This document shows, piece by piece, positions 1 through 64,000 of a stretch of 64,000 bases of DNA. The notes under the pieces are model-generated. The model did no database searches, was not told where the DNA came from, and worked only from the letters and a program-made list of their open reading frames with translations. Position numbers and translations under genes: made by a program. Numbering within the stretch: the stretch's first letter is position 1; the number at the start of each line of letters is the position of its first letter. This DNA comes from Piscinibacter sp. XHJ-5 (GTDB lineage: Bacteria > Pseudomonadota > Gammaproteobacteria > Burkholderiales > Burkholderiaceae_C): the NCBI RefSeq assembly GCF_029855045.1, contig NZ_CP123228.1, forward strand, positions 5,084,001 through 5,148,000, read 5' to 3'.

Positions 1-67
1 GCAGCTCCGCGTCGAAGGAGTAGCCGAGGTCGGCGGCGGCCTGGGTCAATCGGGCGTCGGCATCCAT
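1..67 (-). CDS. N-terminal end of an unidentified protein (partial)
   Basis: An ATG at 67 on the minus strand opens a frame of 22 codons that runs off the left edge of the window. The peptide begins MDADARLTQAAADLGYSFDA. It is too short to assign a family, and only the absence of stops and the normal codon pattern support it. It lies just downstream, on the same strand, of the broken ornithine cyclodeaminase remnant, so both could once have belonged to one transcription unit. The function is not recognised. Confidence 0.4.
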   Translation of the reverse strand, partial: MDADARLTQAAADLGYSFDAEL

Positions 68-165
68 GGGTCGGTCCTCGTCGTCAGGAAGGAGGGGCTC
101 AGCCGCGGAGCCTGCGCTGCGGATGGCTGTGCGTGTTGTCGAGTGTGCAACGTTCCATGGCTGGC

Positions 166-374
166 TCACCACGGCATTGCACCGCCGATGCCGGCCTCGA
201 GGGCCCGGCGGTACGCGAGGTTCGCCGCGACCATGTCTCCCATCGCGAGGCCCATCGCCTTGTAGACCGTAACCCATCTTCGCCGGCGTCATCCTCGCTG
301 AGGGTGAGCAGGGTCCGGCGCCCCTTGCGGATCTCGAAGGCCGCCAGCGCGGTCCACGTGTGAATCGTGTTCAT
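166..374 (-). pseudogene. Ornithine cyclodeaminase/mu-crystallin family, C-terminal remnant with frameshift
   Basis: Two minus-strand frames join to give the typical C-terminus of the ornithine cyclodeaminase/mu-crystallin/EutC family. The upstream part (374 to about 273) contains GRRTLLTLSEDD. After a shift of frame the downstream part reads VTVYKAMGLAMGDMVAANLA and ends AGIGGAMPW with a TGA at 166-168. The V-T-V-Y-K-x-x-G-L-A-x-x-D segment followed by LAYRRALE is the family's conserved final helix region. The roughly 240-residue N-terminal part, with the NAD-binding fold, is missing, so this is a truncated and frameshifted remnant rather than a working gene. It could instead be an assembly artefact only if sequence upstream had been lost, which the unrelated neighbour argues against. 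Confidence 0.6.
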
Positions 375-479
375 GATGCGTCAGGCGTCGTGGGTGGACA
401 TGCGGTCATGTTCGTCGTCGCCCGGGCATTCCTCAAATGCGTTGTTCGCTCTTCACTTGAGCGGTGCTCATCCGAAGAT

Positions 480-629
480 GAACTGACTGTCGACGATGCC
501 GCGCACACGCTCACGGTCAGCGTGGCGCCGTACTTCTCGGCGCGCTGGTTGACGCTTAGGCTGGGTCGCTGGTGGGCGCGGCATCCGAACAGCGACCTGC
601 AGCTGCGTCATGCCCCTCCAGCCTCATCC
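480..629 (+). pseudogene. LysR-family (GcvA-type) regulator remnant
   Basis: The plus-strand frame carries HTLTVSVAPYFSARWLTLRL followed by GRWWARHPNSDLQLRH. This is the start of the substrate-binding domain of GcvA-type LysR regulators (pattern LTVSV.PSFA.RWL.PRL..F...HP..DLR). There is no helix-turn-helix domain upstream in frame and the fragment loses similarity after about 629, so only about 50 residues remain. It lies between a cyclodeaminase remnant and an unrelated membrane protein gene. The rest of 375-847 shows no gene that I can support. Confidence 0.5.
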
Positions 630-847
630 GGCGTTGCGCGCCTCCCGACCCTGCGCAGCGGACGAAAGCCATCGATTGCCGACCTTCTGACCTTCTGGCA
701 AGCGGGAAGATGAGAACTGCTTCTCGCATTGATGGGAAGAAGCTTGGCGAACGCGAACTGGAGAACCCCTGCCACCTACACTTCGTGGCCTGTGGCGCAG
801 CACGACAAGCTGCTGCGAGTTTCCGCCCTCGCAACAAGGAAGAAGAC

Positions 848-1489
848 ATGATCGTGTGGGGTAAGAAGAGCAAGATGGCCCTTCTCGGGTCAGAAGGCAG
901 CAAGCCCTGCCCCGTCTGCGAAAAGGAACGGCCCTTCAACCTGATGCTGCAGTACACCGTCCACCACATCTGGTACGTCTTCAAGTGGGTGAGCGGCAAG
1001 CAGTACGGGACGGCGTGCGAGGTGTGCCAGCGTGGCGACAAGCTGGACGCCAAGGCGGTGGAGTCGAAGCTCCAGAAATCGCCCATTCCCTTCGGTGACC
1101 GGTGGGGCTGGGCATTCCTCGCCGGATTGATCGCCATCGCAGCCGTGTTCGGCGCGTTGGACGATTCGAGCCGGAGCACGAGTCGCGAGACCTATCTGGC
1201 CGCCCCCAGGGCGGGCGACCGCTACATCGTGAACCTGGCGAGCCTGTTGCAGGCGCCTCAGTCCAAGTACATGTACGGCGTGTTGCGCGTGCGCGCGGTC
1301 CATCCCGATTCGGTCGAGTTCGATGCGCCAACGTTCTTCTACAGCAGCGCGTCGGGTCCCAGCAAGGACATGCGCGCCGGGAAGCTGGACGAGCCGGGCT
1401 ACTTCTCCGAGAAGCCGATCGTTCTTTCCCGCGACCAGATCGCACGCATCCACCAGGAGCATGCCATCCACTCGATCGATCGCTTCTGA
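848..1489 (+). CDS. Zinc-ribbon membrane protein of unknown function
   Basis: A 213-residue protein. The start at 848 is chosen because it is preceded by an AAGGAAGAA ribosome-binding site; the frame stays open upstream to 572 without a better site. Residues 20-60 carry two CxxC pairs (CPVC near 21 and CEVC near 57), as in a treble-clef or zinc-ribbon. They are separated by an aromatic stretch (VHHIWYVFKW). One hydrophobic helix (WGWAFLAGLIAIAAVFGAL) follows at about 89-107. The C-terminal 100 residues are soluble, with a motif-free region ending IHSIDRF. Zinc-ribbon plus single-helix proteins of this kind are common hypotheticals in proteobacteria. No function is assigned. Confidence 0.7.
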   Translation: MIVWGKKSKMALLGSEGSKPCPVCEKERPFNLMLQYTVHHIWYVFKWVSGKQYGTACEVCQRGDKLDAKAVESKLQKSPIPFGDRWGWAFLAGLIAIAAVFGALDDSSRSTSRETYLAAPRAGDRYIVNLASLLQAPQSKYMYGVLRVRAVHPDSVEFDAPTFFYSSASGPSKDMRAGKLDEPGYFSEKPIVLSRDQIARIHQEHAIHSIDRF

Positions 1490-1570
1490 ACTCGCTGCTG
1501 CAGGCGGGACAACGCACGCATGGACTTATGGCGGTTGGTGGTGGCCCAACCGTACTTGAGGGGGGTGAGC

Positions 1571-2311
1571 ATGCTGATCAAGGCTTTGACCGCTCTGGCC
1601 ACGGCAGCCATCGTTCCGGCGCAGGCGGCCCCGTCGGGACAAACGGCGATGGATCTTCACGTTGCAGCCGCATCCGATGATGCGCCCCGGGTGGCGACGC
1701 TCGTCAAGCACGGTGTGCCTGTCGATGCGATCGTCCACGAGGGCGTGACACCCCTGATGACGGCGGCCAGCAACAATGCGGCAGTCTCAGCCCGGAAACT
1801 CGTCGAGTTGAAGGCGGACGTGAACCGAAGAACCGCTGCCGGCTGGACTGCATTGCTCTACGCGGCCGAGACCGGCAGCGTCTCAGCGCTCGACGTGCTG
1901 CTCGACGCAAAGGCAGACGTGCATGCAGTGCTTGCCGGAGGTGAGAGCGCCCTCGTGCAGTCCTGCTTCAGGAGGCACCCGCGCGCAGCCCATCGACTCA
2001 TCGATACTGACATCGACGTGGACCGTTCGTCGGCTATCGGTCTGACGGCCTTGCTGGTCTGCGCAGACGCCGGCTTCGAGGACGTGGTTCGCCGTTTGAT
2101 CGAGAAGAAGGCCAACGTCAATGCCGCCAACCAGTACGGTGAGACGGCCCTCATGCGCGCCGCCCTTCGCGGGCACCTGGGCGTCGTGAAGCAGTTGGTC
2201 GCTGCAGGCGCAGACAAGGACGCGCGCGACCGACAAGGCAGGACTGCCCAGGACTGGGCACGAGCCAATGGCCATGTGGAGGTGAGCCGTGTGCTGAGCG
2301 GACGGCTGTAG
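1571..2311 (+). CDS. Ankyrin-repeat protein, exported
   Basis: A 246-residue protein starting at 1571, preceded by GGGGGTGAGC. The N-terminus (MLIKALTALATAAIVPAQA) is a cleavable signal peptide with an AQA/A cleavage site, so the protein is probably periplasmic. The rest is built of about six ankyrin repeats with the usual G-x-TPLM/TALL-x-AA and LL/V-x-x-x-A-D/N-V-N signature (for example GVTPLMTAA, GWTALLYAAE, GETALMRAALRGH). Such proteins bind other proteins; near-identical architectures occur as catalase-associated AnkB-like proteins, but no catalase is nearby. It stands alone between an unknown membrane protein and the convergent TRAP operon. Confidence 0.85.
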   Translation: MLIKALTALATAAIVPAQAAPSGQTAMDLHVAAASDDAPRVATLVKHGVPVDAIVHEGVTPLMTAASNNAAVSARKLVELKADVNRRTAAGWTALLYAAETGSVSALDVLLDAKADVHAVLAGGESALVQSCFRRHPRAAHRLIDTDIDVDRSSAIGLTALLVCADAGFEDVVRRLIEKKANVNAANQYGETALMRAALRGHLGVVKQLVAAGADKDARDRQGRTAQDWARANGHVEVSRVLSGRL

Positions 2312-2331
2312 TCCAGCCATCCGATCGCGGA

Positions 2332-2346
2332 GATCACGGCGTGATC
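2332..2346. repeat. Short inverted repeat between convergent genes
   Basis: Perfect 7-base arms GATCACG and CGTGATC separated by one G, 20 bases after the ankyrin gene stop and upstream of the convergent dctM end. There is no T-tract, so it is a weak candidate for a bidirectional terminator or a protein-binding site. The remaining bases up to 2481 show nothing else. Confidence 0.25.
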
Positions 2347-2481
2347 GCCTTGCTGTTCGAGCCGCAAGCAGACCTTGCCAAGCGTCTGCTCCTGGCGGGG
2401 TCCCGCCGACGAGTTGTCCTTGTCGACGGTCGGCTCAGCGCCGCATCGCTGACGTATGCAGGGAGCCGCTGCGCCCCGCGG

Positions 2482-3771
2482 CTACCTGAACATCGAAGGC
2501 AGCCACAGCGAGAACGCGGGCACGTAGGTGACGAGCAGCAGGCAGGCGGTCAGGGCGCCGTAGAACGGCAGGATGGAGCGCATCACCTGCCCCACCGACA
2601 CCCCGCCGATCGCGCACCCGACGAACTGCGTGACGCCGACCGGCGGCGTGTTCAGGCCCAGCGCGCAGTTGATCAGCATGACGATGCCGAACTGCACCGG
2701 GTCCATGCCGAATTGCGCGGCGATGGGCAGGAAGATCGGCGTGCAGATCAGGATGGTGGCCGCCATGTCGAGGAAGGTACCCAGGATGAACAGCAGCACG
2801 TTGATCATCAGGAAGATCACCCAGGGCTGGTCGGACACCGAAGTCATCAACGCGCCGGTCTTCTGCGGCACCTCATACATCGCCATGAAGTAGCCGAAGG
2901 CCGACGAGATGCCGATCAGCAGCAGCACGACGCCGGTGGTCTTGCAGGCCTTCGCGCAGGCCTTGAGGAAGTCGTGCCAGCTGAGCGAGCGGTAGACCAG
3001 CGCCGTCACCAGCATCGCCCACAGCACCGCGGTGGCCGCCGACTCGGTGGCGGTGAAGATGCCCGAGAGGATGCCGCCCAGGATGATGAACACGATCAGC
3101 AGCCCCGGCAGCGCGCCCAGCAGCGCGAGCAGCACCTCGCGCCAGCCGGGAAAGGCGCCGCGCGTCGGGTAGCCGCGCTTGACGGCGACGTAGTAGGCCG
3201 CCGCCAGGTTGCACACCGTCAGCAGCAGCGCCGGGATCAGGCCCGCGAGGATGAGGCTCAGCACGCTCACCGAGGCGATGCCGGTGGTGGCGAGCGCGAA
3301 GATGATGAGGTTGTGCGAGGTCGGCATCAGCGCCCCGACCAGCGCCGCATGCGTCGTCACGTTGACGGCGTAGTCGGCGTCGTAGCCCTCCTTCTTCATC
3401 AACGGGATCATCACCGAACCCATCGCCGACACGTCGGCCAGCGGCGAGCCGGCAACGCCGCCGAACAGCGTGCAGCCGATCACGTTGCTCATGCCCAGTC
3501 CGCCGCGCACATGGCCGACCAGGCTGTTGGCCAAGCGCACGATGCGGTCGGCGATGCCGCCGTACAGCATCAGCTCGCCGGCGAAGACGAAGAACGGGAT
3601 CGCGAGGAAGGAGAACACCTGCATCCCGCCGACCATCTTCTGGAAGACGATGGCCACCGGCAGGCCGGCGTAGAGCACGGTGACGATCGACGCGAGGCCG
3701 ATCGAGAAGGCCACCGGCACGCCGACGACCAGCAGGATGGTGAAGCTGACAGAGAGGACGAGGAGTTCCAT
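2482..3771 (-). CDS. dctM: TRAP transporter large permease (DctM subunit)
   Basis: A 429-residue protein, the normal length for DctM, with 11-13 hydrophobic helices. It carries DctM landmarks such as MVGGMQVFSFLAIPFFVFAG, GGVAGSPLADVSAMGSVMIP and the C-terminal NCALGLNTPPVGVTQFVG. It forms the sodium-dependent transport channel of a tripartite ATP-independent periplasmic transporter in the inner membrane and works with DctQ (3812-4405) and DctP (4402-5364). It is the last gene of the minus-strand udh-dctP-dctQ-dctM operon, 40 bases after dctQ. The substrate is inferred from udh to be a hexuronate. Confidence 0.95.
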   Translation of the reverse strand: MELLVLSVSFTILLVVGVPVAFSIGLASIVTVLYAGLPVAIVFQKMVGGMQVFSFLAIPFFVFAGELMLYGGIADRIVRLANSLVGHVRGGLGMSNVIGCTLFGGVAGSPLADVSAMGSVMIPLMKKEGYDADYAVNVTTHAALVGALMPTSHNLIIFALATTGIASVSVLSLILAGLIPALLLTVCNLAAAYYVAVKRGYPTRGAFPGWREVLLALLGALPGLLIVFIILGGILSGIFTATESAATAVLWAMLVTALVYRSLSWHDFLKACAKACKTTGVVLLLIGISSAFGYFMAMYEVPQKTGALMTSVSDQPWVIFLMINVLLFILGTFLDMAATILICTPIFLPIAAQFGMDPVQFGIVMLINCALGLNTPPVGVTQFVGCAIGGVSVGQVMRSILPFYGALTACLLLVTYVPAFSLWLPSMFR

Positions 3772-3811
3772 CGGGCGTGCGGCGCGTCGCGGTGATGCAG
3801 GGACGGTCGGG

Positions 3812-4405
3812 TCAGTGCCAGGCCGGCACGACTTCCTCGTCGCGCAGCAGCGCGACGATGTGTTCGATCGAGAAGAGCACGATCAGCACGCCGGCGATGA
3901 CCAGCGCGAGATAGTCGACCCCGACCGGAATGCCGAGCATCGGCTTGATGTCGCTCCACTTCATCGCGGTCCACATCCAGCCGGACCAGGCCATGATGGC
4001 GCCGAACAGGCCCACCAGCGCATGGATCAGCACCTCGATCTTCAGGCGCAGCGATTCGGGCAGCAGCGACACCAGCGACTCCAGCCCGATGTGGCCGGCA
4101 TCGCGCACGCCGACGGCGACGCCGAGCGCCGTGACGTACAGCACCAGCTGCAGCGCCAGGCCCTCGGCCCAGGTCGGGGTGTCGTTGAACAGGTAACGCC
4201 CGACGACCTGGTACTGCACGCAGAGGATGACGCCGAGCAGCATCACGATCCCCAGCCACAGGCTCGCCGCCGACAACGCGCGGCACAGCCGCGAGTAGGC
4301 GTGCCGCGACGGCGGCCGCCGGGCGTCGGGCTCCAGCGTTGGCGCGACGGGCGCGGCGGCGGCGGCCGCGGCCGCCGCGCCGGCGATGACGGGGCGCTCG
4401 TTCAC
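3812..4405 (-). CDS. dctQ: TRAP transporter small permease (DctQ subunit)
   Basis: A 197-residue protein with four membrane helices ([34 protein letters not shown]; a third near [27 protein letters not shown]) and the DctQ signature [19 protein letters not shown]. The start is a GTG at 4405 that overlaps the dctP stop as GTGA, so translation is probably coupled. The N-terminus has an unusual run of nine alanines before the first helix. It is an inner-membrane partner of DctM. Family membership is clear; the substrate is inferred from the neighbouring uronate dehydrogenase. Confidence 0.92.
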
Positions 4406-5364
4406 TTGCTCTCTTGCGCGGCTTTCACCAGCCGCTGCAGGTCGGGCGTGGTGATGAATTTCGCGTAGACCGGCGCCATCGCGGCCTTGAACGAGGCCTT
4501 GTCGACGTCGGTCACGATCTGCGAGCCGGCCTTGACGACGATGTCGAGCGCCTTCGCCTCCTGCTCGTCCCAGCGCTTGCGCTGGAAGGTGACCGACTCC
4601 TTCGCCGCGGCGCGGAACATGTCCTGGTCGGCCTTCGGCAGCTTGTCGAACACGACCTTGGACATGACCAGCACCTCGGGCGCCATCGAGTGTTCGGTCC
4701 GCGAATAGACCTTCACCGCCTCGTAGTGCTTGAAGCCTTCGTACGACGGAATGTTGTTCTCGGCGGCGTCGATGACGCCGGTCTTCAGCGCCGTGTAGAC
4801 CTCGCCAGTGGGCATCGGCGTGGCGTTGGCGCCCATCGCGCCGACCAGCGAGACCCACAGGTCCGACTGCTGCACGCGGATCTTCAGTCCCTTCGCGTCG
4901 GCCAGCGTGCGAACCGCCTTCTTCGCGTAGATCGAGCGGGCGCCGCTGTCGTAGAACGCGAGGCCCACCAGCCCCTCGTGCTCGCAACCCTTGAGGATCT
5001 CCTCGCCGACCGCGCCGTCGAGCGTCTTGCGCATGTGGGCGATCGAGTCGAACAGGAACGGCAGCGTCGGCACCAGGCTCTTCGGGCAGATCGAGTTGAG
5101 CGAGCTGATGTTGACGCGGTTCATCTCGAGCGCGCCGATCTTGACCTGGTCGAGCGTCTCCTTCTCGCTGCCGAGCGCGCCCTTGTTGAAGACCTTGATC
5201 TTGTACTTGCCGTTGCTGCGCTTGTCGAGCAGCTCGCTCATGTGCCTGACGGCGGCGACGGTGGGGTACTCGTCGCTGTTGTGGACGTCGGCCGAGCGCA
5301 TCTCCACGCCGTGGGCGGCGAAGGCGGCGGCGAGCAGGACGGAAAGAAGGACGGGCTGGCGCAT
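4402..5364 (-). CDS. dctP: TRAP transporter substrate-binding protein (DctP family)
   Basis: A 320-residue periplasmic binding protein. The start at 5364 gives a clean signal peptide ([19 protein letters not shown]). DctP landmarks include [34 protein letters not shown], the substrate-carboxylate arginine region [20 protein letters not shown], and [19 protein letters not shown]. Related DctP proteins from Polaromonas and other Burkholderiales encoded beside udh bind D-glucuronate and D-galacturonate, which is the basis for the inferred substrate. It lies between udh and dctQ on the same strand and overlaps dctQ by four bases. Confidence 0.93.
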
Positions 5365-5419
5365 GGTGGCTTGTCTCCTGGATCGATGGACGGATGAGGG
5401 CGAGGAACGTGGCGGGCGG

Positions 5420-6262
5420 TCAGCCGTCGCCTTGCTCGAAAGGTCCCTTGGTAACGAACCCACCGCCCTGATAGACGACAGCGGGATCCCGCAGGTCGAG
5501 CCGGGGTTGGGCGGTTTCCGTGTCGGCGCGGAAGGGCTCGGAGCTGTCCTGCGGCACGTAGCCCAGGTGGCGGGCGCTGGTGTTGTCCCACCAGACCGTG
5601 CGGTTTGCGGACATGCCGAAGACGATGCTGTGGCCGACGACCGGCGCGGTCAGGCACGCGAGGACGAGGCGCTCCAGGTCGTCGAAGCTCAGCCAGGTGG
5701 CCAGCATGCGGCGGTCCTTCGGCACCGGGAACGACGAGCCGATGCGCAGGCAGGCCGTCTCGATGCCGTAGCGGTCGAAGTAGAAGCGCGACAGGTTCTC
5801 CCCGAAGGCCTTGCTGATGCCGTAGTAGCCGTCGGGGCGGACGGGGTCCTGCGGCGTGATGACCTCGTCCTGCCGATAGAAGCCGGTCACGTGATTGGAA
5901 CTCGCGAAGACGATGCGCCGGACGCCATGGCGGCGCGCCGCCTCGTACAGGTGGTATACGCCGACGATGTTCGCCTGCAGGATCGGCTCGAACGGCCCTT
6001 CGACCGACACGCCGCCGAGGTGCACCACCGCATCGACGCCGTCGAGCAAGGCATCGACCGCCGCACCGTCCTCCAGTGCCGCGGGCCGCAGTTCCTCGCC
6101 CTCGCTCGCCGCGCCGAGGTCTGCCACGTCGGACAGCCGCAGCGTGTCGCACCAGGCCTTGAGTCGAGGCCGCAGCACGCGTCCGAGCCCGCCGGCCGCA
6201 CCGGTCAGCAGCAGGCGCCCGAAGCGCAGTCCGGTGAAGGGATCGTGGAGATCGAGAGCCAT
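5420..6262 (-). CDS. udh: Uronate dehydrogenase, NAD-dependent
   Basis: About 280 residues of the short-chain NAD-dependent epimerase/dehydrogenase class. The N-terminal Rossmann motif [11 protein letters not shown], the [16 protein letters not shown] segment, the active-site Y-x-x-x-K ([10 protein letters not shown]) and SSNHVTGFY match uronate dehydrogenases. These oxidise D-galacturonate or D-glucuronate to the aldarolactone in the cytoplasm, the first step of oxidative hexuronate breakdown. The ATG at 6262 is preferred because it puts the Rossmann motif at the usual distance; a GTG at 6289 would add nine residues. It is the first gene of the operon with dctPQM, consistent with uptake and oxidation of a uronic acid. 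Later pathway genes are not in the window. Confidence 0.85.
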
Positions 6263-6325
6263 CGTGAGTCGGGGGGTTGCGACGTTCACCGATTTGCCAG
6301 CACGCGTCGGTGATGTACGTCATCT

Positions 6326-6338
6326 GTTGTCGTACAAC
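6326..6338. promoter_or_regulatory. Candidate GntR/FadR-type operator upstream of udh
   Basis: Perfect inverted repeat GTTGT-CGT-ACAAC, fitting the TTGTnnnACAA consensus of FCD-type GntR regulators. It lies 64 bases upstream of the udh start on the minus strand. A half-matching copy (GTTGTATGATGAC) occurs near 6631. FCD-GntR repressors commonly control hexuronate genes, but none is encoded next to this operon. Confidence 0.5.
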
Positions 6339-6734
6339 TGAGCCGCAATACTCTACCACCGACCCCCGACTGTCAAGCCGGTAGGCAGCTAGGGAAAACG
6401 CGAGTCACATGCAGGTTCCGCGTTCCACCACCCCTCCGCGACGGCCGTCGCAACCTGGCGCTCGGGGGGTCGAAGGGATGACCTCGCGCATCCGCGACGG
6501 CCACATGCGCGCCGGAGACCCCTTGCGGCGCACGCACGAATAGGCGGGCCGGAACAGGGTGGGCGGGGGCCGGGCGAGCTCCTTGGTGCATTGGAAAGCA
6601 GAGGCCGCCGCGCCTTGATCTGCGCCTTAGTTGTATGATGACTGACGTCTGGAACACCGGACGTCTCTCTGGGAGTTCCGGTACTCGGGGAGCCACTCGA
6701 TGGCAAACCTGTCTCTTCGCTCGTCAGAAGCCTC
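6339..6734. other. Intergenic stretch without a supported gene
   Basis: About 395 bases between the udh promoter region and the 3' end of the aldehyde dehydrogenase gene. No frame in it has the residue pattern of a real protein. It holds the partial operator-like sequence near 6631 and, on the plus strand, an ATG at 6701 reading MANLSLRSSEAS that runs at once into the antisense of the aldehyde dehydrogenase. That could be the cut-off start of a lost gene, perhaps the missing regulator, but the evidence is thin. Confidence 0.4.
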
Positions 6735-8126
6735 TCAGGTCAGCGTTCCCACGAACATCTTCTCGACCTGCATGTCGCGGAACGTGTACGGGATGCCTCC
6801 GACCCCGAGCCCGGACTCGCGCAGCCCCGCGAACGGCATCCAGTCGACACGGAAGGCGGTGTGATCGTTGACCATCACCGCCGAGGCGTCGAGCCTTTCA
6901 TAGGCGCGCATCGCGGTCGCAAGGTCGCGCGTGAACACGGCGGCCTGGAATGCAACCGGCAAGGCATTCGCGCGCGCGATGGCTTCGTCGAGCTCGTCGT
7001 AGGCATAGACGCAGACCACCGGGCCGAAGACCTCTTGCGTCGAGACCTTGCAGTCGGCCGGCGGCTCGAGCAGCACGGTGGGCTCGTAGCAGGAAGCGGA
7101 GATCGCCTTGCCGCCGCACAGCCGCGAGGCCCCGCCGTCGATCGCCTCTCGCACCCACGCGTCGACGCGCTCGACCTCCTGCGTGCGAATGAGCGGCCCG
7201 ACATCCGTCGCGGGCAAGGTCGGGTCGCCGACCTTCAGGCGTCGTGCCTGCTCGGCAAGGCGCGCGCTGAGCGCCTGGACGACCGAGCGGTGGGCGAAGA
7301 CGCGCTGCACCGACACGCAGACCTGGCCCGCGTGATAGAAGCCGCCCTTGACGAGCTTGGCCACGGCTGAATCGAGGTCGGCATCGGCCGCGACGATGGC
7401 CGGCGCCGCACCTCCGTGTTCGAGCGCGCAACGCGCTCCCGGTGCCAGCTTGGAGCGCAGCATCCAGCCCACCCGGGCACTGCCGATGAAGCTGAAGAAG
7501 CCGACCCGCCGGTCGGTCACCAGCTGCGTGGCCACGGTGTCGTCCGTCACGAGCGCCACGCACCAACCGGGCGGCAGACCCGCTTCGCGCAGGATGTCGA
7601 CCAGCCGCAGGCACGACAGCGGCGTGTCGCCGGCCGGCTTGACGATGACCGGACAGCCCGCGGCGATGGCCGGCCCCGCCTGATGAACGATCAGGTTCAG
7701 CGGATGGTTGAACGCGCTTACCGCCACGACCACGCCGATGGGCTCGCGCTGCGTGAAGGCGACGCGCCGGGCGGACGCGGCATTGACATCCATCGGGATG
7801 ACATGCCCGGCTTCGCAGCGCAGCACCTCGGCGCAGTTGAGCATGCCGTCGATCGCCCGCGCCACCTCGACACGGGAGTCGACCAGCGGCTTGCCGCCCT
7901 CGCGGGCGGCTTGCAGCGCCAGCGTCTCGGCGCGATCCTCCATCAGCCGTGCGGCCTTGCGCAGGATCTCGATCCTGCGCGATGCGGGCAGCCAGCCATC
8001 GCGGTCGCGGAACAGCGCGTAGGCCGTTGCGATCGCCTGCTCTGCCTGCTCGCTGCCGGCCATGTCGATGGTGGAGATCAACGCGCCATCGAACGGCGCA
8101 CGGACTTCCTTCCGACGGTTCGTCAT
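6735..8126 (-). CDS. Aldehyde dehydrogenase family protein
   Basis: A 463-residue NAD(P)-dependent aldehyde dehydrogenase. Visible family features are the PIGVVVAVSAFNHPLNLIVH segment, the nucleotide-binding lysine in VIVKPAGDTP, the catalytic glutamate in ALEHGGAAPA, the catalytic cysteine in GQVCVSVQRV, and EVFGPVVCVY. It resembles the phosphonoacetaldehyde/glyceraldehyde-3-phosphate-like group more than betaine aldehyde dehydrogenases, but the substrate cannot be read from the sequence. It is the last gene of a seven-gene minus-strand operon (14900 to 6735), 18 bases after the ThDP enzyme. It may oxidise an aldehyde released by that enzyme; this is inference. Confidence 0.9.
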   Translation of the reverse strand: MTNRRKEVRAPFDGALISTIDMAGSEQAEQAIATAYALFRDRDGWLPASRRIEILRKAARLMEDRAETLALQAAREGGKPLVDSRVEVARAIDGMLNCAEVLRCEAGHVIPMDVNAASARRVAFTQREPIGVVVAVSAFNHPLNLIVHQAGPAIAAGCPVIVKPAGDTPLSCLRLVDILREAGLPPGWCVALVTDDTVATQLVTDRRVGFFSFIGSARVGWMLRSKLAPGARCALEHGGAAPAIVAADADLDSAVAKLVKGGFYHAGQVCVSVQRVFAHRSVVQALSARLAEQARRLKVGDPTLPATDVGPLIRTQEVERVDAWVREAIDGGASRLCGGKAISASCYEPTVLLEPPADCKVSTQEVFGPVVCVYAYDELDEAIARANALPVAFQAAVFTRDLATAMRAYERLDASAVMVNDHTAFRVDWMPFAGLRESGLGVGGIPYTFRDMQVEKMFVGTLT

Positions 8127-8144
8127 TGCGACCTCCTGCTTGCG

Positions 8145-9772
<1,628 letters not shown>

Positions 9773-9776
<4 letters not shown>

Positions 9777-10639
9777 TGAGTCTCTCCATCCTGGGCCGGC
9801 ACTGCACGCCGTGCCGGCCCGTCGTAGGTCCATGTGAGGCGGCGCGGCAGCGGTCCCTTGATGCGCCCGCCCTGCTCGGTCTGCTCCCATGCATGCGCCA
9901 GGATGCCGACCGAGCGCGACAGGCAGAACAGCCCGCGCGCCAGTGGCGCCGCGAAGCCCAGCTCGGCGTAGATCACTGCAGTCGCACCGTCGATGTTCAT
10001 CGGAATCGCCTTGCCCGTTTTCGCGGCAAGGTGACCTTCCACCCCGCGGCCGATGGCGGCAAAGCGCCCGCTGACCGCGCCCTGACGCGCCGCCTCGTCG
10101 ACCAGGGCGAGCAGCGGCGCGCTGCGCGGGTCGACCGGATGGAAGCGGTGCCCGAAGCCCGGGATGACCTTGCCGTGCGCCGCGACGAAGTCGTCGAGGC
10201 CGGCGCGCACCGCATCGGCCTCGGATCCGCCGGCGTCGATGCGGGCGGCGATGTCCTGGTACAGCTCGACCGCCTGCTCGCCGGCGCCGCCGTGCACGTC
10301 GCCCAGCACGTTGACGGCCGATGCCATCGCGCTGTTGAGCCCGACGCCGCACGTGGCCGCCATGCGCGCGATGGCGATGCTCGGGGCCTGCGGACCGTGG
10401 TCCACTGCCGCCATCAGGGCGGCCTCGAGGAGCGCGCCCTGCCCCTTCGACGGCAGCTCGCCGCGCGTCATCAGCCAGATCATCTGCGCGAGGCTGACGC
10501 GCCGGGCGATCAGGTCCTCGATGGGGTAGCCGCGGTAGCGAATGACGCCCGGCGTCATTTCGATGATCGAGGTGCGCCACCAGTCCTCGCTTTCGCGGCG
10601 GTCGGCGCCAGGGGTCGTTGCGTTGTCGCTGTCAGTCAT
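9773..10639 (-). CDS. Citrate synthase / citryl-CoA lyase-like protein
   Basis: A 288-residue protein of the citrate synthase superfamily, shorter than true citrate synthase (about 430) and similar in size to stand-alone citryl-CoA lyase-like proteins. It keeps PGVIRYRGYPIEDLIARR near the N-terminus, VHGGAGEQA (the first active-site histidine region), GKVIPGFGHRFHPVDPRS (second histidine) and the C-terminal region LSRSVGILAHAWEQ. Because it sits between a CoA-transferase and a ThDP enzyme, cleavage of a hydroxy-dicarboxyl-CoA to acetyl-CoA and a 2-oxo acid is plausible, but synthesis cannot be excluded. It is coupled by ATGA overlap to the ThDP enzyme gene. Confidence 0.8.
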
Positions 10640-10656
10640 GGGTGTCTCCAATGGGG

Positions 10657-11859
10657 TCATACCGCCTTGTCGGCCTTCAGCGCATCGATCTCCTCGGCCG
10701 AGTAGTCCAGCTCGGCCAGGATCTCGTCGCTGTGCTGGCCGAGCATCGGAGGCGGCGTATCGACCGAGGGCGGCTGCCCGTTCAGCTTGAAGCCCGTTCG
10801 CACGACGCGGATGTCGCGGCCGACGCCCGGCGCGTTCTTGAACGTGGCGATCATCCCGCGCTGCTGGACCTGCGGATGCTCCAGCGCCTGTGGGACTGAA
10901 TAGACGGGCCCGGCAGGAACGCCGGCCTCGTTGAGCAGGCGCCACCAGTCGCTGGCACTCTTCGCTCCCATGGCCTGCTCCATCAGCTGCCTCAGCGCGT
11001 CCCGATGCTGAAGACGGCTGTGGCGATCGACGAAGCGTGGGTCCTGCGCCCAGTCCGCGTGTCCAAGCACCTGGCACACGGCCTCGAACTGCTCTTGCTT
11101 GTTGGCAGCGATGTTGAGCAGTCCGTCGCCGGTGCGGAAGGTGCCCGATGGACTCGCCGTCACGTTGTCGTTGCCCAGCGGCATGGGATCGCGACCGGCG
11201 ATCAGATGGTTCGACACCGCCCACCCCATCGTCGCCATCGCCGCCTCGAGCATCGACACGTCGATGAAGACGCCCTCGGTGCGCTGGTGGTCGGCCAGCG
11301 CGGCAGCGACGGCAAAAGCCGCCGTGATCCCGCCGATCGTGTCGGCCACCGGATAGCCGACACGGTACGGCGCGTTCTCCGGCGCGCCGGTGACGCTCAT
11401 GATGCCGGACATGCCCTGGATGATCTGGTCGTAGGCCGGCAGGTCGCGCAGCGGCCCGTCCTGGCCAAAGCCCGAGATCGCGCAGTACACCAGCCTCGGG
11501 TTCTCCTTCATCAGTTCAGCATGCCCGACGCCGAGGCGGTCCATCACCCCGGGGCGAAAGTTCTCCATCACCACGTCGGCAGTGCGCACGAGGCGGCGAA
11601 AGACTTCCTTGCCTTTCGCATGCTTGAGATTGAGCGTGACCGAGCGCTTGCCCGGGTTCTGGGCCAGGAACGACACGCCCATGTTCGCCTTGTTCAGCTC
11701 GGTGTCGGCGCCGAGCTGACGAGCCAGGTCGCCGGTGCCGCGCGCCTCGACCTTGATGACGTCGGCGCCCATGTGCGCGAGCTGGTGGCAGGCGAAGGGT
11801 CCGGCCAGCACGTTGGTCAGGTCCAGGACGCGAATGCCGTGAAGAGGTTTGATCGCCAT
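10657..11859 (-). CDS. CaiB/BaiF-type (class III) CoA-transferase
   Basis: A 400-residue protein starting at 11859 (MAIKPLHGIRVLDLTNVLAG). The class III CoA-transferase features are clear: VLDLTNVLAGPFACHQLAHM, GADVIKVEARGTGD, the catalytic-aspartate region LPAYDQIIQGMSG, and VMENFRPGVMDRLG. These enzymes move CoA between carboxylic acids in the cytoplasm. Here it would activate the acid taken up or formed by the operon, supplying the CoA ester to the citryl-CoA-lyase-like protein 17 bases downstream. The acid itself cannot be identified from sequence. Confidence 0.92.
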   Translation of the reverse strand: MAIKPLHGIRVLDLTNVLAGPFACHQLAHMGADVIKVEARGTGDLARQLGADTELNKANMGVSFLAQNPGKRSVTLNLKHAKGKEVFRRLVRTADVVMENFRPGVMDRLGVGHAELMKENPRLVYCAISGFGQDGPLRDLPAYDQIIQGMSGIMSVTGAPENAPYRVGYPVADTIGGITAAFAVAAALADHQRTEGVFIDVSMLEAAMATMGWAVSNHLIAGRDPMPLGNDNVTASPSGTFRTGDGLLNIAANKQEQFEAVCQVLGHADWAQDPRFVDRHSRLQHRDALRQLMEQAMGAKSASDWWRLLNEAGVPAGPVYSVPQALEHPQVQQRGMIATFKNAPGVGRDIRVVRTGFKLNGQPPSVDTPPPMLGQHSDEILAELDYSAEEIDALKADKAV

Positions 11860-11872
11860 GGTTCGCTCCTGC

Positions 11873-12856
11873 TCAATCGGCCTTGATGCCGGCCGCCTTG
11901 ACGACAGCACCCCAGCGCTGCATCTCGGCCGCCACCAGCTGCGACGCTTGCGTCGGCGAGTTGGGCACGGGCTCCAGGCCTTGTTCCGCCAGACGCTTGC
12001 GGCCATCTGCGGAGTTCAGCGCATCGGTGATGGCCTTGTTCAACTTGTCGATCACCGGCTGGGACGTTCCCGCCGGGGCCGAGAAGCCGACCCAGAAGTC
12101 CATCGCCACCCTGGGCAGGCCGGCCTCCTTGGCCGAAGGAACGTCGGGAAGCAGCGGCGAGCGCTTCTCGCTGGTGACCATCAACGCGCGCAGTTTGCCC
12201 GACTTGATGTGCGGCAAGGCTGTCGGCAGCGACGTGACGAGCGCCTGCACCTGCCCCCCCATGAGGTCTTGCAGCACTTGGCCCGCACCCTTGTACGGAA
12301 CGTGCGTGAGGTCGATCGCCGCCTCGCGCTTGAACAGCTCGCCGCCCAGATGGGTGTTGGTGCCGTTTCCCCCCGATCCGTAGTTGAGCTTGCCCGGATG
12401 CGCCTTGGCCGCTGCGATGAATTCCTGCACCGTCTTGGCAGGCACCGAGGGATTCACGACCAGCACGTGTGGCGCCGCAGCGGCCGTGATGATGTGCGCG
12501 AAGTCCTTCTTCGGATCGAAGGGCTGCTTCGTCCCCAGCGCGGGCGCGATGGTGAACGACATCTCGGTCGTCAGCAGCGTGTAGCCGTCGGGCGCGGAAC
12601 GCGCTACCGCGCCCCAGCCGATGTTGCCGCCGCCTCCCGCGCGGTTGTCGACCACCATGGGTTGCCCGAGGCCATTGCCGATCTGCGTCGTGACCAGGCG
12701 CGCGACGATGTCGGTGGTACCGCCGACCGCGTAGGGGACGATCACCGTCACGGGCTTGGTCGGATAGGCCTGCGCAAGGGCAGCACCAGTGCCTCCCAGA
12801 AGAAGGATGGCGGATGTCAGCCAGCGCGCGTTCAAGAGGACCATGTTCGTCTCCAA
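11873..12856 (-). CDS. Bug-family tripartite tricarboxylate transporter binding protein
   Basis: A 327-residue periplasmic binding protein of the Bug/TctC family: signal peptide ending GAALAQA, then AYPTKPVTVIVPYAVGGTTD and the MVVDNRAGGGGNIGW loop that contacts the ligand carboxylate through water. Bug proteins deliver carboxylates to TctAB permeases, but no tctA or tctB is in the window. It lies in the same operon as the CoA-transferase (13 bases) and a second Bug gene, which suggests the substrate is a carboxylic acid metabolised by the operon. METN at 12856 is used as the start; MVLL at 12844 is a close alternative. Confidence 0.9.
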   Translation of the reverse strand: METNMVLLNARWLTSAILLLGGTGAALAQAYPTKPVTVIVPYAVGGTTDIVARLVTTQIGNGLGQPMVVDNRAGGGGNIGWGAVARSAPDGYTLLTTEMSFTIAPALGTKQPFDPKKDFAHIITAAAAPHVLVVNPSVPAKTVQEFIAAAKAHPGKLNYGSGGNGTNTHLGGELFKREAAIDLTHVPYKGAGQVLQDLMGGQVQALVTSLPTALPHIKSGKLRALMVTSEKRSPLLPDVPSAKEAGLPRVAMDFWVGFSAPAGTSQPVIDKLNKAITDALNSADGRKRLAEQGLEPVPNSPTQASQLVAAEMQRWGAVVKAAGIKAD

Positions 12857-12878
12857 TGGATTGTGGGTGAAACGAAGC

Positions 12879-13850
12879 TCAATCGAGCTTCACGTTGCTC
12901 TCGCGCACGACGGCGCTCCAGCGCTGCTGCTCCGCCTTCAAGTACTGCGCTGCCTGCTGTGCCGACCCGCTCAGCGGGATGCTTCCCTCGGCCAGCAGCT
13001 GAGCCGCCGTCTCCGGCTTGGACATCGCCTTCTCCACCTCGGCGTTCAACCGATTGACGATGTCGGCCGGTGTGCCGGCAGGCGCGACCAAGAGCTTCCA
13101 GTCGGTGGTGTCGAATCCCTTGAAGCCGGCCTCCGCGACCGTCGGAACCTCCGGCAGCACCGGCAGCCGCTTCGCTGAACTGACAGCCAGCGCACGCAGC
13201 TTTCCGGTCTTGACGAACGAGAGCACCGCCTGCGGGGTCGCGAAGTAGAAGTCGACGGTGCCGCCGAGCAGGTCGGTCGCGGCGGGGCCCGCGCCCTTGT
13301 ATGGGATGTGGTTGACCTTGATGCCTGCCTGCTTGGAGAAGATCTCGCCGGTGAGGTGGCCGACGGTGCCGTTGCCTGCGGAGGCCATGGTCACGGTCGA
13401 CGGCTTCGCTTTCGCCGCGGCCACCAGGTCGGCCACCGTCTTGAACGGGGACGATGGATTGACGACCAGCACGACCGGTTGTCCCGCCACCAGCGCCACG
13501 GGGACGAACGCCTTCGTTGCGTCGTAGGGCATCTTCGAATACAGCGACGGGTTGATCGCCAGGTTGGCAGTCTGGCCCATGCCGAGCGTGTGGCCGTCGG
13601 CCTTGCTCTTGGCCACTGCGTCCATGCCGATGTTTCCACCGGCGCCGGCCTTGTTGTCGACGATGAACGTCCAACCGGTGGCGGCACGAACCTTTTCCAC
13701 TACCAGCCGCGCCACGACGTCGGTGCCGCCGGCCGGCGGGAACGGCACGATCACCTTGATGGGCTGGCTCGGATAGCCGCTTTGCGCGTGTGAAAGGCAC
13801 GCGGCGCCGCTCAGCAGCGCCGCGCAGGCAAGACGAAGCGATGAGGACAT
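12879..13850 (-). CDS. Bug-family tripartite tricarboxylate transporter binding protein (second copy)
   Basis: A 323-residue Bug/TctC-type protein with signal peptide (MSSSLRLACAALLSGAACLSHAQS), YPSQPIKVIVPFPPAGGTD, and FIVDNKAGAGGNIGMDAVAK. It is a distinct paralogue of the protein encoded directly downstream and is not a recent duplicate, since the two differ throughout. Two adjacent binding proteins with one operon imply two related ligands, or one serving as a sensor. It follows the amidohydrolase gene by 45 bases on the same strand. Confidence 0.9.
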   Translation of the reverse strand: MSSSLRLACAALLSGAACLSHAQSGYPSQPIKVIVPFPPAGGTDVVARLVVEKVRAATGWTFIVDNKAGAGGNIGMDAVAKSKADGHTLGMGQTANLAINPSLYSKMPYDATKAFVPVALVAGQPVVLVVNPSSPFKTVADLVAAAKAKPSTVTMASAGNGTVGHLTGEIFSKQAGIKVNHIPYKGAGPAATDLLGGTVDFYFATPQAVLSFVKTGKLRALAVSSAKRLPVLPEVPTVAEAGFKGFDTTDWKLLVAPAGTPADIVNRLNAEVEKAMSKPETAAQLLAEGSIPLSGSAQQAAQYLKAEQQRWSAVVRESNVKLD

Positions 13851-13895
13851 GATGTCTCCTTTGATGTGTGAAAGTGAAAGGAAAAGGGTCGCGCG

Positions 13896-14900
13896 TCAGT
13901 CAAGGCGATAGACGCGGGTCGCGGTGCCTTCGAACAGGGCTTGGCGCTCGCCGGCGCTGCACCCCGCGGTCAGCCGCTTGAAGGCGTTCCATCCGATGGC
14001 GTAGCTGTACGAGCCCTTGTCGACGGGGAAATTGCTTTCGAACATGCACCGGTCGGCACCGAAGGCCTCCATGCAGGTCTCGATCCAGGGCTTCCAGGTC
14101 TGCGCGAGCACCTGCGACGAAGGCGGCGTCTCGCCCTTGTCGAATTCGAAGCCGTTGATGCGCATGCCGAGTCCGCCCAGCTTCACGTGGACGTTGGGCA
14201 GGCGAGCCAGCTCGCGCATCGAGGCGCTCCAGCGCTCGAACACCTCGTCGCGACGGTCCTCGTAGGCGCCGATGCGCACGATGCCTCCACAGTGGTCCAC
14301 GACGATCGTCGTGTCCGGAAAAGCCCTGGCGGTATCGATGAGCTCGGGCAGCTGCGGAAAGAAGAGCCATGCGTCGTACGTGAGACCCAGCGGCGCGAGC
14401 TGCGCGAGACCGGCGCGGAACGAGTTGTCGAGCAGCAGACCCTGGGGTGCCGCGGTGAGCGGATTGGCGAGCGATGCGTCGGCGTCCCACGTCGTCAGGT
14501 GTCGCACGCCGCGAAAGCGACCGCGACCGGCTTCGAGGTGGGCTTCGAGGACATCCCGGGCCGCATCGCCGAGTCGCAGGTCCGCGAAGCCAACGATGCC
14601 GGCGGCAACCTGCGGAACAGCGGTTGCGGTGACTTCCGCGACGTACTCCGTTTCGCCGACCGGCTTCAGTTCCTCGGGACCCGACGCGCGGTAGCGCGTC
14701 AGCGCCTGCATGTACACCGAGGCGCGGACCGCGTGGCCAGACCGGGTGTCCGCCACGTACTCGTCCATCAGATACCGCCAGCCCGGTCGATCATAGAAAT
14801 GATGGTGCGCATCGACGATCGGCAGAGCAGGCTCGAGAACATCCTCTCGATGGCGCTGGAGCCACTCTTCGCGGACAGGGAGGTAATTGTGGGTCGGCAT
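13896..14900 (-). CDS. Metal-dependent amidohydrolase (PDC hydrolase/decarboxylase-like TIM barrel)
   Basis: A 334-residue amidohydrolase of the COG3618 type (2-pyrone-4,6-dicarboxylate hydrolase and lactonase relatives). The metal-binding motif IVDAHHHFYD is near residue 30; later landmarks are FRGVRHLTTW, IVVDHCGG with the conserved histidine, and CMFESNFPVDKGSYSY. These enzymes hydrolyse lactones or cyclic esters, or decarboxylate aromatic acids, in the cytoplasm. It is the first gene of the operon and is divergent from the LysR regulator, with a perfect palindrome in between, so it is probably the entry reaction of the pathway. The substrate is unknown. Confidence 0.88.
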   Translation of the reverse strand: MPTHNYLPVREEWLQRHREDVLEPALPIVDAHHHFYDRPGWRYLMDEYVADTRSGHAVRASVYMQALTRYRASGPEELKPVGETEYVAEVTATAVPQVAAGIVGFADLRLGDAARDVLEAHLEAGRGRFRGVRHLTTWDADASLANPLTAAPQGLLLDNSFRAGLAQLAPLGLTYDAWLFFPQLPELIDTARAFPDTTIVVDHCGGIVRIGAYEDRRDEVFERWSASMRELARLPNVHVKLGGLGMRINGFEFDKGETPPSSQVLAQTWKPWIETCMEAFGADRCMFESNFPVDKGSYSYAIGWNAFKRLTAGCSAGERQALFEGTATRVYRLD

Positions 14901-14954
14901 GCATTCAGTATGGGCAACGCGACACCAAAAACATATGGATGTGATGTTTGATCA

Positions 14955-14975
14955 CTTGATAATGCCGTTATCAAG
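14955..14975. promoter_or_regulatory. Perfect inverted repeat, probable LysR operator
   Basis: Arms CTTGATAA and TTATCAAG flank a five-base spacer TGCCG, 17 bases upstream of the LysR start and 55 bases upstream of the divergent amidohydrolase start. LysR proteins bind such interrupted dyads and usually autoregulate while activating the divergent operon. A second partial copy of the half site (GTGATGTTTGATCAC) overlaps the left side at 14941-14955. Confidence 0.65.
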
Positions 14976-14991
14976 TCCAGGAGTCACTGAC

Positions 14992-15870
14992 ATGGAGACG
15001 AGCTACCTCAGCACCTTCGTTCTCGTCGTCGAGTCAGGCTCCATGTCCGAGGCCGCTCGCCGCCTGGAGGTCACGCCGGCCGCCGTCGCGCACCAGCTCA
15101 AGTTGCTGGAGCGCGAGCTGGGAACGCGTTTGCTGACCCGTGCCGGACGGACGGTGGTGCCCACCGAGGCGGGCCATCGGCTGGTGGACAGAGCCAGCAC
15201 GATCCTGCGCGACCTGCGAAACATCAAGGCGGCCATCAACGACGACGCAGCCACCGGGGAACTGCGGCTCGGCGCCATCAACACGGCACTGCACAGCCTG
15301 ATGCCCGAAATCCTCGCCGGGTTCGTCAAGGTCTATCCGGATGCACGGGTGGAGATCCGCTCCGCCTTGTCGGTGGAACTCTACGACGCCGTCTTGCGCG
15401 GCGAGCTGGACGCGGCGATCTGCCTGCACCCTCCGTTCGTGATGCCCAAGACGCTGAGCTGGGAACAGCTGTGCGAGGAACCGCTGGTGGTGATGGCGCC
15501 GGCCAGATGGGGGCAGCGCGATGCGCACGCCTTGCTGCGCGAAGAGCCCTTCATTCGGTACAACCGGATTCTCGGAGGCGGCAAGCAGGCCGACGCCTAC
15601 CTGCGCAAGGCCGGGATCGTTCCTCACGAGCGCTTCGAGCTCAGTTCGCTGCCCGCGATCGCGATGCTCGTCGATCGCGGTCTCGGCGTCTCGCTCGCAC
15701 CCGATGCATCGGTGCAGTGGTGGCGCGGTCTCCGTGTCGCGAGATTGCCGCTGGCCGATCAGCCGTATCGTCGCCGCTTCGGGATCATCTGGCCACGCGC
15801 ATCGGTACGGACACGCTTGATCCTGGCGCTGGTTGAACAAGCGCGCAAGGCCGTGTCGCGATCGACCTAG
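14992..15870 (+). CDS. LysR-family transcriptional regulator of the divergent catabolic operon
   Basis: A 292-residue LysR protein. The N-terminal winged helix-turn-helix covers about residues 1-60 (VVESGSMSEAARRLEVTPAA, LLERELGTRLLTRAGR), followed by a linker helix and a two-lobe effector domain (LRLGAINTALHSLMPEILAG; GLGVSLAPDA). The start at 14992 is preferred because the helix-turn-helix then sits at its usual position. It is divergent from the operon at 14900-6735, with a perfect dyad between them, so it probably activates that operon in response to a carboxylate intermediate. Confidence 0.93.
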   Translation: METSYLSTFVLVVESGSMSEAARRLEVTPAAVAHQLKLLERELGTRLLTRAGRTVVPTEAGHRLVDRASTILRDLRNIKAAINDDAATGELRLGAINTALHSLMPEILAGFVKVYPDARVEIRSALSVELYDAVLRGELDAAICLHPPFVMPKTLSWEQLCEEPLVVMAPARWGQRDAHALLREEPFIRYNRILGGGKQADAYLRKAGIVPHERFELSSLPAIAMLVDRGLGVSLAPDASVQWWRGLRVARLPLADQPYRRRFGIIWPRASVRTRLILALVEQARKAVSRST

Positions 15871-15889
15871 TCAAGCAACAGCAGTCGAA

Positions 15890-16078
15890 TCAAGCCGCGT
15901 GCGTGGCCCCCGAACCCGGTGAGGCCGACGACTGCGCAGGCGCCCCGTCCTCGACGACCTCGATCGCCCGCTCCAGCTCGGCAGGCGTTGGCGGATCGTG
16001 CAGCAGCACGGCATCGGCCAGGCCGCGCGGTCCGACCGGCAGCGTATATGCGCTTGGAGCCTTCGAGCGTGGCTCATG
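15890..16078 (-). pseudogene. C-terminal remnant of an unidentified protein
   Basis: A minus-strand frame with protein-like composition reads SAYTLPVGPRGLADAVLLHD followed by PPTPAELERAIEVVEDG and ends SGATHAA at a TGA at 15890-15892. In the same frame a stop lies just upstream at 16079-16081, so only about 60 codons remain and no start is present. The alternation of helical residues looks like a genuine C-terminal domain, but I cannot name the family. The rest of 15871-16272 contains only this fragment and the promoter region of the next gene. Confidence 0.4.
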
Positions 16079-16272
16079 TCATTCGCGCAAGCTTGTTGGC
16101 GGCGGCGGCCACGCCAGGCTGCAGGGCTGCGCTTGGGCAACGCGATCGCTGGCTCGAGTTCAGACACGCGGTGAAGTCGCAACAAGTATGTCGGACCTTC
16201 GACGGATCTCCGTCATAGCGTGCTTGGCACTCTGCAGGCAGCATCGTACGTTTTGCTGCCGGAGGAGAGTCA

Positions 16273-17286
16273 ATGTTCCGCTATCGCGTCTTCACCCTCG
16301 TTACGCTCAGCGTCGCAATCGGTTGCGCAGCCAGCGCCGGCCCACTGGCTGCGCAAGAGCGTCGGCCCCAGACGATCGCCACGGTCGTCAAGATCACCGG
16401 CATCCCTTGGTTCGATCGCATGAAGGAGGGGGTCGACGAGTTCGCTCGCAGCTCCAAGGTCGTCACTCGCCTGGCCGGACCGACTGAGGCGGTCGCCGAC
16501 GAGCAACTGCGGGTCATCGAAGAGCTGATTGCCGAGAAGGACATCGACGCGCTCGTCATCGTCCCGACCGACCCCGGTGCCATTGAAGCCGTGTCGCGGC
16601 GGGCACTGCAGCGCGGCATGGTCGTCGTCACACACGAGGCCGACAACCAGGTCCACACCATGGCCGACCTCGAGGCCGTCGACAACGTCGCATTCGGCAC
16701 CGCCCTCAACGAACGCATGGCCGCGTGCATGGGCTACCGCGGCAAGTGGGCGTCCTTCGTGGGCACACGTCGCAGTCGAACGCACCTCCTATGGATCGAA
16801 GCGGGCACGGCCAACGCGGCGAAGCACCCGGGGATGGAGATGGTGAGCTCTCCAAACGAGTCGAACGACGACGCCGAGCAAGCGTACCGAAAAGCCAAGG
16901 AGATCCTCCGCCAGCACCCCGACATCAAGGGCTTCCAGGGGTCGGCCTCGAGCGACGTCATCGGCATCGGGCGTGCCATTGAGGAGGCCGGCCTGCAAGC
17001 CACGACCTGCGTCTACGGCACGGGGCTGCCGAGCCGCGCCGGCAAGCTTCTGGAGTCAGGTGCGGTCAAGGGCATCGGCTTCTGGGATCCACGACATGCC
17101 GGGATGGCGGCGAACCGCGTCGCCAAGCTGCTTCTAGACAGAAAGCCGATCACCGATGGCATGAATCTGGGTGTGGTGGGTTACGAAGAGGTGACTGTCA
17201 AGCGGGGGGCGGGAGGCGGCTTTCTGATTATTGGCAAGGCTGACGTCATCGTCGACAAGGCAGGCTACAAGGCCTATCCATTTTGA
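16273..17286 (+). CDS. Sugar-type ABC transporter substrate-binding protein (RbsB/RhaS/LsrB-like), orphan
   Basis: A 337-residue periplasmic binding protein of the pentose/AI-2 class. It has a strong ribosome-binding site (GGAGGAGA) and a signal peptide (MFRYRVFTLVTLSVAIGCAA ... AQE). Class landmarks are IPWFDRMKEGVDEFA, IDALVIVPTDPGAIE, the DVIGIGRAIEEAGL hinge segment, and GFWDPRHAGMAANRVAKLLL, which is typical of rhamnose/AI-2 type proteins. No permease or ATPase gene is adjacent: the upstream side is a remnant and the downstream side an IS630 fragment. It may therefore be a leftover of a transporter operon broken by insertion. Confidence 0.88.
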   Translation: MFRYRVFTLVTLSVAIGCAASAGPLAAQERRPQTIATVVKITGIPWFDRMKEGVDEFARSSKVVTRLAGPTEAVADEQLRVIEELIAEKDIDALVIVPTDPGAIEAVSRRALQRGMVVVTHEADNQVHTMADLEAVDNVAFGTALNERMAACMGYRGKWASFVGTRRSRTHLLWIEAGTANAAKHPGMEMVSSPNESNDDAEQAYRKAKEILRQHPDIKGFQGSASSDVIGIGRAIEEAGLQATTCVYGTGLPSRAGKLLESGAVKGIGFWDPRHAGMAANRVAKLLLDRKPITDGMNLGVVGYEEVTVKRGAGGGFLIIGKADVIVDKAGYKAYPF

Positions 17287-17307
17287 GTTGGCGTCGCGAG
17301 TTGCAAG

Positions 17308-17583
17308 CTAGTGCAGTAGGCCCCTCTGTTCTGTACTTATCTCCCGGTAGCGGCGAGCGCTGCCTTCGCCCGCGTGACGGCGATCAAAGGCCTCGACCGC
17401 GATGTCCATGTCCTGCCAGCCCTGGGCGGCCAGCAAGACCACGAGCGCTCGCTGCTGAAGCCGAGTCTCAACTCGCCGGCGCTTGGCCGCCACACGAAGC
17501 TCCCGCGCGGTGTGCTCGTCCAGGTCAATCGTCTTGGCAACCGGGATCGCTCCAACATCCTGGGCGATCGGTGCGGCCGGCAA
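17308..17583 (-). mobile_element. IS630-family transposase, N-terminal remnant
   Basis: A minus-strand frame of 91 codons contains LDEHTARELRVAAKRRRVET then QRALVVLLAAQGWQDMDIAV, the N-terminal helix-turn-helix region of IS630-type transposases (pattern L..R....RRR....L..RA.IVLLAA.G..N.DIA.....DR). After DRR similarity is lost and no DDE catalytic domain follows, so it is a dead 5' fragment. No terminal inverted repeats or TA duplication were found. It borders an orphan transporter gene and a broken unknown gene, so insertion probably caused that damage. Confidence 0.65.
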
Positions 17584-17596
17584 GATAGGTCTATGA

Positions 17597-17876
17597 CTTC
17601 ACGCGGACGTGTTCGACATCAAGAACCTGTATCCCGACCTTCCGGAATGGATGCGCAAGCTGCAGGACTCAATACCTGGTTGGCGGACGGCATCGAAAGT
17701 ACATGGACCTCAATTGCATTGAGCAGAAGATCCATGAAACCGCCCCGCAAGCGCCGGGGAATGCCCCGGGCGGCACGCCTGAGGCCGGGGCGAATGTGTC
17801 GGCGACGGGCGCGGGCGTTTCTTCCGATGCGGTCGTCAACAACCTCACTGAATGGCCAGCTGGCCCTCGTGACTGA
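17597..17876 (+). pseudogene. Broken C-terminal fragment of an unidentified protein
   Basis: Two plus-strand frames joined by a shift near 17670 read as one protein end. The first gives DVFDIKNLYPDLPEWMRKLQ; the second continues YLVGGRHRKYMDLNCIEQKI, then a Gly/Pro/Ala-rich tail, and ends NNLTEWPAGPRD at a TGA at 17874-17876. No start is present and the upstream side is the IS630 remnant. The composition is clearly protein-like, but I do not recognise the family. Its last 32 bases overlap the 3' end of the convergent lipoprotein gene. Confidence 0.45.
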
Positions 17877-19644
17877 GCACGCTGAACATGCCGTTGCCCA
17901 GGTATTGCAGCTCTATGGTGTCCGTCTGGCCGCCGCTGATGGAGCCGGTCTGCCCGCGTGTCGTCGACGCGATGGAGGTGTAGATCGGCCCGCTGCGTGT
18001 GCTCGAATCGCCCGAGACGAGCTTGCTTCCGTCGGAAGACAGCGCCACAGCCGCCGTGGTGAAGCCGGTATTCAGCAATGTCCAACCGACGCCGCCGTCG
18101 GCCGAGGTCCAGATCTTGCCGGCGCCGTCCGAAGCAGCCAGCCTCATGCCGTCGAACGAACTCGACACGCTGGTCCAACTGCTGCCGGGGCCGCGCGGCG
18201 ACCATGTCGCGCCATGGTCGGCAGACGTGTACATCTGCTGGCCTGAGCGCGAACGCGCCACCACGATCAGTCTGCTGCCGTCCCCAGAACTGGCCGCGCC
18301 GTGGAGATCTTTCCCGATGGATTCACTCAGTGACCAGCTTGCGCCGTAGTCTTCCGAGATGTAGATCTCGCCGTCCCCGGTCACGGCAACCAACCTGCTG
18401 CCGCTCTCGGAGGCCGCAACACCGCGCCAGTATTGCGCAGAGGTCGTCTGAGTCCAGGTATCGCCGCCATCACTCGACCTGTCGATCGAACCGTCCTGGA
18501 ACACCACGACAATGTTCCTGCCGTCTGCTGAGCAGGCCACGGTTCCCCGAGAGCTGGCCGGCTGGTGTGTCCGCACGTTCCAGCTCGCGCCGCCGTTTCT
18601 GGAGAACTGAATGTTGCCCATGACGTCCACCGCCAGCAGCATCTCGCCATCCGCGGATGACGCCACGCTATACCAGGCGCCGACCATGTCGGTATGCGCC
18701 GTCCAGCTCGAACCGCCATCCCCTGAGGTGTAGACATAGCCGTAGGCTCCCGCCAGCAGCCTCATGCCGTTCGCCGACGAGGCCACGGAGAGCCAGAGCG
18801 CGTGGGGGTCGTGAGATTGCCATGCGGCGCCTGCGATGCCGCCCAGATCCTTCGTGTCGATCGCCTGCCCGTCGTTCTGTGCAATGCGCCAGCCGGCGGC
18901 ACCGACGCCGCGGACACGCACCACGTCGCCGGGAGCGATGGCGGGCTCGGCCGGCAACCTCACCGCCACCTGCGCCGCGTCGTTGGCAGCGATGTAGCCC
19001 CAGTTGGCATCGGCCTGCACCACGGCGGCGTCGGCGACGAAGGTCCATGGTTCGGCGTTGCAAACCTCGCCGGTGGCGCTGACCTCGTCCGGATCGAGCA
19101 CGTCATTGGCATTGCGGTCCGGGCCCGTGCGGACCCTCCTGCCGCCGAGCGGACAGGTGGACATGTCGGCCGCTGCGGCGATGTCGACCAGCGTGTTGAT
19201 GCGGTTGGCGCCTTCGATGCCGTTGCACACGTAGCCGGTGCTGGCGATTTCGTCCGCGCCGAGCAAGCCGTCGTCGTTTCTGTCGACGCCGACATGGACC
19301 GACTTGCCACCGCTCGGGCAGTGAATGCCGGCGGGCTCGTCACGCATCTGCGCCAGCGTGTTCATGCCGACACCGCTTGCGGAAGCGGCGCTGGCGCGGC
19401 AGAAGTACTGAGTGCTGCCGACCTCGCCCGCGCCCAGCGCGCCGTCGCGGTCTGCGTCCAGTCCTGCGTCGATACGGATGCCGCCACTGGCGCAATGCAC
19501 GCCCGCATCCTCGGCGCTTGCCGTGATCAATGCGGCCGGACCCTGGGCCTGGTCATGGCGCCACGTTCCGGTGTCGCCGCCGCCCCCGCATGCGCCTACG
19601 AGCAGGGCGAGCATCGGGCTGAGAAGGTGGTGTCTGATTCGCAT
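17845..19644 (-). CDS. Large exported lipoprotein with EF-like Asp repeats and BNR/YCF48-like propeller
   Basis: A 599-residue protein with a lipoprotein signal (MLALLVGAC followed by GGGGD). Residues 35-190 hold three copies of a module with a GG-x-x-I/V-x-x-G-x-D-x-x-x-D/N-x-x-L-x-x-x-E-V/I core and a later YVC or YFC cysteine (GLDADRDGALGAGEV; GVDRNDDGLLGADEI; GPDRNANDVLDPDEV), a calcium-loop-like repeat. From about residue 280 there are at least six BNR/YCF48-type blades, each with S-x-D-G-G-x-S-W (SGDGGSSWTA, SRNGGASWNV, SSDGGDTWTQ, SEDYGASWSL, SADHGATWSP, SADGGVGWTL). It is probably a surface or periplasmic beta-propeller; the role is unknown. It stands alone on its strand. Confidence 0.85.
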   Translation of the reverse strand: MRIRHHLLSPMLALLVGACGGGGDTGTWRHDQAQGPAALITASAEDAGVHCASGGIRIDAGLDADRDGALGAGEVGSTQYFCRASAASASGVGMNTLAQMRDEPAGIHCPSGGKSVHVGVDRNDDGLLGADEIASTGYVCNGIEGANRINTLVDIAAAADMSTCPLGGRRVRTGPDRNANDVLDPDEVSATGEVCNAEPWTFVADAAVVQADANWGYIAANDAAQVAVRLPAEPAIAPGDVVRVRGVGAAGWRIAQNDGQAIDTKDLGGIAGAAWQSHDPHALWLSVASSANGMRLLAGAYGYVYTSGDGGSSWTAHTDMVGAWYSVASSADGEMLLAVDVMGNIQFSRNGGASWNVRTHQPASSRGTVACSADGRNIVVVFQDGSIDRSSDGGDTWTQTTSAQYWRGVAASESGSRLVAVTGDGEIYISEDYGASWSLSESIGKDLHGAASSGDGSRLIVVARSRSGQQMYTSADHGATWSPRGPGSSWTSVSSSFDGMRLAASDGAGKIWTSADGGVGWTLLNTGFTTAAVALSSDGSKLVSGDSSTRSGPIYTSIASTTRGQTGSISGGQTDTIELQYLGNGMFSVLSHEGQLAIQ

Positions 19645-19749
19645 GGATGTCACAGTGAAGATGGATCTCGAATGGGCAACGAGGATGTCCATGTGACGTC
19701 GCCGCGCGGCGACCAAGCTATGACGCTGTCGTGATGTTTCGAATCGCAG

Positions 19750-19935
19750 TCAGGCCGGCCATCCGTGTCGCACCTCGCTTGTCGGTTCACCTGCATGCGC
19801 CTTGACATCTGGTCCGCCATCGATCCTGCTTTGCTCGGCCAGCCAGTTTGCAAACAGGAGCAGGCGTTCAGGGGCCGGCCGTGCCCTGGGCCAGCGCAGG
19901 TAGTAGGCGCGCGACGCGACCCAGCCGATGTCGCT
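19750..19935 (-). pseudogene. LysR-family regulator, C-terminal remnant
   Basis: The minus-strand frame contains SRAYYLRWPRARPAPERLLL followed by FANWLAEQ. This is the end of GcvA-type LysR regulators (pattern YYLVWP..R.....L..F..WL). Upstream in this frame the sequence becomes the antisense of the ArgE-like gene, so the DNA-binding and most of the effector domain are gone. The tail runs on to a stop at 19750. With the ArgE-like gene starting over it at 19943, the remnant marks a rearrangement junction. Confidence 0.5.
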
Positions 19936-19942
19936 CAGATCC

Positions 19943-20911
19943 ATGGCTCAGAACGACAGCATCGGGTTGCTCGATCGGCTGATCGGGTTTCCGTCGGTCT
20001 CGCTGACGCCCAACATCGCGCTCATCGAGTACGTGCAGCAGCGGCTGGCGCAGGCGGGCATCCGATCGACGCTCTTTCGCGAGGCATCCGGAACGCGTGC
20101 GAACCTGTTCGCGACGACCGGGCCCGACGGCGTGCCAGGCATCGTTCTCTCTGGCCACACCGACGTGGTGCCGGTCGAAGGGCAGGCGCTCGCGACGACC
20201 TCGCTTCGGCCGATGCTGTGCATCGTCGGCGAACCCACGATGATGCAGATCGCGACGGGCCACAAGGGCAAGGCCGCGTTCCAGGCGCTGTGCTGCGGGC
20301 GGGAAGGGCACTCGTCGCGGGCGCCTGCGTATCTCAATGCGATCCATGTCGCGGCAGACTTCGTGCGAGGCCTGCGCGCCGCCCAGGACGAGGTGGCCGC
20401 GTACGGCCGGCAAGACCCCGAGTTCGACATCCCGTACTCGACGCTGCACATCGGAAAGATCGGCGGCGGCAAGGCCCTCAACATCGTGCCGAACGAGTGT
20501 GTCGTCGATTTCGAGATCCGCACGGTCGCCGGCGAGAGCGCCGACGACCTGCTCTCGCTCGGCCTGGAGCACACGCGCAAGCTGATGGCGGCGGACGCTC
20601 GCGATGGCCGTGCGCGGGCCGAGTTGCCGACGATCCAGCAGGTCACCGCCTACCCGGGCCTCGAGGCCTGCGTCGAGCCGGACGTGATGGATGCGGTGGC
20701 GGCATCGCTGCCTCGCGAAACGCCGAAGATCAAGGTCGCGTACGGCAGCGAAGGAGGCTTGTTTCGGCAGCACCTGAATGCGCCGGTGCTGGTGTGCGGG
20801 CCGGGCAGCATCGAACAGGCGCACAAGCCCGATGAGTACGTCGAGGTTTCCCAGATCAAGCGCTGCGACGAGTTCCTGGAAAGGCTGGTTGTCAAGCTCG
20901 CCTGCTACTGA
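19943..20911 (+). CDS. ArgE/DapE-type M20 deacylase homologue lacking the catalytic core segment
   Basis: About 322 residues of the acetylornithine deacetylase (ArgE) family. It keeps GIVLSGHTDVVPVEGQ with the first metal-binding histidine, LCIVGEPTMMQIATGHKGK, EGHSSRAPAYLNAIH, and AHKPDEYVEVSQIKRCDEFL with the last histidine. However, the stretch between VEGQ and LCIVGEPT is only about a dozen residues (ALATTSLRPM). In intact ArgE proteins this stretch is about 75 residues and holds the bridging aspartate (GRG-x-x-DMKG) and the catalytic glutamate pair. The deletion is in frame, so the frame stays open, but deacetylase activity is very unlikely. It may be a degraded gene or a non-catalytic paralogue. 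Confidence 0.8.
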   Translation: MAQNDSIGLLDRLIGFPSVSLTPNIALIEYVQQRLAQAGIRSTLFREASGTRANLFATTGPDGVPGIVLSGHTDVVPVEGQALATTSLRPMLCIVGEPTMMQIATGHKGKAAFQALCCGREGHSSRAPAYLNAIHVAADFVRGLRAAQDEVAAYGRQDPEFDIPYSTLHIGKIGGGKALNIVPNECVVDFEIRTVAGESADDLLSLGLEHTRKLMAADARDGRARAELPTIQQVTAYPGLEACVEPDVMDAVAASLPRETPKIKVAYGSEGGLFRQHLNAPVLVCGPGSIEQAHKPDEYVEVSQIKRCDEFLERLVVKLACY

Positions 20912-21280
20912 CTTCAGTCTTGGAGCGCCAGACCAAGCCGAGGGCTCCTTGGCCCCCGATGGCTAAGCGATACGTCCGGCGCCTCGTGACGCGCGGGGCT
21001 GTGCGGCCTCCAACGGTCCACTGCCGACTACCGGCGTTGGCCGGTTTGCTGAGGCAAATGTCGCCTTCTGGCCGGGTCCCGTTGAAGAGTCGTCACTGCC
21101 GAAAGCCAGCTGAGCGCACATCGCTGCCGTTTGCGCCAGCTCGATCAGTGGCCCTGCGACGATCAACCGTAGAGGGCGCCCATCGCTTATGCGCCGTACG
21201 GCAATGCAACAGCGATTCGCTTCGTTGCCGAACAAGATATGCAGTCCTAGAGTCGGGCGCTCCCTCTGTAGCCGCCTGCC
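20912..21280. other. Intergenic stretch; possible terminator, no gene
   Basis: About 370 bases between the ArgE-like gene and the TauD-like gene. No frame has convincing protein character. A small hairpin (arms ACCGGC and GCCGGT with a GTTG loop, 21030-21045) followed by TTTG could terminate the upstream transcript. The promoter of the downstream sulfonate-type operon should lie in the last 100 bases, but I see no clear -35/-10 pair. Confidence 0.35.
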
Positions 21281-22168
21281 ATGTCTGCCCTGCCTGCTGA
21301 CCGCACCGATCCCGATTTCGACATTCGCCCTCTGGATGGCGAGCCTCTGGGCGCAGAGGTGATCGGGCTCGATCTGGCGAAGCCCCTCTCCGCCGCGGCC
21401 TTCGCGCGAATCCATCGCGCGCACCTGGATCATCACGTCCTGCTATTCCGCGACCAGCGCATCACGCCCCGTCAGCAGATCGAGTTCAGCCGCCGCTTCG
21501 GGCCTTTGCAGATCCATGTGCTGCACCAGTTCCAGTTGCCCGGCCACCCCGAGGTGCTGATCGTCTCCAACATCAAGGAGAACGGCCAGCCCGTCGGCCT
21601 GGGCGATGCGGGCCACTACTGGCACTCGGACCTGTCGTACAAGGAAAGGCCGAGCCTCGGCTCCATGCTTCACGCTCAGGAACTGCCCGCCAGCGGAGGC
21701 GACACCTTGTTCGCCAACATGCATCTGGCCTGGGACAGGCTGCCTGTTCCGCTCAAGCGCCGCGTCGAAGGACTGAAAGCCGAGCACAGCTACCTCGCGA
21801 AGTACGCCGAGCTGCAGCGCCGCAGCCCCTGGCGGCCGAATCTGACAGCAGAGCAGATCGCGCAGGTGAAGCCGGTCTCCCACCCGGTGGTGCGCACGCA
21901 TCCCGAGACTGGCCGCAAGGCCCTCTTCGTCAGCGAGCATTTCACGACGCGTCTGCTCGGCGTCAGCGATGACGAGAGCCGCGAGCTGCTCGATGCGCTG
22001 TTCGCGCACAGCGTCGAGCCCGAGCACCTCTACCGCCATCGCTGGCGGCCGCATGACATGGTCTTCTGGGACAACCGCTCGCTGATGCACCTGGCGGCCG
22101 GCTGCCCCGACGACCAGCGCCGCAAGCTCTACCCACGACGATCGAAGGCGACGTGCCCTATTGAATGA
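21281..22168 (+). CDS. TauD/TfdA-family Fe(II)/2-oxoglutarate dioxygenase, 3' end frameshifted
   Basis: A 295-residue dioxygenase. The iron ligands are visible: H-x-D in HYWHSDLSYKE and the distal histidine in RSLMHLAAGC; the 2-oxoglutarate arginine is expected in the last 15 residues. Family landmarks include GAEVIGLDLAKPL, HHVLLFRDQRIT and [19 protein letters not shown]. The normal ending RTTIEGDVPY is not read: a single base appears to be missing near 22132, so the frame ends YPRRSKATCPIE at 22168 rather than TTIEGDVPY at 22164. In the restored frame the stop directly abuts the ATG of the binding-protein gene at 22165. The enzyme probably splits an organosulfur compound imported by the downstream transporter. 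Confidence 0.85.
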   Translation: MSALPADRTDPDFDIRPLDGEPLGAEVIGLDLAKPLSAAAFARIHRAHLDHHVLLFRDQRITPRQQIEFSRRFGPLQIHVLHQFQLPGHPEVLIVSNIKENGQPVGLGDAGHYWHSDLSYKERPSLGSMLHAQELPASGGDTLFANMHLAWDRLPVPLKRRVEGLKAEHSYLAKYAELQRRSPWRPNLTAEQIAQVKPVSHPVVRTHPETGRKALFVSEHFTTRLLGVSDDESRELLDALFAHSVEPEHLYRHRWRPHDMVFWDNRSLMHLAAGCPDDQRRKLYPRRSKATCPIE

Positions 22169-23196
22169 ACATGCCCATGACATCCAAGCTTTTCGCCCGC
22201 CGGCGCTTCGCGGCTTTTGCACTGGCTGCCGCCACAGTCGCGGCGGCGTTGCCCGCTCGCGCCGAAGGCCAGCTGCGCATCGCCGAGCAATTCGGCATCG
22301 TGTACCTGCTGCTCGACGTGGCGAAAGACAAGCAGCTGATCGAGAAGCACGGCAAGAAGCAAGGCGTCGACATCAAGGTCGAATGGGCGCAGCTGTCCGG
22401 CGGCGCGGCGATCAACGATGCGCTGCTCAGCGGCTCGATCGACATCGCCGCAGCCGGCGTCGGCCCGCTGCTCACGCTGTGGGACCGCACCAAGGGCCGG
22501 CAGGACGTCAAGGGCGTGGCCTCGCTCGGCAACTTCCCCTACTACCTGGTGAGCAACAACCCGAAGGTGAGGACCATCGCCGACTTCGGCGAGAAGGATC
22601 GCATCGCCGTGCCCGCCGTGGGCGTGTCGGTGCAGTCTCGGGTGCTGCAGCTCGCGTCGGCCAAAGTGTGGGGTGACGCGCAGTACAACCGGCTCGACAA
22701 GCTGCAGGTGGCACTGCCGCACCCCGACGCCACCGCGGCCATCATCAAGGGCGGCACGGAGATCAGCGCGCACTTCGCCAATCCGCCGTTCCAGGAACAG
22801 TCCCTGGCCGGCAATCCGAGCGCGCATGTCGTCCTCAATTCCTACGACGTGCTCGGCGGCCCCGCCTCGGCCACCGTGCTGTATGCGACGACGAAGTTTC
22901 GTGCCGAGAACCCGAAAACCTACAAGGCCTTCGTCGATGCGCTGGCCGAAGCCGCGCAGTTCGTCGCCGCCAATCCCGACGACGCCGCCGATACCTTCGT
23001 GCGCCGCAACAACTCGAGGATCGATCGCGCGCTGGTGCTGAAGGTGATCAAGAACCCGGAAGTGCAGTTCAAGCTGACGCCGCAGAACACCTACACGCTG
23101 GCCGACTTCATGGCACGCGTCGGCGCGATCAAGAACAAGCCCGCGTCGGCCAAGGACTACTTCTTCGACGACGCGCACAACGGAGCGGCGAACTAG
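22165..23196 (+). CDS. NitT/TauT/SsuA-type ABC transporter substrate-binding protein
   Basis: A 343-residue periplasmic protein with a signal peptide containing a twin-arginine-like FARRRFAAFALAAAT and cleavage after ARA. The body matches the aliphatic sulfonate/nitrate/taurine class: LRIAEQFGIVYLLLDVAK, GGAAINDALLSGSIDIAAAG, and SLGNFPYYLVSNNP. It is directly downstream of the TauD-like gene and three bases before its ATPase gene. Together these form a four-gene operon for uptake and oxygenolytic cleavage of what is probably a sulfonate or sulfate ester; the precise ligand is not readable. Confidence 0.9.
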   Translation: MNMPMTSKLFARRRFAAFALAAATVAAALPARAEGQLRIAEQFGIVYLLLDVAKDKQLIEKHGKKQGVDIKVEWAQLSGGAAINDALLSGSIDIAAAGVGPLLTLWDRTKGRQDVKGVASLGNFPYYLVSNNPKVRTIADFGEKDRIAVPAVGVSVQSRVLQLASAKVWGDAQYNRLDKLQVALPHPDATAAIIKGGTEISAHFANPPFQEQSLAGNPSAHVVLNSYDVLGGPASATVLYATTKFRAENPKTYKAFVDALAEAAQFVAANPDDAADTFVRRNNSRIDRALVLKVIKNPEVQFKLTPQNTYTLADFMARVGAIKNKPASAKDYFFDDAHNGAAN

Positions 23197-23198
23197 CC

Positions 23199-23969
23199 GT
23201 GGCGGCGCTGCTCGAGGTCCGCGGGGTCACGCTCGAATACGCCACGCCGCAGCGTGTGGTGCGGGCCACGCACCGCGTGAGCTTCGATGTGCACGGCGCA
23301 GACCGCTTCGTCCTGCTCGGTCCCTCGGGCTGCGGCAAGTCGACGCTGCTGAAGGCCGTGGCCGGCTTCATCGCGCCGCGCGAAGGCGAGATCCGGCTCG
23401 ACGGCCAGCCCGTGCGCGAGCCGGGGCCCGACCGCATCGTCGTCTTCCAGGAGTTCGACCAGTTGCCTCCCTGGAAGACGGTGAGGCAGAACGTGATGTT
23501 CCCGCTGCTCGCGTCGCGCACGCTGTCGCGCAATGAGGCTGCGGAGCGCGCGCTGCACTACCTGGGCAAGGTCGGCCTGGCCGACTTTGCCGATGCGCAC
23601 CCGCACACTCTGTCCGGCGGCATGAAGCAGCGCGTGGCGATCGCCCGAGCGCTGGCGATGCAGCCCAAGGTGCTGCTGATGGACGAGCCGTTCGCGGCGC
23701 TGGACGCGCTGACGCGCCGCCGCATGCAGGAGGAGCTGCTCGCGCTGTGGGACGAGGTGCGCTTCACCCTGCTGTTCGTGACCCATTCGATCGAGGAAGC
23801 GCTGGTGGTGGGCAACCGCATCCTGCTGCTGTCCCCGCACCCGGGTCGCGTGCGCGCCGAACTCAACAGCCACCAGTACGGGCTGCACAGCCTGGGCGGC
23901 GCGGAGTTCCAGGCGAGCGCGCAGCGCATCCACGACCTGCTGTTCGAGAAGGAAGCGACCACCCCATGA
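23199..23969 (+). CDS. ABC transporter ATP-binding protein (SsuB/TauB type)
   Basis: A 256-residue ATPase that begins with GTG at 23199. Walker A is LGPSGCGKSTLL, the Q-loop VVFQEFDQLPPWKTV, the signature LSGGMKQRVAIARAL, Walker B VLLMDEPFAALDALT, and the switch histidine is in FVTHSIEEALV. The family is that of nitrate/sulfonate/bicarbonate importers. It overlaps the permease gene by four bases (ATGA), so the pair is translationally coupled. It energises the importer whose binding protein is encoded at 22165. Confidence 0.93.
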   Translation: MAALLEVRGVTLEYATPQRVVRATHRVSFDVHGADRFVLLGPSGCGKSTLLKAVAGFIAPREGEIRLDGQPVREPGPDRIVVFQEFDQLPPWKTVRQNVMFPLLASRTLSRNEAAERALHYLGKVGLADFADAHPHTLSGGMKQRVAIARALAMQPKVLLMDEPFAALDALTRRRMQEELLALWDEVRFTLLFVTHSIEEALVVGNRILLLSPHPGRVRAELNSHQYGLHSLGGAEFQASAQRIHDLLFEKEATTP

Positions 23970-24835
23970 GTGCCGTCATGCCGCCGCTGCGACCGGAATA
24001 CGCGCGCCCGCTCGAGGCCGTGCAGGAAGCCCCGGCCGATCGCCCGCTGCCTTGGACGCAGCGGCTGTGGCGGCACGGCGCGCTGCGCAAGGGCTTGATC
24101 CTGGCGACGGTGGCCTTGCTGTGGGAGATCGCGGCGCGCTGGCAAGGCAACGACCTCCTGCTGCCCGGCTTCTGGCAGACCGCCGTCGCCTTCGTCGAAG
24201 CGACTGCCAGCGGCGAGCTGCCGGCAAAAGTGGCGCTGTCCCTGGCCGTGCTTGGCCAGGGCTACGCACTCGGTGTCGCCAGCGCCTTCGCGCTGACCAG
24301 CCTGGCGGTGTCGACGCAGCTCGGCCGCGATCTGCTGGACACCTTGACGGCGATGTTCAATCCGCTGCCCGCCATCGCGCTGCTGCCGCTCGCCCTGCTG
24401 TGGTTCGGCCTCGGCCGCGGCAGCCTCGTCTTCGTGCTGGTCCATGCCGTGCTGTGGCCGCTCGCGCTGAACACCTACGCCGGCTTCCAGGGCGTGCCCG
24501 AGACGCTGCGCATGGCCGGACGCAACTACGGCCTGCGCGGCCTGCGCTATGTGCTGTTCATCCTCGTGCCGGCCGCGCTGCCTTCGATCCTGTCGGGCCT
24601 GAAGGTCGGCTGGGCCTTCGCCTGGCGCACGCTCATCGCCGCCGAGCTGGTTTTCGGCGCCTCGTCGGGACAGGGCGGCCTCGGCTGGTTCGTCTTCCAG
24701 AACCGCAACGAGCTCTACACCGACCGCGTGTTTGCCGGCCTCGCGATGGTGGTGCTGATCGGGCTCGCAGTCGAGGGGCTGGCGTTCGCGACGCTGGAGC
24801 GGCTCACGGTTCGGCGTTGGGGCGTGCAGCGCTGA
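23966..24835 (+). CDS. ABC transporter permease (SsuC/TauC type)
   Basis: A 289-residue inner-membrane protein with about six helices and the EAA-type coupling loop near residues 190-215 (PETLRMAGRNYGLRGLRYVL). A soluble N-terminal 40 residues precede the first helix (LRKGLILATVALLWEIAARW). The start ATG at 23966 overlaps the ATPase stop. It completes the 21281-24835 operon and is convergent with metQ, whose stop lies only 15 bases away. Confidence 0.92.
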   Translation: MSAVMPPLRPEYARPLEAVQEAPADRPLPWTQRLWRHGALRKGLILATVALLWEIAARWQGNDLLLPGFWQTAVAFVEATASGELPAKVALSLAVLGQGYALGVASAFALTSLAVSTQLGRDLLDTLTAMFNPLPAIALLPLALLWFGLGRGSLVFVLVHAVLWPLALNTYAGFQGVPETLRMAGRNYGLRGLRYVLFILVPAALPSILSGLKVGWAFAWRTLIAAELVFGASSGQGGLGWFVFQNRNELYTDRVFAGLAMVVLIGLAVEGLAFATLERLTVRRWGVQR

Positions 24836-24850
24836 GCAGCCGGCCCCGCG

Positions 24851-25636
24851 TCAGAACGCCGCGACCAGCGACCCGCTGAAGCTGCCCTCCACCAGCTGTC
24901 GCACTTCCTGCGACTGGAAGGCCTTCACCAGCTTGGGCACCCAGGGCTTGTCCTTGTCGGCAGTGCGTACCGCGATCAGGTTCGCGTAGGGGCCCTTCGC
25001 GTCCTCGATCGCGATGGCGTCGCGCGTCGGCACGAGCTTGGCCTGCACCGCATAGTTGGTGTTGATCGCGCTGGCGTCCAGGTCGTCCAGCGAGCGCGGC
25101 AGCTGCGCGGCCTCGACTTGCACGATCTGCAGGCCCTTGGGGTTGTCGACGATGTCGGCCACCGTCGCCGAGATCCCCGCCGTGGGCTTGAGCTTGATGA
25201 CGCCGGACTTCTGCAGCAAGGCGAGCGCACGGCCGCTGTTCGACGGATCGTTCTGGATCCCGACCTTCGCGCCCTTGGGCAGATCTGCGAGGGACTTGTA
25301 CTTCTTCGAGTAGAAGCCCATCGGGAAAGTGACCGTGTAGCCCACCGCGCTGATCTTGTAGCCGCGCGCCTGGATCTGCGTCTGCAGGAAAGGCAGGTGC
25401 TGGTAGCTGTTGGCCTGCACGTCGCCGGCGTCGAGCGCCGCGTTCGGCTGGATGTAGTCGTTGAATTCCACGATCTGCAGCTTGAGGCCCTCGCGCTCGG
25501 CGACCTTCTTCGCCACCTCGGCGATTTGCGCATGCGGGCCCGCGGTGACGGCGATCTTGATCGTGTCTTCTGCGTGGGCCAGGTCGGCCAGCACGAGGCT
25601 GGGCAGCAGCAGGAGGGCGCGGCGGGTCAATGTCAT
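24851..25636 (-). CDS. metQ: MetQ/NlpA-family methionine-type binding protein
   Basis: A 261-residue binding protein of the NlpA/MetQ family: IKIAVTAGPHAQIAEVAKKV, VEFNDYIQPNAALDAGDVQA, NSYQHLPFLQ, and GIQNDPSNSGRALALLQ. Most MetQ proteins are lipoproteins; here the signal peptide (MTLTRRALLLLPSLVLADLA) has no lipobox cysteine and appears to end AHA/E, so the protein should be free in the periplasm. It is the last gene of a metN-metI-metQ operon on the minus strand. The family transports D/L-methionine and related sulfur compounds. Given the surrounding sulfur genes that role fits, but another small substrate is possible. Confidence 0.9.
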   Translation of the reverse strand: MTLTRRALLLLPSLVLADLAHAEDTIKIAVTAGPHAQIAEVAKKVAEREGLKLQIVEFNDYIQPNAALDAGDVQANSYQHLPFLQTQIQARGYKISAVGYTVTFPMGFYSKKYKSLADLPKGAKVGIQNDPSNSGRALALLQKSGVIKLKPTAGISATVADIVDNPKGLQIVQVEAAQLPRSLDDLDASAINTNYAVQAKLVPTRDAIAIEDAKGPYANLIAVRTADKDKPWVPKLVKAFQSQEVRQLVEGSFSGSLVAAF

Positions 25637-25664
25637 GGTCGGTTTCTTCTCCGTTGTCAGGGGT

Positions 25665-26327
25665 CTATCGTTTGTCGAGGCGCTGCGCGATTGCGGCGCC
25701 GGTGAACTGGATGAGCTGCACCAGCGCAACGAGCAGCGCCACGGTGAGCACCATCACGTCGGTCTGGAAGCGGTAGTAGCCGTAGCGGATCGCCAGGTCG
25801 CCGATGCCGCCGCCGCCCACGACGCCGGCCACCGCCGAGTACGACAGGAAGCTGATCGCCAGCACCGTGAGCGCGAGCACCAGGCCCGATCGCGCTTCGA
25901 CGAGCAGCACGTGCCACACGATCTGCAGCTCGCTCGCTCCCATGGCGTGCGCCGCTTCGACGACGCCGCGCGGCACTTCGCGCAGCGTCTGCTCGACCAG
26001 GCGCGCGAAGTACGGGATCGCCGCGAACGACAACGGCACGGCGGCGGCCACCGGGCCAATGGAGCTGCCGGCGATGACACGCGTGACGGGCACCAGCGCG
26101 ACGAGCAGGATGATGAAAGGAAAGGACCGCACTGTGTTGACCAGCCAGTTCACGACGGCGAACACCGGGCGGTTGTCCAGCGGCTGGCCGGGCCCGAGCA
26201 GAAACAGCCAGATGCCGAGCGGCCCGCCGATCAACAGCGCGGCCGCGAGGCCGATGCCAAGCATCAAGAACGTCTGCCCCACGGCGAGCCACAGCTCGGG
26301 CAGGATCGCGGCGATGTTCTCAGGCAT
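25665..26327 (-). CDS. metI: MetI-type ABC transporter permease
   Basis: A 220-residue permease with five helices and the typical MetI sequence: WLVNTVRSFPFIILLVALVP, IGPVAAAVPLSFAAIPYFAR, the coupling loop EAAHAMGASELQIVWHVLL, and YSAVAGVVGGGGIGDLAIRY. It sits in the inner membrane and pairs with the MetN ATPase, whose gene it overlaps by eight bases (ATG at 26327, metN stop at 26320). It is followed by metQ after 28 bases. Confidence 0.95.
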   Translation of the reverse strand: MPENIAAILPELWLAVGQTFLMLGIGLAAALLIGGPLGIWLFLLGPGQPLDNRPVFAVVNWLVNTVRSFPFIILLVALVPVTRVIAGSSIGPVAAAVPLSFAAIPYFARLVEQTLREVPRGVVEAAHAMGASELQIVWHVLLVEARSGLVLALTVLAISFLSYSAVAGVVGGGGIGDLAIRYGYYRFQTDVMVLTVALLVALVQLIQFTGAAIAQRLDKR

Positions 26328-27123
26328 GCTGCGCCTCCCGCAGCCCGGCCCCCAGGCTGTCGTCGAAGGCCGCCAGGCGCGACAGCGTTCGGCCGAGCGC
26401 CGTCCGCCGCGCGCTTCCCACAGCGCCGACAGCGAACTGCTCGGCGACGGCGCCGTCTTCGATCACCGCGACACGGTGGCAGAGACGCTGCACGACCGAC
26501 AGCTCGTGCGTGACGATCACGATCGTCACGCCCAACTGCCGGTTGATCTCGCGCAGCGTGTCCAGCAGCGCGCCCGTGGTCTCGGCGTCAAGCGCCGAGG
26601 TCGGCTCGTCGCACAGCAGGAGCCGCGGGCGCGTCGTGAGTGCACGCGCGATGGCGACCCGCTGCTTCTGCCCGCCGGACAGTTGCGCTGGATGGCTGTC
26701 CGCCTTGTCGGCGATGCCCACAAGCGTGAGGCAGTCGCGCACGCGCTGAGCGACCTGGTCCTTGGTCAGGCCGCCGTTCAGCTTCAGTGGAAAGGCCACG
26801 TTGTCCGCGACGCTGGCGTTCTGCAGCAGGTTGAACTGCTGGAAGATCATGCCGATGCCGCGGCGCGCATCGCGCAGCTCGCGCTTGGACAAGGCGCTGA
26901 GCTCGCGCTCGCCGACGAAGACACGCCCGGCGTCGGGACGCTCCAGCAGGTTGATGAGGCGCAGCAGCGTGGACTTGCCGGCGCCGCTCGTGCCGATCAG
27001 CCCGAATATCTCGCCCTCGAGCACCTGCAGCGACACGTCGCGCACGGCGTGGAGCTGCTGGCCATCGGTGAGGTTGTAGGTCTTGGCAAGGCCTTCGAGG
27101 CGGATCAAGTGGGATATCGACAT
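26320..27123 (-). CDS. metN: MetN-type ABC transporter ATPase, short form
   Basis: A 267-residue ATPase of the methionine importer family: Walker A LIGTSGAGKSTLLRLIN, MIFQQFNLLQNASVADNVAF, signature LSGGQKQRVAIARAL, Walker B LLLCDEPTSALDAETT, and VTHELSVVQRLCHRVAVIED. Usual MetN proteins have about 340 residues, with a C-terminal NIL/ACT-like domain that binds methionine and shuts the transporter (trans-inhibition). This protein stops soon after the ATPase domain, with only 35 unrelated residues. Transinhibition is therefore predicted to be absent. It starts the metNIQ operon. Confidence 0.93.
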   Translation of the reverse strand: MSISHLIRLEGLAKTYNLTDGQQLHAVRDVSLQVLEGEIFGLIGTSGAGKSTLLRLINLLERPDAGRVFVGERELSALSKRELRDARRGIGMIFQQFNLLQNASVADNVAFPLKLNGGLTKDQVAQRVRDCLTLVGIADKADSHPAQLSGGQKQRVAIARALTTRPRLLLCDEPTSALDAETTGALLDTLREINRQLGVTIVIVTHELSVVQRLCHRVAVIEDGAVAEQFAVGAVGSARRTALGRTLSRLAAFDDSLGAGLREAQHA

Positions 27124-27200
27124 CGTCGATCGAGTGTCTCCTCCGGGTGCGGCGCCTGTAAACGAAGAATTCCGTCTGTGCTTGTGCGACCCGCGCTGCC

Positions 27201-28496
27201 TCAGTGCGCCACGGGCTTCAGAACGTTGCGCACGATGTAGTCACCGATCTGCCAGCCGAGCTGGTCGCCGCCGTCCGTGGCCGAGCGGGTATGGATGCCG
27301 CCCCAGATCCGCGCGTCGTTGTCCTCGCGGGTGAGCTGCGACCAGCTCGTGTAGACGCGGCGCACGGTACCCGCGGGCCATACCGCGGAGGCAGGCGCCG
27401 ACAGGGCGTCGCTGCCGAAGACGGCTTGCAGGATGCGTTCGTAGCTGGCGGCCTGGATGGCGTGGCCGGACACGTAGTCGGGGTGCTGCGGGGTCTGTGC
27501 CAGCGGCAGCCAGTCGGGGTCGGCCTCGATGCGCGGGTTGCCGAGGTTCGCCGCCTCGCGAATGGCCGTCACCGGACGCTGCTGATGGTGGATGAGCTTC
27601 ACGCCGTAGCCGACGATGTAGGCGTCCAGGCTCGCGCCGTGGACCAGCGCGTACAGGCGCGCGTTGTCGTGCACGCCGAACTTGCGCCGCTCGGCCTCCT
27701 GTCTGGCCACTTCGAGGAAGGGATGCCAGGTCTGTGCAACCCAGAAAATGGCCGCCGCGGTCTGGTCGGCCGTGCGCTCCCTGCTGTTCACGCCGCCCAG
27801 GCGCTTCACCTCGTTGACTTCGCGCGCGTAGCGCTCGCTCTTCGCGTCGGGCGGGGGCGGCGCCTTGAACTGGTCTGCGCTGCGCAGGAACAGCGGCTTC
27901 ACTTGCGGCCAGCGCGCAATGACAAGCGGCGAAGGACTCGGCGGCGTCGGCTTCCACGTGCCGGGCGTGCCAAGCGGCGTGTAGGACACGTCGCGCGCGG
28001 ACCCGTCGTCGCGGCGGAGCTCGACGAGCTTGTCCCCCACTTCCTTGCCCACGGCCAGTCCGTCCGTCTTGCCCGCGCCCTCGGGCACCTTGGCGAGCGA
28101 GGCCGAGAGTGCCGCGTCCAGCGCGGGCTTTTGCGACGGGTACAGCGCAAGCAGGACAGCATGCGCCGCACCCGCCGCGGCGGCATCGGGCGATGCACCG
28201 GTGGGCGCTTTCACGGCGACCGCGAAAGATTCGTAGCGCCGATCGATGGCATTCAGCGCGTCGTGGATGGCCAGGTGCGTGAGCGCCAGATGGCGAGGAA
28301 CAAAGACGCCGCCCGGCGGGTTGTTCGCGGTGACGTTGGTGGCGGTCGCGTACCAGTCTGTCACGACGTCGGCATGCGACGCCACCGGGTGCGCGATGAC
28401 GAAGCCGGCGATGAAGAGGATGCGCAGCAGGCCAGGCAAAGCGGCGATGCGTCTTGGGCGAGAAAAGATGGTGTGCATGTGGCGTTCGAAGCTCAT
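27201..28496 (-). CDS. Exported vanadium-dependent haloperoxidase/PAP2-family protein
   Basis: A 431-residue protein with a signal peptide (PGLLRILFIAGFVIAHPVAS/HA). The C-terminal half carries the three phosphate/vanadate-binding motifs of the PAP2-haloperoxidase superfamily: HHQQRPVTAIRE, YVSGHAIQAASYE, and ARIWGGIHTRSATDGG (R-x5-H). Close homologues are annotated as vanadium-dependent haloperoxidases or acid-phosphatase-like proteins; sequence alone does not decide between peroxidase and phosphatase. It lies between metNIQ and the sulfur operon on the same strand but 187 bases from the latter, so it is probably a separate unit. The start at 28496 is chosen over a GTG at 28520. Confidence 0.8.
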   Translation of the reverse strand: MSFERHMHTIFSRPRRIAALPGLLRILFIAGFVIAHPVASHADVVTDWYATATNVTANNPPGGVFVPRHLALTHLAIHDALNAIDRRYESFAVAVKAPTGASPDAAAAGAAHAVLLALYPSQKPALDAALSASLAKVPEGAGKTDGLAVGKEVGDKLVELRRDDGSARDVSYTPLGTPGTWKPTPPSPSPLVIARWPQVKPLFLRSADQFKAPPPPDAKSERYAREVNEVKRLGGVNSRERTADQTAAAIFWVAQTWHPFLEVARQEAERRKFGVHDNARLYALVHGASLDAYIVGYGVKLIHHQQRPVTAIREAANLGNPRIEADPDWLPLAQTPQHPDYVSGHAIQAASYERILQAVFGSDALSAPASAVWPAGTVRRVYTSWSQLTREDNDARIWGGIHTRSATDGGDQLGWQIGDYIVRNVLKPVAH

Positions 28497-28535
28497 TGCC
28501 CCGCGAGGGCAGACACGCACACCATAGGATCGGGT

Positions 28536-28559
28536 CGCCCGTGCGGCAACGAACGGGCG
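28536..28559. terminator. Inverted repeat after the nine-gene operon, possible terminator
   Basis: Arms CGCCCGT and ACGGGCG with a ten-base loop lie between the end of the rhodanese gene (28683) and the start of the haloperoxidase-like gene (28496), both on the minus strand. There is no T-tract. It could end the upstream operon or act in the leader of the downstream gene. Confidence 0.3.
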
Positions 28560-28682
28560 CGCGCAAGCTCATGTGATCAGCGCATGAGGTCTCGCCGTCG
28601 TGCGATCTCCGTGGCGTGCGAGTTCGAGCAAGAACCTCCAGCCGCCGCCGAGTCGCAGCGCGTGGGCGACTTCAACAGCCTG

Positions 28683-29495
28683 CTAAGGTTTGACCACCGG
28701 GCAGGCCCCGTCCGCCGCCCAGTCCGAGAAGCCCAGGTAATACGCGCGCACGTCGCGGTGCCCCGCGACGACCGCGGCCAGTGCCGCCAGCGCCGCACGG
28801 CCACCGGCATCGCAATGCGTCACCACAGGCCGGTCGGCAGACACGCCGGCGGAGGACAGCCTCTCGCGCAGCTTCTCCGCGGATTTCAACGTTCCATCGG
28901 CCTTGAGCAGTTCGGCATGGGGCACCGATCGGGCTCCGGGCAGGTGTCCGCCTCGGCGGTTCGAGCGGAGGTCCTGGCCGACATGCTCATTGCGTGTGCG
29001 CGCATCCAGCACCTGCACGTCGCCGTCCAATGCCTCGCGCAGTTCATCCCGTGCGATCAGCTTCACCGTCGGCGCATGGGACGCGGGACGCCTGTACACA
29101 ACGGGTGTCGGCGTATTCGCGCTTTGCTCGGGTCCAAAGCCCTGCAGTGCGCGAAGCACCGGCCAGCCGCCATCCAGCACCTGCACGTCGACGCCGTGCC
29201 ATTGCAGGATGAACCAGGCGCGCGCGGCCTCGGTCATGCGTCCGTCGTCGTGGACGACGACCGGCTTGCGGCCATCGATGCCCAGCGCACCGATCTCGGA
29301 CTCCCAGACATCGACCCGTTGCAGCGCACCGTCGCCCGTGCGAGCCAGCCGCTCCCAGCGCTTGATGTCCAGATGCACGGCTCCCGGTGCATGCCCCTGG
29401 TCGTACTCGGAGCGGTCCCGTACGTCCAGCACATGCCCTTGCCGTGTTTCGAGGAATGCAGGGGCCGAAACAAGGGGCTGGGAGATGGTTGTCAT
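28683..29495 (-). CDS. sseA: Two-domain rhodanese, thiosulfate/3-mercaptopyruvate sulfurtransferase
   Basis: A 270-residue tandem rhodanese. The N-terminal domain (VLDVRDRSEYDQGHAPGAVH) is inactive-like. The C-terminal domain (VQVLDARTRNEHVG; GHLPGARSVP) holds the catalytic cysteine in VTHCDAGGRAALAA. The CDAGGRA loop is closer to thiosulfate sulfurtransferases than to the CGSGVTA loop of mercaptopyruvate sulfurtransferases. It transfers sulfane sulfur to thiol or cyanide acceptors in the cytoplasm. It is the last gene of the operon starting with gntR at 36680 and overlaps the DUF971 gene by four bases, so it probably receives sulfur from the pathway encoded upstream. Confidence 0.9.
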   Translation of the reverse strand: MTTISQPLVSAPAFLETRQGHVLDVRDRSEYDQGHAPGAVHLDIKRWERLARTGDGALQRVDVWESEIGALGIDGRKPVVVHDDGRMTEAARAWFILQWHGVDVQVLDGGWPVLRALQGFGPEQSANTPTPVVYRRPASHAPTVKLIARDELREALDGDVQVLDARTRNEHVGQDLRSNRRGGHLPGARSVPHAELLKADGTLKSAEKLRERLSSAGVSADRPVVTHCDAGGRAALAALAAVVAGHRDVRAYYLGFSDWAADGACPVVKP

Positions 29496-29797
29496 GGTGA
29501 CGTGTCAGTACCGCGCGAGCCCAGCTCGCGCAGCAACGGCCAAGGATAGATGCCGCGCGCATGGCCGTCGCTGAAGCTCAGCTGCAGCGCGTACTGCCCC
29601 ACGAGCTTTGCATCCGTCAGCGCGATGCCTCGATAGACCGGCGACGGATGCCCGCCCAGCAGGGCCGCGCGGCAGTGGGCGCATCGGCACTCGGCTCGCA
29701 GCGCCTGCGCAGGAAGGACGGTGTCGCCATCGGGCCATCGCAGCCGCAGATGCGCAACCTCCAGCTCGATCGCCTCGGGGAACGGAGCGGCGCTCAT
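29492..29797 (-). CDS. DUF971 (GBBH-like N-terminal domain) protein
   Basis: A 101-residue protein matching DUF971, also called the gamma-butyrobetaine hydroxylase-like N-terminal domain: LEVAHLRLRWPDGDTVLPAQ, the paired cysteines in CRCAHCRA, and LQLSFSDGHARGIYPWPLLR. In gamma-butyrobetaine hydroxylase this domain binds zinc, and stand-alone DUF971 proteins occur near Fe-S cluster assembly and sulfur genes. Its gene overlaps both neighbours by four bases, so it is made together with the HEAT-repeat protein and the rhodanese. A role in metal or sulfur delivery to the AprA/B-like pair is possible, but inferred. Confidence 0.88.
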   Translation of the reverse strand: MSAAPFPEAIELEVAHLRLRWPDGDTVLPAQALRAECRCAHCRAALLGGHPSPVYRGIALTDAKLVGQYALQLSFSDGHARGIYPWPLLRELGSRGTDTSP

Positions 29798-30783
29798 TGC
29801 AGCCGTTGCCGCGCGATGCGCGCAGCCTTGCGCACTTCCGGATCGGGGTCCGCGTCGGCAGCGTCCAACGCGGGCAGCGCGCGCACGTCACCCACCTCGC
29901 CCAGCGCGATGGCGGCTTCCTTGCGCAGGTTGCCGGCACGGTGCGTGAGCGCTTCGATCAGCACCGGAAGGGACGTCGCATCGCGCAGGCGGCCCAGGGA
30001 TCGCGCCGCACGCAGACGTACCTGCCAGTAGTCGTCCTCCATCGCCTGGCGCAAGGCCGAGCAGGCGGCGGCTCGCTGCGCGCCCGCTTCCAAGGGCTGC
30101 GCCAGCTTGCCCAGCGTTGTGGCGGCCTCTTCCCGCACCTGCCAGGCGGCATCGCGCAGGGCGGCGCACAACGCGGGCAGCACCGACGCCGCTCGATCCG
30201 GATCCGCCAGGCCGAGCGACCCGGTCGCCGCGCGGCGCACTTCGGCGTCGCCATCGCCCTGGGCAAGATGCGCGAGCTCGGGCAGCGCCGGTGCATGCCT
30301 GAGCCAGCCGAGCACCCCGACGGCCTCGCGGCGAACGGCCGCATCGGCATGCGCCAGCGCTGCCGTGGCAGGCCCGGCGGCGGCCGCGATGCGCAGTTCC
30401 TTCAGTGCCCGCAGCACGGCAGCGCAGACGAAGCCGTCCTCGTGGCCGACCCGATGAACGAGGCGCGACCCGGCCGCAGCGTCCTTGAGCTCGGCGAGCG
30501 CCTGCGCAGCCGCCTCGCGGACCCCCGGCTCGTCGGCGAGCGCATCGGCCAGCGCGTCCACCACATTGCCATCGTCCCACCCAGCGAGCGCACGGGCCGC
30601 CTCGGCCCGCAGCGCGGGATCGGGATCCTGGCGCAGCAGCGCGGCGATGGCCGGCAGCAGCGTCTCGTCCTCCACGTCGGCGAAGTCGAGCAGCGCCACG
30701 CGCCGCACACCGGCGTCGGTGCTGGCCAGGCGTTGCTGCAGGTCGGTCACCTGCGGATCGGTATCGGTCGGTACGAGGGTCAT
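29794..30783 (-). CDS. HEAT-repeat protein
   Basis: A 329-residue protein composed of about nine HEAT/PBS-lyase-type helical repeats with the pattern D-x-x-x-x-V-R-x-x-A-A-x-A-L-G-x-L/I (for example PDPALRAEAARALAGW, DAEVRRAATGSLGL, AGNLRKEAAIALGEVGDVRA, DPDPEVRKAARIARQRLQ). There is no signal peptide, so it is cytoplasmic. Such proteins act as scaffolds or as chaperone/lyase partners for cofactor-bearing enzymes. Gene overlap with DUF971 and a four-base gap to the ATPase place it in the sulfur operon, where it may help assemble the flavoprotein-ferredoxin complex. Confidence 0.88.
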   Translation of the reverse strand: MTLVPTDTDPQVTDLQQRLASTDAGVRRVALLDFADVEDETLLPAIAALLRQDPDPALRAEAARALAGWDDGNVVDALADALADEPGVREAAAQALAELKDAAAGSRLVHRVGHEDGFVCAAVLRALKELRIAAAAGPATAALAHADAAVRREAVGVLGWLRHAPALPELAHLAQGDGDAEVRRAATGSLGLADPDRAASVLPALCAALRDAAWQVREEAATTLGKLAQPLEAGAQRAAACSALRQAMEDDYWQVRLRAARSLGRLRDATSLPVLIEALTHRAGNLRKEAAIALGEVGDVRALPALDAADADPDPEVRKAARIARQRLQ

Positions 30784-30787
30784 GGCA

Positions 30788-31642
30788 TCAGGTGGCGAAG
30801 CGCCATTGCGGCGCCGCGGACGTCGGTCCGAGCGGCGTCAGCCGCTCGTGCGCGGGTGCGTGATCGTCATGGCGCAGCAAGGCCAGGCAGCGGCGCTTGA
30901 GCGTGACGAAGTCGGGATGGGTCAGGTGCTCGGCGCGGCGCGGCCGCTCGAAGCGAACCGACAGTTCCTCGACGATGCGGCCCGGACGCGCGCTGAGCAC
31001 GAGCACGCGATCGGCGAGGAACAGCGCCTCGTCGATGTCGTGCGTCACGAAGACGACGGTCGGCCCCAGGCGGGCCCACAGCTCGAGCAGCAGCTCCTGC
31101 ATGCGCACCCGCGTGAGCGCATCCAGCGCGCCGAAGGGCTCGTCCATCAGCAGCACGCGCGGATGGTTGATGAGCACGCGGGCGATCTCCACGCGCTGCT
31201 GCATGCCGCCGGAGAGCTCGCGCGGATAGCGACGCTCGAAGCCGGCCAGCCCCACCATCTCGATCAGGGCGTGCGCCTCGCGTTCGCGCGTGGGACGGTC
31301 CACGCCTTTCATCTTCAGTCCGTACGCGACGTTGTCGAGCACCGTCTTCCACGGAAACAGCGTGTGCTGCTGGAACACCAGGCCGCGCTCGGGCTCGGGC
31401 CCTTCGATGGCGGCGCCATCGAGCCGCAACGCGCCACGCGCCACGCGAAGATGGCCGGCGAGTGCGCCGAGCAGCGTCGACTTGCCGCAGCCCGAGGGAC
31501 CCAGCAGGCAGATGAACTCTCCCGGCGCTGCAGCGATCGACACGTCGTGCAGCACTTCGAAGCGCCCTGCTCCTTCGCCCACCTCGATGCTGACGTGCTC
31601 GATCGCGATGTGGCCGCCGTGCGGCGCCGCCAACGTCGTCAT
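30788..31642 (-). CDS. ABC transporter ATP-binding protein (NitT/TauT type)
   Basis: A 284-residue ATPase with Walker A LLGPSGCGKSTLLGAL, LVFQQHTLFPWKTVLDNVAY, signature [15 protein letters not shown], Walker B VLLMDEPFGALDALT, and the switch histidine in VFVTHDIDEALFL. The start ATG at 31642 overlaps the permease stop (ATGA). The C-terminus has about 25 extra residues beyond the usual TauB length. It drives the importer formed with the proteins encoded at 31639-33891. Confidence 0.93.
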   Translation of the reverse strand: MTTLAAPHGGHIAIEHVSIEVGEGAGRFEVLHDVSIAAAPGEFICLLGPSGCGKSTLLGALAGHLRVARGALRLDGAAIEGPEPERGLVFQQHTLFPWKTVLDNVAYGLKMKGVDRPTREREAHALIEMVGLAGFERRYPRELSGGMQQRVEIARVLINHPRVLLMDEPFGALDALTRVRMQELLLELWARLGPTVVFVTHDIDEALFLADRVLVLSARPGRIVEELSVRFERPRRAEHLTHPDFVTLKRRCLALLRHDDHAPAHERLTPLGPTSAAPQWRFAT

Positions 31643-32484
31643 CGCAGCTCCCGTTGCGGCCGGTACCAGGGCATCAGCCGCGTGCCGGCCCATTGGATGA
31701 GCGCGCTGCTGCCCATGCCGAGCGCGCCGATCACCAGCATGCCGACGACGATGTTCGGATAGTTCTGCACCGTGTACGACTCCCAGGTGAAGTAGCCGAT
31801 CCCGTACTGGCCGGCAATCATCTCGGCGGTGACCAGGCAGAACCAGCAGGTGCCCATGCCGATCGACAAGCCGGTGACGATGCTGGGCGCCGCCCCCGGC
31901 GCGATCACCTCGGCGAACAGCCGCCAGCGGCGCGTGCCGAGGCTGCGCGCCGAGGCGACGAGGCGCGGGTCGATGGCTTCCACGCCGTGGATGGTGTTCA
32001 GCAGGATCGGGAACACCGCGCCGGTGAAGGTGATGAACACCATGCTGCCCTCGGACGACGGAAACATCAGGATCGCCAGCGGAATCCATGCGACCGCGGG
32101 GATCGGGCGCAGCACCTCCAGCGGCGGCAGCAGCGCGGTGCGCGCCCAGCGCAGGCGCCCGATCAGCAGCCCGAATCCCACGCCGACGATCAGCGCGGCG
32201 CCAAAGCCGAAGCCGATGCGCATCAGGCTGCTCGCCAGGTGCGCGCCCAGCTTCGGGGACTGCAGCAGCTGCCATGCGGCGTTCAACACCTCGGCCGGCG
32301 GCGGCACGTTGGCGAAGGTGACGAGGCCGAGGTTCAGGCGCTGCGCGGCGGCCAGATGCCACAGCAGCACGCACACGGCCAACGACGCGAGCTGCAGCGA
32401 CTTGCGCGCCCAGCGGGTCGGGGGCGATTTCGCCGCCGGCGGGTTGGCGAGCGGCAGGGATGCCGCGGAAGGCACTGCGCTCAT
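31639..32484 (-). CDS. ABC transporter permease (NitT/TauT type)
   Basis: A 281-residue inner-membrane permease with about six helices and the EAA loop (DPRLVASARSLGTRRWRLFA). The unusual WESYTVQNYPNIVVGMLVIG near the C-terminus is shared with nitrate/sulfonate permeases. Three bases separate it from the binding-protein gene and it overlaps the ATPase gene. It belongs to the GntR-led nine-gene operon. Confidence 0.92.
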   Translation of the reverse strand: MSAVPSAASLPLANPPAAKSPPTRWARKSLQLASLAVCVLLWHLAAAQRLNLGLVTFANVPPPAEVLNAAWQLLQSPKLGAHLASSLMRIGFGFGAALIVGVGFGLLIGRLRWARTALLPPLEVLRPIPAVAWIPLAILMFPSSEGSMVFITFTGAVFPILLNTIHGVEAIDPRLVASARSLGTRRWRLFAEVIAPGAAPSIVTGLSIGMGTCWFCLVTAEMIAGQYGIGYFTWESYTVQNYPNIVVGMLVIGALGMGSSALIQWAGTRLMPWYRPQRELR

Positions 32485-32487
32485 GAT

Positions 32488-33891
32488 CTACAGCGAGACC
32501 TTTGCCGCCGACCGGGCGCCGGCGAAGTCCAGCACGCGCCCCTTGTTGGCGGCGGCATAGGCCGCGGCCGCATCCTTCTGCAGGAACGCACTGAGCTGCC
32601 CCTTCGCGTCGATCGCGTACCACGCCGTGGGCGCCAGCAGCTTGATGCGGTGGATCAGGTCGTGCACGTACACCGCACGCGCCGCTCCGCCGGCGCGCTC
32701 GATCTTTTGCAGGTCGGCCAGCGAGTTCTCGATGCTGGCGTAATGCCTCACCTTGGGTTCGCCGCGCACCCAGATGCCCGCGGCGCGCTGCACGTCGGCG
32801 ATGGACCTGCCGGTGACCGCGTCGTTGGCCTTCAGCGGCAGCTTGTCGCGCTGGGCCAGACGCGCCTCGTAGCTCAGGCCCGATTGCTTGAAGGCCGCAC
32901 GGATGTACTGGTCGTCGACGAAGGTGTCGGCGTTGAGCGTCGAATCGCGGCCCATCAGCTTCAGCGTCTCGATGGAAGTCCTGAGCGCCTGCCGGTACTC
33001 CGGCTTCCAGGTGAAGTCGCGCGTCTGCAGGCCCAGCGGCCCGTGATAGAGATAGTTCACCGCAGCATCGATGCCAGTCACTTTCTCGATCAGCTCGCTG
33101 TACTTCTCGGGCTCTGCGGCGATCAGCCGATCGGCCTCCAGCGCCGCGCGCAGGAAGGCAATCACGATCTCGGGATGCTTGCGCGCGTATTCGGCGTTGA
33201 CCAGCGAACCGTGGTAGGTCGGGGTGTTCGCCTGCGAGCCGTCGTAGATCTTGCGCGCGATCCCGCGGTGCTCGAAGAGCTCGGCGAATGGCACGAAGTC
33301 GGCGTGCGCCTCGATCTTGCCGGCCTGCAGCGCCGGGCCTGCGACCTCCGGCGCCTGGGTGATGATGTTCACGTCCTTCTGCGGGTCCCAGCCCTGCGCA
33401 GCCACCGCGCGCAGCAGCATGCCGTGCGCCGTGGAGGCGAAGGGCACCGAGATCGTGCGGCCCTTCAGTTCCGACAGCAGCGTGACCTTCGAGTCGCGGG
33501 GCACCACGATGCCGTTGCCGCTGCCCAGCGTGCTGCCCGACAGCACGGTGATGAACAGGCTCTGCTTGCCGGCCTTGAGGAAGGCAGCGCCGTTGTTGGA
33601 GCCCGGGAAGTCGGCCATCGAGCCGATGTCGAGCTTGTCGGCCACCATCTCGTTGGTCAGCGGCGCACCGGAAGTGAAGTTCTTCCACTGGATGTCGTAG
33701 GTGACGTCCTTGTACTTTCCGTCGCGCGGCAGGTACTTCTCCAGCAGCTTCAGCTCGCGGATCAGCAGGCCGCCGGTGGCGCAGTTGATCGTGGTGTCCT
33801 GCGTGCCGATGGCCACGCGGATGGTTTCGGCCTGCGCGCCGGCCAGCGCGCCGGCGAGCAGCAAGGCGCTCAAGGGCTTGATGAGGTTCAC
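32488..33891 (-). CDS. NitT/TauT-type substrate-binding protein with a NosL-like C-terminal domain
   Basis: A 467-residue exported protein starting at GTG 33891, with signal peptide LSALLLAGALAGAQA/E. Residues about 25-320 form a NitT/TauT-type binding protein (ETIRVAIGTQDTTINCATGG, WKNFTSGAPLTNEMVADKLD, IGSMADFPGSNNGAAFL). Usual members end near residue 340. Here about 120 more residues follow whose end (ARAVYVHDLIHRIKLLAPTA, WYAIDAKGQLSAFLQKDAAA, AANKGRVLDF) resembles NosL, the copper-binding accessory lipoprotein of nitrous oxide reductase (YVHDY...A.YV......G..AF....AA..FA...GG.VL.F). The NosL metal-binding methionine is not evident. The fusion suggests that ligand capture is tied to a metal or sulfur ligand; this assignment is by eye. 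Confidence 0.8.
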   Translation of the reverse strand: MNLIKPLSALLLAGALAGAQAETIRVAIGTQDTTINCATGGLLIRELKLLEKYLPRDGKYKDVTYDIQWKNFTSGAPLTNEMVADKLDIGSMADFPGSNNGAAFLKAGKQSLFITVLSGSTLGSGNGIVVPRDSKVTLLSELKGRTISVPFASTAHGMLLRAVAAQGWDPQKDVNIITQAPEVAGPALQAGKIEAHADFVPFAELFEHRGIARKIYDGSQANTPTYHGSLVNAEYARKHPEIVIAFLRAALEADRLIAAEPEKYSELIEKVTGIDAAVNYLYHGPLGLQTRDFTWKPEYRQALRTSIETLKLMGRDSTLNADTFVDDQYIRAAFKQSGLSYEARLAQRDKLPLKANDAVTGRSIADVQRAAGIWVRGEPKVRHYASIENSLADLQKIERAGGAARAVYVHDLIHRIKLLAPTAWYAIDAKGQLSAFLQKDAAAAYAAANKGRVLDFAGARSAAKVSL

Positions 33892-33911
33892 GGTCTCTCT
33901 CCGGTTGTCGT

Positions 33912-34157
33912 CTATCGCAGCAGGTAGGGAATGTCGACGTGCACGGCGCCGGTCGGGCAGTCCTTCTCGCAGGGCATGCAGTACCAGCACTCGTCGAACT
34001 TCATGTAGGCCGACCCCTTGACGAGATCGATGGCGAGCACGTCCAGCGGACAGACGTCGACGCAGACGGTGCAGCCCTTGTCGGCGATGCACTTGTCGGC
34101 ATCGACCGTGACGGGAACGGCGCTGGGGTGGAAGGCGAGGGGCGCGAGGATCTGCAT
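33912..34157 (-). CDS. AprB-like 2[4Fe-4S] ferredoxin
   Basis: An 81-residue ferredoxin with two four-cysteine motifs: ADKCIADKGCTVCVDVCPLD and DECWYCMPCEKDCPTGAVHV. The second motif, with E-C-W-x-C-x-x-C-x-x-x-CP-x-x-A, closely follows the pattern of AprB, the electron-transfer subunit of adenylylsulfate reductase. The C-terminal extension of AprB that wraps around AprA is missing (AprB is about 150 residues). Its gene follows the AprA-like flavoprotein gene by 23 bases, so the two proteins probably form an electron-transfer pair in the cytoplasm. The start MQIL at 34157 is used; MTST at 34184 would overlap the upstream stop. Confidence 0.88.
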   Translation of the reverse strand: MQILAPLAFHPSAVPVTVDADKCIADKGCTVCVDVCPLDVLAIDLVKGSAYMKFDECWYCMPCEKDCPTGAVHVDIPYLLR

Positions 34158-34180
34158 GCGCGTTTCTCCTGTCGTTGAGG

Positions 34181-35917
34181 TCATGCGGGGACGGCGCCCA
34201 GCGGAGTCGCGATGCGCAGGCGCCGGTAGGCGTCGCGCTCGGTGTCGGCGACGGGAACGATGTAGGGCTCGATCGGGCGCTTGAAACTCTGCATCTCGCC
34301 GCGTTCGCCCTTTTTCAGCTGGGCGTGGCAGAACCACTCGGCGTCGTTGCGCTCTGGAAAGTCGACGCGCGCGTGATACAGCCCCCAGCGGCTTTCGGTG
34401 CGGTACAGCGACGCGCGCGCCGCCATCTCGGCGCAGTCGCGGATCGCATGTACCTCGAGGGCACGCATCAGCTCATGGGGCTCGCTCGCCTTGAGCCGTT
34501 CCAGGTCCTCGCGGATGGCCTCGAAGCGCTCCAGTCCGATCTCCATCTTGCGCGTGACCTTCGGCGGCTGGAGGTAGTCGTTGACCATGCGGCGCAGCTT
34601 GTATTCGACCTGGTTGGGCGGCAGGCCGTCTTCGCGCTGCAGCGGCGCCCAGACGCGCGCACGCTCCTGCTCGACCTGCGCGCCGTCCAGCGGCGCAAAG
34701 TCGTGCGCCTGACAGAACTCCGCGCTGCTCTCGCCCGCCAGGCGGCCATACACGAAGGCGCCCAGCATGTAGTTGTGCGGCACGCAGGCCATGTCGCCGG
34801 CGGCGTGGAGCCCGGGCACGGTCGTCTGCGCGTGCTCGTCGACCCACACGCCGGACGCCGAATGGCCGCTGCACAGGCCGATCTCGGAGATGTGCATTTC
34901 CACCATGCGCTCGCGGTAGTCGGTGCCGCGCCCGGCGTGGAAGCGGCCGCGGCTGGGCCGTTCGTTGGTGTGCAGGATCGTCTCGATCGTCGAGATCGTC
35001 TCTTCGGCCAAGTGGTCGAGCTTGAGAAACACCGGGCCCTTGCCGCCGTGCAGCTCCTGGTGGAATTCCCACATCATCTGGCCGCTCCAGTAGTCGCACT
35101 CGATGAAGCGCTGCCCCGCCGCGTTGGTGGTGTAGCCGCCGAAGGGGCCGGTGACGTAGGCGCAGGCCGGCCCGTTGTAGTCCTTGATCAGCGGGTTGAT
35201 CTGGAAGCACTCGATGCCCGAGAGCTCGGCGCCGGCGTGATACGCCATGGCGTAGCCGTCGCCTGAGTTGGTCGGGTTCTCGTAGGTGCCGAAGAGGTAG
35301 CCCGAAGCCGGCAGGCCCAGGCGCCCTGCCGCGCCGCAACTCAGCACCACGGCCTTGGCCCGGATGACGTGGAAGTCGGCGGTGCGGCAGTCGAAGCCCA
35401 TCACGCCCGCGATGCGCCCGTCGTCGCCGGTGAGCAGGCGCGTCGCCACCAGCCGGTTGGTGATCTCCACCCGTGCCCGCTTCAGCTGGCGGTACAGCAC
35501 CTTCTTGATGTCGTGCCCCTCGGGCATGGGGAGCACGTAGCTGCCCATGTGGTGCACCTTCTTCACGGCGTAGTCGCCGGTCTCGTCCTTCTCGAAGCGA
35601 ACGCCCCAGCGGTCCAGCTCCTCGATCATCGCGAAGCTGTTCGCTGCGTAGGCCATCACCGTCTTCTGATTGACGATGCCGTCGTTCGCGATGGTGATCT
35701 CGCGCACGTACTGCTCCGGCGTCGCGTGGCCGGGAATGACGGCGTTGTTCAGCCCGTCCATGCCCATGGAGATGGCGCCGCTGCGCTTGACGTTGGCTTT
35801 GTCCAGCAGCAGCACGCGCAAGGCGGGGTTTGCCTGCTTCGCCTTCACGGCGGCCATGGGGCCGGCCGTGCCGCCGCCGACCACGACAACATCGAACTCA
35901 TGCTCGAAGGTCTGCAT
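34181..35917 (-). CDS. AprA-like FAD-dependent oxidoreductase (fumarate reductase/adenylylsulfate reductase family)
   Basis: A 578-residue flavoprotein of the succinate dehydrogenase/fumarate reductase/AprA superfamily. The FAD dinucleotide motif FDVVVVGGGTAGPMAAVKAK is at residues 8-27, followed by LLLDKANVKRSGAISMGMDG, which is the hallmark loop of adenylylsulfate reductase alpha chains (EKANxKRSGAVAMG). Further landmarks are CGAAGRLGLPASGYLFGTYE, NPTNSGDGYAMAYHAGAEL, GLHAAGDMACVPHNYMLGAF and the C-terminal helical domain. Paired with the AprB-like ferredoxin it should carry out a two-electron redox step on a sulfur oxyanion or organosulfur compound. No sulfate adenylyltransferase or dissimilatory sulfite reductase is in the window. 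It starts one base after the gntR stop. Confidence 0.88.
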   Translation of the reverse strand: MQTFEHEFDVVVVGGGTAGPMAAVKAKQANPALRVLLLDKANVKRSGAISMGMDGLNNAVIPGHATPEQYVREITIANDGIVNQKTVMAYAANSFAMIEELDRWGVRFEKDETGDYAVKKVHHMGSYVLPMPEGHDIKKVLYRQLKRARVEITNRLVATRLLTGDDGRIAGVMGFDCRTADFHVIRAKAVVLSCGAAGRLGLPASGYLFGTYENPTNSGDGYAMAYHAGAELSGIECFQINPLIKDYNGPACAYVTGPFGGYTTNAAGQRFIECDYWSGQMMWEFHQELHGGKGPVFLKLDHLAEETISTIETILHTNERPSRGRFHAGRGTDYRERMVEMHISEIGLCSGHSASGVWVDEHAQTTVPGLHAAGDMACVPHNYMLGAFVYGRLAGESSAEFCQAHDFAPLDGAQVEQERARVWAPLQREDGLPPNQVEYKLRRMVNDYLQPPKVTRKMEIGLERFEAIREDLERLKASEPHELMRALEVHAIRDCAEMAARASLYRTESRWGLYHARVDFPERNDAEWFCHAQLKKGERGEMQSFKRPIEPYIVPVADTERDAYRRLRIATPLGAVPA

Positions 35918-35918
35918 G

Positions 35919-36680
35919 TCAGGCGTCCTGATGGCGTTGGCGGTCGACGCGCAGCCGGTACTGGAACGTGTCGGCGCGGAAGTAGAGGAACTCGAAGTCG
36001 ATCGGCCTGTGATGGGTGTCGTGCGTCAGTCGCTCGATGCGCATCACCGGCGCGCCCTCGCCGATGCGCAGGGCCGCGGCCATCTGCGCGTCTGCCAGCG
36101 TGGCGTCGATCTTCAGATCGGCATGGCCGAGCGGCAGGGCGCACTCGTTTTCGATGATGAGAAAGATGTCGCGTGTGAGCAGATCGGCCTGGGCGAGCTT
36201 GCGCCCCAGCGGCGCCGGCACGTAGGTGAGCTCCAGCGACACCGGTTCCCGGTCGAGCAGGCGCACGCGGCGGATCTCGGTCACCGCCGCACCCTCTGCC
36301 ATTTGCAGACGCTGAGCCACCTGCGCGTCCGCCGCGATGAAGCGCAGGTCGAGCAGCTGGTTGACCACCTCGTGGCCCATCGCCGACATCGACTCGGCGA
36401 ATCCCATCAGGCTGCTGACGTTCTGGAACGCCTTGGGCCGCGAGACGAAGCTGCCCTTGCCCTGCAACGTGTAGATGAGCCCTTCGCGCTGCAGATCTGC
36501 CATCGCCTGGCGCACCGTGATGCGGCTGACGCCGAAGCTCGCGCCCAGCTCGCTCTCGGAGGGCAGCTGCGACAGCGGCGCGCAGCTGCCGTCGAGGATG
36601 CGCGCACGCAGCGTGTTCTTGATCTGCGCGTGCAGCGGGCCACTGGGCAATGGGATCAGCTCGGCGGTGTTCGACTTCAT
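35919..36680 (-). CDS. GntR/HutC-family transcriptional regulator
   Basis: A 253-residue regulator: N-terminal GntR winged helix (IKNTLRARILDGSCAPLSQL, PSESELGASFGVSRITVRQA, LQREGLIYTLQGKGSFVSRP) and a C-terminal UTRA effector domain (LDREPVSLELTYVPAPLG; EGAPVMRIERLTHDTHHRPI). It is the first gene of the nine-gene operon, one base ahead of the flavoprotein gene, so it very probably controls the operon and itself. A perfect 13-base palindrome lies 52 bases upstream. ATG 36680 is used; a GTG two codons upstream is also possible. Confidence 0.92.
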   Translation of the reverse strand: MKSNTAELIPLPSGPLHAQIKNTLRARILDGSCAPLSQLPSESELGASFGVSRITVRQAMADLQREGLIYTLQGKGSFVSRPKAFQNVSSLMGFAESMSAMGHEVVNQLLDLRFIAADAQVAQRLQMAEGAAVTEIRRVRLLDREPVSLELTYVPAPLGRKLAQADLLTRDIFLIIENECALPLGHADLKIDATLADAQMAAALRIGEGAPVMRIERLTHDTHHRPIDFEFLYFRADTFQYRLRVDRQRHQDA

Positions 36681-36731
36681 CGGCACGACTTGTTATGACG
36701 AGTGGCCGGGAGCGTAGCCATGGGGCTTCCG

Positions 36732-36744
36732 CTTGTTAAACAAG
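36732..36744. promoter_or_regulatory. Perfect palindrome, probable operator of the GntR-led operon
   Basis: CTTGTT-A-AACAAG, with six-base arms about a central A, lies in the divergent region between gntR (minus) and the desaturase gene (plus). A related imperfect half site (CTTGTTATGACGAG) covers the gntR start side near 36690. HutC-type GntR proteins bind dyads of this size. A second short palindrome (ATATCGATAT, 36753-36762) lies next to it and may belong to the promoter. Confidence 0.55.
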
Positions 36745-36839
36745 ATCGCCGCATATCGATATCGGGTCATCGCCCCGCATAAGCAACCGCTCATTGCTTC
36801 GTTGGCTTCGGCTGCGGTGGCGGGTACGGTCTGGCCACC

Positions 36840-37751
36840 ATGCCGCCCGCATCACCCGACCATCCGTCGCACGCAGAGTGGCCGACCTGGGGCCTGATGG
36901 CGGCCATCCATTGCGGTTGGCTGCTCGCCGCGCGGCATGCCCAGGCGCTCGGTCCGCTGCCGGCTTGTGTCGTGCTCGCGATCCTCGCGTGCTGGTTCAT
37001 GAGCTTCCAGCATGAACTGCTGCACGGTCATCCGACGCGACACCAGGCCGTGAACCGATGGCTCGGGTTGCTGCCGCTCGCAGTCTGGTACCCGTACGAC
37101 ATCTACCGCGCCACACATCTCGCCCACCACCGTGACGAGACCTTGACGCTGCCCGGCATCGATCCCGAGAGCAACTACATCGCGGCTGGCGACTTCGCCA
37201 AGATGCCGCGCTGGTTCAGGCCATTGTGGTTCGCGCAACGCACGGTTGCCGGCCGCGTGCTGCTCGGCCCCGCCCTCGTCATCGTCCCTCTCTGGCTGGA
37301 CATCGTCCGCAAGCCATGGCGCGGCGACTTCTCGCAGTCGCGCCTGTGGGCGCAGCACCTGTTGCTGCTGGGCGCATTGCTGTGGGGACTCCATCGCTAC
37401 GCCGGGATCGGGCCAGTGCAGTACCTGTTCGGCGTGGGTTACCCCGCGCTCGGCCTGGCCATGCTGCGCTCGTTCTACGAGCATCGGCCGGCCAACGATC
37501 CGGCCCACCGTGTGGTCATCAACGAAGCCGGATGGTTCTGGCGGCTGCTGTTCCTCAACAACAACTACCATGCGGTCCACCATGAGGCACCCCACGTACC
37601 GTGGTACCGCATCCGGGCGCACTACCTGGCCGATCGCGATCGTGTGCTGCATCGCAACGGACGCTTCCTGGTCCACGGCTACGGCGCGCTGATGCGGCGC
37701 CATGCCCTGAGGCCCATCGATTCACCGATCCATCCGGAAGCCCGCCCATGA
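36840..37751 (+). CDS. Membrane fatty acid desaturase-family protein
   Basis: A 303-residue integral membrane di-iron protein. The histidine boxes are FQHELLHGHPTRH, THLAHHRDE and NNNYHAVHHEAPH, in the normal order and spacing of the desaturase/hydroxylase superfamily. About four hydrophobic helices lie between them. The superfamily includes fatty acyl desaturases, carotenoid ketolases and alkane hydroxylases; the sequence does not decide which. The gene overlaps the PhnD-like gene by four bases (ATGA), a pairing that suggests a joint task. It is divergent from gntR and shares that promoter region. Confidence 0.85.
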   Translation: MPPASPDHPSHAEWPTWGLMAAIHCGWLLAARHAQALGPLPACVVLAILACWFMSFQHELLHGHPTRHQAVNRWLGLLPLAVWYPYDIYRATHLAHHRDETLTLPGIDPESNYIAAGDFAKMPRWFRPLWFAQRTVAGRVLLGPALVIVPLWLDIVRKPWRGDFSQSRLWAQHLLLLGALLWGLHRYAGIGPVQYLFGVGYPALGLAMLRSFYEHRPANDPAHRVVINEAGWFWRLLFLNNNYHAVHHEAPHVPWYRIRAHYLADRDRVLHRNGRFLVHGYGALMRRHALRPIDSPIHPEARP

Positions 37752-38548
37752 GCGACTGCTGTGCATCGCTGCCGATGTACGACGTCGATCGCGACGCGGT
37801 GCAAGCCTGGTGGCGCTGCCTCGCCCGCGCCATGCGCGCCGAAGGGCTCGCGGGAGTGCCATCGCGGGTCGAATGGCCGCAAGATCTGAACGCGCACTGG
37901 CGCGACCCCACGCTGCTGCTGAGCCAGGCGTGCGGATACCCGCTGGTCACAGGGCTCGCGGATGCGGTCGAGGTCGTCGGCGCATTCCGCTATGCAGCAC
38001 CGGGCTGCGAGGGCATTGACTACCGTAGCGAGCTGGTGGCGCGGGAGCAGGACGCCAGCCGGGGTATCGAGCACTTCCGCGGGCGCGTGGCAGCGTTCAA
38101 CGCGCGCGGGTCCCACTCGGGATGCAACGCGCTGCGCGCGCTGGTGGCGCCGCTGGCGGACCGAGGACGGTTCTTCTCCCGCGCGGTCCGATCGGGATCG
38201 CATCGCGAATCCATCGCGCTGGTTCGGGACGGGCACGCCGACATCGCTGCGGTCGACTGCGTCAGCCTGGCTCTTTTCAGACTGCACGCACCCGAGCTGC
38301 TGAAGGGACTGCGCATTGTCGGCAGCACGGCGGCCGCGCCGGGCTTGCCGCTGGTGACATCGCGCCGCCGGCCGCCGGACGAGGTGCAAGCGCTGCGACG
38401 TGCGTTGATCGCCGCCTGTACCGAGCCTGCCTTCGATGGACAGCGCGAAGCGCTCCTCATCGAAGGATTCGAAGCGGCTGCAGCGCCTTGCTGGGATCGC
38501 ATCGACCTGATGCGTCGCGCCGGCGAGGCGCTGGTCGACTTCGACTGA
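37748..38548 (+). CDS. PhnD-like phosphate/phosphonate binding-protein family member without signal peptide
   Basis: A 266-residue protein of the PhnD/PBP2 class: ASLPMYDVDRDAVQAWWRCL at the N-terminus, LLLSQACGYPLVTGLADAVE, AFNARGSHSGCNALRALVAP, and GHADIAAVDCVSLALF. PhnD proteins are normally exported, but this one starts directly with the domain and has no signal peptide, so it should stay in the cytoplasm. A missing upstream start is unlikely because the ATG overlaps the desaturase stop. It may act as a cytoplasmic ligand sensor or a degenerate enzyme-like binding protein. No phosphonate transporter is adjacent. Confidence 0.8.
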   Translation: MSDCCASLPMYDVDRDAVQAWWRCLARAMRAEGLAGVPSRVEWPQDLNAHWRDPTLLLSQACGYPLVTGLADAVEVVGAFRYAAPGCEGIDYRSELVAREQDASRGIEHFRGRVAAFNARGSHSGCNALRALVAPLADRGRFFSRAVRSGSHRESIALVRDGHADIAAVDCVSLALFRLHAPELLKGLRIVGSTAAAPGLPLVTSRRRPPDEVQALRRALIAACTEPAFDGQREALLIEGFEAAAAPCWDRIDLMRRAGEALVDFD

Positions 38549-38644
38549 TCGGGCTCGGGCCGCGCTGGCGGCTGCTTCGCCGGACAACCAGCACGAGGCA
38601 GATAAGCAAGCGCGATTTCGTTCGTTTCCCGTACGCATTGGCGT

Positions 38645-38675
38645 CTATAGCCTTCATCCCGAAATCGAAAGGAAC
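38645..38675 (+). promoter_or_regulatory. Promoter/leader region of the encapsulin-associated rhodanese gene
   Basis: The bases before the rhodanese ATG contain CTATAGCC (38645-38652) and a good ribosome-binding site (AAAGGAA). The TATAGCC sequence is repeated as part of a perfect palindrome upstream of the encapsulin gene (40432-40443), which hints at shared control of the two transcription units. No -35 element can be named with confidence. Confidence 0.3.
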
Positions 38676-38680
38676 GACCC

Positions 38681-39148
38681 ATGACTGCCCTGCTTGTCGA
38701 ACTGCCCCGCCCGAGCGTCCTGGAGGAAGCACGCTCGCTTGCACGCGAAGCCAAGCTGCCCTATTCGGGCGGCGTGGCACCGGCCGACGCATGGGCGCTG
38801 GCCCGCAGCGGCCAGGCGGTGCTGGTGGACGTGCGCTCCGCCGAGGAGCGCACATTCGTGGGTCGCGTGCCCGACAGCCTGCACGTGCCCTGGGCGACCG
38901 GCACGAGCCTGACGCGCAATCCGCGCTTCGTGCGCGAGCTGGAGGCCAAGGTAGGCAAGCAGGCCATCGTGCTGCTGCTGTGCCGCAGCGGCAAGCGCTC
39001 GGCACTTGCCGCCGAGGCGGCGACCAAGGCCGGCTTCCAGAGCGTCTTCAATGTGCTCGAGGGCTTCGAAGGCGAGCTCGATGCGCAGCAGCAGCGTGGC
39101 CACTTCGACGGCTGGCGTCATCGCGGCCTGCCGTGGGCACAAGACTGA
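38681..39148 (+). CDS. Single-domain rhodanese of the encapsulin locus
   Basis: A 155-residue rhodanese: AVLVDVRSAEERTFVGRVPD, the catalytic cysteine in LLLCRSGKRSALAA, and AGFQSVFNVLEGFEGELD. The CRSGKRS loop is typical of single-domain thiosulfate sulfurtransferases. Rhodaneses, serine acetyltransferase and cysteine desulfurase are recurrent neighbours of family 2A encapsulins, and here they share one strand in the order rhodanese, cysE, XRE, encapsulin, desulfurase. It probably moves sulfane sulfur between the desulfurase or the stored sulfur and cellular acceptors. Confidence 0.9.
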   Translation: MTALLVELPRPSVLEEARSLAREAKLPYSGGVAPADAWALARSGQAVLVDVRSAEERTFVGRVPDSLHVPWATGTSLTRNPRFVRELEAKVGKQAIVLLLCRSGKRSALAAEAATKAGFQSVFNVLEGFEGELDAQQQRGHFDGWRHRGLPWAQD

Positions 39149-39256
39149 ACAAGCAGTGGGCGGCGCACTGCCGCTTTGAAGGCGCTCGCTGCCCAAGGTC
39201 CACGGAGGCCTTGCGTGGCCTTGGAAACCGCCGCGAAACGACAAACGGGGGGATTC

Positions 39257-40171
39257 ATGAGCCTGTTCGAGCTGGACGACGTGGTGGCCGGTCTGCGGGA
39301 GGCGCGCGAGTGCTGGCGCAGCGCGCAGCAGCGGCCGCTGGAGCTGGCCGTGCGCGAGCTGCCCGACCGCGCTCAGGTCGCGGAGGCGGTGGACGCCTTG
39401 AGCTCGGCGCTGTTCCCGCTGCGGCTCGGACCGCCGCAGCTCAATCGCGAGGGCGAGGACTTCTTCGTCGGCCACACGCTGGACCTCGCGCTGCACACGC
39501 TGCGCGCGCAGGTACAGCTGGAGCTGCAGTACGCTGCCCGGCTCGATGGCCGCCGTGCGGATGATCTCGATGCACGGGCCAAGGCGATCGTGCGGCAATT
39601 CGCGCAGGGGCTGCCCGGCATCCGCGAGCTGCTCGACACCGATGTCCTCGCGGCCTACCGCGGCGACCCGGCCGCGCGCAGCGTCGACGAGGTGCTGCTG
39701 TGCTATCCCGGCATCACGGCGGTGATCCACCACCGCCTCGCGCACCGCTTGTACAGCCTGGAGCTTCCGCTGCTGGCGCGCATCGTCGCCGAGCTGGCTC
39801 ATGCGCGAACGGGCATCGACATCCATCCAGGCGCTCGCATCGGCGCGGGCTTCTTCATCGATCACGGCACGGGCGTCGTCATCGGCGAAACCGCGGTGAT
39901 CGGCGAGCGCGTGCGCCTGTATCAGGCGGTGACGCTGGGCGCGAAGCGCTTTCCGGCCGACGACAACGGCGAGCTGCGCAAGGGTTTGCCGCGTCATCCG
40001 ATCGTCGAGGACGATGTGGTCATCTACGCCGGCGCGACCATCCTCGGCCGTGTGACGATCGGCCGCGGCTCGACGATCGGCGGCAACGTGTGGCTCACGC
40101 ACAGCGTGCCTGCGGGCAGCCACGTGACCCAGGCGAGCACCCAGCAGCGAGCGGATGAGGTTGCTGCATGA
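39257..40171 (+). CDS. cysE: Serine O-acetyltransferase (EpsC/CysE type)
   Basis: A 304-residue acetyltransferase, starting at 39257 behind a GGGGGG ribosome-binding site. An alpha-helical N-terminal domain of about 170 residues precedes the left-handed beta-helix (IDIHPGARIGAGFFIDHGTG, VVIGETAVIGERVRLYQAVT, LGAKRFPADDNGELRKGLPR, IVEDDVVIYAGATILGRVTI), with the catalytic histidine in IDHGTG. It makes O-acetylserine, the carbon acceptor for cysteine synthesis and the usual inducer of sulfur-starvation regulators. Its gene overlaps the XRE regulator gene (ATGA) and lies next to the encapsulin, where cysteine is the substrate of the encapsulated desulfurase. Confidence 0.93.
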   Translation: MSLFELDDVVAGLREARECWRSAQQRPLELAVRELPDRAQVAEAVDALSSALFPLRLGPPQLNREGEDFFVGHTLDLALHTLRAQVQLELQYAARLDGRRADDLDARAKAIVRQFAQGLPGIRELLDTDVLAAYRGDPAARSVDEVLLCYPGITAVIHHRLAHRLYSLELPLLARIVAELAHARTGIDIHPGARIGAGFFIDHGTGVVIGETAVIGERVRLYQAVTLGAKRFPADDNGELRKGLPRHPIVEDDVVIYAGATILGRVTIGRGSTIGGNVWLTHSVPAGSHVTQASTQQRADEVAA

Positions 40172-40407
40172 CCGGCATCGGCGGGCGCTTCGGGCGCACG
40201 GTGCGCGAGTTGCGCGAGGCCCAGGGCTGGTCGCAGGAGCATCTCGCCGCGCTGGCCGAGCTCAATCGCACGTACCTCGGCGACGTCGAGCGCGGCAACG
40301 CGATGCCGTCGCTCGACACCGCGGCCAAGCTCGCGCGTGCCTTGCGCGTGGGTCTTGGCGCGCTGCTCGAGCGCTGCGAGCAGCAATCGACTGCGTCGAT
40401 CGCCTGA
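40168..40407 (+). CDS. Small XRE-family DNA-binding regulator
   Basis: A 79-residue protein that is almost only a lambda-repressor-type helix-turn-helix: FGRTVRELREAQGWSQEHLA, AELNRTYLGDVERGNAMPSL, DTAAKLARALRVGLGALLER. The gene overlaps the cysE stop by four bases and ends 116 bases before the encapsulin start, with a perfect palindrome in that gap. It is therefore a good candidate for the local regulator of the encapsulin gene. No effector domain is present, so it would respond through another partner or act by its own level. Confidence 0.88.
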   Translation: MTGIGGRFGRTVRELREAQGWSQEHLAALAELNRTYLGDVERGNAMPSLDTAAKLARALRVGLGALLERCEQQSTASIA

Positions 40408-40431
40408 GCGCGCGCAGCTCGCACTCCATGA

Positions 40432-40443
40432 CGGCTATAGCCG
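40432..40443. promoter_or_regulatory. Perfect 12-base palindrome upstream of the encapsulin gene
   Basis: CGGCTATAGCCG, a perfect palindrome, 80 bases before the encapsulin ATG and directly after the XRE regulator gene. Small XRE proteins bind short palindromes of this kind. The TATAGCC half also occurs before the rhodanese gene. A second feature in this gap, TCATATCCATATTCG at about 40486-40500, is AT-rich and could be the -10 or a sulfur-regulator site. The ribosome-binding site is AGGAG. Confidence 0.45.
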
Positions 40444-40523
40444 GTTGAAGGCGCCGCTGCGCTCGCGCAGACTCCCTCGGCTTTCTCATATCCATATTCG
40501 CTTTCCTTCGATCAGGAGTCTCC

Positions 40524-41453
40524 ATGGCGGACATCGCGACCGCGCAATTGGCCCTCGGCGACAACGCCGCACGACAACTTGCCAATGCCACCAAGACGGC
40601 GCCGACGCTGTCGACCATCAGCCCGCGCTGGCTGACGCATCTGCTGCAGTGGGTGCCGGTGGAAGCCGGCATCTACCGGCTCAACAAGGTGCGCAATCCG
40701 CAGGACGTGCAGGTGCTGTGCGCCAAGCGCGACGAGTCGGAGCTGCCGAGCACCTTCGTCGACTACGAGGAACAGCCGCGCGAGTACTTCCTCAACGCGG
40801 TGAGCGCAGTGCTGGACGTGCACACCCGCGTGTCGGACCTCTACAGCAGCCCGCACGACCAGATCAAGGAGCAGCTGCGCCTGACGATCGAGACGATCAA
40901 GGAGACGCAGGAAAGCCAGCTCATCAACAACCCCGACTACGGGTTGCTGGCCAGCGTCGCACCCGAGCAGATCATCTACCCGCTGACCGGCGCGCCAACG
41001 CCCGATGACTTCGACGAGCTGCTGACCAAGGTGTGGAAGGAGCCGGCTTTCTTCCTGACGCACCCACTGGCCATCGCCGCCTTCGGTCGCGAGTGCACAC
41101 GGCGCGGTGTGCCGCCGCCGACCGTGAGCATGTTCGGCTCGCAGTTCCTCACCTGGCGCGGCATTCCGCTCGTGCCGTCGGACAAGGTGCCGGTGGCCGA
41201 CGGCAAGACCAAGGTCCTGCTGATGCGCGTGGGCGACAAGCGCCAGGGGGTCGTCGGCCTGTTCCAGCCCGGTCTGCCGGGCGAGCAGGGCCCGGGCCTG
41301 TCGGTGCGCTTCATGGGAATCAGCCGCAACGCGATCGCGTCGTACCTGATTTCACTCTACTGCTCGCTGGCCGTGCAGACCGACGATGCGCTGGCCGTGC
41401 TCGAGGACGTGGAGGTCGGCAAGTACCACGACTATCCGGACACCTACAAGTGA
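40524..41453 (+). CDS. Family 2A encapsulin shell protein (SrpI-like)
   Basis: A 309-residue protein matching the family 2A encapsulin (SrpI) shell, of HK97-type fold. Characteristic segments are LALGDNAARQLANATKTAPT at the N-terminal arm, ISPRWLTHLLQWVPVEAGIY, VLCAKRDESELPSTFVDYEE, EYFLNAVSAVLDVHTRVSDL, LINNPDYGLLASVAPEQIIY, and SRNAIASYLISLYCSLAVQT. There is no cyclic-nucleotide-binding insertion, which separates it from family 2B. Sixty copies are expected to assemble into a T=1 nanocompartment in the cytoplasm that loads the cysteine desulfurase encoded eight bases downstream. Family 2A shells from Synechococcus and Acinetobacter have been linked to sulfur starvation and elemental sulfur storage. 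Confidence 0.95.
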   Translation: MADIATAQLALGDNAARQLANATKTAPTLSTISPRWLTHLLQWVPVEAGIYRLNKVRNPQDVQVLCAKRDESELPSTFVDYEEQPREYFLNAVSAVLDVHTRVSDLYSSPHDQIKEQLRLTIETIKETQESQLINNPDYGLLASVAPEQIIYPLTGAPTPDDFDELLTKVWKEPAFFLTHPLAIAAFGRECTRRGVPPPTVSMFGSQFLTWRGIPLVPSDKVPVADGKTKVLLMRVGDKRQGVVGLFQPGLPGEQGPGLSVRFMGISRNAIASYLISLYCSLAVQTDDALAVLEDVEVGKYHDYPDTYK

Positions 41454-41461
41454 CGCCGTCC

Positions 41462-43177
41462 ATGCCGACGCCTGACCTTCTGAACCCGGCACCGCCGACG
41501 GGGCTGCCAGACCCGGCCGTGCTGGCGCGGCTCGCCGGCGATTTCTTCGCGGCCATGCCCGGCTCGCCAGGCATCGCCGCGGCGGGCGGCGTGCCGCTGC
41601 CGGCCAACCCACAGCCACCCGGGATGTCGCCGCCGCCCGGCGCACTCGGACCTTCGACACCGTCCGCCGTGCCAGTCGGTGCGTTGCCGCCCGGCGCGAA
41701 CCTGCTGCCGCAATCGCCGCAAACGGCCGCCAACGGCTTCGCCTCGGCGCCATCGTTGTGGCCGCATGCAGTGGCGCCCAACGGCGTGCCCGACCTGCTG
41801 CTCGGTGCCGCGCCCGGCTACGACGGACGCCTCGGCAGCCACGCACTGGCCGCGCGGCACCCGGCGAGTGCGCCGTCCTTCTACTTCTTGTCGGAAGCAT
41901 CCGCGGCACACACGGGCGAAGGCCCCCGCTACAGCGTCGAGCGAGCCGCCGCGCAGCCGCCTTTCGATCTGCAGGCCATCCGCCGTGACTTCCCCATCCT
42001 GCGCGAGCGCGTCAACGGCCGGCCGCTCGTGTGGTTCGACAACGCGGCGACGACGCAGAAGCCGCAGGCGGTGATCGACCGACTTTCGCGCTTCTACTCG
42101 CACGAGAACTCGAACATCCATCGCGCCGCGCACGAACTCGCCGCGCGCGCAACCGATGCCTACGAAGGCGCACGCGAGTCGGTGAGGCGCTTCATCAACG
42201 CACGCGCAGTCGAGGAAATCGTGTTCGTGCGCGGCACCACCGAGGCCATCAACCTCGTGGCCAAGAGCTGGGGTGCGCAGAACATCCGCGAAGGTGACGA
42301 GATCGTCGTCTCGCATCTGGAGCACCACGCCAACATCGTGCCCTGGCAGCAGTTGTGTGCCGAGAAGGGCGCGACGCTGCGTGTGATCCCGGTCGATGAC
42401 AGCGGGCAGGTGCGTCTCGACGAATACCAGCGCCTGCTCAGCGAGCGCACGAAGCTGGTTGCGGTGACGCAGGTGTCCAATGCGCTGGGCACGGTGGTGC
42501 CGGTGAAGGAGATCGTCGCGCTGGCGCATCGCGCTGGCGCGAAGGCCCTCGTCGACGGGGCGCAGTCGGTATCGCATATGCGCGTGGACGTGCAGTCGCT
42601 CGATGCCGACTTCTTCGTGTTCTCCGGACACAAGATCTTCGGCCCCACCGGTATCGGCGCGCTCTACGGCAAGAGGGCGATCCTGGAGGAGATGCCTCCC
42701 TGGCAAGGCGGCGGCAACATGATCGCGGACGTGACCTTCGAGCGCACCGCCTATCACGGCGCACCGGCGCGCTTCGAAGCGGGCACCGGCAATATCGCTG
42801 ACGCGGTGGGCCTGGGTGCCGCGCTCGAATACGTGGAACGCATCGGCATCGAGGCCATCGGCCAGTACGAGCACGCACTGCTCGACTACGCGACGCAGCG
42901 CATGACGCCCATCGCGGGACTGCGCCTGGTCGGCACCGCCCGGGACAAGGCCAGCGTGCTGTCCTTCGTGCTCGAAGGCCATGCCACCGACGAGGTCGGC
43001 CGGGCACTCAACGAGGAAGGCATCGCAGTGCGCACCGGTCACCACTGTGCGCAGCCGATCCTGCGCCGCTTCGGCCTGGAGACCACGGTGCGGCCGTCGC
43101 TCGCCTTCTACAACACCTGCGAGGAGGTCGATCGGATGGTGGCTGTGGTCAGCGCTCTGGCACGCTCACGCCGCTGA
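41462..43177 (+). CDS. Encapsulated cysteine desulfurase (SufS-type) with disordered cargo-loading N-terminus
   Basis: A 571-residue protein. The C-terminal 400 residues are a group II, SufS-type cysteine desulfurase: FDNAATTQKPQAVIDRLSRF, THAT-like region NALGTVVPVKEIVALAHRAG, the PLP-binding lysine in VFSGHKIFGPTG (about residue 391), and the catalytic cysteine in VRTGHHCAQPIL (about residue 529). The first 165 residues are rich in Pro, Ala and Gly, predicted disordered, with short conserved islands (LPDPAVLARLAGDFFAAMPG; GVPDLLLG; PSFYFLSE). This is the layout of family 2A encapsulin cargo, in which that region is needed for loading. It releases sulfur from cysteine inside the shell. The gene is directly downstream of the shell gene. 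Confidence 0.95.
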   Translation: MPTPDLLNPAPPTGLPDPAVLARLAGDFFAAMPGSPGIAAAGGVPLPANPQPPGMSPPPGALGPSTPSAVPVGALPPGANLLPQSPQTAANGFASAPSLWPHAVAPNGVPDLLLGAAPGYDGRLGSHALAARHPASAPSFYFLSEASAAHTGEGPRYSVERAAAQPPFDLQAIRRDFPILRERVNGRPLVWFDNAATTQKPQAVIDRLSRFYSHENSNIHRAAHELAARATDAYEGARESVRRFINARAVEEIVFVRGTTEAINLVAKSWGAQNIREGDEIVVSHLEHHANIVPWQQLCAEKGATLRVIPVDDSGQVRLDEYQRLLSERTKLVAVTQVSNALGTVVPVKEIVALAHRAGAKALVDGAQSVSHMRVDVQSLDADFFVFSGHKIFGPTGIGALYGKRAILEEMPPWQGGGNMIADVTFERTAYHGAPARFEAGTGNIADAVGLGAALEYVERIGIEAIGQYEHALLDYATQRMTPIAGLRLVGTARDKASVLSFVLEGHATDEVGRALNEEGIAVRTGHHCAQPILRRFGLETTVRPSLAFYNTCEEVDRMVAVVSALARSRR

Positions 43178-43273
43178 GGCGTACCCGATGATGGAAGCAT
43201 CGCGCTGGCGGTCGCGTCCTTGCTCATCTTGTGGATCACGCCGCGCTGGAGCTACCGGCCGAGCGGCGCATGA
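43178..43273 (+). pseudogene. Possible membrane-protein tail after the desulfurase gene
   Basis: Directly after, and in frame with, the desulfurase stop, 31 codons read SIALAVASLLILWITPRWSY followed by RPSGA and a TGA at 43271-43273. The sequence looks like the last membrane helix of a transporter. There is no start and no further helix, so it is at best a remnant. It could be chance; the hydrophobic run is the only support. Confidence 0.25.
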
Positions 43274-43288
43274 CCACGGATCGTCTCG

Positions 43289-44122
43289 TCAGAACGGCCG
43301 ATCGCCGAGGATCGTGGCGCGGTGCATCACCCGGCGGTGCGGCAGGTAGTCTGCGGTGGCGTAGTGCTGCGTCAGACGGTTGTCCCAGAACGCGAGATCG
43401 TGCGGCTTCCAGCGCCAGCGCACCGTGAACTCGGGCCTGGCGGCGTGCCGCGTCAGCAGGCCCAGCAGCGCGTCGCTCTCCGCCTTGTCGAGCTCCACGA
43501 TGCGGCTGGTGAAGCCCTCGTTGACGAACAGACCACGCCGACCGCTCGCAGGGTGCGTTCGCACCACCGGGTGCCGCACGGGCGGGTGCTTGTCCCGCGC
43601 CGCCTCCCAGCGCATGCGTTCCTGGGGCGTGCGCGCGAAGCGCCAGGCCGGGAAGGACTGCAGGAAGTCGTGCTCCGCATGCAGGGGGTCGATGAAGGCG
43701 CGCAGCGGCGCGGACAGGGCTTCATAGGCCGCGATCCCGCTGGACCACAGGGTGTCCCCGCCCAGCGGCGGCAGCAGCTGCGCCGATAGCAATGCCCCCA
43801 TCGGCGGTGTCTCGATGAAGGTGACGTCGGTGTGCCAGTTGTCGTTGTCCGGCGGATTGTCCAGGCTGGTGTCCAGCAGGATGATCTCCGGCACGTCGGG
43901 GTGCTGCGGATAGACCGGGTGGATGTGCAGGTCGCCGAAACGCGCCGCGAAGTCGCGCTGCTGTCGCGCAGTGACCGGTTGATTCTCGAAGAACAGCACG
44001 TGATGCTTCAGCAGCGCGGCATGCAAGGCTTCGCGGTCGTCCTCGTGCAGCGGTCGCGTCAGCGTCAGCCCGCTGACGATGGCGCCAATGACCGGGCCCA
44101 GGGGTTCGATCTGCAAAGCCAT
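43289..44122 (-). CDS. tauD: Taurine dioxygenase (TauD)
   Basis: A 277-residue Fe(II)/2-oxoglutarate dioxygenase: N-terminus [20 protein letters not shown], iron ligands in [15 protein letters not shown] and in the C-terminal [10 protein letters not shown] with the nearby 2-oxoglutarate arginine, plus [20 protein letters not shown]. The intact C-terminus contrasts with the frameshifted paralogue at 21281. It hydroxylates taurine or a related alkanesulfonate, releasing sulfite and an aldehyde. It is the last gene of a minus-strand tauABCD operon (46790 to 43289), two bases after tauC. Confidence 0.93.
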
Positions 44123-44124
44123 GG

Positions 44125-44988
44125 TCAGGCGCGGCCCTTCCAGGGCACCAGTTGACTTTCGATCCGACGCATCAGCAGGTCGAACAGCCAGGCCACCGTG
44201 CCGATGACCAGGATGCCCATCACGACGATGTCGGTGCGCAGGAAGTTGGACGCATTCAGCACCATCTGACCCAGGCCGAGCGAGGCCGCCACCATCTCGG
44301 CCGCCACCAGCGTGGTCCAGCCGAAGCCGATCGCGATGCGCATGCCGACCAGGATGTCCGGCAGCGCGGCGGGCAGGATGACGTGCCGCACCACCTGCCA
44401 GCGGCTGGCCCCCATGGAGGCGGCGGCCTGCAGCTGCTCGGCCGATGCGCCGCGCATGCCCGCGCGGGCGGCCAGGGCCAGCGGGGCGAAGCAGCTCAGG
44501 TAGATCAGCAGCACCTTCGGCGCCTCGTCGATGCCCAGCCAGATGATGATCAGCGGCAGGTACGACAGCGGCGGCAGCGGCCGGTAGAACTCCAGCGGCG
44601 GATCGGCAATGCCCCGCACCACGCGCGACATGCCCATCGCGATCCCCAGCGGCACCGCAGTGACGCAGGCGAGCCCGAAGGCCGAGAACACGCGCCAGAG
44701 GCTGGCCGCGAGGTGCTGCCACAGCGGCTTGTCGTTGGCGCGGCCCGAGAGGTAGTCGATGAACTGCGCAGCCACGGCCTGCGGCGAAGGCAGGAAAAGC
44801 GGCTTGACCCAACCCGCGTTCGTCACCACGAACCACAGCAGCAGGAGCGCCAGCACCGTGCCCAGGCTGATGCCGGCGCTGGGCCCCTCGCCGGGCGCAC
44901 CGAAGGCGCTCGTGCGAGGCGGGGCGGCGGGCACGCCCGGCGACGCCGCGCCGAGTGGCGCTTCGGACAGCGCGCGGACCTCAGACAT
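44125..44988 (-). CDS. tauC: Taurine-type ABC transporter permease
   Basis: A 287-residue inner-membrane permease with a proline/alanine-rich soluble N-terminus of about 35 residues, about six helices, the EAA coupling loop ([20 protein letters not shown]) and the [20 protein letters not shown] segment shared by TauC/SsuC proteins. The ATG at 44988 overlaps the tauB stop by eight bases; a GTG at 45000 is a longer alternative. It forms the importer with TauA and TauB. Confidence 0.92.
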
Positions 44989-45769
44989 GCGCCGGCTCAC
45001 GCTGATGGATGAGGCCCAGCACCTCCTCGCGCAACGCGATGAACCCGGGCGACGATTTTTCGCGCCGGGCGTCGCCGTGCTGCAGGAAGCGGCGCGAGAA
45101 AGGCAGGTCGTCGAAATGCCGCACGATGCGCCCCGGCCGCGGGCTCATCACGACCAGCCGTGTGCCGAGGAACAGGGCTTCCTCGACCGAGTGCGTGATG
45201 AAGAACACCATGCTGCGCGCCCCGGCCCAGGCACGCAGCAAGGTCTCCTGGACCGTTTCGCGGGTGAAGGCGTCGAGCCCGCCCATCGGCTCGTCCATCA
45301 GCAGCACGGCCGGATCGTTGGCCAGCGCGCGCGCGATGCCGACGCGCTGCTGCATGCCGCCCGACAGTTCCCACACCGCGCGATCGCCCTGGCCGGCCAG
45401 CCCGACGAGCGCCAGCTTCTCGTCCGCCAGAAGCTCGCGCGCGGTGCGCTCGACGCCGCGCAGCCGCAAGCCCAGCGCCACGTTGTCGCGCACGTTCAGC
45501 CATGGCATCAGCGCGTGCTTCTGGAACACCACGCCGCGCTCGGCGCCCGGACCGGTGACCGGCTGACCGTCGAGCAGCACCTGGCCGTCCGTGGGCGGCA
45601 GAAAGCCGGCGATGCAGTTCAGCAGCGTGGTCTTGCCGCATCCCGACGCACCGACCGCAACGACGAAGTCGTCGTCCTGCATGGACAGGTTCAAGGGCGC
45701 CAGGGCCTGGAGGCGGCCGCCGGGAACGGCGTAATGCACGGTCACCGCGCGGATCTCGAGGGTGCGCAT
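44981..45769 (-). CDS. tauB: Taurine-type ABC transporter ATPase
   Basis: A 262-residue ATPase: Walker [38 protein letters not shown], signature [15 protein letters not shown], Walker [16 protein letters not shown], and the switch histidine in [13 protein letters not shown]. The V-Y-A-V/P-G-G-x-x-x-ALAPLNL N-terminus matches TauB. It lies between tauA (ten-base gap) and tauC (overlap). Confidence 0.94.
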
Positions 45770-45779
45770 CGGGAGATGC

Positions 45780-46790
45780 CTAGTTGGCGAGCGCCTTCTC
45801 GATGTACTGCGTCGTCACGAAGCCCCGGTAGTCCGCCTTCACCTCCTGCACGCGGCCCTGCTCCTTCAGGAACACCGCCGTGTTGGCCAGCGCCTTCGCG
45901 GCGCCGCCGCCCAGCCACGTCGGCGAAAGCTGCTCCTGCAGCGACGGGAAGCGGTACAGCGCGATGGCGGCCGGCACGTCCTTCGGGTCGGCCTTGCTCC
46001 ACTTGGCGATCGCCTTGATCTGCGGCGTCTCGGCGGTCCACCTCGCGCCCTGGGTGCGGTAGGTCTCGTCGGCGCGCGCCAGCGCCTTCACCAACGCGAC
46101 AAGGAACGACTCATGCTGCGCCGCCCATTTCGCATTGACGATCAGGCCGTCGAAGGTGGGATGGCCCTGCTTGCCGATGGCGCCGGACGTGGCGATGACC
46201 TTGCCGCCGGCCTTGGCCCTGGACAGCGCCGGATCCCAGACGAAGGTGGCGTCGATGTCGCCGCGCTCCCAGGCGGCCGCGATCTCGGGCGGCCGCAGGT
46301 TCAGCACGTTGACGTCCTTCGGGTCCACACCTTCCTGCTTCAGGCCCACCAGGAGCTGGTAGTGCGAGGTGGAGACGAACGGCGTCGCCACCTTCTTGCC
46401 CTTGAGGTCCTTCCAGCCATTGATGCCGCTGCCGTTGCGCGCCACCAGCGCCTCGGCGTCGGCGATGTCGTCCAGGATCCAGAACAGACGGACGTCCTGG
46501 CCCTGGCTGGCCGCAGCGGCGATGGGGCTGGACCCCGCTTCGCCGATTTGCACTTCGCCCGAGGCCATCGCACGGATGACATCGCCGCCGCCGCCGAACT
46601 GGCGCCAGTTGATCTTGTAGCCGGTGCTCCTCTCCAGTTCCCCCGACTCGATGAGGGTGCGCAACGGCACCAGCATGTCCTGATAGGCGAAGGTCACCTC
46701 CTTGGTCTGGGCCATCAGGGCGGTGGACACCAGCAGCGTCGAAGCCGCAAACAAGCGCGCAAGCGAGGACAGGATCGAACGGGAGGTCAT
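45780..46790 (-). CDS. tauA: Taurine ABC transporter substrate-binding protein
   Basis: A 336-residue periplasmic binding protein with signal peptide ending STALMAQ. TauA landmarks: [80 protein letters not shown], and [20 protein letters not shown]. It captures taurine or similar sulfonates for TauBC and is the first gene of the operon. Together with TauD it gives a second complete sulfonate system besides that at 21281-24835. Confidence 0.94.
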
Positions 46791-46949
46791 GGGTTCACCG
46801 AGAGTGGGAGCGAGGGATGCTATGTCGCACCGCCCGTTGGCCCAAGCGCGGAAATCGAAGATGCTTCTTCGCAGCCTCGTCCCGAGCGCATCAGGGCGAT
46901 CCGCGCGGGCTTCTGGGTGAGCTCATGGATCGTGTGCGGCAGAGACAGG

Positions 46950-47140
46950 ACCTTCATGTCCCGACCAGTGGCCCATCAGATGAAGGCCGGAGCCGGCGTC
47001 GCATATGAACGTCAAGTGCGCGCCGGCATCGGATAGCGACACGGAGGCGGACGGGTGCACCAGCAGCTTCGCGACCGCGTCCTCATCCCGAGTTGAGCAG
47101 CATCGCGGTGAACTCGGTCTCGAGGTCCTCGGAACAGCGT
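46950..47140 (-). pseudogene. N-acyl-D-amino-acid deacylase (amidohydrolase) remnant
   Basis: Two minus-strand frames join at about 47088. The upstream frame reads EDLETEFTAMLLNSG, and after the shift the text continues DEDAVAKLLVHPSASVSLSD followed by AGAHLTFICDAGSGLHLMGH. The L-x-HP-x-x-x-x-LSDAGAH-x-x-x-x-CDA core is the conserved metal-binding segment of D-aminoacylase/N-acyl-D-amino-acid deacylases. Everything before and after is missing, so it is a dead internal fragment of a roughly 500-residue enzyme. The remaining bases of 46791-47253 hold no other gene. Confidence 0.6.
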
Positions 47141-47253
47141 CGCGCAGTCCATCGTCGAGGGCGTGCGCGGTCAGCACGCCGTGGACGGCGGCATGGTCCT
47201 CGTCTGACGGGGACAACAGTTGGGAGGCGCGCGGCCGCCGGCGTCGCGTGTCC

Positions 47254-48180
47254 TCAGCGCGCCAGAACGAAGGCGTCGATCCCGTGCACCAGGCGCTGAG
47301 CGAGCCGGCCGCTCCTGAGCCGATCGAGCCACCACGTCATCGCGCGGCCTTCCTGGTCCCCTCGCCATGCCAGGTAGAGCATGTTCGGTTCACGCGGATC
47401 AGCGGTGCGCTTCGACACCAACTCGCCGCGATCGAGCAGCGACTTCACCCGTCGCGCAGGCAGCCAGCCCACGCCGAGACCGTCGCGTTGCGCAAGGATC
47501 TTGGCCCGCATTGTCGGCACGGCCAGCGCCGCTTGCCCTCCTAGAACGCCGTAGGCCCGCCCTTGGCTGCGACGGGACGAATCACTCACGACGACCGCGC
47601 GGTGCTCGGCGATGACCTCGCGCTCGAGCGGCTCCTGAGCCCCAACCAGGGGATGCCGGGCGGAGACGGCGAAGACCCACTCCATGACACCCAACTCGTG
47701 CCAGCCGAGCTTCGGAATGGCGGGCGGCTCGTTGGTGGCACCGATCACGATGTCCGCGCGACCGTCCAGCAATGCCTCCCAAGTGCCGCCCAGGACCTCA
47801 TGCGTGATTCGCAACGACACACCCGAGCGAAGGGCATCGAAGTCCCGGATCACTGGCAGCAGCGTCTCGAACTCGAGGAGCTCGTCGGTGACTATCCAAA
47901 GGCGGTCCTCCCAGCCGCTCGCGACTTGCTTGACGCGTTGAGTCAGGCGCGCCACGTCCTGACTGAGACGCGCCGCCTCGTGCGCCAACAGCTGTCCTGC
48001 CGGCGTCAACTGAAGCCGATATCGGCGCCGATCGAACAGCAACGCATCGAAGCGCGTCTCGAGTTGACGTGCCGCATGCGAGACGGTCGAAGGCGCCTTG
48101 CCGAGACGCGCTGCGGCGCGCGAAAGGCTCCCGCTCTCCTTGATCGCTTCGAGCAGCTCCAGCTCTTCATCGGACAGCAT
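47254..48180 (-). CDS. LysR-family transcriptional regulator
   Basis: A 308-residue LysR protein: helix-turn-helix at residues 1-60 (LLEAIKESGSLSRAAARLGK, APSTVSHAARQLETRFDALL) and an effector domain with VSLRITHEVLGGTWEALLDG, ADIVIGATNEPPAIPKLGWH and LAQRDGLGVGWLPARRV, as in the CbI/YhaJ-like subgroup. It is divergent from the SDR gene at 48332, with a conserved direct repeat in the shared promoter region, so it probably controls that gene and itself. Confidence 0.93.
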   Translation of the reverse strand: MLSDEELELLEAIKESGSLSRAAARLGKAPSTVSHAARQLETRFDALLFDRRRYRLQLTPAGQLLAHEAARLSQDVARLTQRVKQVASGWEDRLWIVTDELLEFETLLPVIRDFDALRSGVSLRITHEVLGGTWEALLDGRADIVIGATNEPPAIPKLGWHELGVMEWVFAVSARHPLVGAQEPLEREVIAEHRAVVVSDSSRRSQGRAYGVLGGQAALAVPTMRAKILAQRDGLGVGWLPARRVKSLLDRGELVSKRTADPREPNMLYLAWRGDQEGRAMTWWLDRLRSGRLAQRLVHGIDAFVLAR

Positions 48181-48215
48181 GTTCGGCTCCTCCCGACGAG
48201 GTCGGCGAAATCATC

Positions 48216-48274
48216 GTACGGCAACACGTTCGACCAACCCGCACATGTTCATCGCGACGGTGGTACGGCAAGAC
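48216..48274. promoter_or_regulatory. Direct repeats in the LysR-SDR divergent region
   Basis: GTACGGCAACAC (48216-48227) and GTACGGCAAGAC (48263-48274) match in 11 of 12 bases and are 47 bases apart, about four to five helical turns. They are the only repeated words in the 151-base divergent region and are reasonable binding sites for the LysR protein. Confidence 0.45.
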
Positions 48275-48331
48275 ACCGCCGACCTTTCACCATGACGTCA
48301 CGGCATCGGCCGCAACCAACTGGAGAAAGTC

Positions 48332-49081
48332 ATGAATCGTTTTGAAGGCAAGTCCGTTCTCGTCACCGGCGGCAGCAGCGGCATCGGATTCGCAGCCGCG
48401 CAGGCTTTCCTCGCCGAAGGCGCTCGCGTTGTCATCACCGGCCGCGATGCCGCCGCACTCGACAGCGCAAAGGCGCAGCTCAGCGGCAAGGTCGTTGTTG
48501 TCCGCAACGACGCCGGCAACATCGGCGCAGCCAACGAGCTTGCCAAAGACATTGCAGCGCAGGGCATCAGCCTCGACGCCGTGTTCATCAACGCCGGCGC
48601 GGCCAAGTTCGCCAGCTTCACCGACGTTGACGAAGCACTGTGGGACCAGACGTTCGACACCAACGTCAAGGGCGCCTACTTCCAGATCCAGGCGCTGCTG
48701 CCGCTGCTGAACCGCGGCGCCTCGATCGTGCTCAATGGATCGATCAACGCTCACATTGGCATGCCGAGCAGCTCGGTGTACGCAGCCAGCAAGGCAGCGC
48801 TGATCTCGCTCGCCAGGACGCTGTCGGCCGAGCTTCTGCCGCGGGGCGTGCGTGTCAACGTGATCAGCCCGGGCCCGATCGCGACGCCGCTGTACGGGAA
48901 GCTGGGCTTCGACGCCGCCACCCTCGAAACCATGGCCGCGCAGATCCAGAGCCAGGTTCCCCTGGGCCGCTTCGGCACGCCGGCGGAACTGGCGTCGACC
49001 GTGCTGCATCTTTCGGCACCCGAGTCTGCGTTCATCGTCGGCGCCGAGATCATCGTCGACGGCGGCATGAGCCAACTCTGA
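48332..49081 (+). CDS. Short-chain dehydrogenase/reductase
   Basis: A 249-residue classical SDR: TGGSSGIGFAAAQAFLAEGA cofactor motif, INAG (NNAG equivalent), catalytic serine in SIVLNGSINAHIG and Y-x-x-x-K in VYAASKAALI, followed by NVISPGPIATPL and a DGG end. The cofactor loop with VVITGRD favours NADP(H). It is divergent from the LysR gene. The substrate is not readable; relatives act as broad-range ketone/alcohol reductases and are often induced by electrophiles. Confidence 0.92.
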   Translation: MNRFEGKSVLVTGGSSGIGFAAAQAFLAEGARVVITGRDAAALDSAKAQLSGKVVVVRNDAGNIGAANELAKDIAAQGISLDAVFINAGAAKFASFTDVDEALWDQTFDTNVKGAYFQIQALLPLLNRGASIVLNGSINAHIGMPSSSVYAASKAALISLARTLSAELLPRGVRVNVISPGPIATPLYGKLGFDAATLETMAAQIQSQVPLGRFGTPAELASTVLHLSAPESAFIVGAEIIVDGGMSQL

Positions 49082-49143
49082 TTCGAGAACCGGCCGCTGC
49101 CAGGCCTCAGGGGCGGTAGCCCCGGATCGCTCGATCGGTCGAC

Positions 49144-49184
49144 GCTGAGCTGACCCCACCGCACGGGGTCGGGCCCGGCTCAGC
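49144..49184. terminator. Stem-loop after the SDR gene, possible terminator
   Basis: Outer arms GCTGAG/CTCAGC and inner arms GACCCC/GGGGTC form an interrupted stem 63 bases after the SDR stop and 82 bases before the next start. No T-tract follows. It may end the SDR transcript. Confidence 0.35.
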
Positions 49185-49266
49185 GGGCGATGTCACCGCT
49201 CGGGTTGCGGCGAAAGCTAGAGCTTCTGGCTCGCCTGCGCGAGCACAACGAAGACACGAGATCCCG

Positions 49267-49704
49267 ATGGAAAGCCTTGAACATCCGAACTCCCGCCGCG
49301 CAACGATGCTTGCGCTTCTCAGCGGTGCCATGGCCCTGGCCCCCGCCCGTTCGCAATCCGCGAACGGGACGCCCGGGAGGAACACCGAGATCGTCTCGTT
49401 CGTGGTCTACATCCCGATCAAGCGCAGCGCGAAGGTGCATGGCCGCAAGATGCTGCTGGACGTCATCGCCGCCATGTCGAGCGAGCCGGATTTCGTGAAC
49501 ACCTGGGTCCATCAACAGATGGACGACGAGGACACGATCGTCGTGTACGAGACGTGGGCCTGCTCACGCGAGCACTTTCTCGCACACCATCTGAAGAAGC
49601 CATATCGGCAAGCCTACGAAGCGGCGCTGCCGGACTTGCTGTCCGCCGAGCGGCGCATCATCTTCCTCGAGCAGATCGCGGCGTATCCGCAGCGACGTGG
49701 TTGA
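49267..49704 (+). CDS. Exported antibiotic-biosynthesis-monooxygenase-fold protein
   Basis: A 145-residue protein. Residues 1-32 look like a signal sequence (RRATMLALLSGAMALAPARS), with a twin-arginine-like start. The rest is a dimeric ferredoxin-like (ABM/quinol monooxygenase) domain: FVVYIPIKRSAKVHGRKMLL, TWVHQQMDDEDTIVVYETWA and FLAHHLKKPYRQAYEAALPD. ABM proteins modify quinones or simply bind small molecules without a cofactor. Export is unusual but known for periplasmic members. It stands alone after the SDR gene, with a weak ribosome-binding site. Confidence 0.75.
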   Translation: MESLEHPNSRRATMLALLSGAMALAPARSQSANGTPGRNTEIVSFVVYIPIKRSAKVHGRKMLLDVIAAMSSEPDFVNTWVHQQMDDEDTIVVYETWACSREHFLAHHLKKPYRQAYEAALPDLLSAERRIIFLEQIAAYPQRRG

Positions 49705-49790
49705 GGCCTGCGCACAGTCCGACTGCGCCATCGCCTGACTCGGCGGAGTCCTGAACGAGGCTGTCGCGCAGTGCCTGCCGGACCCGTCGC

Positions 49791-49889
49791 TTAGAGCAGC
49801 AACTGCGCGGCCTGCCGTCCCATCTGGTTCACGTCGATGCGGACCGTAGTCAGCGGCGGCTCGATGAGGTCGAGCAAGCGCATCTCGTT
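49791..49889 (-). pseudogene. LacI/GalR-family regulator, C-terminal remnant
   Basis: The minus-strand frame ends LLDLIEPPLTTVRIDVNQMG then RQAAQLLL and a TAA at 49791-49793. The L-x-x-L-x-PPLTTVR-x-x-x-x-x-MG-x-x-A-x-x-L-L pattern is the C-terminus of LacI-type regulators. Upstream the frame continues open to 50063, but the residues no longer match the family, and pieces in another frame suggest decay. No DNA-binding domain remains. The rest of 49705-50068 shows no gene. Confidence 0.6.
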
Positions 49890-50068
49890 GTGACTTGTCG
49901 TCCGGCACGCAGAGATCGATGATCGAGTCGCCCCACTGTCAGTTGACGAAGCGCCGATTGTGGCGGTGTGCCGCGGGAGCGGTTGTCGAAAGCCTTCGAG
50001 AGCGAGCGCACAGGCGGCTCGATCCGCCATCGAAGAAAAGAGCCTCGCTGCGCTCGCAGGCAACGGCG

Positions 50069-50623
50069 CTACCCGTTCTTCAGGACTTCATACAGGAAGC
50101 TGCGGGCCTTCTGCCAGTCGCGCTCGACGGTGCGTACGCTCACGCCGAGCGCGTCGCTGATTTCCTGGTAGTCGAGTCCCACGAAATAGCGCATCTCCAC
50201 GACGCGGACGAGCCGTTCGTCGATCCGGCTCAGCTCCTCCAGCGACTCGTGGATACGCAGCACCGCATCGCCGTCGGTCGACACGCCGCCTGCCGCCGTA
50301 TCCAGCGTGACGAACATGTGGCCGCCGCCGCGCCGCTCGGCCTGGTTCTCACGCACCACATCGACCACCACGGAGCGCATCACGCGCGCTGCATAAGCGA
50401 GGAAGTGCGAGCGATCGTTGAGCTGGAGCCGGTCTCGCTCCAGAAGCCGAAGGTACGCCTCGTGGACGAGTGAGGTGGTGTCAAGCAGCACGCCGTCGGG
50501 TCGGTGGCGCAACTTGGCATGTGCGATGCGGCGCATCTCACCGTAAAGCAGCTCGAACAGCTTGTCGATCTGGAGCGGCTCGCCGCGCCTGGCAGCCATC
50601 AGCAAGGTGGTCACGTCGCCCAT
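50069..50623 (-). CDS. ECF sigma factor of the TIGR02999/SAK type
   Basis: A 184-residue sigma-70 family protein: region 2 (LFELLYGEMRRIAHAKLRHR, LVHEAYLRLLERDRLQLNDR, SHFLAYAARVMRSVVVDVVR) and region 4 (RLVRVVEMRYFVGLDYQEIS, ALGVSVRTVERDWQKARSFL). This is the sigma subgroup commonly encoded beside Ser/Thr protein kinases, and here it is divergent from one (50804). The kinase presumably modulates the sigma factor instead of a classical anti-sigma factor. The 180-base shared promoter region holds a perfect 10-base-pair stem-loop. Confidence 0.93.
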   Translation of the reverse strand: MGDVTTLLMAARRGEPLQIDKLFELLYGEMRRIAHAKLRHRPDGVLLDTTSLVHEAYLRLLERDRLQLNDRSHFLAYAARVMRSVVVDVVRENQAERRGGGHMFVTLDTAAGGVSTDGDAVLRIHESLEELSRIDERLVRVVEMRYFVGLDYQEISDALGVSVRTVERDWQKARSFLYEVLKNG

Positions 50624-50694
50624 GTGCCCTCCCGAATACGACAGGGATTCAGTTTGCCAGACAGACGCAAGAACCTGGACAAGTGCGTTGGCCG

Positions 50695-50717
50695 GGGATG
50701 GCTCTTCGAGCCATCCC
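50695..50717. promoter_or_regulatory. Perfect stem-loop between the sigma factor and kinase genes
   Basis: Arms GGGATGGCTC and GAGCCATCCC with a three-base TTC loop, 72 bases upstream of the ECF sigma start and 87 bases upstream of the kinase start. A perfect ten-pair stem with a tight loop is far from chance in so short a region. It could be a leader structure of either divergent gene or a bidirectional stop for antisense transcripts; the following TAATCCTTCC is only weakly T-rich. Confidence 0.5.
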
Positions 50718-50803
50718 TAATCCTTCCTTGAACTCGCCGATGCCATTGCTTACCCTTGTGCAACTGCTCACGCGCAAGCAGCAGCCTGGGGAGGCAGCCG
50801 GCA

Positions 50804-53785
50804 ATGAAGATCGACATTGCGCTCTGGGATCGTCTTCTCCCGCTCCTGGACAAGGCCCTGGAGCGTCCTCCAGCGCAGCGCCGGCAGTGGCTGAGCGAGC
50901 TCGCCGCGGACAGCATCGCCAAGGACGCGCTGCTGCGCCTGCTGGCCGATCGAGAGCGCATCGAAGAAGAGGGCTTCCTCGATGCCCTGCCGAAGCTGGG
51001 CGAGGCGGCGCCATGCGCGCCCGCTTTGTCGTTGCAGGCGGACCAGGTCCTCGGTGCCTATCGCCTCGTGCGCGAGCTCGGACGCGGCGGCATGAGCGTC
51101 GTGTGGCTCGCAGAACGCGACGATGGCCAGCTTCGGCGCCGGGTCGCTCTGAAGTTTCCTCATGCCGGCCCCGACCAGGCTGCCCTGATCGAGCGCCTGC
51201 GACGCGAGCGCGAAATCCTGGCCGCGCTCGAACATCGCAACATCGCCCGGCTTTACGACGTCGGCACGTCACCCGAAGGCATCCCCTTCCTGGTGCTCGA
51301 GTACGTCGAAGGCCAGGCGCTGGTCGACTATTGCAACGAGCGCCAGATGTCGGTCGGACAGCGCCTGCAGCTCTTCCTGCAGGTCCTGCGGGCGGTCCAG
51401 CATGCGCACGGCATGCTGGTGCTTCATCGCGACATCAAGCCGTCAAACATCCTTGTCAACGCGGCCGGCGACGTGAAGCTGCTCGACTTCGGCATCGCTA
51501 AGCTGCTGAGCGCGGACACCTCGCAAAGCAGTGCCCTCACGCGGGATGGCGGGCGGGTGCTGACACCCGACTACGCCGCGCCGGAGCAGATTGCCGGCGC
51601 AAGCGTCAGCACGGCAACCGACGTGTATGCGCTTGGTGTCCTGCTCTTCGAGTTGCTCACGGGCGACCGTCCCTATCGCCTTCCCAGGTGCAGCGTGGCC
51701 GCACTCGAAGAGGCGATCCTGTCGTCGCAGCCCAGGCGTCCGAGTGATGCATGCCGTGAATCCGCCGGGCACGAACACGGCGGTCTCGGGCAAGCCAAGC
51801 TGAGTCGGGCGCTGCGCGGTGACCTCGACCTCATCGTGTTGACCGCGCTGCAAAAGCAACCGGAGCGCCGCTACGCCACGGCCGAGGCCTTCGAGCAGGA
51901 CATACGACGCCACCTGGCGCGCCTGCCGGTTCTCGCGCAGCCCGACAGCCGGTGGTATCGCCTGCGGAAGTTCGTCGCACGCAACGCGGTGGCAGTCGGC
52001 GCGGGGAGCCTCGTCATCCTGGCCTTGGGCATCGGCCTCGGCATGACGACATGGCAAGCCCGCCAGACGCGGCTCGAGGCGGCAAAGGCGACGGCGGTCA
52101 AGGACTTTCTGATCAGCCTGTTCGAGAGCAACAGCGTGGAGCAGGCCGATTCCCTGCGCAAGCGCAAGCAGAGCGTGCAGGAATTGCTCGAGGAAAGCGC
52201 GAAGTCGCTTGGAAGCGGGTTGGCCAAGCAGCCCGAGATCCGCGACGAGATGCAAGGCGTCGTGGGTCGCTTGCTGCATGACCTGAATCTGAATGCGCCG
52301 GCTGTCGAGGTGCGACGCCAGCGGGTAGAACTCCAGGCCGCGCACGGAGTCGACTCGCCGGCACACGTGGCCGCACTGCACGACCTGGCCGACAGCCTCG
52401 CGCAACGAGGCGACAAGGCAGCGGCGTCGCAGGCGCTCGCCAAGGCCATCGACCTGTGTCCGGCCCCGGGACTTGCGGCAGCGCCGGCATGCCTGTCTGT
52501 CCGGACAGCGAGGGGTCTCCAGCTGGTGCGAGAGAACAAGCTGGCGAACGCGGCGGCGGATATCGAGTCTTCGGCGGGTGTGCTGTCGAAGTCGTCGCCG
52601 AACAGCGTGGAGGCCGCCGAGGCCCTGGCCGCGCTCGGCGAGTTGCGGGCGCGGCAGAACCGGTCCGACGAGGCGCATGCCCTGCTCCAGCAAGCGGCGG
52701 CGATCCGCACGTCGCTGTGGGGAAGAAGCTCGCCGCGATTGGCGCGAGCTCGCTACGAGCTTGCGCTGAACCTCTGGGCGGATCGTCGCCATGGCTTGGC
52801 CGAGGTCGAGCTGAAGAGCGCCATGGAGGCGTTCGCCACGTCGCTCGGGCCGGATCATCCGACGACCGCCCTCGTCGAGCTCCAGCTCGGCCGCCTTCGT
52901 TCATGGACGCGAGGCGAGGGTCAGCAGGAGATCGCGCATGCGTCCCGGATCATCGCGGACGGCGCCTCGCAACTGGATCCTGAGAAGGTGTTCGAAGCGC
53001 AACTGGTCAAGCTGGAGCACCTCCTGTCCGATGGACGGCTTTCCGAGGCAGGCGAGCTGCTTGCGCAGCTGGACGCTTCGCCGCCAGGCAATGGCGACGT
53101 GGCGCACGACCTTGCCATGGCGCGCGCCTGGTATTGCCAAGTCACGGGTCGCTTTGACGACGCGCGTTCCGTCCTCCGCGGCGTGCGCGCGCGGCTGGCC
53201 GGCGACCTGGGCGGCGCCCATCCGTACGTGGCGAACGTGGACCTGCGCCTGGCCAGCATCGATCTGAGCGAGGACAGGTTCGACGAGGCACGGGCCGGCT
53301 TCGAGCGCGTTCTGCAGTCGCAAGGCGCCCGCGAAGTCGTGTTCGGAACCGTCAAGCACCAGGCCACCATCGGACTGGCGCGGGTTGCCATGGCGAGAGG
53401 CGACTATGAGAAGGCATGGCCGGTCATCTCGGCCCATTTCGAACACGCGCAGCGCACGCCTCGCGAAGAGCAATACGCGACGACCGTCAACGACCTGAAC
53501 GACCGCATGGGCCAGGTCCTCACCGGGCTCGGACGGGCAGCACAGGCGCGGCCGCATTTCGAGAACGTGATCAAGACGCTCGAGAAGGCATATCGGCACC
53601 ACCCCACCCTGGCGGTCGTGCGTGCCCATTTCGTGGCGTGCCTGGTTCAACTGGGCGACATCCCGCAGGCGCGGGCGCAGCTCGAACTTGCACAAGCGGC
53701 GATCGCCCAGGAACGACTCGTGGGCGTGCAGTATCGGCAGGCGGTGGATCGCGCCAGGCTCCGCCTCCAGGCCGCAGGACGCTAG
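50804..53785 (+). CDS. Membrane Ser/Thr protein kinase with C-terminal TPR-like repeats
   Basis: A 993-residue Hanks-type kinase, starting at 50804 behind GGGGAGG. Residues 1-80 form a helical N-terminal segment. The kinase domain covers about 87-370: glycine loop LGRGGMSVVW (92-101), catalytic lysine 117 in RVALKF, HRDIKPSN (208-215), DFG (228-230), APE (259-261). One membrane helix follows at about 392-415 (AVAVGAGSLVILALGIGLGM). The remaining 570 residues are helical TPR-like repeats placed outside the membrane. It is divergent from the ECF sigma factor; the pair is a known combination, with the kinase probably sensing an extracytoplasmic signal. Confidence 0.93.
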   Translation: MKIDIALWDRLLPLLDKALERPPAQRRQWLSELAADSIAKDALLRLLADRERIEEEGFLDALPKLGEAAPCAPALSLQADQVLGAYRLVRELGRGGMSVVWLAERDDGQLRRRVALKFPHAGPDQAALIERLRREREILAALEHRNIARLYDVGTSPEGIPFLVLEYVEGQALVDYCNERQMSVGQRLQLFLQVLRAVQHAHGMLVLHRDIKPSNILVNAAGDVKLLDFGIAKLLSADTSQSSALTRDGGRVLTPDYAAPEQIAGASVSTATDVYALGVLLFELLTGDRPYRLPRCSVAALEEAILSSQPRRPSDACRESAGHEHGGLGQAKLSRALRGDLDLIVLTALQKQPERRYATAEAFEQDIRRHLARLPVLAQPDSRWYRLRKFVARNAVAVGAGSLVILALGIGLGMTTWQARQTRLEAAKATAVKDFLISLFESNSVEQADSLRKRKQSVQELLEESAKSLGSGLAKQPEIRDEMQGVVGRLLHDLNLNAPAVEVRRQRVELQAAHGVDSPAHVAALHDLADSLAQRGDKAAASQALAKAIDLCPAPGLAAAPACLSVRTARGLQLVRENKLANAAADIESSAGVLSKSSPNSVEAAEALAALGELRARQNRSDEAHALLQQAAAIRTSLWGRSSPRLARARYELALNLWADRRHGLAEVELKSAMEAFATSLGPDHPTTALVELQLGRLRSWTRGEGQQEIAHASRIIADGASQLDPEKVFEAQLVKLEHLLSDGRLSEAGELLAQLDASPPGNGDVAHDLAMARAWYCQVTGRFDDARSVLRGVRARLAGDLGGAHPYVANVDLRLASIDLSEDRFDEARAGFERVLQSQGAREVVFGTVKHQATIGLARVAMARGDYEKAWPVISAHFEHAQRTPREEQYATTVNDLNDRMGQVLTGLGRAAQARPHFENVIKTLEKAYRHHPTLAVVRAHFVACLVQLGDIPQARAQLELAQAAIAQERLVGVQYRQAVDRARLRLQAAGR

Positions 53786-53900
53786 ACGGCCCACGCCATG
53801 CCTGCCGCATCTCCAGACCTGGCACGCCCCATGGCGGGTTGCCAAGCCGGAATCCGTTATCACAGGACAGTCCCCTCGTTGTCACATGGAAGGAAGCGAC

Positions 53901-54380
53901 ATGTTCCGCATCACGACTCTTGAGCAGCGCATCGCCGACCGCACGGCGGCTTGCCGTCAATCGGCATGGCTGCTGGCCTTGCTTCCGTTCTGCCTGTCTG
54001 CCGCCGCGACCAGCGGGGCACCGTCTCGAAACGCCGGCGTTTCGACGAAGCAGGTGCAGTGCGAGAGCCAGGGGGGCAAGTGGTCCGGCCAACGATGCCA
54101 ATTCGGCTCCGGTACGCAGGCGGCCGGCACGACCAGCCCCGACACGCTCACATCCCGTCCGGGTCCCCCGTGCGTTCCTCCGGCCGATTGTTCCCTGGCG
54201 CGCAGGCAAGGGACGAATACCGGTAGCACCGTCAGACCGGATGGCCGCCTGCCGTCCGGGGCCATCTCGGGCACGACTGGGGTGGCCGGTCCCAAGCCGG
54301 TGCCGAGAGTGGTGCCCAAGCCGGCGCCGAAGCCCGCGGCCGACCCGAAGGTGCCCAGGGTCGACCCCCTGCGCCAGTGA
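53901..54380 (+). CDS. Small exported proline-rich protein
   Basis: A 159-residue protein; ATG 53901 follows GGAAGGAAGCGAC. A hydrophobic segment near residues 20-40 (SAWLLALLPFCLSAAATSGA) is a signal sequence. The body has four cysteines (CESQGGKWSGQRC; CVPPADC), possibly two disulfides, and a low-complexity tail with repeated P-K-P/V-P units (GPKPVPRVVPKPAPKPAADP). I do not recognise a family. It lies between the kinase gene and a convergent protease gene, with a strong inverted repeat after its stop. Confidence 0.6.
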   Translation: MFRITTLEQRIADRTAACRQSAWLLALLPFCLSAAATSGAPSRNAGVSTKQVQCESQGGKWSGQRCQFGSGTQAAGTTSPDTLTSRPGPPCVPPADCSLARRQGTNTGSTVRPDGRLPSGAISGTTGVAGPKPVPRVVPKPAPKPAADPKVPRVDPLRQ

Positions 54381-54443
54381 GCCGTCGCCGATCACTCGAC
54401 CCCCTTCTCCCGTTCCTGGCCCATGTCATGACTGAATGCCGAA

Positions 54444-54471
54444 GTCGGTCCGGCGAGGTCGCCGGACCGAC
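54444..54471. terminator. Strong bidirectional inverted repeat between convergent genes
   Basis: Perfect 13-base arms GTCGGTCCGGCGA and TCGCCGGACCGAC with a two-base GG loop, between the stop at 54380 (plus) and the stop at 54483 (minus). Position and strength fit a bidirectional transcription terminator, although no T-tract flanks it. Confidence 0.6.
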
Positions 54472-54482
54472 CACTGGACGCA

Positions 54483-55832
54483 TCACCGCACGAGGTCAGA
54501 GCGCTTGATGTACCCGATCACGCCCGCGCCGCCGGTGCCGATGCCGGTACCCACCCGAACGTAGCCGCTCGACGTGTAGTCGACCGTGCTGGTTGTGGTG
54601 AGGTAGTCCTGGCGCGAACTGCTGTACCACAGCCGCAGCGGGACCAGCCCGGTGGTGCGGGTCGAGGACGTGTACACGTAGCCCAGCAGCGGCCCCCTCG
54701 TCCATGCACCGCCAGCGATGGGCACCGCCGACATCGTCGTCGCATTGTCCCGGGAGGTGGAGTTCCACCACACGTGCAGCGGCTGCGTGCCGTAGGGCTG
54801 CGGGCGCGTCGGCGACGGCACCCAGCCTTCGTGGCGGAAGTAGCGGTAGCCGTCATGGTCCACCTCGTAGTCCCAGTCGGTGAAGCAGCCGGCCCACCCC
54901 GCCTGCGTCGTCGCGAAGTTGTCCGCACGGGCAGCCGACCACCAGTTCATCAGCTTCACGTGCGCGCCGCCGTCCGACACGCTCGCCGTCGAGCCGTTGC
55001 GCGAGCAGAACGACCGCTGCACATTGCGCTTGAGCCACTGGCTGACGTTGACCTTCGTGCCGAAGGTGTTGCCCTTGCCGAAGGTCATCACGGCGCCGTC
55101 GTTCTCGCCAGTGACCGGCGCGCTCGGATGCTCGAGGGCGGTCTTGCAGGTCGCGGTGCCCTGGTAGACGCCCATCACCGCGCCCTCGGGGCCGCCCCAC
55201 AGCACGGGCGATCCGGAATCGCCGGGGCCGAGCGAGCCGTAGATGTCGTTGAAGCAGAAGTAGTTGTCGGCCTGCGCCGGATCGGCGAGCGAGCGGAAGG
55301 GCCGGTACTCCCTCGAATAGCCGACCTGCCGCACCGGCGACCCGGCTCCGTATCCGGAGTGGTAGAGATAGTCCGCCGCATCCAGGTCGGCGGGACGGTC
55401 GTAGACGATCTTGCGCGGTACCGCGACCGACGCAGGGACCCTCGCCCGCAACCCGATCAGGACGATGTCGTCGGTGCCGGAGTAGTTGATCCAGTCGGCA
55501 TGCGCCGTCGCGATCGGTGCGGCGGGATTGGGTCCGAACGACACCACGCTCGACACGCCGGGCGCCATGCGCTCCCAGCGTCCATTGGCGATCGGTGTCC
55601 GGCCGAACGTCGGAATGCAGTGGCCGGATGTCACGACGACATCCGGCGCAACCAGCGTCCCGGTGCAGCCTGCGCCGGCGCTGTTGATGAACACGATCGC
55701 ATTGCGCGCGGGGGTGCTGGAGTCAGGCACGCCGCCGATCAGGTCGGCCGAGGCCGGGATTTCGGCCGAGGCGGGAGCGGCGGACATGCCCCATGCGAGG
55801 GCGGAGACGGCGAAAAAGGTGGCTTGATTCAT
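54483..55832 (-). CDS. Secreted trypsin-like serine protease with C-terminal beta domain
   Basis: A 449-residue protein with signal peptide (MNQATFFAVSALAWGMSAAP, then ASA). The catalytic triad of the S1 family is visible: His in VVTSGHCIPTFG, Asp in YSGTDDIVLIGL, and Ser in LGPGDSGSPVLWGG. After about residue 285 a second domain follows, with repeats of W-x-S/A-x-x-R-D/A-x-x-x-T (WWSAARADNFATT; WWNSTSRDNATTM; WYSSSRQDYLTTT) and aromatic blocks (YRYFRHEGWVPSP), like the DUF5648-type beta-trefoil or lectin-like units found in secreted bacterial enzymes. It is probably an extracellular protease. It is convergent with the small exported protein and divergent from nothing. Confidence 0.88.
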   Translation of the reverse strand: MNQATFFAVSALAWGMSAAPASAEIPASADLIGGVPDSSTPARNAIVFINSAGAGCTGTLVAPDVVVTSGHCIPTFGRTPIANGRWERMAPGVSSVVSFGPNPAAPIATAHADWINYSGTDDIVLIGLRARVPASVAVPRKIVYDRPADLDAADYLYHSGYGAGSPVRQVGYSREYRPFRSLADPAQADNYFCFNDIYGSLGPGDSGSPVLWGGPEGAVMGVYQGTATCKTALEHPSAPVTGENDGAVMTFGKGNTFGTKVNVSQWLKRNVQRSFCSRNGSTASVSDGGAHVKLMNWWSAARADNFATTQAGWAGCFTDWDYEVDHDGYRYFRHEGWVPSPTRPQPYGTQPLHVWWNSTSRDNATTMSAVPIAGGAWTRGPLLGYVYTSSTRTTGLVPLRLWYSSSRQDYLTTTSTVDYTSSGYVRVGTGIGTGGAGVIGYIKRSDLVR

Positions 55833-55889
55833 CGTAATTCCAGTTGAAGGTGAGGATGAGTTGGAGAACGAAGGCGGTGCGCGCCGCGA

Positions 55890-56606
55890 TCAGCGCGACA
55901 GGTACAGCAGCGTGGACTGCCGGCCATTGCCTTGATCGACCTGGCCGGCGGCGGCATGGGGAAGCAATGACGACAGGTGGCCGAGGATCATCGGCAACTC
56001 GTGCGCGAGCGCTTCCGTTGCCTCGGGCCCGAGCTCGACGCGGCAGCTGCGCGAGCGGCACTCGATGCTGCCGATCTGGCTGACCATCGCCTCGTTGCCC
56101 TGCGCGAACGCGTCGCGCACCGCAGCCATCGCGCGCTGGCCCCACGCGACGTCGGCCGGTTCGCCGCGGAACGCCGACTCGCTTGCAGCCAGGCGCTGCG
56201 CATCGACCTGCTCGGCCTGCGCGACGGCATTGGCATAGCCGCGCGGATCGGCCGGCGTGGGATCGGACTCCTTGGCCATCGAGGCGATGCGATCCATGCG
56301 TTGCCGCAGATCCGCCACCTCGCTGCGCAGCCTGTGCAGTTGCTCCCTGATCTGTCCCAACCCCTCCTGCGGCGACGAAGCGATCGCCGAAAGGGGCACC
56401 GAGGGCGCCAGCGCGCGTGGCGACGCCGGACCGGCGGCCGCCGCGGCTGCGGTGCCGTCGTGTTCGTCGGCGTCGTCGGGCCGACCGCCGCAGCCTGCCA
56501 GCGCCAGCGCGACGGCTGCCACAGCGGTCAGGCCGGTCAGGGCGCAGGCGCCTCGCACGGTCGAGTGGCGGCGAACGGGCATCGTGCGTGGTGTGATGTC
56601 CATCAT
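55890..56606 (-). CDS. Lipoprotein with coiled-coil segment
   Basis: A 238-residue protein. The N-terminus has an unusually long leader (MPVRRHSTVRGACALTGLTA then VAAVALALAGC) with lipobox LAGC, so it should be a lipoprotein. Residues about 75-105 form a short coiled coil (IREQLHRLRSEVADLRQRMD). The C-terminal 90 residues have one disulfide-like pair (IECRSRSCRVEL) in a compact alpha/beta pattern. The gene starts inside the stop of the preceding exported-protein gene (TGATG) and lies 57 bases before the protease gene, so the three form an operon. The function is unknown. Confidence 0.78.
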   Translation of the reverse strand: MMDITPRTMPVRRHSTVRGACALTGLTAVAAVALALAGCGGRPDDADEHDGTAAAAAAGPASPRALAPSVPLSAIASSPQEGLGQIREQLHRLRSEVADLRQRMDRIASMAKESDPTPADPRGYANAVAQAEQVDAQRLAASESAFRGEPADVAWGQRAMAAVRDAFAQGNEAMVSQIGSIECRSRSCRVELGPEATEALAHELPMILGHLSSLLPHAAAGQVDQGNGRQSTLLYLSR

Positions 56607-57079
56607 CACTGCACCAGCTCGATGTCGAACAGCTTGGCCCCCGGCGGCAGCGAGCACCACACGCTCTGATAGGACAGCGGAGACACCTTGTCGACAGTCA
56701 GCACGGCCGACATCCGTACGATGCCGCCAGGGGTTGGGTCGCCCACGCGCGCGAAAGTGGACGCGCCGAGCGTGTAGCTGTCGTGCCGCTGGCTGTGGAG
56801 CGTGCACGATAGCGTCGTTCCAGTCGGCTGCCTGCCGTTGACGAACGCGCGGTAGCCATCGGCCGCAGCCGGCCTGGTGCGCGGCACCGGGCAGATCACG
56901 CTGACCGGCGCCGGGTTCGTGTTGTAGAGGCCGGTGTGACTGGATGACAAGCCGGACACTGCCGTGGCACCGTAGGTCTTGCAGAGGGTTGCGGGCACGG
57001 TGGTGACGGCAATGGCAGAGCCCTGGGCACACAGACCGGCGGCGGAGAGGAACGCGGCGAACGCGATCTTCGTTTTCAT
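56606..57079 (-). CDS. Exported protein of unknown function
   Basis: A 157-residue protein with a signal peptide (MKTKIAFAAFLSAAGLCAQG, then SAIA). The mature part contains three or four cysteines (ATLCKTYG, VICPVPRT, LSCTLHS, VWCSLPPG) in a beta-rich pattern similar to small secreted hypothetical proteins of myxobacteria and Burkholderiales. The first gene of the minus-strand unit with the lipoprotein and the protease. No family name is assigned. Confidence 0.75.
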   Translation of the reverse strand: MKTKIAFAAFLSAAGLCAQGSAIAVTTVPATLCKTYGATAVSGLSSSHTGLYNTNPAPVSVICPVPRTRPAAADGYRAFVNGRQPTGTTLSCTLHSQRHDSYTLGASTFARVGDPTPGGIVRMSAVLTVDKVSPLSYQSVWCSLPPGAKLFDIELVQ

Positions 57080-57313
57080 GATGGGTTCCTTTGCATGGAG
57101 GGATGAAGCGACGCGCGCCACCTGCCATCAGTGCGTCGTCGGCGCGGCGATGGCGAGAAGCGGCCGTGTCATGCGGGTACACGCGATCAGGGCCATGAAG
57201 TCCGCCAGCGCAATGGGCTGCAGATTAGGGAGCCCGCTCTGCTGTCCGCTTGCTCGCCGCGGCTCGTCTTCATGCGCCTCGGCATTTCCCAGTCTGGAGA
57301 AGGCTTGCGCGGC

Positions 57314-57448
57314 AAATGGCCCGGCAACTTCCGCGAACTGGAAAACATCGTCGAGCGCGCGATGATCTCCTCGCACGCGCCGTGGCTCGACGGGCGAGAG
57401 TTCCTGGGGCCTGCGCCGACGATCTGTGCGGCCTCAAGCCGGTACTGA
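57314..57448 (+). pseudogene. Sigma-54-dependent activator (bEBP) remnant
   Basis: The plus-strand frame contains KWPGNFRELENIVERAMISS. This is the conserved WPGNVRELEN-x-x-ER-A segment at the end of the AAA+ domain of NtrC-type activators. Upstream the Walker motifs and the GAFTGA loop are absent, and downstream no helix-turn-helix follows before the stop at 57448. It is a short internal leftover of a roughly 450-residue regulator. Confidence 0.65.
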
Positions 57449-57740
57449 TCGAGACGGCAGGCTTGAAGGGCGTGACGCTTTCCGTGCCGGCGCGCGAGAC
57501 CTTGACGCGGGCGGTCTGTGCGGATGGAGTGAGCGCCCAGCCGACCGCCAGCGTGTCTCCGCCAGTGCGTCGGGGACCGGGGGCCGGAGGTGAAGACGTG
57601 TCCATCGCGGGGCCTGTCGTACATCGGCGCCACCGCGCTTCTCCTGCACTCACCTACGCATTCAGTATTGGACGCCCCAAGGCTGATGATTTCGAGCCGC
57701 CAATCATCGATCCGAGCCGACATCGGGCAGGACTGAGCCG
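57449..57740. other. Intergenic stretch between two gene remnants
   Basis: About 290 bases between the sigma-54 activator remnant and the SDR remnant. No frame shows a recognisable protein and no repeat or strong hairpin is present. It appears to be decaying DNA. Confidence 0.35.
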
Positions 57741-57962
57741 GTGTCTGGCGCGCGACGCCAGGCCTTGCGATTGGCGCAGGCCGGCACAGACTACGAGGGC
57801 GGCAAGCAGGTCATCATGAACAGCCTCGGCGGCATTCCGCTCGGCCGTCCCGCCAAGCCGCGAGAGGTGGCGGATCTGATCGCCTTCTTGGTCTCGCCGC
57901 GCGCGGCTTCGATCACGGGCACCGAGCACGTGATCGATGGCGGCACGGTTCCAACCGTCTAA
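57741..57962 (+). pseudogene. Short-chain dehydrogenase, C-terminal remnant
   Basis: The frame reads [20 protein letters not shown], then [20 protein letters not shown], and ends [16 protein letters not shown]. This is the C-terminal part of a classical SDR (IPLGR...EVA..I.FL.S..A..ITG....DGG). The Rossmann motif and the catalytic Y-x-x-x-K part are missing, so at least 170 residues are lost. It may once have been controlled by the neighbouring regulator remnant. Confidence 0.65.
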
Positions 57963-58036
57963 GGGTTCGCTCGCCATGCATGAAGATGCCGAGCCAGCCT
58001 TCGTTCCACGGTATCTCGGCCCAGGGCACCGTTGTT

Positions 58037-59695
58037 CTAGTGGGGCGGTGCAATCAGGTGCTCGACCCGTGGCCGCTCGGTGCCACGGTGAAAACGCACT
58101 ACCAATGCCTGCAAGTCGGCATCGGCCATCGAGACACGCCGGTGCTGCCGCTGGTGTTCAAGCCACGAGGCCACCAGGAAATGCTCCAGGAAGCGTCCCG
58201 GGCGGTCCGTGTCCTCGTAGATGCCCCACAGGAATGCGCCGTCGCGAAGCCGCTCGGATTTGAACTCGCGCACGGCCGCGAGAAACGCCTCGATGTCGCC
58301 AGGCGAAACCAGGTACTCGACGGTGATGAGCACGGGCCCGCGGTCCGCTTCAAGACTGGTCAGCATGGCCGGTGCGACGGTCGGATCGGGCCAGTGCATC
58401 GAGGGCGTCAGGTCCGCCTCTCCAGCAGGCAAGGGCTTCAAGAAGCCGAGAACCAGGCTCAGCATGCCGGTCAAGGTCGCCATCGAGAGCGACACCGCCA
58501 CGCTCGCGGCGTCCGCCACGGCACCCCAAAGCAGACTGCCGATCGACATCGCGCCGTAGAACACGGTCAGGTAGACGGCAAGGCCGCGGCCGCGAACCCA
58601 GTCGGGCAGTGCTGTCTGTGCCGACACATTGACGGTCGTCAGCACCGCGATCCAGGCGGCGCCTGCGAGCGCCATCGCGACAGCAGCGATCAAGGGGTTC
58701 TTGACGAAGGCCAGCGTGAGCAGGACACCTGCCGCGGCCGCCATGCCGAGACGCATGACGCCCTCGCTGCCTATCTTGCTTCGCAGCTTCGGCAGCGCCA
58801 CAGCGCCAACGACCGCGCCTGCGCCCACGCAGGCCAGCAACACGCCGTAGTAGCCGGGGCCTCCGCCGAGTTGCCGGCGCGCGATCACCGGAAGGAGCGC
58901 CCAAAGCGCGCTGGCATAGATGAAGAAGGAAGCCGCTCGCAGCAAAGTGCGTTGCAGCGGCACCGAATGCAACGCGTATCGAATCCCTGCACGCATGGCC
59001 GGCAGCAAGCTCTCCGGTGGACCGCTGGAAGCGCGTGCCGATGCGCCCTTCCACCACCAGAACGCACCGAACAAAACGGCGTAGCTCAACGCATCGAGAA
59101 AGAAGGTGATGGCGACGCCCGATACCGCGATCAGCACACCCGCAATCGCCGGCCCGGTCGCTCGTGCGACGTTGAACCCGAGGCCGTTCAGCGCCACGGC
59201 GGTGCGCAGTTGAGCCCTCGGCACCAGCAGCGGCGTCAAGGACTGCTGCATCGGCTGCACCAGGGCAGCGAAGACGCCTGCCAGCAGCAACGAACCCACG
59301 AGCAGAACCGGCGTCATTCCTCCGCTTGCGGCGACCACGCCCATGAAGCAGGCGACAGCAGCCAGCAACGCGTTGAGCCAAAGCAGCGATCTTCGCCGGT
59401 CGACGATATCGGCCAACGCTCCTGCAGGCAAGGACAGAAGAAAGATCGGCAGCGACGTTGCCACCTGCACCAGCGCAACGTAGGTCACGGATGGAGAAAG
59501 CGACGTCATCAGCCACCCTGCGCCGACGTCGCGCATCCAGGTGCCCATCGCGCCCGTGAGGCTTGCCGTCCACACAACGGCAAACGTTCGGGTGCGCAGG
59601 GGCGCCCATGGCGACCGAGTCTCCACAGCATCAGGATTTGCGGCAGCCTTCATCAGCGTCGTCGATACCCAGCCGGCGGAGCCTGCCTGAGGCAT
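58037..59695 (-). CDS. MFS exporter (MFS_3/EntS-like) with a C-terminal ferredoxin-like domain
   Basis: A 552-residue major facilitator protein of the MFS_3 group related to the enterobactin exporter EntS. Twelve helices span about residues 35-420; conserved segments are FAVVWTASLTGAMGTWMRDV, LPAGALADIVDRRRSLLWLN and GRGLAVYLTVFYGAMSIGSL. About 115 residues follow the last helix (PVLITVEYLVSPGDIEAFLA; AFLWGIYEDTDRPGRFLEHF), resembling an ABM-type ferredoxin-like domain. This tail is typical of a subgroup of these exporters in proteobacteria. It is divergent from a LysR gene, its probable regulator. The start at 59695 is preferred to 59653 because of a nearby GGA. Confidence 0.88.
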   Translation of the reverse strand: MPQAGSAGWVSTTLMKAAANPDAVETRSPWAPLRTRTFAVVWTASLTGAMGTWMRDVGAGWLMTSLSPSVTYVALVQVATSLPIFLLSLPAGALADIVDRRRSLLWLNALLAAVACFMGVVAASGGMTPVLLVGSLLLAGVFAALVQPMQQSLTPLLVPRAQLRTAVALNGLGFNVARATGPAIAGVLIAVSGVAITFFLDALSYAVLFGAFWWWKGASARASSGPPESLLPAMRAGIRYALHSVPLQRTLLRAASFFIYASALWALLPVIARRQLGGGPGYYGVLLACVGAGAVVGAVALPKLRSKIGSEGVMRLGMAAAAGVLLTLAFVKNPLIAAVAMALAGAAWIAVLTTVNVSAQTALPDWVRGRGLAVYLTVFYGAMSIGSLLWGAVADAASVAVSLSMATLTGMLSLVLGFLKPLPAGEADLTPSMHWPDPTVAPAMLTSLEADRGPVLITVEYLVSPGDIEAFLAAVREFKSERLRDGAFLWGIYEDTDRPGRFLEHFLVASWLEHQRQHRRVSMADADLQALVVRFHRGTERPRVEHLIAPPH

Positions 59696-59913
59696 GCGTT
59701 CCGGATGGCTCTCGTTCGGCCAGGAAAAGTCCCCGCCATATGGCCGATGCGAGATCGCAGATTTCCCTAGAGTTCTTCGCATCGATGAGCCGGAGTGCGC
59801 GCGTCGACAGAGCTCTCCCGTATGGCGGAGTGCGCCGGGTGCACGAAAGGGAGTCCCATCCGATCCGGCGCGATCCCAGAATGACTCTTGCAGACGCAAG
59901 CATGGAGAGTCAC

Positions 59914-60945
59914 ATGGATCGCCTGAAAGCCCTCGAGGTGTTCAAGTCGATCGTCGAGCACGGCAGCTTCGTCAAGGGGGCGGAGGCGCTTGGCATCTCA
60001 CGCTCGGTCGCGACGCGCGCGGTGCAGGACCTGGAGGCGCACCTGCGGGTCAGACTGTTGCAGCGCACGACGCGTCGCATTGCGCTGACGGTCGTGGGTC
60101 ACAACGTTCTCGAGCAAGCATGTGGACTCATCGACCAATTCCGCGCGATGGAGGCGATGAGCAGCCTGAGCGGGACGGAGGTGGCGGGCTCCGTCCGACT
60201 CGTGGCGCCGGCGTCCTATGGCCGTCAGATGCTGGGCCCGGCGCTTGCGGACTTCCGATCCACCTACCCCGGGGTCTCGGTGGACCTGCGCCTGGTCGAC
60301 GACTGCGTCGACGTGATCGACGATGAAGCCGATCTGTCCATCTGTGTAGGGCGCGGACTGCGACTGTCCTTGATCGCGCGCAAGATCGGTGTCGCGCGCC
60401 TCGGGTTGTATGCATCGTCGTCCTACCTCGTGAGGAACGGTGCGCCAGAGCATCCTTTCGATTTGCAGCGCCATGACTGCCTGACCTGTCACGGCATCCC
60501 CCACTGGCAGTTCAAGCACCGCCACACGCAGGAAACACATGCAGCGTCACCCCGCGGAGTGCTCAATTCGAACAGCGTCGACACCTTGATCGCCGCAGCC
60601 ATCCACGGTGCCGGCATCGTCCTGCTGCCCTGCTTCCTCGCTGATCGCTTCGTGGATGCCGGCGAATTGCAGTCCATCCTCGAGGGCTGGCAGGCAGCAT
60701 CGCTCGACGTCCATCTCGCCTACAGCTCCCGGCAGCACCAGCCGCTGCGAGTGCGCAAGCTCATCGACCACTTGTCCGACGCCATATCGTCGTTGGACGA
60801 TGCTGCGTCATCACTCAGCGATCCGCACCGCAGCAAGGCTGCGATCCGCTTGTCGCACTCCGGCTCGGTCGCGGGGCTAGGCGTTGGACGCGGCGAACGC
60901 ATCAGCCCTCGCTCGAGCGACGGTGCTCGTCAGGGATCGGGCTGA
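59914..60945 (+). CDS. LysR-family transcriptional regulator, divergent from the MFS exporter
   Basis: A 343-residue LysR protein: helix-turn-helix (LEVFKSIVEHGSFVKGAEAL, GISRSVATRAVQDLEAHLRV) and an effector domain with GSVRLVAPASYGRQMLGPAL and IVLLPCFLADRFVDAGELQS, the CrgA/AaeR-like group. Those proteins usually end about 40 residues earlier; the tail after RVRKLIDHLSDAISS is low in structure and may be read past a lost stop. The start at 59914 follows GGAGAG. It is divergent from the MFS gene by 218 bases. Confidence 0.9.
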   Translation: MDRLKALEVFKSIVEHGSFVKGAEALGISRSVATRAVQDLEAHLRVRLLQRTTRRIALTVVGHNVLEQACGLIDQFRAMEAMSSLSGTEVAGSVRLVAPASYGRQMLGPALADFRSTYPGVSVDLRLVDDCVDVIDDEADLSICVGRGLRLSLIARKIGVARLGLYASSSYLVRNGAPEHPFDLQRHDCLTCHGIPHWQFKHRHTQETHAASPRGVLNSNSVDTLIAAAIHGAGIVLLPCFLADRFVDAGELQSILEGWQAASLDVHLAYSSRQHQPLRVRKLIDHLSDAISSLDDAASSLSDPHRSKAAIRLSHSGSVAGLGVGRGERISPRSSDGARQGSG

Positions 60946-61120
60946 CGACGGGTCGGCCCAACTCATGACCGACGACGACACGTGCAAACAGATAGTCGTT
61001 CCGTCCCCGCTCGCTCAAGCGGTTCATGTCCACGGCCCCGGACTCGTCGCAAGGGAAGACGTAGCCCCGCCCCTGAACGGACAACGAGGCGTAGCGAAGC
61101 TCATAGCTCCCTGCGTCCAT
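60902..61120 (-). CDS. Small conserved hypothetical protein
   Basis: A 72-residue protein reading MDAGSYELRYASLSVQGRGY, then VFPCDESGAVDMNRLSERGR and NDYLFARVVVGHELGRPVV. Proteins with this pattern (YELRY.SL...GR...FPCD..G.VD...LSERAR.NYL.AR..VG.E) are frequent and unnamed in Burkholderiales. Composition and codon use are normal. It is convergent with the LysR gene, whose 3' end it overlaps by 44 bases. The function is unknown. Confidence 0.7.
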   Translation of the reverse strand: MDAGSYELRYASLSVQGRGYVFPCDESGAVDMNRLSERGRNDYLFARVVVGHELGRPVVSPIPDEHRRSSEG

Positions 61121-61375
61121 CGCCTTCTCCTTCGCATCGGGCCGCCACGCAGCCCTCCAACCAACAGTAGGCGTCTGCGTTGCCGCATGCGTCGGGCAGT
61201 CGTTTCATGACACGCTGGCCCGGCTGGTGGACCTGGGCGGCGCTCAGTCGCCGCGTGGAAGCGTCTCCCCTCGGAGGCATTCCGAAGCGACCCTTGCGAG
61301 TCTTCGACGGTCGGGTAGCCACCGAAAGAATGGTCCGGCCTGCGCAACTTCCGCCAGGCGTGGCCCCTTGGAGGA

Positions 61376-61915
61376 ATGGACATGCTCAACCTGACCTCGC
61401 TCGGTGTGGTTCACACCGCCTTCAGCCTCGTCGCCGTGCTCGCCGGCCTGTACGCAATGGTCCGGTACAGGCAGATCCTTCCGGCCACGACGTCGGGACG
61501 CGTCTATGTGATCACCACAGTGATCACGTGCCTCACGGGCTTCGGAATCTTCCAGCACGGCGGGTTCGGGCCGCCCCACGTTCTCGGCGTCCTTGCGCTG
61601 ATCGCGCTGATCGTGGGCGCCGCAGCCGGCACGCGACTGGTCGGCCGGGCATCGCGTCTTGTCCAGACCATCGCCTACTCCACCAGCTTCTTCTTCCACT
61701 GGGTCCCCGGCATCATCGAGACGACCACGCGGCTTCCGGCTGGCGCGCCGATCTTTGCCAGCCAGGAAGCGACCGGGCTGCAAGTCGTGCTCGGTGTGGT
61801 GTTCGCGTTGTTCGTGGGGGGCGTGACGCTGCAGGTGCGTTCCCTGCGGCGCGAGCAGGTACCGATTTCGCCATACGGACGATCCGACTCCAGCAAGCTC
61901 GCGGCGCCGCGCTGA
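61376..61915 (+). CDS. Four-helix membrane protein (DUF2306-like)
   Basis: A 179-residue integral membrane protein with four helices (FSLVAVLAGLYAMVRY; VYVITTVITCLTGFGIFQHG; ALIALIVGAAAGTRLVG; LQVVLGVVFALFVGGVTLQV). Histidines in LGVVHTAFSL, FQHGGFGPPH and FFFHWVPG are spaced as in DUF2306-like or heme-binding membrane proteins. The start at 61376 is followed by an alternative ATG two codons later. It is convergent with the SDR gene, 20 bases apart. The function is unknown. Confidence 0.8.
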   Translation: MDMLNLTSLGVVHTAFSLVAVLAGLYAMVRYRQILPATTSGRVYVITTVITCLTGFGIFQHGGFGPPHVLGVLALIALIVGAAAGTRLVGRASRLVQTIAYSTSFFFHWVPGIIETTTRLPAGAPIFASQEATGLQVVLGVVFALFVGGVTLQVRSLRREQVPISPYGRSDSSKLAAPR

Positions 61916-61935
61916 TCGCTCGGCGGCGGCTCCGC

Positions 61936-62700
61936 TCAGGTGCGCGTGACGGACGCGCCCCCGTCGATCAGGGAGGCCGTCCCGGAGACGAACGACGAGT
62001 CGTCCGAGGCGAGGTAGAGCACCGAGCGAGCCACCTCCTCCGGCGCCGCGACGCGCTTCAGCGCATGCAGGTTCGTGACGAAGGCCTGTGCCTCGGCCGT
62101 GTCGTTCACCCCGCGGTACATCGGCGTGTCGACCGCGCCGGGAAGAATCGTGTTGACACGGATGCCTTGTGGGCCGTATTCGGCGGCGAGCGCCTGCATC
62201 AATCCGATGAGGCCGGCCTTGCTGGCGGCATAGGCCGCGACGCCCGGGAAGGCGAAGCTGTACCCCACGAAAGTTCCGGTGAAGATGATCGATCCGCTGC
62301 GTTGCTTCAGCATCTGCGGAAGCTGATGCTTGACGCCGAGGAACACGCTGGTGAGATTGCTGACGAGCGCTTCGGACCAGCCTGCCTCCGAGATGTCCGT
62401 CGTTGGCCCCGACTCTCCGATGGTTCCTGCGTTGTTGAATGCGATGTCGAGGCGGCCGAAGCGGGACACGGCCAGCGCTGCGAGCGCCTGTGCGAACGGC
62501 TCGGACCGCACGTCGCCGGCGAGCGCAGCGGCCTCGCCGTCTTCCGCTTCGATCTCGCCGACCAGCCGGTCGAGCTCGGCACTCCGGCGCGCGGCGACCA
62601 CGACCTTGGCACCCTCGGCGGCGAAGAGCTTGGCGGTGGCGCGGCCGATGCCCGAGCTGGCACCCGTCACGATGGCCACTTTTCCTGTCAGACGCTTCAT
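61936..62700 (-). CDS. Short-chain dehydrogenase/reductase
   Basis: A 254-residue classical SDR: VAIVTGASSGIGRATAKLFA, FNNAG, catalytic serine in SGSIIFTGTFVGYS and Y-x-x-x-K in AAYAASKAGLIGL, then IRVNTILPGAVDTPM and a DGG C-terminus. The loop VVVAARRSAE favours NADP(H). The gene follows the LuxR-type response regulator gene by 22 bases on the same strand, so the two may be co-transcribed. The substrate is not readable. Confidence 0.92.
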   Translation of the reverse strand: MKRLTGKVAIVTGASSGIGRATAKLFAAEGAKVVVAARRSAELDRLVGEIEAEDGEAAALAGDVRSEPFAQALAALAVSRFGRLDIAFNNAGTIGESGPTTDISEAGWSEALVSNLTSVFLGVKHQLPQMLKQRSGSIIFTGTFVGYSFAFPGVAAYAASKAGLIGLMQALAAEYGPQGIRVNTILPGAVDTPMYRGVNDTAEAQAFVTNLHALKRVAAPEEVARSVLYLASDDSSFVSGTASLIDGGASVTRT

Positions 62701-62722
62701 GGCTGCTCCTTGAAAGTTGGGA

Positions 62723-63439
62723 TCAGGACATCGCCTCGAGCACGGGCTCGTCCGCCGTGCGCCTCGTTTCCCGGGACCCGGACGCGAAACTGCTCGGCGG
62801 GTCCTCCGGAGTCGCCAGCAGGCCACGCCGTTCCGCCACGGCCGCCACCTGGGTTCGGCTGCTCGCCTCGAGCTTCTGGAAGATCGCCTTGAGATGCGTC
62901 TTGACCGTGCCGATCGCGATATCGAGGCGCTTGGCGATCGTCTTGTTGCCGTACCCCTCGACGACCAGGCGCAGCACGTCTGTCTCGCGAGCCGTCAACA
63001 ACTCGCAAGCCACGCTGTCGGCCAAGCGACGCGCCGCAACTGCGCCGACGTAGCGCACCCCGCGGTGAAGGGTTCGCACCGCATCGACGAGATCGTCGAC
63101 GCCGCAGCCGAGAATGAGGTAGCCGCGGACACCATGCTCGAGCGCGTAGCGGATCTCGCGCTCGCTGTCGCGGTGCGTCACCACCAGCACGTTGAGGCTC
63201 GGTGCGTGCGGTACGGACTGGCGGGCGCGGGCGCTCGCGATCAGTGCAAGGCCGTTTTCGTAGTCGGCCACGACCACATCCGGGCGGCCGTCGCCGGGCC
63301 GCAGCGGGGTATCGCAGGCACATGGCCCTGGGCTCACGAGGTCGACATCCGGCTGTTCACGCAAAGTCGCTGACAGCCCGTTCGACACCAGCGCATCGCG
63401 GTACAGCACGAGAACCCTGATCGCTTCGACGGGAACCAT
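62723..63439 (-). CDS. LuxR/NarL-type response regulator with degenerate receiver
   Basis: A 238-residue protein. The receiver domain (IRVLVLYRDALVSNGLSATL) keeps an aspartate in VVVADYENG, but the usual acidic pair after the first strand is changed to YRD, so phosphorylation is uncertain. The C-terminal LuxR helix-turn-helix (LLTARETDVLRLVVEGYGNK, TIAKRLDIAIGTVKTHLKAI, FQKLEASSRTQ) is intact. The start MVPVE at 63439 is chosen because of GGAGG seven bases upstream; a start at 63460 would add seven residues. No sensor kinase gene is next to it. Confidence 0.88.
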   Translation of the reverse strand: MVPVEAIRVLVLYRDALVSNGLSATLREQPDVDLVSPGPCACDTPLRPGDGRPDVVVADYENGLALIASARARQSVPHAPSLNVLVVTHRDSEREIRYALEHGVRGYLILGCGVDDLVDAVRTLHRGVRYVGAVAARRLADSVACELLTARETDVLRLVVEGYGNKTIAKRLDIAIGTVKTHLKAIFQKLEASSRTQVAAVAERRGLLATPEDPPSSFASGSRETRRTADEPVLEAMS

Positions 63440-63540
63440 GGCAGACCTCCGCTTTGCCACGGACCTCGATGCGGGTCCGCGCTGAAGGCAATCTTGGTTC
63501 GCTCAGCGTCGATGCGCGAGTAAATCGATGTGAATCCGCG

Positions 63541-64000
63541 TCAAGCGGTACGCAGCGTCTCGAGCAACGCCGCCGCGGCGCGCAAGTCGGCGGTCGTGAA
63601 CCCTTCGGTGAAACGGGCCACCACCGGCTCGAGCGCGGCCAGCGACTCGGAACCGCGCCCGAGATCGCGCCACAGTGCGGCCAGGCTCGTCACCGCGCGC
63701 AGCTCCCATGCGAGCGCCCCCTGCTGGCGTGCCATGGCCCGTGCGCGCTGGAAGAGGCTCTCCGCCGCGACGCTGGCGCCCGACGAACGACCGCGTAGGA
63801 TCATTTCGCCACGCGCACGCAGGATCTCGGGCGCGCACCAGCCGCCACCGCCGTTCCCCGCACGGGTTGCCGCGTCGCGAGTGACGAAGGCCGCATGCGC
63901 GCTGATCAAATGATCGAGCTGCAGCGTATTCGCCGCCTCTTCGGCGATGACCTCCCGCCGACGCGATTCGAGAGGCTGCGCTTGCGCCTCGAGCACGCGG
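63541..64000 (-). CDS. C-terminal part of a large TPR-containing transcriptional regulator (partial)
   Basis: About 153 residues that run off the right edge at their N-terminal side. The sequence ILRARGEMILRGRSSGASVA, then ESLFQRARAMARQQGALAWE and LRAVTSLAALWRDLGRGSES, ending VVARFTEGFTTADLRAAAAL, is the classic C-terminus of AAA/TPR regulators with a winged-helix or adenylate-cyclase N-terminus (pattern RL.GE.LL......AE..F..AL..AR.Q.A.SWELRAA.SLARL........A...L.PVY..FTEGF.T.DL..A..LL). It is on the same strand upstream of the response regulator gene. Confidence 0.8.
   Translation of the reverse strand, partial: RVLEAQAQPLESRRREVIAEEAANTLQLDHLISAHAAFVTRDAATRAGNGGGGWCAPEILRARGEMILRGRSSGASVAAESLFQRARAMARQQGALAWELRAVTSLAALWRDLGRGSESLAALEPVVARFTEGFTTADLRAAAALLETLRTA

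Follow-up and report, generated by a model that had tools for sequence, protein, structure and literature searches.

A small XRE regulator and its predicted operator at a family 2A encapsulin locus of Piscinibacter sp. XHJ-5

The window analyzed here, a stretch of 64,000 nucleotides from Piscinibacter sp. XHJ-5, carries five genes on the forward strand which were confirmed as originally predicted by ORF coordinates and profile matches. They encode a rhodanese-domain sulfurtransferase of 155 aa (38681–39148; PF00581), a CysE/EpsC-like serine O-acetyltransferase of 304 aa (39257–40171; NF041874, 169 bits, cut-off 150), an XRE/C-protein-like regulator of 79 aa (40168–40407; PF01381, PF13560), a family 2A encapsulin shell protein of 309 aa (40524–41453; NF041162, PF19307), and a cargo cysteine desulfurase of 571 aa (41462–43177; NF041166). 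In the profile search, CysE stayed below the cut-off of TIGR01172 (169 bits vs. 210.65). The reading frames of cysE and the XRE gene share 4 bp (ATGA), thereby also confirming the predicted overlap. Among the accessory genes of family 2A encapsulin operons, those for rhodanese and serine acetyltransferase show the strongest enrichment according to PMC8346489. Their position beside the shell gene had been regarded as unusual, which was not borne out, since 31 of 55 loci without XRE share the same four-gene order. The full five-gene order with XRE between cysE and the shell gene was present in 58 of the 66 loci with XRE.

The shell protein scored 530 bits on the family 2A model NF041162 (cut-off 380), in agreement with its predicted family, and matched PDB 8t6r collinearly over residues 6–309 (E 1.4e-170). 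It was also above the cut-off of the 2B model NF041163 (411.5 bits; cut-off 400), a score below that of NF041162 and with the best stretch confined to the shell part of the 2B model. A cNMP-binding domain is absent, as Pfam gives PF19307 alone (residues 59–299 of 309). Judged by model score and the absent cNMP domain, the shell belongs to family 2A and not to 2B. The cargo protein, the gene of which adjoins the shell gene, scored 917 bits on NF041166 (cut-off 800), with a SufS-type domain at residues 167–567. Because the desulfurase domain begins near residue 167, the predicted N-terminal extension of ~165 residues is real, and partly conserved blocks were found in it among 68 aligned cargo proteins (window included). 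For cysteine desulfurase cargo, a sulfur-storage role is stated in PMC12407261. We propose that the locus makes a sulfur-handling encapsulin.

In the gap before the shell gene, the predicted perfect palindrome CGGCTATAGCCG was found exactly at 40432–40443. It forms the 12-bp core of a predicted XRE operator on the forward strand, ATGACGGCTATAGCCGGTTGA (40428–40448). Alignment of 63 shell promoters revealed two information peaks, namely the site with GTTGA and a GAHAMT-like −10, with low information between them. In the window, the predicted −35 hexamer TTGAAG is located at 40445–40450 and the predicted weak −10 hexamer CAGACT, in the second peak, at 40468–40473, i.e. 17 bp past the −35 on the same strand. 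GTTGA was present in 63 of 63 aligned promoters, the invariance of GTTG being partly due to selection, because GTTG lay within the 16-mer used to choose sites and only the A did not. The spacing between −35 and −10 was 17 bp in 52 promoters and 18 bp in 11, and relative to this sigma-70-type promoter, the alignment puts the operator centre at −42.5. Many of the promoters, that of the window among them, have a poor −10 (GACACT in 21 of 63). A generic sigma-70 scan of 38500–43400 gave no promoter, and the promoter call therefore rests on the alignment. No second conserved block was present beside the palindrome in the 63 promoters, in contrast to the tandem OL/OR operators of C proteins. The median gap was 114 bp between XRE and shell genes (n = 66) compared to 58 bp between cysE and shell genes in XRE-less loci (n = 45), suggesting that space for a separate shell promoter is mostly wanting in the latter.

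For comparison of relatives, 121 shell loci were counted after removal of five duplicates, gene starts were extrapolated from BLAST matches to the starts in the window, and a site was defined by at most 4 mismatches to the 16-mer of the window within 250 bp of the shell gene. A site preceded the shell gene in 63 of 66 loci with XRE vs. 3 of 55 without (Fisher p 1e-26, kinship ignored). The three exceptions without XRE are Rubrivivax strains that carry an XRE of 67–70% identity beside cysE elsewhere in the genome. For the other 52 XRE-less loci, 44 genomes were searched and 42 were without XRE at E ≤ 1e-10; seven loci (L109, L136, L139, L147, L150, L151, L152) were omitted from this search. Two loci with divergent XRE proteins (L055 and L122) had no site. 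The XRE gene and the shell site are neighbors and therefore one deletion removes both, a linkage broken only by the Rubrivivax cases and by the site at the rhodanese promoter described below. On the shell tree, well-supported branches require only four independent gains or losses of XRE (the best tree has 20), and the site follows XRE in 3.9 of 4 changes on average, a number too small for significance. The pairing of XRE and site is strongly supported by these sequence comparisons, and the original prediction of XRE and palindrome as a local regulatory pair thereby received strong backing. It is also what makes it improbable that this is an ordinary family 2A locus with nothing beyond published operon descriptions, which shell, cargo, rhodanese and serine acetyltransferase do match. 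The compartment itself is of a known kind and the regulator is the new part. A literature search revealed no account of this XRE or operator, while subscription journals may contain one.

The closest solved relatives of XRE are the restriction-modification (R-M) controllers C.BclI (E 1.6e-10) and C.AhdI (E 5.5e-10), while C.Esp1396I (3clc) matched with E 0.011 only. No R-M system lies beside XRE, its neighbors in the window being the rhodanese, cysE, shell, and cargo genes. According to Pfam, the protein consists of the HTH domain alone, which speaks against the quite unlikely idea of a C-terminal cysteine (LLERCE) through which XRE would respond to sulfane sulfur or redox state and switch the shell accordingly. 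The cysteine is present in the window protein and in 37 of the 67 XRE proteins aligned; it is missing from the other 30, and 16 of the 67 are entirely cysteine-free. As 63 of the 66 loci have retained the site, at least 27 of those 30 must have done so. On account of this partial conservation of the cysteine, a role of XRE as thiol sensor was dropped.

In the 6.65 Mb genome of the strain, the 11-mer core YGKCTATAGCM occurs at four distinct sites vs. 22 for the reversed control, and the 16-mer with two mismatches gave 36 matches vs. 105. Two of the four 11-mer sites precede the two transcription units of the module, and the other two resemble background as judged by eye. When 39 of the 66 genomes with XRE were scanned, the strict site was found exactly once in 35 and not in 4 (reversed control: 2 matches), and a wider XRE regulon was dropped on these grounds. 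In a draw of 399 genomes from the order, the strict site was located at the shell promoter in 12 of 15 genomes with XRE and in 0 of 24 XRE-less encapsulin genomes. This draw gave 19 strict-pattern matches overall compared to 22 for the reversed control by our count, so a single strict match carries little weight and what counts is placement. Seven of the 19 were off-locus, six in genomes without an encapsulin match and one in G239 ~48 kb from the shell gene; in the 4.7–10.5 kb around each of them, no rhodanese, cysE, XRE, shell or cargo gene was found at E ≤ 1e-3. G240, below the family cut-off, and the phylum matches G788, G893, G900, and G1006, aligning from model position ~50 only, were left out. 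The significance of the palindrome lies in its placement and conservation and not in its frequency.

A second copy of the palindrome, overlooked in the original prediction, is located before the rhodanese gene on the forward strand. This operator-like site, TTGGCGTCTATAGCCTTCAT (38638–38657), has 5 of 20 mismatches to the symmetric consensus, is weaker than the shell site and probably lies at the −10/start region of the rhodanese-cysE-XRE operon. Counting was done in 99 rows, which comprise the window and L146 (both taken as rows with XRE) and all loci that had a rhodanese match and a stretch of 120 bases or more. The site was present in 37 of 66 rows with XRE and in 3 of 33 without. The latter three have at most 7 mismatches, and one of them is L150, which was mis-sliced as the locus starts too near the gene. 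Many rows with XRE lack it (Janthinobacterium, Zoogloea), and its spacing is variable in a comparison from which seven of the 37 site rows were absent due to a shorter stretch or no TTNGTT upstream. Upstream of this site, a PWM scan revealed a CysB-like, putatively sulfur-responsive element, ATAAGCAA-N-TTCGTT (38602–38626, forward strand), a candidate site of the CysB/SsuR type at which a presumed CysB-type protein would act. The element was found in 87 of 98 rhodanese promoters, those of XRE-less loci included, with a PWM derived from the very promoters that were then scanned and with the mis-sliced L150 scoring as a miss. In the genome of the strain, the pattern gave three exact and one near match (reversed control: 0), one of them ~60 bp before a sulfate-binding-protein gene.

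These data bear on the earlier suggestion that O-acetylserine supply and shell production are coupled under the local regulator. The suggestion has to be refined, for the rhodanese-cysE-XRE operon has its own CysB-like element, kept with or without XRE. Near-universal in loci with XRE is the site at the shell/cargo unit, and the XRE site of the rhodanese operon is present in just the 37 rows given above. They also render it very improbable that the palindrome serves another factor or is a mere conserved promoter with XRE as an unrelated passenger. XRE and promoter do adjoin, and L044 has a rhodanese-type site yet no XRE in its genome; however, the motif tracks XRE even when XRE is elsewhere in the genome, recurs at a second promoter mainly in loci with XRE, and is missing where XRE is absent but the other genes of the operon are retained.

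We consider it likely that the encapsulin has in the small XRE protein a switch of its own, of the C-protein type, which recruits RNA polymerase to the shell/cargo unit and restrains its own operon. A CysB-type regulator would turn on rhodanese-cysE-XRE as the sulfur supply changes, and XRE would then be made, probably by translational coupling to CysE. We infer binding of an XRE dimer to the single palindrome ttGaYGKCTATAGCMKGTTGA, which has its centre at −42.5, and activation through recruitment of RNA polymerase. With the poor −10 of the shell promoter, recruitment would result in joint synthesis of shell and cargo desulfurase after that of the cysteine-supply enzyme, and XRE would repress its own synthesis through the related site at the rhodanese operon start. 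Many small XRE proteins are repressors, and XRE might instead act as repressor of the shell promoter, occupying the −35 and keeping shell and cargo off until it is lost, diluted or modified. The right half-site takes in the GTTGA of the −35 and the XRE operon has a second site in its start region, but we regard this as unlikely: the centre at −42.5 resembles sites of sigma-contacting XRE activators, many promoters have a poor −10 as expected of activator-dependent ones, and XRE-less relatives mostly have no space for a separate shell promoter.

Proceeding from XRE as activator, we tentatively suggest that an R-M-type controller was recruited as timer of organelle assembly, with rhodanese, CysE, and XRE made first and shell and desulfurase once XRE accumulates. 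Sulfur starvation would start the circuit and XRE would shut its own operon, giving an ordered, perhaps all-or-none compartment build. The XRE gene and the operator-promoter (~350 bp) might be a cassette, gained or lost repeatedly, that turns a single operon into a two-step circuit. The families of both the HK97-fold shell and the XRE switch have viral or mobile-element origins. To our knowledge, timing and trigger of bacterial encapsulin production are poorly understood. The proposed switch comprises a single small protein, a single DNA site and a single promoter, which are directly testable in many harmless species, with XRE-less relatives as natural controls. If it works in this manner, it would be an R-M-type controller timing the production of a protein organelle, and also a compact device for inducing encapsulins on demand.

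Known systems of the same shell and cargo families are SrpI of Synechococcus elongatus (PDB 6x8m) and the MMP-I shells (PDB 8t6r, 8wol), which likewise have an unannotated N-terminal cargo extension and accessory rhodanese and serine acetyltransferase. In contrast to this type, an XRE gene and site here split the shell-cargo unit from rhodanese-cysE. According to the SrpI paper, sulfate starvation leads to induction; in its text, the word 'regulator' is absent and CysR appears in the reference list only. The C proteins C.AhdI, C.BclI, and C.Esp1396I are like XRE in size and HTH-only build, and the recognition-helix pattern R-[ST]-Y ... V-E-R-G is common to XRE, C.AhdI, and C.BclI. Their sites have the dyad in TATA and they control themselves; XRE is alike with a dyad in CTA|TAG and probable self-control, the site core being GGCTATAGCC, while GACT/AGTC boxes are cited for C proteins. 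According to PMC4041747, TATA is the centre on which C-protein dimers bind, and sigma is recruited from the OL site. Unlike C proteins with tandem OL/OR, XRE has one separate site per promoter and is tied to a metabolic compartment instead of a restriction enzyme. The 79-residue XRE differs from lambda cI in having no C-terminal oligomerisation or cleavage domain. At OR2, lambda cI is centred near −42, next to the −35 of the activated promoter, an operator placement like that of the XRE site.

The + strand of the window carries genes for a rhodanese (38681-39148), the serine acetyltransferase CysE (39257-40171), an XRE regulator of 79 aa (40168-40407), the shell (40524-41453), and the cysteine desulfurase cargo (41462-43177). 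The assignment of the shell to encapsulin family 2A in the original prediction was borne out by the curated 2A model (530 bits; cut-off 380), as was that of the desulfurase with an N-terminal extension, whose domain starts near residue 167 and which reached 917 bits on the cargo model (cut-off 800). By sequence comparison, 8t6r is the closest solved shell, covering shell residues 6-309, and the cargo extension upstream of the desulfurase domain contains partly conserved blocks in an alignment of 68 cargo proteins. A search of the own genome gave one match for the shell and one XRE of this kind, the runner-up having 36% identity (E 8.6e-8).

Gene order was counted in 121 non-duplicate loci, 66 with the XRE gene (XRE+) and 55 without it (XRE-). 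All five genes occurred in the order of the window in 58 of the 66 XRE+ loci, and the remaining four were in order in 31/55 XRE- loci. Four of the five genes are already published as such, rhodanese and serine acetyltransferase being the accessory genes with the strongest enrichment in such operons (PMC8346489), so that rhodanese and cysE beside the shell can no longer be called less usual. Because the short cysE-shell gap in XRE- loci (median 58 bp; n = 45) is replaced in XRE+ loci by median gaps of -1 between cysE and XRE (n = 61) and 114 bp between XRE and shell (n = 66), the XRE gene and the shell promoter look like an insert dividing one operon into two transcription units. Judged by eye, a probable cysteine synthase gene (cysK) lies between rhodanese and cysE in L025 and L130; a rhodanese-cysE gap of similar size, possibly also with cysK, is present in L007, L011, L033, L045, and L146. 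In Zoogloea and kin (L056, L062, L065, L068, L072), XRE and the shell site are present and the locus has no cysE match, and therefore the regulator may be tied more to the shell than to cysE.

For the pairing of XRE with the palindrome before the shell, 400 bp upstream of the shell were compared in the best 80 of 575 confirmed genome-contig loci and in another 41 loci, without duplicates, taken from the order, class, and phylum, using the 16-mer of the window, CGGCTATAGCCGGTTG, with ≤4 mismatches. It was matched in 63/66 XRE+ loci, at positions -78 to -117 with a single exception at -230, in 4/55 XRE- loci (3/55 with a limit of 250 bp), and in 32/1320 shuffled sequences. The association (63/66 vs 3/55) has a Fisher p of 1e-26, kinship being ignored. 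The three XRE- loci with a site belong to Rubrivivax (L003, L004, L010), and their genomes encode an XRE (67-70% identical) adjoining cysE elsewhere; in one of them XRE, cysE, and rhodanese lie oppositely oriented ~11-13 kb off on the same contig. In Rubrivivax L146, the shell has kept the XRE site with rhodanese, cysE, and XRE inverted at a distance of ~11-13 kb on the contig that carries the shell. Among the other 52 XRE- loci, 44 genomes were searched; an XRE at E ≤ 1e-10 was lacking in 42 of them, and the remaining two had one with 42% identity; XRE- locus L020 gave weak matches (best E 5e-7). Three XRE+ loci count against the pattern: L055 and L122, whose XRE is divergent, lack a site within 400 bp upstream of the shell, and in L039 the site is degraded (5 mismatches). 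On a tree of 122 shells, with XRE presence scored per genome for three Rubrivivax rows, XRE presence changes 20 times on the best tree and four times on well-supported branches; the motif follows XRE in 3.9 of these 4 pairs on average, too few for significance.

Of 39 XRE+ genomes, 35 had a single occurrence of the strict pattern YGKCKATAGCMNGTTGA and four had none; the reversed control gave two matches. In a draw of 399 genomes of the order, 19 matched once each and the reversed control gave 22 matches (counted from the table), so there is no overall enrichment; the notable part is that 12 of the 19 lie at one promoter, that of the shell, among 15 XRE+ genomes. None was found in the draw's 24 XRE-less encapsulin genomes, and the seven off-locus matches had none of the five genes within the stretch examined around each. 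In the own genome, the 11-mer YGKCTATAGCM is found at four distinct positions (control 22), two of which fall in the module.

Alignment of 63 promoters on the site gave a first conservation peak, ttGaYGKCTATAGCMKGTTGA, and, beyond a stretch of low information, a second, GAHAMT-like hexamer. GTTGA was present in 63/63, GTTG having belonged to the word used for picking sites and the A not. Taking the peaks as -35 and -10 places the predicted dyad centre at -42.5, with 52 promoters having a 17-bp and 11 an 18-bp spacer when the best -10 is taken for each; in the window, the predicted hexamers are TTGAAG (40445-40450) and CAGACT (40468-40473).

A second operator-like site precedes rhodanese (38638-38657). 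Its full palindrome TTGATGGCTATAGCCATCAA (≤7 mismatches) was found before rhodanese in 37/66 XRE+ rows, in 3/33 XRE- rows, one of them a slicing error, and in 26/990 shuffles (XRE+ vs XRE-, Fisher p 4e-6). Of the 30 XRE+ rows having this site and TTNGTT upstream, 18 showed a distance of 41-45 between the two and six a distance of 35; the window has 21, and the remaining five have different values. Judged by eye, the site would lie over or just past the -10, which would suit repression. In Rhizobacter L044, whose genome has no XRE match, a sequence upstream of rhodanese still resembles the operator well (4 of 20 positions mismatched) and may be left over from a recent loss.

Upstream of the second site, a ATAAGCAA-N-TTCGTT-like element (38602-38626), which we take to be a CysB/SsuR-type site, was detected with a matrix derived from the very promoters scored in 59/65 XRE+ and 27/33 XRE- promoters, and in 1/490 shuffles at equal score. 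Its pattern has three exact matches in the own genome, upstream of the rhodanese operon, in the gap between divergent GntR and desaturase genes (36779-36803), and ~60 bp upstream of a sulfate-binding-protein gene, and one near match elsewhere, at the end of another GntR gene (L159); the reversed control had none. The CysB-like element at 36779-36803 belongs to a cluster (32488-36803) that encodes a GntR regulator, a flavoprotein resembling fumarate reductase, and a protein similar to sulfonate-type ABC binding proteins, together with an ORF judged by eye to be a probable ferredoxin. Immediately downstream of the cargo gene, taurine-type uptake and cleavage genes follow on the - strand (43289-46790), encoding a TauD dioxygenase, ABC permease, ATPase, and binding protein, of which permease and ATPase score under the cut-offs of the taurine models. 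The encapsulin is therefore located within a sulfur-acquisition region. Sulfur storage was reportedly described in 2024.

In a literature search of non-subscription papers, no paper was found joining encapsulin with the XRE family or CysB, with helix-turn-helix and cysteine desulfurase, or with rhodanese, serine acetyltransferase, and cysteine desulfurase. The main text of PMC8346489 does not mention XRE, HTH, or helix-turn-helix. Among the matches listed by a broader search, one paper (PMC8987985) contains both encapsulin and XRE; its passages cover the two separately, as parts taken from mobile elements and viruses. In the PDB (phmmer), the best matches of the XRE protein were the restriction-modification controller (C) proteins C.BclI (E 1.6e-10) and C.AhdI (E 5.5e-10). 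An alignment of 67 XRE proteins shows hardly any variation in the recognition region N-R-[ST]-[YF]-x-G-[ED]-x-E-R. According to passages of PMC4041747, the C-protein dimer is centred between A and T of TATA, its high-affinity site recruits sigma, and a second, weaker site afterwards shuts off transcription. True C-protein systems have restriction genes and tandem operators, whereas the five-gene order contains no restriction genes and tandem operators are absent here. Since these two defining features are lacking, we do not call the regulator a C protein, but suggest that it may work like one.
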